7,840 nt of DNA from Clostridia bacterium (GTDB lineage Bacteria > Bacillota_A > Clostridia > UBA1381): NCBI GenBank assembly GCA_017451145.1, contig JAFSSG010000042.1:1-7840 (forward strand), read 5' to 3'. Made by a program: the position numbers and the translations under genes. The notes under the pieces are model-generated. The model saw nothing but the letters and a program-made list of their open reading frames with translations. It was not told the origin of the DNA and did no database searches. Below, piece by piece: positions 1 to 7,840 of the stretch (positions within the stretch are counted from its first letter, which is position 1; each line of letters begins with the position of its first letter).

Positions 1-284
1 CTTTTAAGCTCAACATCTTCGCCCTGAGGCCCTACGCCCCTATTATTTATCAGGAAATTATAAAGGTATTCGACTCCAGTCCATGAGGCAGTACGGTTTG
101 ACGCGTTTATATAGTACCAGCCAAAAATCGGCGTATAGTTCATAACTCCCGAACCCGCATAAAGACATTGCGACGCAAAGTTTGTACAATCTCCGCCCAG
201 CTCCGAAAAATCGAAAAATTCGGGATTTCTGCCGTATGCCCATTTATTTGCATATGCCACTGCTCTTTCCCTATCATATCTCAT
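1..284 (-). CDS. Amidase_6-family putative cysteine amidase, 5' part only (3' end outside window)
   Basis: The first 94 residues are visible; the gene runs off the left edge. The protein opens with MRYDRERAVAYANKW, followed by GGDCTNFASQC (residues 30-40) and a Tyr/Trp-rich stretch with GWYYIN and WTGVEYLYNFL. This is the signature of the putative amidase domain Amidase_6 (PF12671), a papain/NlpC-like fold in which the Cys of GDCTNF (C33 here) is the presumed nucleophile. The His would lie beyond the edge. The start is supported by GGGTGAT at 290-296, complementary to the 16S 3' tail, a few bases before ATG. There is no signal peptide or membrane segment: the catalytic domain begins at residue 1, so this form should be cytoplasmic unless exported another way. 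The natural substrate is unknown; cell-wall peptide or amide hydrolysis is only a family guess. A terminator separates it from the ligase gene upstream, so it is probably a separate transcription unit. Confidence 0.8.
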   Translation of the reverse strand, partial: MRYDRERAVAYANKWAYGRNPEFFDFSELGGDCTNFASQCLYAGSGVMNYTPIFGWYYINASNRTASWTGVEYLYNFLINNRGVGPQGEDVELK

Positions 285-302
285 AATTTATCACCCTTTA
301 CT

Positions 303-331
303 ATTTTATGATAGTAATTGGCAAGTGACAC
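303..331 (-). promoter_or_regulatory. Possible sigma-A promoter for the Amidase_6 gene
   Basis: Reading the minus strand, GTGTCA (326-331) is followed after 17 bp by TAAAAT (303-308). These match 4/6 and 5/6 of the -35 and -10 consensus. Only about 50 bp lie between the upstream terminator and the start codon, so any dedicated promoter must be here. The predicted transcription start would fall close to or inside the ribosome binding site and leave an extremely short leader, which weakens the call. Confidence 0.3.
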
Positions 332-358
332 AAAAAAGGCGGATATTTCCGCCTTTTA
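332..358 (-). terminator. Rho-independent terminator of the nrdD-to-ligase operon
   Basis: On the minus strand the sequence forms a perfect stem of AAAAGGCGGA with TCCGCCTTTT, a four-base AATA loop and six consecutive T. The GC core is 338-343 paired with 348-353. The ligase stop codon TAA (356-358) sits in the foot of the hairpin, so termination begins as soon as the last gene ends. The plus-strand reading also forms the hairpin but has only four T, so the minus-strand direction is favoured. Confidence 0.9.
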
Positions 359-2053
359 TACCGTTTCCAACTGTTCAAGTTTTTTATAGTCAATCTTGCC
401 AACAAGGGTTTTTGGCATCTCTTCAAGGAATTCTATTTCATAAGGCATCGCATATTTTGCGATATTCTTTTTACAGTATTCCATAAGCTCTGCCCTTGTT
501 TCCTCCGTTTTCGGAATATCTGCTTTTAATCGCACAAACGCCTTTACCTTGTGCATTTTATATGCGTCGGGAACGCCTATGACGCAGCTCGAATCCACAA
601 ATTTATGTGCATTTAAGATGTTCTCTATCTGCAAGGGATAAACGTTATATCCCGAGGAAATTATCATCCTTTTTGCCCTTCCGTGAAAATAGACAAATCC
701 CTCGTTATCCATAACGCCCAAATCGCCGGTATATACCCACGTAAGCCCGTCGGCATGGGTACGCAACGTTCTTGCCGTTTCCTCAGCATTATTGAGATAC
801 CCTTGCATAACGGTAGGTCCTGCAATTACGATTTCGCCCTCCTCACCGTAAGGAAGCTCAATATCTGTATCGGGTTTTACTATTTTTATATACATATCGG
901 GAAGCGGAATACCGATACTTCCTGCCTTAAATATATGCTGCGGCATCAGACAACAGGCGTTTACCGTTTCGGTTGTACCGTAACCCTCACGTATTTTTAC
1001 TGTGCTTTTATGATTCTTTAAAAATTCGTTAAACCTACCTGAAAGGTCGGTAGAAAGAGAATCGCCTCCCGAAAATACGCCCTTTAGACTGCTCAAATCT
1101 GCCCTGTCAAAACGCGGAATACGTAAAATCGCCTCATAAAGAGTAGGCACTCCGGCAATAAAATTGCATTTGTATTTTGTTATAAGCTTTGCATAGCTTT
1201 TCGGTGTAAAGCGTGGCACTAAAACGCATCTGCCGCCATGTGACAGCATAGCATGAATGCACACTCCAAGCCCAAACCCGTGAAAAAGCGGCATCGCCGT
1301 AAGCATACTGTCGCCTACTTTGAACGGGTTTGCTGATATTACCTCTTCCGCGAGTGCGTTAAAATTTCTATTCGACAAAAGTATGCCTTTTGTAACTCCT
1401 GTTGTTCCGCCGGAATATAGAATAACCGCGGTATCCTCCGCTTTCCGTTTTACTCTGTAATTATAAAAACAGCATCCCGAAAGACGCATAAAATCTTTCC
1501 AGCGGATTATCGGTGCATTTTGCGGAATTTTTCGGATTTTTCGCCCCTCTGTCAGCATATACCCCGCTTTAATCGGCTTTGACAGTTCGTCCTTCACACT
1601 TGCTATTATTATATTTGTAAGCTTTGTATTATGGCGGATCGCCTCGAATTTTCCGTAAAATCTATCAAGCGTAATAGCCGTTACACTTTCCGACTCGCTC
1701 AGGTAAAACTCTATCTCCTTTTCAGCTGCAAGTGGATGAATCATATTCGCGACTGCACCCACTAAATTCACCGCATACAGCATATAAACAGCTTGTGGAC
1801 AGTTCGGAAGTGCGATAGTAACCCTGTCATTTTCGCGTACACCTATGGTTTTTAGTGCCTTTGCACACCGTTCCACTTCCTCTACCATTTTTTTGTAGCT
1901 GGTAGCCCGTCCCATAAAATCAAACGCCGTTAAATTTGGGTATTTATACGCCATGTTCTCTACCATTTCAAACATAGTTCCGCCGAAATATTCCAACTTA
2001 TCCGGCACATCGCCCATTGAGGAAAGCCATGGGGTTTTAACGACCATTCCCAT
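356..2053 (-). CDS. AMP-forming acyl-CoA synthetase (long-chain fatty-acid-CoA ligase-like), ANL superfamily
   Basis: This complete protein of 565 residues has every hallmark of acyl-CoA/aryl-CoA ligases, which adenylate a carboxylic acid with ATP and transfer it to CoA. It carries the phosphate loop YSGGTTGVTKG (213-223), PLFHGFG (255-261), GYGTTET (357-363), YTGDLG (441-446), the hinge region GRAKRMIISSGYNVYP (458-473) and PKTLVGKIDY (547-556). The catalytic Lys is K553. There is no signal peptide and the protein should be cytosolic. Length and motif order fit medium/long-chain fatty acyl ligases, but the acid cannot be read from sequence. The ATG at 2053 is preceded by AGGAGG at 2065-2070, 11 nt away and inside the last codons of the upstream gene. 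A second ATG at 2047 (Met3) has AAGGA 8 nt upstream and is possible. Only 6 nt separate it from the upstream acyltransferase-like gene, implying translational coupling and a shared job. It is the last gene of the operon. Confidence 0.93.
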   Translation of the reverse strand: MGMVVKTPWLSSMGDVPDKLEYFGGTMFEMVENMAYKYPNLTAFDFMGRATSYKKMVEEVERCAKALKTIGVRENDRVTIALPNCPQAVYMLYAVNLVGAVANMIHPLAAEKEIEFYLSESESVTAITLDRFYGKFEAIRHNTKLTNIIIASVKDELSKPIKAGYMLTEGRKIRKIPQNAPIIRWKDFMRLSGCCFYNYRVKRKAEDTAVILYSGGTTGVTKGILLSNRNFNALAEEVISANPFKVGDSMLTAMPLFHGFGLGVCIHAMLSHGGRCVLVPRFTPKSYAKLITKYKCNFIAGVPTLYEAILRIPRFDRADLSSLKGVFSGGDSLSTDLSGRFNEFLKNHKSTVKIREGYGTTETVNACCLMPQHIFKAGSIGIPLPDMYIKIVKPDTDIELPYGEEGEIVIAGPTVMQGYLNNAEETARTLRTHADGLTWVYTGDLGVMDNEGFVYFHGRAKRMIISSGYNVYPLQIENILNAHKFVDSSCVIGVPDAYKMHKVKAFVRLKADIPKTEETRAELMEYCKKNIAKYAMPYEIEFLEEMPKTLVGKIDYKKLEQLETV

Positions 2054-2059
2054 TGTCCT

Positions 2060-2926
2060 TTATACCTCCTCAGAAAGCGGTCTGTCCAAAAGCTCGGGTT
2101 TTTCCAAAATGTCCTTAAACAGTTTTATTGTCTTTGAAAAATAGTATCCGTCTGCGATCCGCTCGTCAACAGTAAAGCCTAAATCTACGCTGTCACGCAT
2201 AGTGACATTTCCGCTTTCATCAAAAAACGGACGCATTTTTCTCTCCCCGACTATAACAAAAACAGAGGTTGTTCCCCAATTTGTCAGATGATGATAGCCC
2301 GAATGAAGCTTTATTGAGCCGAGATTTGTAAGTATTACCGATGACTGATACGGATCCGTTTCCAAAAGCGATGCAGGGACTTTGCCGTGACGTTCTAAAA
2401 CGCATAAGAATTTCACGAGCGATTTTGCAAACCATCTCGGCATTTTATTGAATATGTCCATAACCTCGCTCGTTGCGTCTTTATTATCGCCCGTTCGGCA
2501 ATATGTTACCTGACGGTAAATTTCGTTATGAATATCGTCAATCGTGTCGGTTTCTTTTGAATGAATAAATGCCAAGCCTTCCTCGCTCGAATCGGTAAAC
2601 TGCTTCTTTATCACAAAGGACGCACTTATTTCATTCCTTTGATAAAGATTGTTGTTTGCAATAAATCTGTTCATTTTCGGTCTTAAAGTCACCGTTTTGA
2701 GAATTGCAGTAACTATCGCCTGAAACAGATTATACTTGTATTCGGGATTTCCGCTGTTTTTCTTTTCTAAATACTTGTTGAGATTGGTAAGGTCGATTCT
2801 TTCTGAAACAAACGCCTCATTATCGCATCTGTTCGGCATCATAATCGGCATCATAAAATGCATCGCGTCAACATTTCTCAAAAGTACACCGTCACGTCTG
2901 TCGCCGTGCCTACGTTTTTTGCCCAT
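2060..2926 (-). CDS. Stand-alone E2/CAT-fold acyltransferase-like protein (2-oxoacid dehydrogenase acyltransferase catalytic domain) lacking the catalytic His
   Basis: The 288-residue protein is recognisable as the catalytic domain of the 2-oxoacid dehydrogenase E2 / chloramphenicol acetyltransferase fold (PF00198). Supporting stretches are LFQAIVTAILKTVTLRP (67-83), MNRFIANNNLY (85-95), VILTNLGSIKLHSGYHH (197-213), WGTTSVFVIVGE (217-228) and DERIADG (254-260). It has no lipoyl or peripheral-subunit-binding domain, and no E1 or E3 gene is nearby, so it is not an ordinary pyruvate dehydrogenase component. In E2 and CAT the last motif is DHRxxDG or HHxxxDG with His as catalytic base. Here that position is Glu255 (codon GAG). 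It may be a pseudoenzyme, a variant acyltransferase or a scaffold. The basic N-terminus (MGKKRRHGDRRDG) is notable. Start ATG has AGGAGA at 2934-2939, 7 nt upstream and overlapping the preceding gene's TAG stop. It is coupled to the acyl-CoA ligase downstream, which could supply its acyl-CoA. Confidence 0.85.
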   Translation of the reverse strand: MGKKRRHGDRRDGVLLRNVDAMHFMMPIMMPNRCDNEAFVSERIDLTNLNKYLEKKNSGNPEYKYNLFQAIVTAILKTVTLRPKMNRFIANNNLYQRNEISASFVIKKQFTDSSEEGLAFIHSKETDTIDDIHNEIYRQVTYCRTGDNKDATSEVMDIFNKMPRWFAKSLVKFLCVLERHGKVPASLLETDPYQSSVILTNLGSIKLHSGYHHLTNWGTTSVFVIVGERKMRPFFDESGNVTMRDSVDLGFTVDERIADGYYFSKTIKLFKDILEKPELLDRPLSEEV

Positions 2927-2937
2927 AACTATTTCTC

Positions 2938-3843
2938 CTAAAACTTTTTAGAATCTATATAATCACATGCAGACAATGCCGCAACAGCACCGTCTGACGC
3001 TGCCGTCGTTACCTGTCTTATCTTTTTTTGACGGCAATCTCCTGCTACAAAAATTCCGTCTTTTGCTCCGTTTAAATCGGCATCTGCTTTTGCATAGCCA
3101 CGCTCGTCAAGCTCCAAAATGTTTGAAAAAGCATCATTTTGCGGAATGAGTCCGACTGCCAAAAATACGCCGTCAACCGAAAGTTCGCTTTTTTCACCGC
3201 TCTTCTCATTTTTTATGCGTATTCCGCTTAATTCGTTGTCACCCAGATACTCGGTGACAACACTGCCCAAAATGACTTCAACATTGTCCTTTAACTGCTC
3301 TTGAAGCTTTTTTTCGCCCGTCAAAAAGTCCAGATTTTGCACGATATACACCTTTTTGGCCAAATCCGAAAGCAAAATCGCCTCTTGCAAAGCAGAGTTC
3401 CCGCCACCTACTACTGCGACGGTTTTATTCATATAAAATGCCCCGTCACAAACGGCACAAAAGGATATGCCCTCACCTATAAATTTTTCCTCGTCGGGAA
3501 GCCCTAAAAGGCGGTGCTTTGCACCTGTTGCAACAATCACCGCTTTTGCCGAAAACTCTCCGCCGTCGGTTGTTACGGTTTTAATACCGTCACCGCTGAC
3601 GCTCAAAACCTCCGCAGATTCCACATCTGCACCCTGATAAAGCACCTGCTCTACCAGCTTTTCGGCAAATTCATTACCTGAAAGTTCGGTAAATCCCGGG
3701 ATATTTTCAACCTTTGGCGAAAATGTTATCTGTCCGCCAAAAGTCTCCTTTTCTATTACCAGAACTTTTTTATTCGCTCTTAACGCATACAGAGCGGCGG
3801 TCAGCCCAGCAGGGCCGCCGCCGATTACAATAATATCGTACAT
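2938..3843 (-). CDS. trxB: Thioredoxin-reductase-like FAD disulfide oxidoreductase with atypical NAD(P)H site
   Basis: The 301-residue protein has the low-molecular-weight thioredoxin reductase architecture. The FAD site is DIIVIGGGPAG (3-13), the redox-active pair is C129-A-V-C132 followed by DGAFY, a second Rossmann motif VVGGGNSALQEA lies at 144-155, and FVAGDC is at 265-270. It should reduce a thioredoxin or glutaredoxin-like disulfide. The stretch that normally reads HRRxxxR and holds the 2'-phosphate of NADPH reads VQNLDFLTG (168-176), so NADPH use is doubtful; NADH or reduced ferredoxin is possible. Start choice: ATG at 3843 gives the family-typical MYDIIVIGGG and has AAGGA 7 nt upstream. 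An in-frame ATG at 3861 overlaps the nrdD stop but has no ribosome binding site. The gap to nrdD is 10 nt, and the TAG stop overlaps the next gene's ribosome binding site. The likely partner is the glutaredoxin-like domain fused to NrdD. Confidence 0.9.
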   Translation of the reverse strand: MYDIIVIGGGPAGLTAALYALRANKKVLVIEKETFGGQITFSPKVENIPGFTELSGNEFAEKLVEQVLYQGADVESAEVLSVSGDGIKTVTTDGGEFSAKAVIVATGAKHRLLGLPDEEKFIGEGISFCAVCDGAFYMNKTVAVVGGGNSALQEAILLSDLAKKVYIVQNLDFLTGEKKLQEQLKDNVEVILGSVVTEYLGDNELSGIRIKNEKSGEKSELSVDGVFLAVGLIPQNDAFSNILELDERGYAKADADLNGAKDGIFVAGDCRQKKIRQVTTAASDGAVAALSACDYIDSKKF

Positions 3844-3850
3844 ATCTTTT

Positions 3851-3856
3851 TCCTTA
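3851..3856 (-). promoter_or_regulatory. Ribosome binding site fixing the trxB start, overlapping the nrdD stop
   Basis: TAAGGA on the minus strand contains the nrdD stop codon TAA and an AAGGA Shine-Dalgarno core 7 nt before the ATG at 3843. This selects 3843 over the upstream ATG at 3861. It also suggests that terminating nrdD ribosomes reinitiate on trxB. Confidence 0.7.
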
Positions 3857-6223
3857 CGCATTTATATATTTTTTGATATCCGATACGCCTGTGAACTTTG
3901 AAACCTCGCCGTCCGATATTACAACAAGCGTCGGTGCCTGTTTGATGCCGTATTCCTCTGCCATTTCCGGATGCTCATTTGCATAAATCTTTTCATATGC
4001 AATACCCGCCTTATCGAGCGTTACACCCGCAATCTTACAATTTGGGCAAGTAGGCGTTGCGAAAAGATATACTGCATCTCCCTCTGCTGAAATCTTCTGC
4101 ACCTTCGGCTCTTCTACAGCTTTTTCATTTATTACGCCGTTTCTTGTTATCTTTGAATTTGCGATATCATATGTACGGCGGTCTTTATATTCCTGTGTTT
4201 TACCGTCGTTCCAATTCTGAACAGGGCGATAGTAACCTGTAATTCTGCTGTAAACCTCAGTCTTTTCGCCACACTCAGGACATGTTGCAACTTCACCTGC
4301 GATATAGCCGTGGTTTTTACATACCGAATAGGTAGGTGACATTGTGTAGTACGGCAATTTATAGTTTTCTGCAATCTTTCTTACAAGATTTGCAGCCGCA
4401 CTCCAATCGGGAAGCTTTTCGCCCAAGAATGCGTGGAATACAGTACCCGATGTATAAAGAGTCTGAAGCTCGTCCTGAATATCGAGTGCCGAGAAGATAT
4501 CCTCAGTAAATCCAACAGGCAAGTGTGATGAATTTGTATAATAAGGCGTTCCGTTTTCGTTTGCCGTTACGATGTCCGGGAATCTCTTCTTATCGTGTTT
4601 TGCCAAACGGTATGCCGTTGACTCAGCAGGAGTTGCCTCCAAGTTATAAAGGTCACCGTATTCCTCCTGATAATCGGACAGTCTCTCACGCATATGATTT
4701 AAAACTTCTATTGTGAAGTCTTGTGTTTCCCTATGCGTCATATCCTTCTTGAGCCAATTTGCATTAAGTCCCGCCTCGTTCATACCGACAAGACCGATTG
4801 TTGAGAAGTGATTGTTAAATGTTCCCAAGTAACGCTTTGTATATGGGTAAAGTCCGTTATCCAAAAGCTTTGTGATAACCGTTCTCTTTACCTTTAGTGA
4901 CCTTGCTGCGATATCGAGCATTCTGTCAAGACGGGCATAAAAGTCCTCTTTGTCCTTTGCCTGATACGCAATTCTCGGCATATTTATGGTAACAACGCCG
5001 ACTGAACCTGTACTTTCACCGCTACCGAAGAATCCGCCCGATTTTTTACGGAGTTCTCTTAAATCAAGACGAAGTCTGCAGCACATTGAACGAACATCGG
5101 AAGGCTCCATATCACTGTTTATATAGTTTGAGAAATACGGTGTTCCGTATTTTGCCGTCATCTCAAACAACAAACGGTTATTTTCGGTATCCGACCAGTC
5201 AAAATCTCTCGTAATCGAGTATGTCGGGATAGGATATTGGAAACCTCTGCCGTTGGCGTCACCCTCAATCATGATTTCGATGAACGCCTTGTTGACCATA
5301 TCCATTTCCTTTTTGCAGTCTTTATACTTGAAATCCATTTCCTTTCCGCCGACGATTGCATTTAATTCTGCCAAATCGTTAGGAACTGTCCAGTCAAGCG
5401 TTATGTTGGTAAAGGGCGACTGTGTACCCCATCTGCTCGGCGTATTTACGCCGTATATGAAGGACTGTATGCACTGCTTTACTTCTTTATAAGTAAGATT
5501 ATCTACCTTTACAAAAGGTGCTAAATAGGTGTCAAATGACGAAAATGCCTGTGCACCTGCCCATTCATTCTGCATAATACCCAAGAAGTTTACCATCTGG
5601 TTGCAAAGGGTGGAAAGGTGTGATGCCGGTGATGATGTAATCTTGCCGGGAACGCCTCCCAAGCCCTCCTGAATAAGCTGTTTTAATGACCAACCTGCAC
5701 AATAGCCTGTAAGCATTGAAAGGTCATGGATATGGATATCGGCATTTCTGTGAGCGTTGCCGATTTCTTCGTCATAAACTTCGGAAAGCCAATAGTTTGC
5801 GGTGATTGCACCCGAATTTGAAAGGATAAGTCCGCCTACCGAATATGTTACGGTCGAATTTTCCTTAACACGCCAATCGTTTACCTTTAAATAGTTATCG
5901 ACTATTGCCTTATAGTCAAGCATAGTTGCGTTAATATTACGCATTTTCTCATGCTGTTTACGGTAGAGAATATACGCCTTTGCAACCTCGTCATATCCTG
6001 CCTTAATCAAAACAGATTCAACGCTGTCCTGTATATTTTCGACGCTGATTTTGCCGTCTTCAATTTTCGGTTCAAAATCCGCAGTTACTTTCAGTGCCAA
6101 AAAATCTACTGTGTCAGGGTGATATTGCTTTTCACAAGCATCAAACGCCATCGTTATAGCGTCTTTAATTTTTGCGATGTTAAAGTCTGCAACTCTTCCA
6201 TCTCTTTTTAGTACAACATACAT
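3854..6223 (-). CDS. nrdD: Anaerobic (class III) ribonucleoside-triphosphate reductase with fused C-terminal glutaredoxin/NrdH-like domain
   Basis: The 789-residue glycyl-radical enzyme reduces ribonucleotides to deoxyribonucleotides without oxygen. An N-terminal ATP-cone (about 3-95, starting VVLKRDGRVADFN) should give allosteric dATP/ATP control. The catalytic barrel contains IHIHDL (163-168), C175, SMCCRLRLD (379-387; C382 is the probable thiyl-radical Cys by comparison with the Cys-Arg of E. coli NrdD) and GVVTINMPRIAY (409-420). A zinc site uses C635, probably H638, C648 and C651. RITGYYRPV (660-668) holds the radical Gly663. After a short linker, residues about 714-789 form a thioredoxin-fold domain with YLFATPTCPNCK (CxxC 726-729) and the cis-Pro motif QAPTLVV (762-768). 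This domain probably supplies reducing electrons in cis. AGAGGA lies 7 nt before ATG. NrdG, encoded upstream, installs the radical; trxB downstream probably re-reduces the fused domain. NrdR boxes lie over its promoter. Confidence 0.97.
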   Translation of the reverse strand: MYVVLKRDGRVADFNIAKIKDAITMAFDACEKQYHPDTVDFLALKVTADFEPKIEDGKISVENIQDSVESVLIKAGYDEVAKAYILYRKQHEKMRNINATMLDYKAIVDNYLKVNDWRVKENSTVTYSVGGLILSNSGAITANYWLSEVYDEEIGNAHRNADIHIHDLSMLTGYCAGWSLKQLIQEGLGGVPGKITSSPASHLSTLCNQMVNFLGIMQNEWAGAQAFSSFDTYLAPFVKVDNLTYKEVKQCIQSFIYGVNTPSRWGTQSPFTNITLDWTVPNDLAELNAIVGGKEMDFKYKDCKKEMDMVNKAFIEIMIEGDANGRGFQYPIPTYSITRDFDWSDTENNRLLFEMTAKYGTPYFSNYINSDMEPSDVRSMCCRLRLDLRELRKKSGGFFGSGESTGSVGVVTINMPRIAYQAKDKEDFYARLDRMLDIAARSLKVKRTVITKLLDNGLYPYTKRYLGTFNNHFSTIGLVGMNEAGLNANWLKKDMTHRETQDFTIEVLNHMRERLSDYQEEYGDLYNLEATPAESTAYRLAKHDKKRFPDIVTANENGTPYYTNSSHLPVGFTEDIFSALDIQDELQTLYTSGTVFHAFLGEKLPDWSAAANLVRKIAENYKLPYYTMSPTYSVCKNHGYIAGEVATCPECGEKTEVYSRITGYYRPVQNWNDGKTQEYKDRRTYDIANSKITRNGVINEKAVEEPKVQKISAEGDAVYLFATPTCPNCKIAGVTLDKAGIAYEKIYANEHPEMAEEYGIKQAPTLVVISDGEVSKFTGVSDIKKYINA

Positions 6224-6255
6224 TTTTTTATCCTCTTTCTTTAAATTACCTAATC

Positions 6256-6284
6256 AGTTTACCATACATATTGTATAAAGTCAA
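6256..6284 (-). promoter_or_regulatory. nrdD operon promoter
   Basis: On the minus strand TTGACT (6279-6284, 5/6 of -35) is followed after 17 bp by TAAACT (6256-6261, 4/6 of -10), with a TGG extended -10 element just before it. A second candidate overlaps it: TTGTAT (6293-6298), 17 bp, TACAAT (6270-6275). Either would be occluded by the NrdR boxes. The leader would be about 25-40 nt, followed by the AGAGGA ribosome binding site. Confidence 0.6.
6261..6276 (-). promoter_or_regulatory. NrdR box 2 (proximal), nrdD promoter
   Basis: The plus strand reads ACCATACATATTGTAT. The right half matches the NrdR consensus (ACACWATATATWGTGT) at 7/8 and the left half at 5/8; the ten-base core matches 8/10. 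Its centre is exactly 32 bp from that of box 1, the roughly three-turn spacing known for tandem NrdR boxes. That spacing is what makes this weaker half-site credible. Confidence 0.7.
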
Positions 6285-6292
6285 GCTAAAAA

Positions 6293-6308
6293 ATACAATA
6301 TATTGTGT
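6293..6308 (-). promoter_or_regulatory. NrdR box 1 (distal), nrdD promoter
   Basis: The minus strand reads ACACAATATATTGTAT, matching 15 of 16 positions of the NrdR consensus ACACWATATATWGTGT with a perfect core. NrdR is the zinc-finger/ATP-cone repressor that senses dATP/ATP and binds paired boxes before ribonucleotide reductase genes. The box lies just upstream of the TTGACT -35 element and contains the alternative TTGTAT -35. Confidence 0.88.
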
Positions 6309-6343
6309 TTTGTGACATTCGACAAATTTTTCCAAATTTCTTT

Positions 6344-6361
6344 AAAAAAAGTCTTTTTTTT
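6344..6361 (-). terminator. Weak terminator-like A/T hairpin after nrdG
   Basis: The minus strand has A8, then GAC, then T7, a perfect inverted repeat ending in a T-run about 20 nt past the nrdG stop. The stem contains no GC pairs, so it would be unstable. Partial termination or read-through into nrdD is more likely than full termination. Confidence 0.25.
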
Positions 6362-6382
6362 CATTGAAAATCCGCAAATTTA

Positions 6383-7075
6383 CTACACTCCGCGTATTTG
6401 TGTATTTTCCACAAATGCTTTTGCGGCAGATTTCATACTCTCCAAAACCTCCTTGGAAACGGCGGTCAAATTTTCGCCGATCAAGTTCCCGCTATCCTCA
6501 AAATTCTGCAAAAAATACTTCTTTGCTCCCTTTATCCACTCGGCTATCTTTAAAATGTCCGACTCGGTATGAAATTCGTTTACTACTGTTGTACGGAATT
6601 CGTAGTCAATGTCCGATGATTTCAAAAGATTTATGCTTCTTTCTATATCGGAAATATTGACATTTTTAATTCCTGCCGTTATTGCGTACTTATATTTGGA
6701 ATTTTTGATGTCCATAGCGACATAATCGATAAGATTATTTTCCAAAAGCGTTTTGAGCCTTTCGGGGAAAGTGCCGTTAGTGTCCAGCTTAACACTATAT
6801 CCCATTTCCTTTATTTTCTTGATAAAATCGGCAATATCGCCATTCATAAGCGGTTCGCCACCCGTTATGCAAACACCGTCCAAAAGCCCTGTCCTTTTTG
6901 AGAGAAAGTCCAAAATCTCCTCCTCAGAATAGGTTTGTGAGCTGTCAATATCGGTCACCAAAAGTGCGTTATGACAGAATGGACATCTGAAATTGCAACC
7001 GCCCGTGAATACGGTACAGGCTGTCTTTTCGGGATAGTCTAAAAGCGTCAGTTTTTGAAGTCCGTGAATTTTCAT
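6383..7075 (-). CDS. nrdG: Anaerobic ribonucleotide reductase activating protein (radical SAM)
   Basis: The 230-residue protein carries the radical-SAM motif C27-x3-C31-x2-C34 (GGCNFRCPFCHN), which binds the 4Fe-4S cluster that cleaves S-adenosylmethionine, and the SAM-contacting TGGEP (71-75). The opening MKIHGLQKLTLLDYPEK is characteristic of the NrdG2-like branch of activases. It should abstract hydrogen from Gly663 of the NrdD encoded next door. The start at 7075 is preferred: GAGGT lies 6 nt upstream and the homologous sequence begins here. An upstream in-frame TTG at 7132 lies inside the -35 element and would translate the promoter, so it is rejected. nrdG is separated from nrdD by 159 bp and from birA by a terminator. 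It has its own promoter with NrdR-like boxes, so it is co-regulated with nrdD rather than simply in one operon. A pyruvate formate-lyase activase is the alternative, disfavoured by context. Confidence 0.92.
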   Translation of the reverse strand: MKIHGLQKLTLLDYPEKTACTVFTGGCNFRCPFCHNALLVTDIDSSQTYSEEEILDFLSKRTGLLDGVCITGGEPLMNGDIADFIKKIKEMGYSVKLDTNGTFPERLKTLLENNLIDYVAMDIKNSKYKYAITAGIKNVNISDIERSINLLKSSDIDYEFRTTVVNEFHTESDILKIAEWIKGAKKYFLQNFEDSGNLIGENLTAVSKEVLESMKSAAKAFVENTQIRGV

Positions 7076-7081
7076 ATTATT

Positions 7082-7086
7082 ACCTC
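7082..7086 (-). promoter_or_regulatory. Ribosome binding site fixing the nrdG start
   Basis: GAGGT on the minus strand lies 6 nt before the ATG at 7075. No comparable site precedes the longer in-frame alternative. Confidence 0.7.
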
Positions 7087-7103
7087 GTGCAAAAGATGTT
7101 CTC

Positions 7104-7132
7104 ATTATATAACATAAATCTCCGCTTGTCAA
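7104..7132 (-). promoter_or_regulatory. Consensus sigma-A promoter of nrdG
   Basis: TTGACA (7127-7132), a 17-bp spacer and TATAAT (7104-7109) are a perfect match to both hexamers with optimal spacing. Transcription should start near 7097, giving a leader of about 20 nt. So strong a promoter for an enzyme needed in small amounts makes sense if it is normally held down by a repressor; an NrdR-like box abuts and overlaps the -35. Confidence 0.88.
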
Positions 7133-7146
7133 TCAATATATTGTAG
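7131..7146 (-). promoter_or_regulatory. NrdR-like box, proximal, nrdG promoter
   Basis: The plus strand reads AATCAATATATTGTAG. The ten-base core CAATATATTG matches CWATATATWG perfectly and is identical to that of nrdD box 1; the outer bases are degenerate. It overlaps the first two bases of the -35 element, a position suited to repression. Confidence 0.7.
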
Positions 7147-7171
7147 AAAATTGTTAAATTTTGTATTTTTT

Positions 7172-7187
7172 TATCAATATATAGACG
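7172..7187 (-). promoter_or_regulatory. NrdR-like box, distal, nrdG promoter
   Basis: The plus strand reads TATCAATATATAGACG. The core CAATATATAG again matches CWATATATWG at 10/10, but the flanks do not match. Its centre is 41 bp from that of the proximal box, about four helical turns rather than the usual three. In an AT-rich spacer this could arise by chance, so it is less certain than the others. Confidence 0.5.
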
Positions 7188-7197
7188 CTTATTATAT

Positions 7198-7229
7198 AAA
7201 AAAGGCTTATAGGCAATAGCCCAAAAGCC
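7198..7229 (-). terminator. Rho-independent terminator of birA
   Basis: On the minus strand GGCTT (7225-7229) pairs with AAGCC (7204-7208). After one mismatch an inner stem TGGGC/GCCTA caps with a TATT loop, and six T follow at 7198-7203. The hairpin overlaps the last codons and the TAA stop of the biotin ligase gene. It insulates nrdG from read-through. Confidence 0.8.
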
Positions 7230-7840
7230 CTCTTACCGACACTTCGCCGAAATTTATTACTTCGATTTTGCCGTCCGCTTCCGCCAAAAGTTCGCCCTTA
7301 TCGCCTATTCCCACCGCATACATTTTTTTGTTTTTTCCGTTTTTGATTACCGTTATTTCACGGTTTATCGTGACGCACTTTTCGGAATATTCATCTCGGA
7401 TTTTGCAAAACCCTTGCGAAAATTCATCTAAAACTGAAATAATTTCATTATATACTTTTATAATAAGCTCTGTTTCGTTCTGCTCCATCCCCGAAAACAA
7501 TCGTATTGATGTGGCTTTTTCCGAAAGCTCTTCCGGAAATTCGGTATTGTTTGCATTTATACCGACGCCGATTGCAATAACGCCCGTTTTGCCCGTGATT
7601 TTGGTTTCTATTAAAATTCCCGCCACTTTTTTGCTTCCCAGAATTATATCGTTGGGCCATTTTATAAGTGATTTCGGGATTACTCTTGAAACGGCAAGTC
7701 CTACGGCAAGTGTCATTGCCGAGACATCCTCCGTTATCTCTTTCGGCTTTAAGAGAACTGTCATATAGATACCGCCTTTTGACGCCTCCCAAGTCCTTCC
7801 CTTTCTGCCCCTGCCGTTAGTCTGATTTTTTGTTAAAAAC
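7207..7840 (-). CDS. birA: Biotin-[acetyl-CoA carboxylase] ligase (BirA family), C-terminal 210 residues; N-terminus outside window
   Basis: The reading frame is open to the right edge, so this is a truncated view and not a gene starting at the internal ATG 7764. Upstream of that ATG the frame encodes QTNGRGRKGRTWEASKGG, the BirA biotinyl-AMP loop (GRGRxGR, visible residues 9-15). This is followed by KWPNDIILGSKKVAGILIE (60-78), with the Lys that contacts biotin/ATP, and by IGVGINANN (90-98), ELSEKATS and the small C-terminal SH3-like domain ending VRGLLGY. The enzyme activates biotin with ATP and attaches it to the biotin carboxyl carrier protein in fatty acid synthesis. Whether it also carries the N-terminal DNA-binding helix-turn-helix of repressor-type BirA cannot be seen. 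It ends in its own terminator before the nrdG promoter. Confidence 0.93.
   Translation of the reverse strand, partial: FLTKNQTNGRGRKGRTWEASKGGIYMTVLLKPKEITEDVSAMTLAVGLAVSRVIPKSLIKWPNDIILGSKKVAGILIETKITGKTGVIAIGVGINANNTEFPEELSEKATSIRLFSGMEQNETELIIKVYNEIISVLDEFSQGFCKIRDEYSEKCVTINREITVIKNGKNKKMYAVGIGDKGELLAEADGKIEVINFGEVSVRGLLGYCL

Follow-up and report, generated by a model that had tools for sequence, protein, structure and literature searches.

An acyl ligase gene and an E2-like gene that pair in Clostridia and, in one narrow lineage, lie behind nrdD and trxB

The window, that is, the whole stretch of DNA analysed here, comprises 7,840 nt of contig JAFSSG010000042.1 (assembly GCA_017451145.1, Clostridia bacterium, UBA1381). 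Seven genes were named via family searches, and all seven lie on the minus strand. In the following, L with a number denotes a homologous locus and G with a number a compared genome, G001 being the genome nearest to the window. The genes and signals are:

7839-7207, minus strand: end of a biotin ligase gene (family search)
7075-6383, minus strand: nrdG2, class III RNR activase (TIGR02495, 231.8 bits, over the cut-off)
6293-6308, minus strand: NrdR box 1, ACACAATATATTGTAT, 15/16 to the consensus, identical in L001 and L030
6261-6276, minus strand: NrdR box 2, ATACAATATGTATGGT, 12/16, inside a putative promoter (6284-6256)
6223-3854, minus strand: nrdD, class III ribonucleotide reductase with ATP-cone and fused C-terminal redoxin domain
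3843 (likely start; alternative ATG 3861) to 2938, minus strand: trxB, thioredoxin reductase
2926-2060, minus strand: E2-like gene, 288 aa, predicted CAT/E2 fold
2053-356, minus strand: AMP-forming acyl (fatty-acid type) ligase, 565 aa
331 (or 334) to 357, minus strand: intrinsic terminator at the ligase stop (-14.3 kcal/mol, z -5.1)
284-3, minus strand: Amidase_6 gene, start only (family search)

NrdD matches PF13597, PF03477 and PF00462/PF00085 as well as PRK08270, the latter over its cut-off, and its fused redoxin domain has the sequence CPNC at 726-729. TrxB reaches 319.5 bits with TIGR01292, below the cut-off of 343, and contains a CAVC motif. The trxB start at 3843 has AAGGAAAAA immediately upstream, and a start at ATG 3861 would give an 8-nt overlap with nrdD. 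Given the start at 3843, the gaps between nrdD, trxB, the E2-like gene and the ligase gene are 10, 11 and 6 nt, as an earlier reading made from the sequence alone had counted, and the purine-rich ribosome binding sites that it had described within the ends of the preceding genes were found as well. The strong terminator at the ligase stop was also confirmed; it is present in L001, and none was seen in L002. That reading had further stated that there is no internal promoter space. A promoter-like site with a score of 9/12, however, lies inside trxB (3162-3133), so that an internal promoter is possible; promoter-like sites as such occur in the window at chance level (19 found, 18.5 expected). 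Judged from the sequence, a single transcript from nrdD to the ligase gene is likely, and read-through from the nrd genes into the E2-like gene and the AMP-forming acyl ligase gene is probable. The interval 2060-6308 given earlier excludes the ligase gene. The Amidase_6 gene (window 3-284), which follows the ligase terminator, is retained in L001, L002 and G261.

NrdR boxes ahead of nrdD had also been proposed, and they are indeed present as a tandem of two palindrome-like boxes of 16 bp each, separated by a 16-bp spacer. Boxes were scored against ACACWATATATWGTGT, which we take to be the NrdR consensus. The putative promoter around box 2 scores 9/12 in the scan for promoter-like sites. Since single NrdR-box-like sites with 12/16 matches also occur within nrdD (5114, 6099), it is the tandem and not a single site that carries weight; its joint score of 27 was reached by none of 2000 resamplings made with an order-1 Markov model of the intergenic region and by none of 100 made for the window. 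The tandem is also found upstream of nrdD in L001 and L030, there with one change in box 2, which in these two loci scored under the scan threshold. The usual spacer of NrdR sites is 15-16 bp (PMC12051234). The nrdD promoter of the window has the two boxes at this spacing, as in an NrdR-controlled RNR operon. The same paper describes tandem boxes for NrdR-controlled nrdDG operons, e.g. of Listeria, with which the window shares the 16-bp spacer and the position over the promoter (PMC12051234); it differs from them in the redoxin domain fused to NrdD and in the trxB and two acyl genes that follow. The NrdR protein was found in 11 of the 12 genomes tested, including G001, G257 and G264, and was not found in the twelfth, G261. 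Upstream of nrdG there is a perfect sigma-70 promoter (7132-7104, 12/12), whose -35 region is overlapped by an NrdR-box-like site (7131-7146, minus strand, 12/16). This site alone is not significant, and a weaker second NrdR-like site upstream of it would mean a long spacer of about 25 bp.

The tight operon spacing, the tandem NrdR site shared with L001 and L030 and the single terminator would fit a selected functional coupling, in which NrdR would adjust fatty-acid activation so that the supply of membrane lipids keeps pace with DNA synthesis. In addition, the order is retained in three species-level relatives, with proteins 80-98% identical. The distribution of the linkage speaks against this. 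Among the 80 loci with the nearest E2-like homologues (the best 80 of at least 514 confirmed), nrdD and trxB lie beside the E2-like gene in three, L001, L002 and L030, whose E2-like proteins are 85-95% identical to that of the window; five loci of these best 80 of 514 hold less than 1 kb upstream and could not reveal nrdD. Because it comprises the best 80 of 514 and was partly chosen by the peptide T[VI]DERIAD, the set is biased to near relatives. E2-like gene and ligase gene are paired at 58 loci of this set (best 80 of 514), and at 55 of these nrdD was not seen nearby, 50 of them with at least 1 kb upstream. A survey of 70 genomes of the family to which the genome of L001 belongs gave E2-like matches in 11 and the complete order nrdD-trxB-E2-like-ligase in three (G001, G257, G264). 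G261 has the same nrdD plus the acyl pair, the order being broken by contig ends, and the DNA seen for G017 and G252 contains the acyl pair but no nrdD. Nine of the 70 genomes carry the same nrdD type (77-98% identity, E up to 1e-150), and in five other family members (G265, G241, G233, G240, G158) the acyl pair is not behind it: in G265, trxB follows nrdD and is itself followed by another gene, and in the remaining four neither trxB nor the pair was seen in 1.5 kb downstream of nrdD, where the next gene resembles, by eye, acetolactate synthase.

Selected coupling is, on these grounds, quite improbable. The order is not restricted to one species, as it occurs in species-level genomes beyond the window, yet all of these are close relatives. 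A general coupling of acyl metabolism to dNTP synthesis, as considered in the sequence-only reading, was not supported, the order being confined, among the genomes seen, to close relatives; of the options offered there, hitch-hiking fits the survey best. Since the same nrdD type lacks the pair in relatives and the linkage is narrow, the simplest reading is that the acyl pair was added locally to an older nrdG-nrdD unit.

What, then, is the acyl pair? The ligase matches PF00501 (E 2e-80) and PF13193 and carries SGGTTG at 214, YTGD at 441 and KTLVGK at 548, which we read as P-loop, TGD motif and C-terminal Lys; AMP-binding fold and motifs are those of an AMP-forming acyl-CoA ligase. Among NCBIfam models, those of long-chain fatty-acid CoA ligases come nearest, with scores below the cut-offs, and the substrate looks to be a fatty acid, a prediction taken only from the names of the best matches. 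Nine aligned orthologues are 67-73% identical. In 58 of the 80 loci (best 80 of 514), the E2-like gene is followed directly by the ligase gene, and the distance between the two matches is 9-30 nt in 41 of these 58. The 22 unpaired loci (best 80 of 514) include L070, with the ligase gene directly upstream, L035, without sequence past the gene, and L028 and L047, with less than 500 bases. When 80 genomes were searched for the ligase (E 1e-100), it was present in 13 of the 15 genomes whose E2-like scores were highest, and adjacent in 13 of 13, but in only 6 of the 42 weaker-scoring ones and in none of 17 without an E2-like gene; of the six remaining genomes, which were reached through loci, five have it. 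The E2-like gene occurs without a close ligase in G002, G033 and G188 and without the ligase in 36 of the 42 weaker-branch genomes, so that the E2-like protein can apparently work alone. The distances of E2-like proteins and ligases are correlated (Mantel r 0.61, null maximum 0.24; 50 of the 58 pairs, full sequences), which fits both joint descent and shared organism history and is therefore given no weight here.

The term E2-like acyltransferase, used in the earlier reading, is appropriate for the fold, which is that of CAT/E2 in the predicted model, but the canonical catalytic His is absent, a point that this reading had missed. Glu255 aligns to the catalytic His of HxxxDG in E2, and across 160 E2-like sequences this position is Glu in 158, Asp in one and Val in one. 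Members of the CAT superfamily usually have a His-based active site. Compared with the catalytic domain of 2-oxoacid dehydrogenase E2 (PF00198), the window protein shares the fold, but it lacks the His that marks E2 proteins and has a new, invariant His-His loop (His212-His213); Ser/Thr200 and the DxR..DG residues show no or almost no variation. Lipoyl and subunit-binding domains were not found in its 288 aa, for which the family search gave PF00198 alone, and E1 and E3 genes are not among the named genes of the window, which has an acyl ligase as partner instead. By sequence, solved structures gave only weak E2 matches (best E 0.014). The family is large: 7701 of 8000 scored candidates matched, and the source names, where shown (6 of 120 rows), read hypothetical protein or 2-oxo acid dehydrogenase subunit E2. 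Of 196 genomes sampled from the class of G003, 64 gave an E2-like match, namely 57 strong ones (>150 bits), one fragment and six weak ones, the last being probably true E2 proteins.

Loss of the catalytic His may mean that there is no acyl transfer at all. The E2-like protein could then serve the ligase as a scaffold or regulator without catalysis of its own, all chemistry being done by the ligase alone. A precedent is E3BP, a degenerate, inactive E2 in the PDH core, and the fold matches include the E3BP model 6h60. The nearly universal exchange of His for Glu and the strict adjacency of the two genes in the strongest branch are in line with such a role. However, the conservation of His212-His213, Ser/Thr200 and DxR..DG is unlike that of a decayed enzyme, and many genomes carry the E2-like gene without a ligase. 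We therefore regard a scaffold as rather unlikely.

A hint to the function comes from the neighbourhood. PlsC-fold and PAP2-type proteins are encoded near the pair in about a third of the loci (best 80 of 514). The PlsC-fold neighbour (L023 6644-7402 and relatives) has no Pfam match and only sub-threshold NCBIfam matches, to lipid acyltransferases; its LPLAT/PlsC fold, like the fold of the E2-like protein, comes from a predicted model. HX4D is the catalytic dyad motif of LPLAT/PlsC acyltransferases. The His of this motif is kept (His42), whereas all 19 aligned rows have Gly47 in place of the Asp. For the PAP2-like protein, no NCBIfam family was found. In L088 (G033), 829-2346 is a 506-residue frame in which PAP2-like and E2-like protein are fused, and a fusion frame of equal length is present in G188; these two are the strong E2-like genomes that have the fusion instead of the ligase. 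Apparent fusions in L028, L037 and L047 were rejected, the long ORFs being read as spurious upstream extensions. PlsC and PAP2 partners are absent from the window, and a PlsC-like gene was not found in G001, so that for the window's lineage the link to lipids is indirect. Kennedy-type lipid synthesis uses PlsC, PAP, DGAT/wax synthase and FadD. The equivalent folds of the module would be the LPLAT-fold protein, the PAP2 phosphatase, the CAT-fold protein and the acyl ligase; in contrast to the Kennedy-type set, both transferase-fold proteins are without one canonical catalytic residue, and the E2-like protein, with its 288 aa, consists of an E2/CAT domain only.

Acyl ligases and CAT-superfamily transferases are also encoded together in the CTA/Oaa operons, and the CTA operon was reportedly studied by Chang et al. 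in 2021. In gut Lachnospiraceae, these operons consist of a ligase, a CAT-superfamily condensation protein and a carrier protein, according to PMC13060934. It is therefore conceivable that the pair, with the same logic in similar gut bacteria, serves to make a fatty-acid amide or to detoxify free fatty acids (PMC13060934 and PMC13142362). However, there is no space for a carrier-protein gene between the two genes, neither in the window (6 nt) nor in the 41 closely spaced pairs (at most 30 nt; from the best 80 of 514 loci). When small ORFs in the best 80 of 514 loci were scanned with a crude carrier-protein motif, four matches appeared, none of which looked ACP-like by eye. Moreover, the motif (D/H)HxxxDS of the fatty-amide condensation proteins keeps its second His in >99% of members (PMC13142362), whereas this residue is Glu here. 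The condensation domain has two lobes and the E2-like protein one CAT-type domain, and in about a third of the loci (best 80 of 514) the neighbours are of phospholipid type. Amide production or fatty-acid detoxification is thus improbable.

Altogether, the E2-like/ligase pair looks like a module of the lipid type whose CAT-fold protein is unusual. We see an even chance that it is a conserved acyl module of Clostridia that transfers acyl groups to a membrane lipid and was placed behind nrdD-trxB in one narrow lineage. In most genomes seen, the two genes are located apart from nucleotide genes; having moved behind nrdD-trxB, the pair would now probably be co-transcribed under NrdR. The ligase would adenylate a fatty acid and form an acyl thioester, which the E2-like protein would take into a CAT-type channel and hand over to a membrane-lipid acceptor, with an active site rebuilt from Glu255, His212-His213 and Ser/Thr200 in place of the canonical His. 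Where present, the PlsC-fold and PAP2-type proteins would complete the module at the membrane. The gene order, the operon features, the narrow spread of the nrd linkage in the surveyed genomes, the conservation of the pair, the residue changes and, as predicted models, the folds are observed; all of the chemistry, the acceptor, the form of the donor, a trimer and any benefit of NrdR control we infer. A more far-reaching proposal, which we consider a long shot, is an undescribed membrane-lipid pathway of gut Clostridia in which the ligase, a PlsC-fold protein without the Asp of HX4D, a PAP2 protein and a His-His/Glu CAT-fold acyltransferase would acylate diacylglycerol-type or other membrane lipids from scavenged fatty acids, the core pair of one lineage being under NrdR and so tying lipid acylation to dNTP demand.

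The RNR link is local, yet it led to a large family without the features that a PDH E2 requires and with an active site other than the usual one of the CAT superfamily. If the E2-like protein indeed acylates lipids, it would be an enzyme of the CAT fold whose catalytic base has been relocated, and would open a new route of fatty-acid use in gut bacteria, which meet dietary fat. Among the papers listed from the open-licence PMC literature, none dealt with the E2-like/ligase pair or with nrdD-trxB-acyl operons, and no listed title concerned an NrdR operon with acyl genes. Two further roles were considered. Replacement of FakA/FakB fatty-acid uptake by the pair is unsupported in general, because DegV/FakB-type proteins occur in 18 of 22 pair-bearing genomes (29 of 44 genomes overall); none was found in the other four, including G001 and G257, which are among the closest relatives of the window but have small assemblies (1.4 and 1.0 Mb), so that in this lineage such a replacement is conceivable. 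For a role in phage defence, there was no PADLOC match at E 0.01.

Other E2-like loci have diverse surroundings. At L041 (7922-9616), a solitary E2-like paralogue lies beside genes of the diacylglycerol kinase and CDP-diacylglycerol synthase type; its genome, G005, has a second E2-like gene, which elsewhere is paired with the ligase gene. Two MarR-type regulators were seen upstream (L153, L154), the other neighbours being of diverse families (20 of 80 listed same-strand neighbours scanned). Finally, L127, L130, L132 and L134, from four small genomes of about 0.8-0.9 Mb, have a similar gene row around a distant E2-like gene whose tail is rich in Lys, and the preceding gene in L127 is of the MgsA type.
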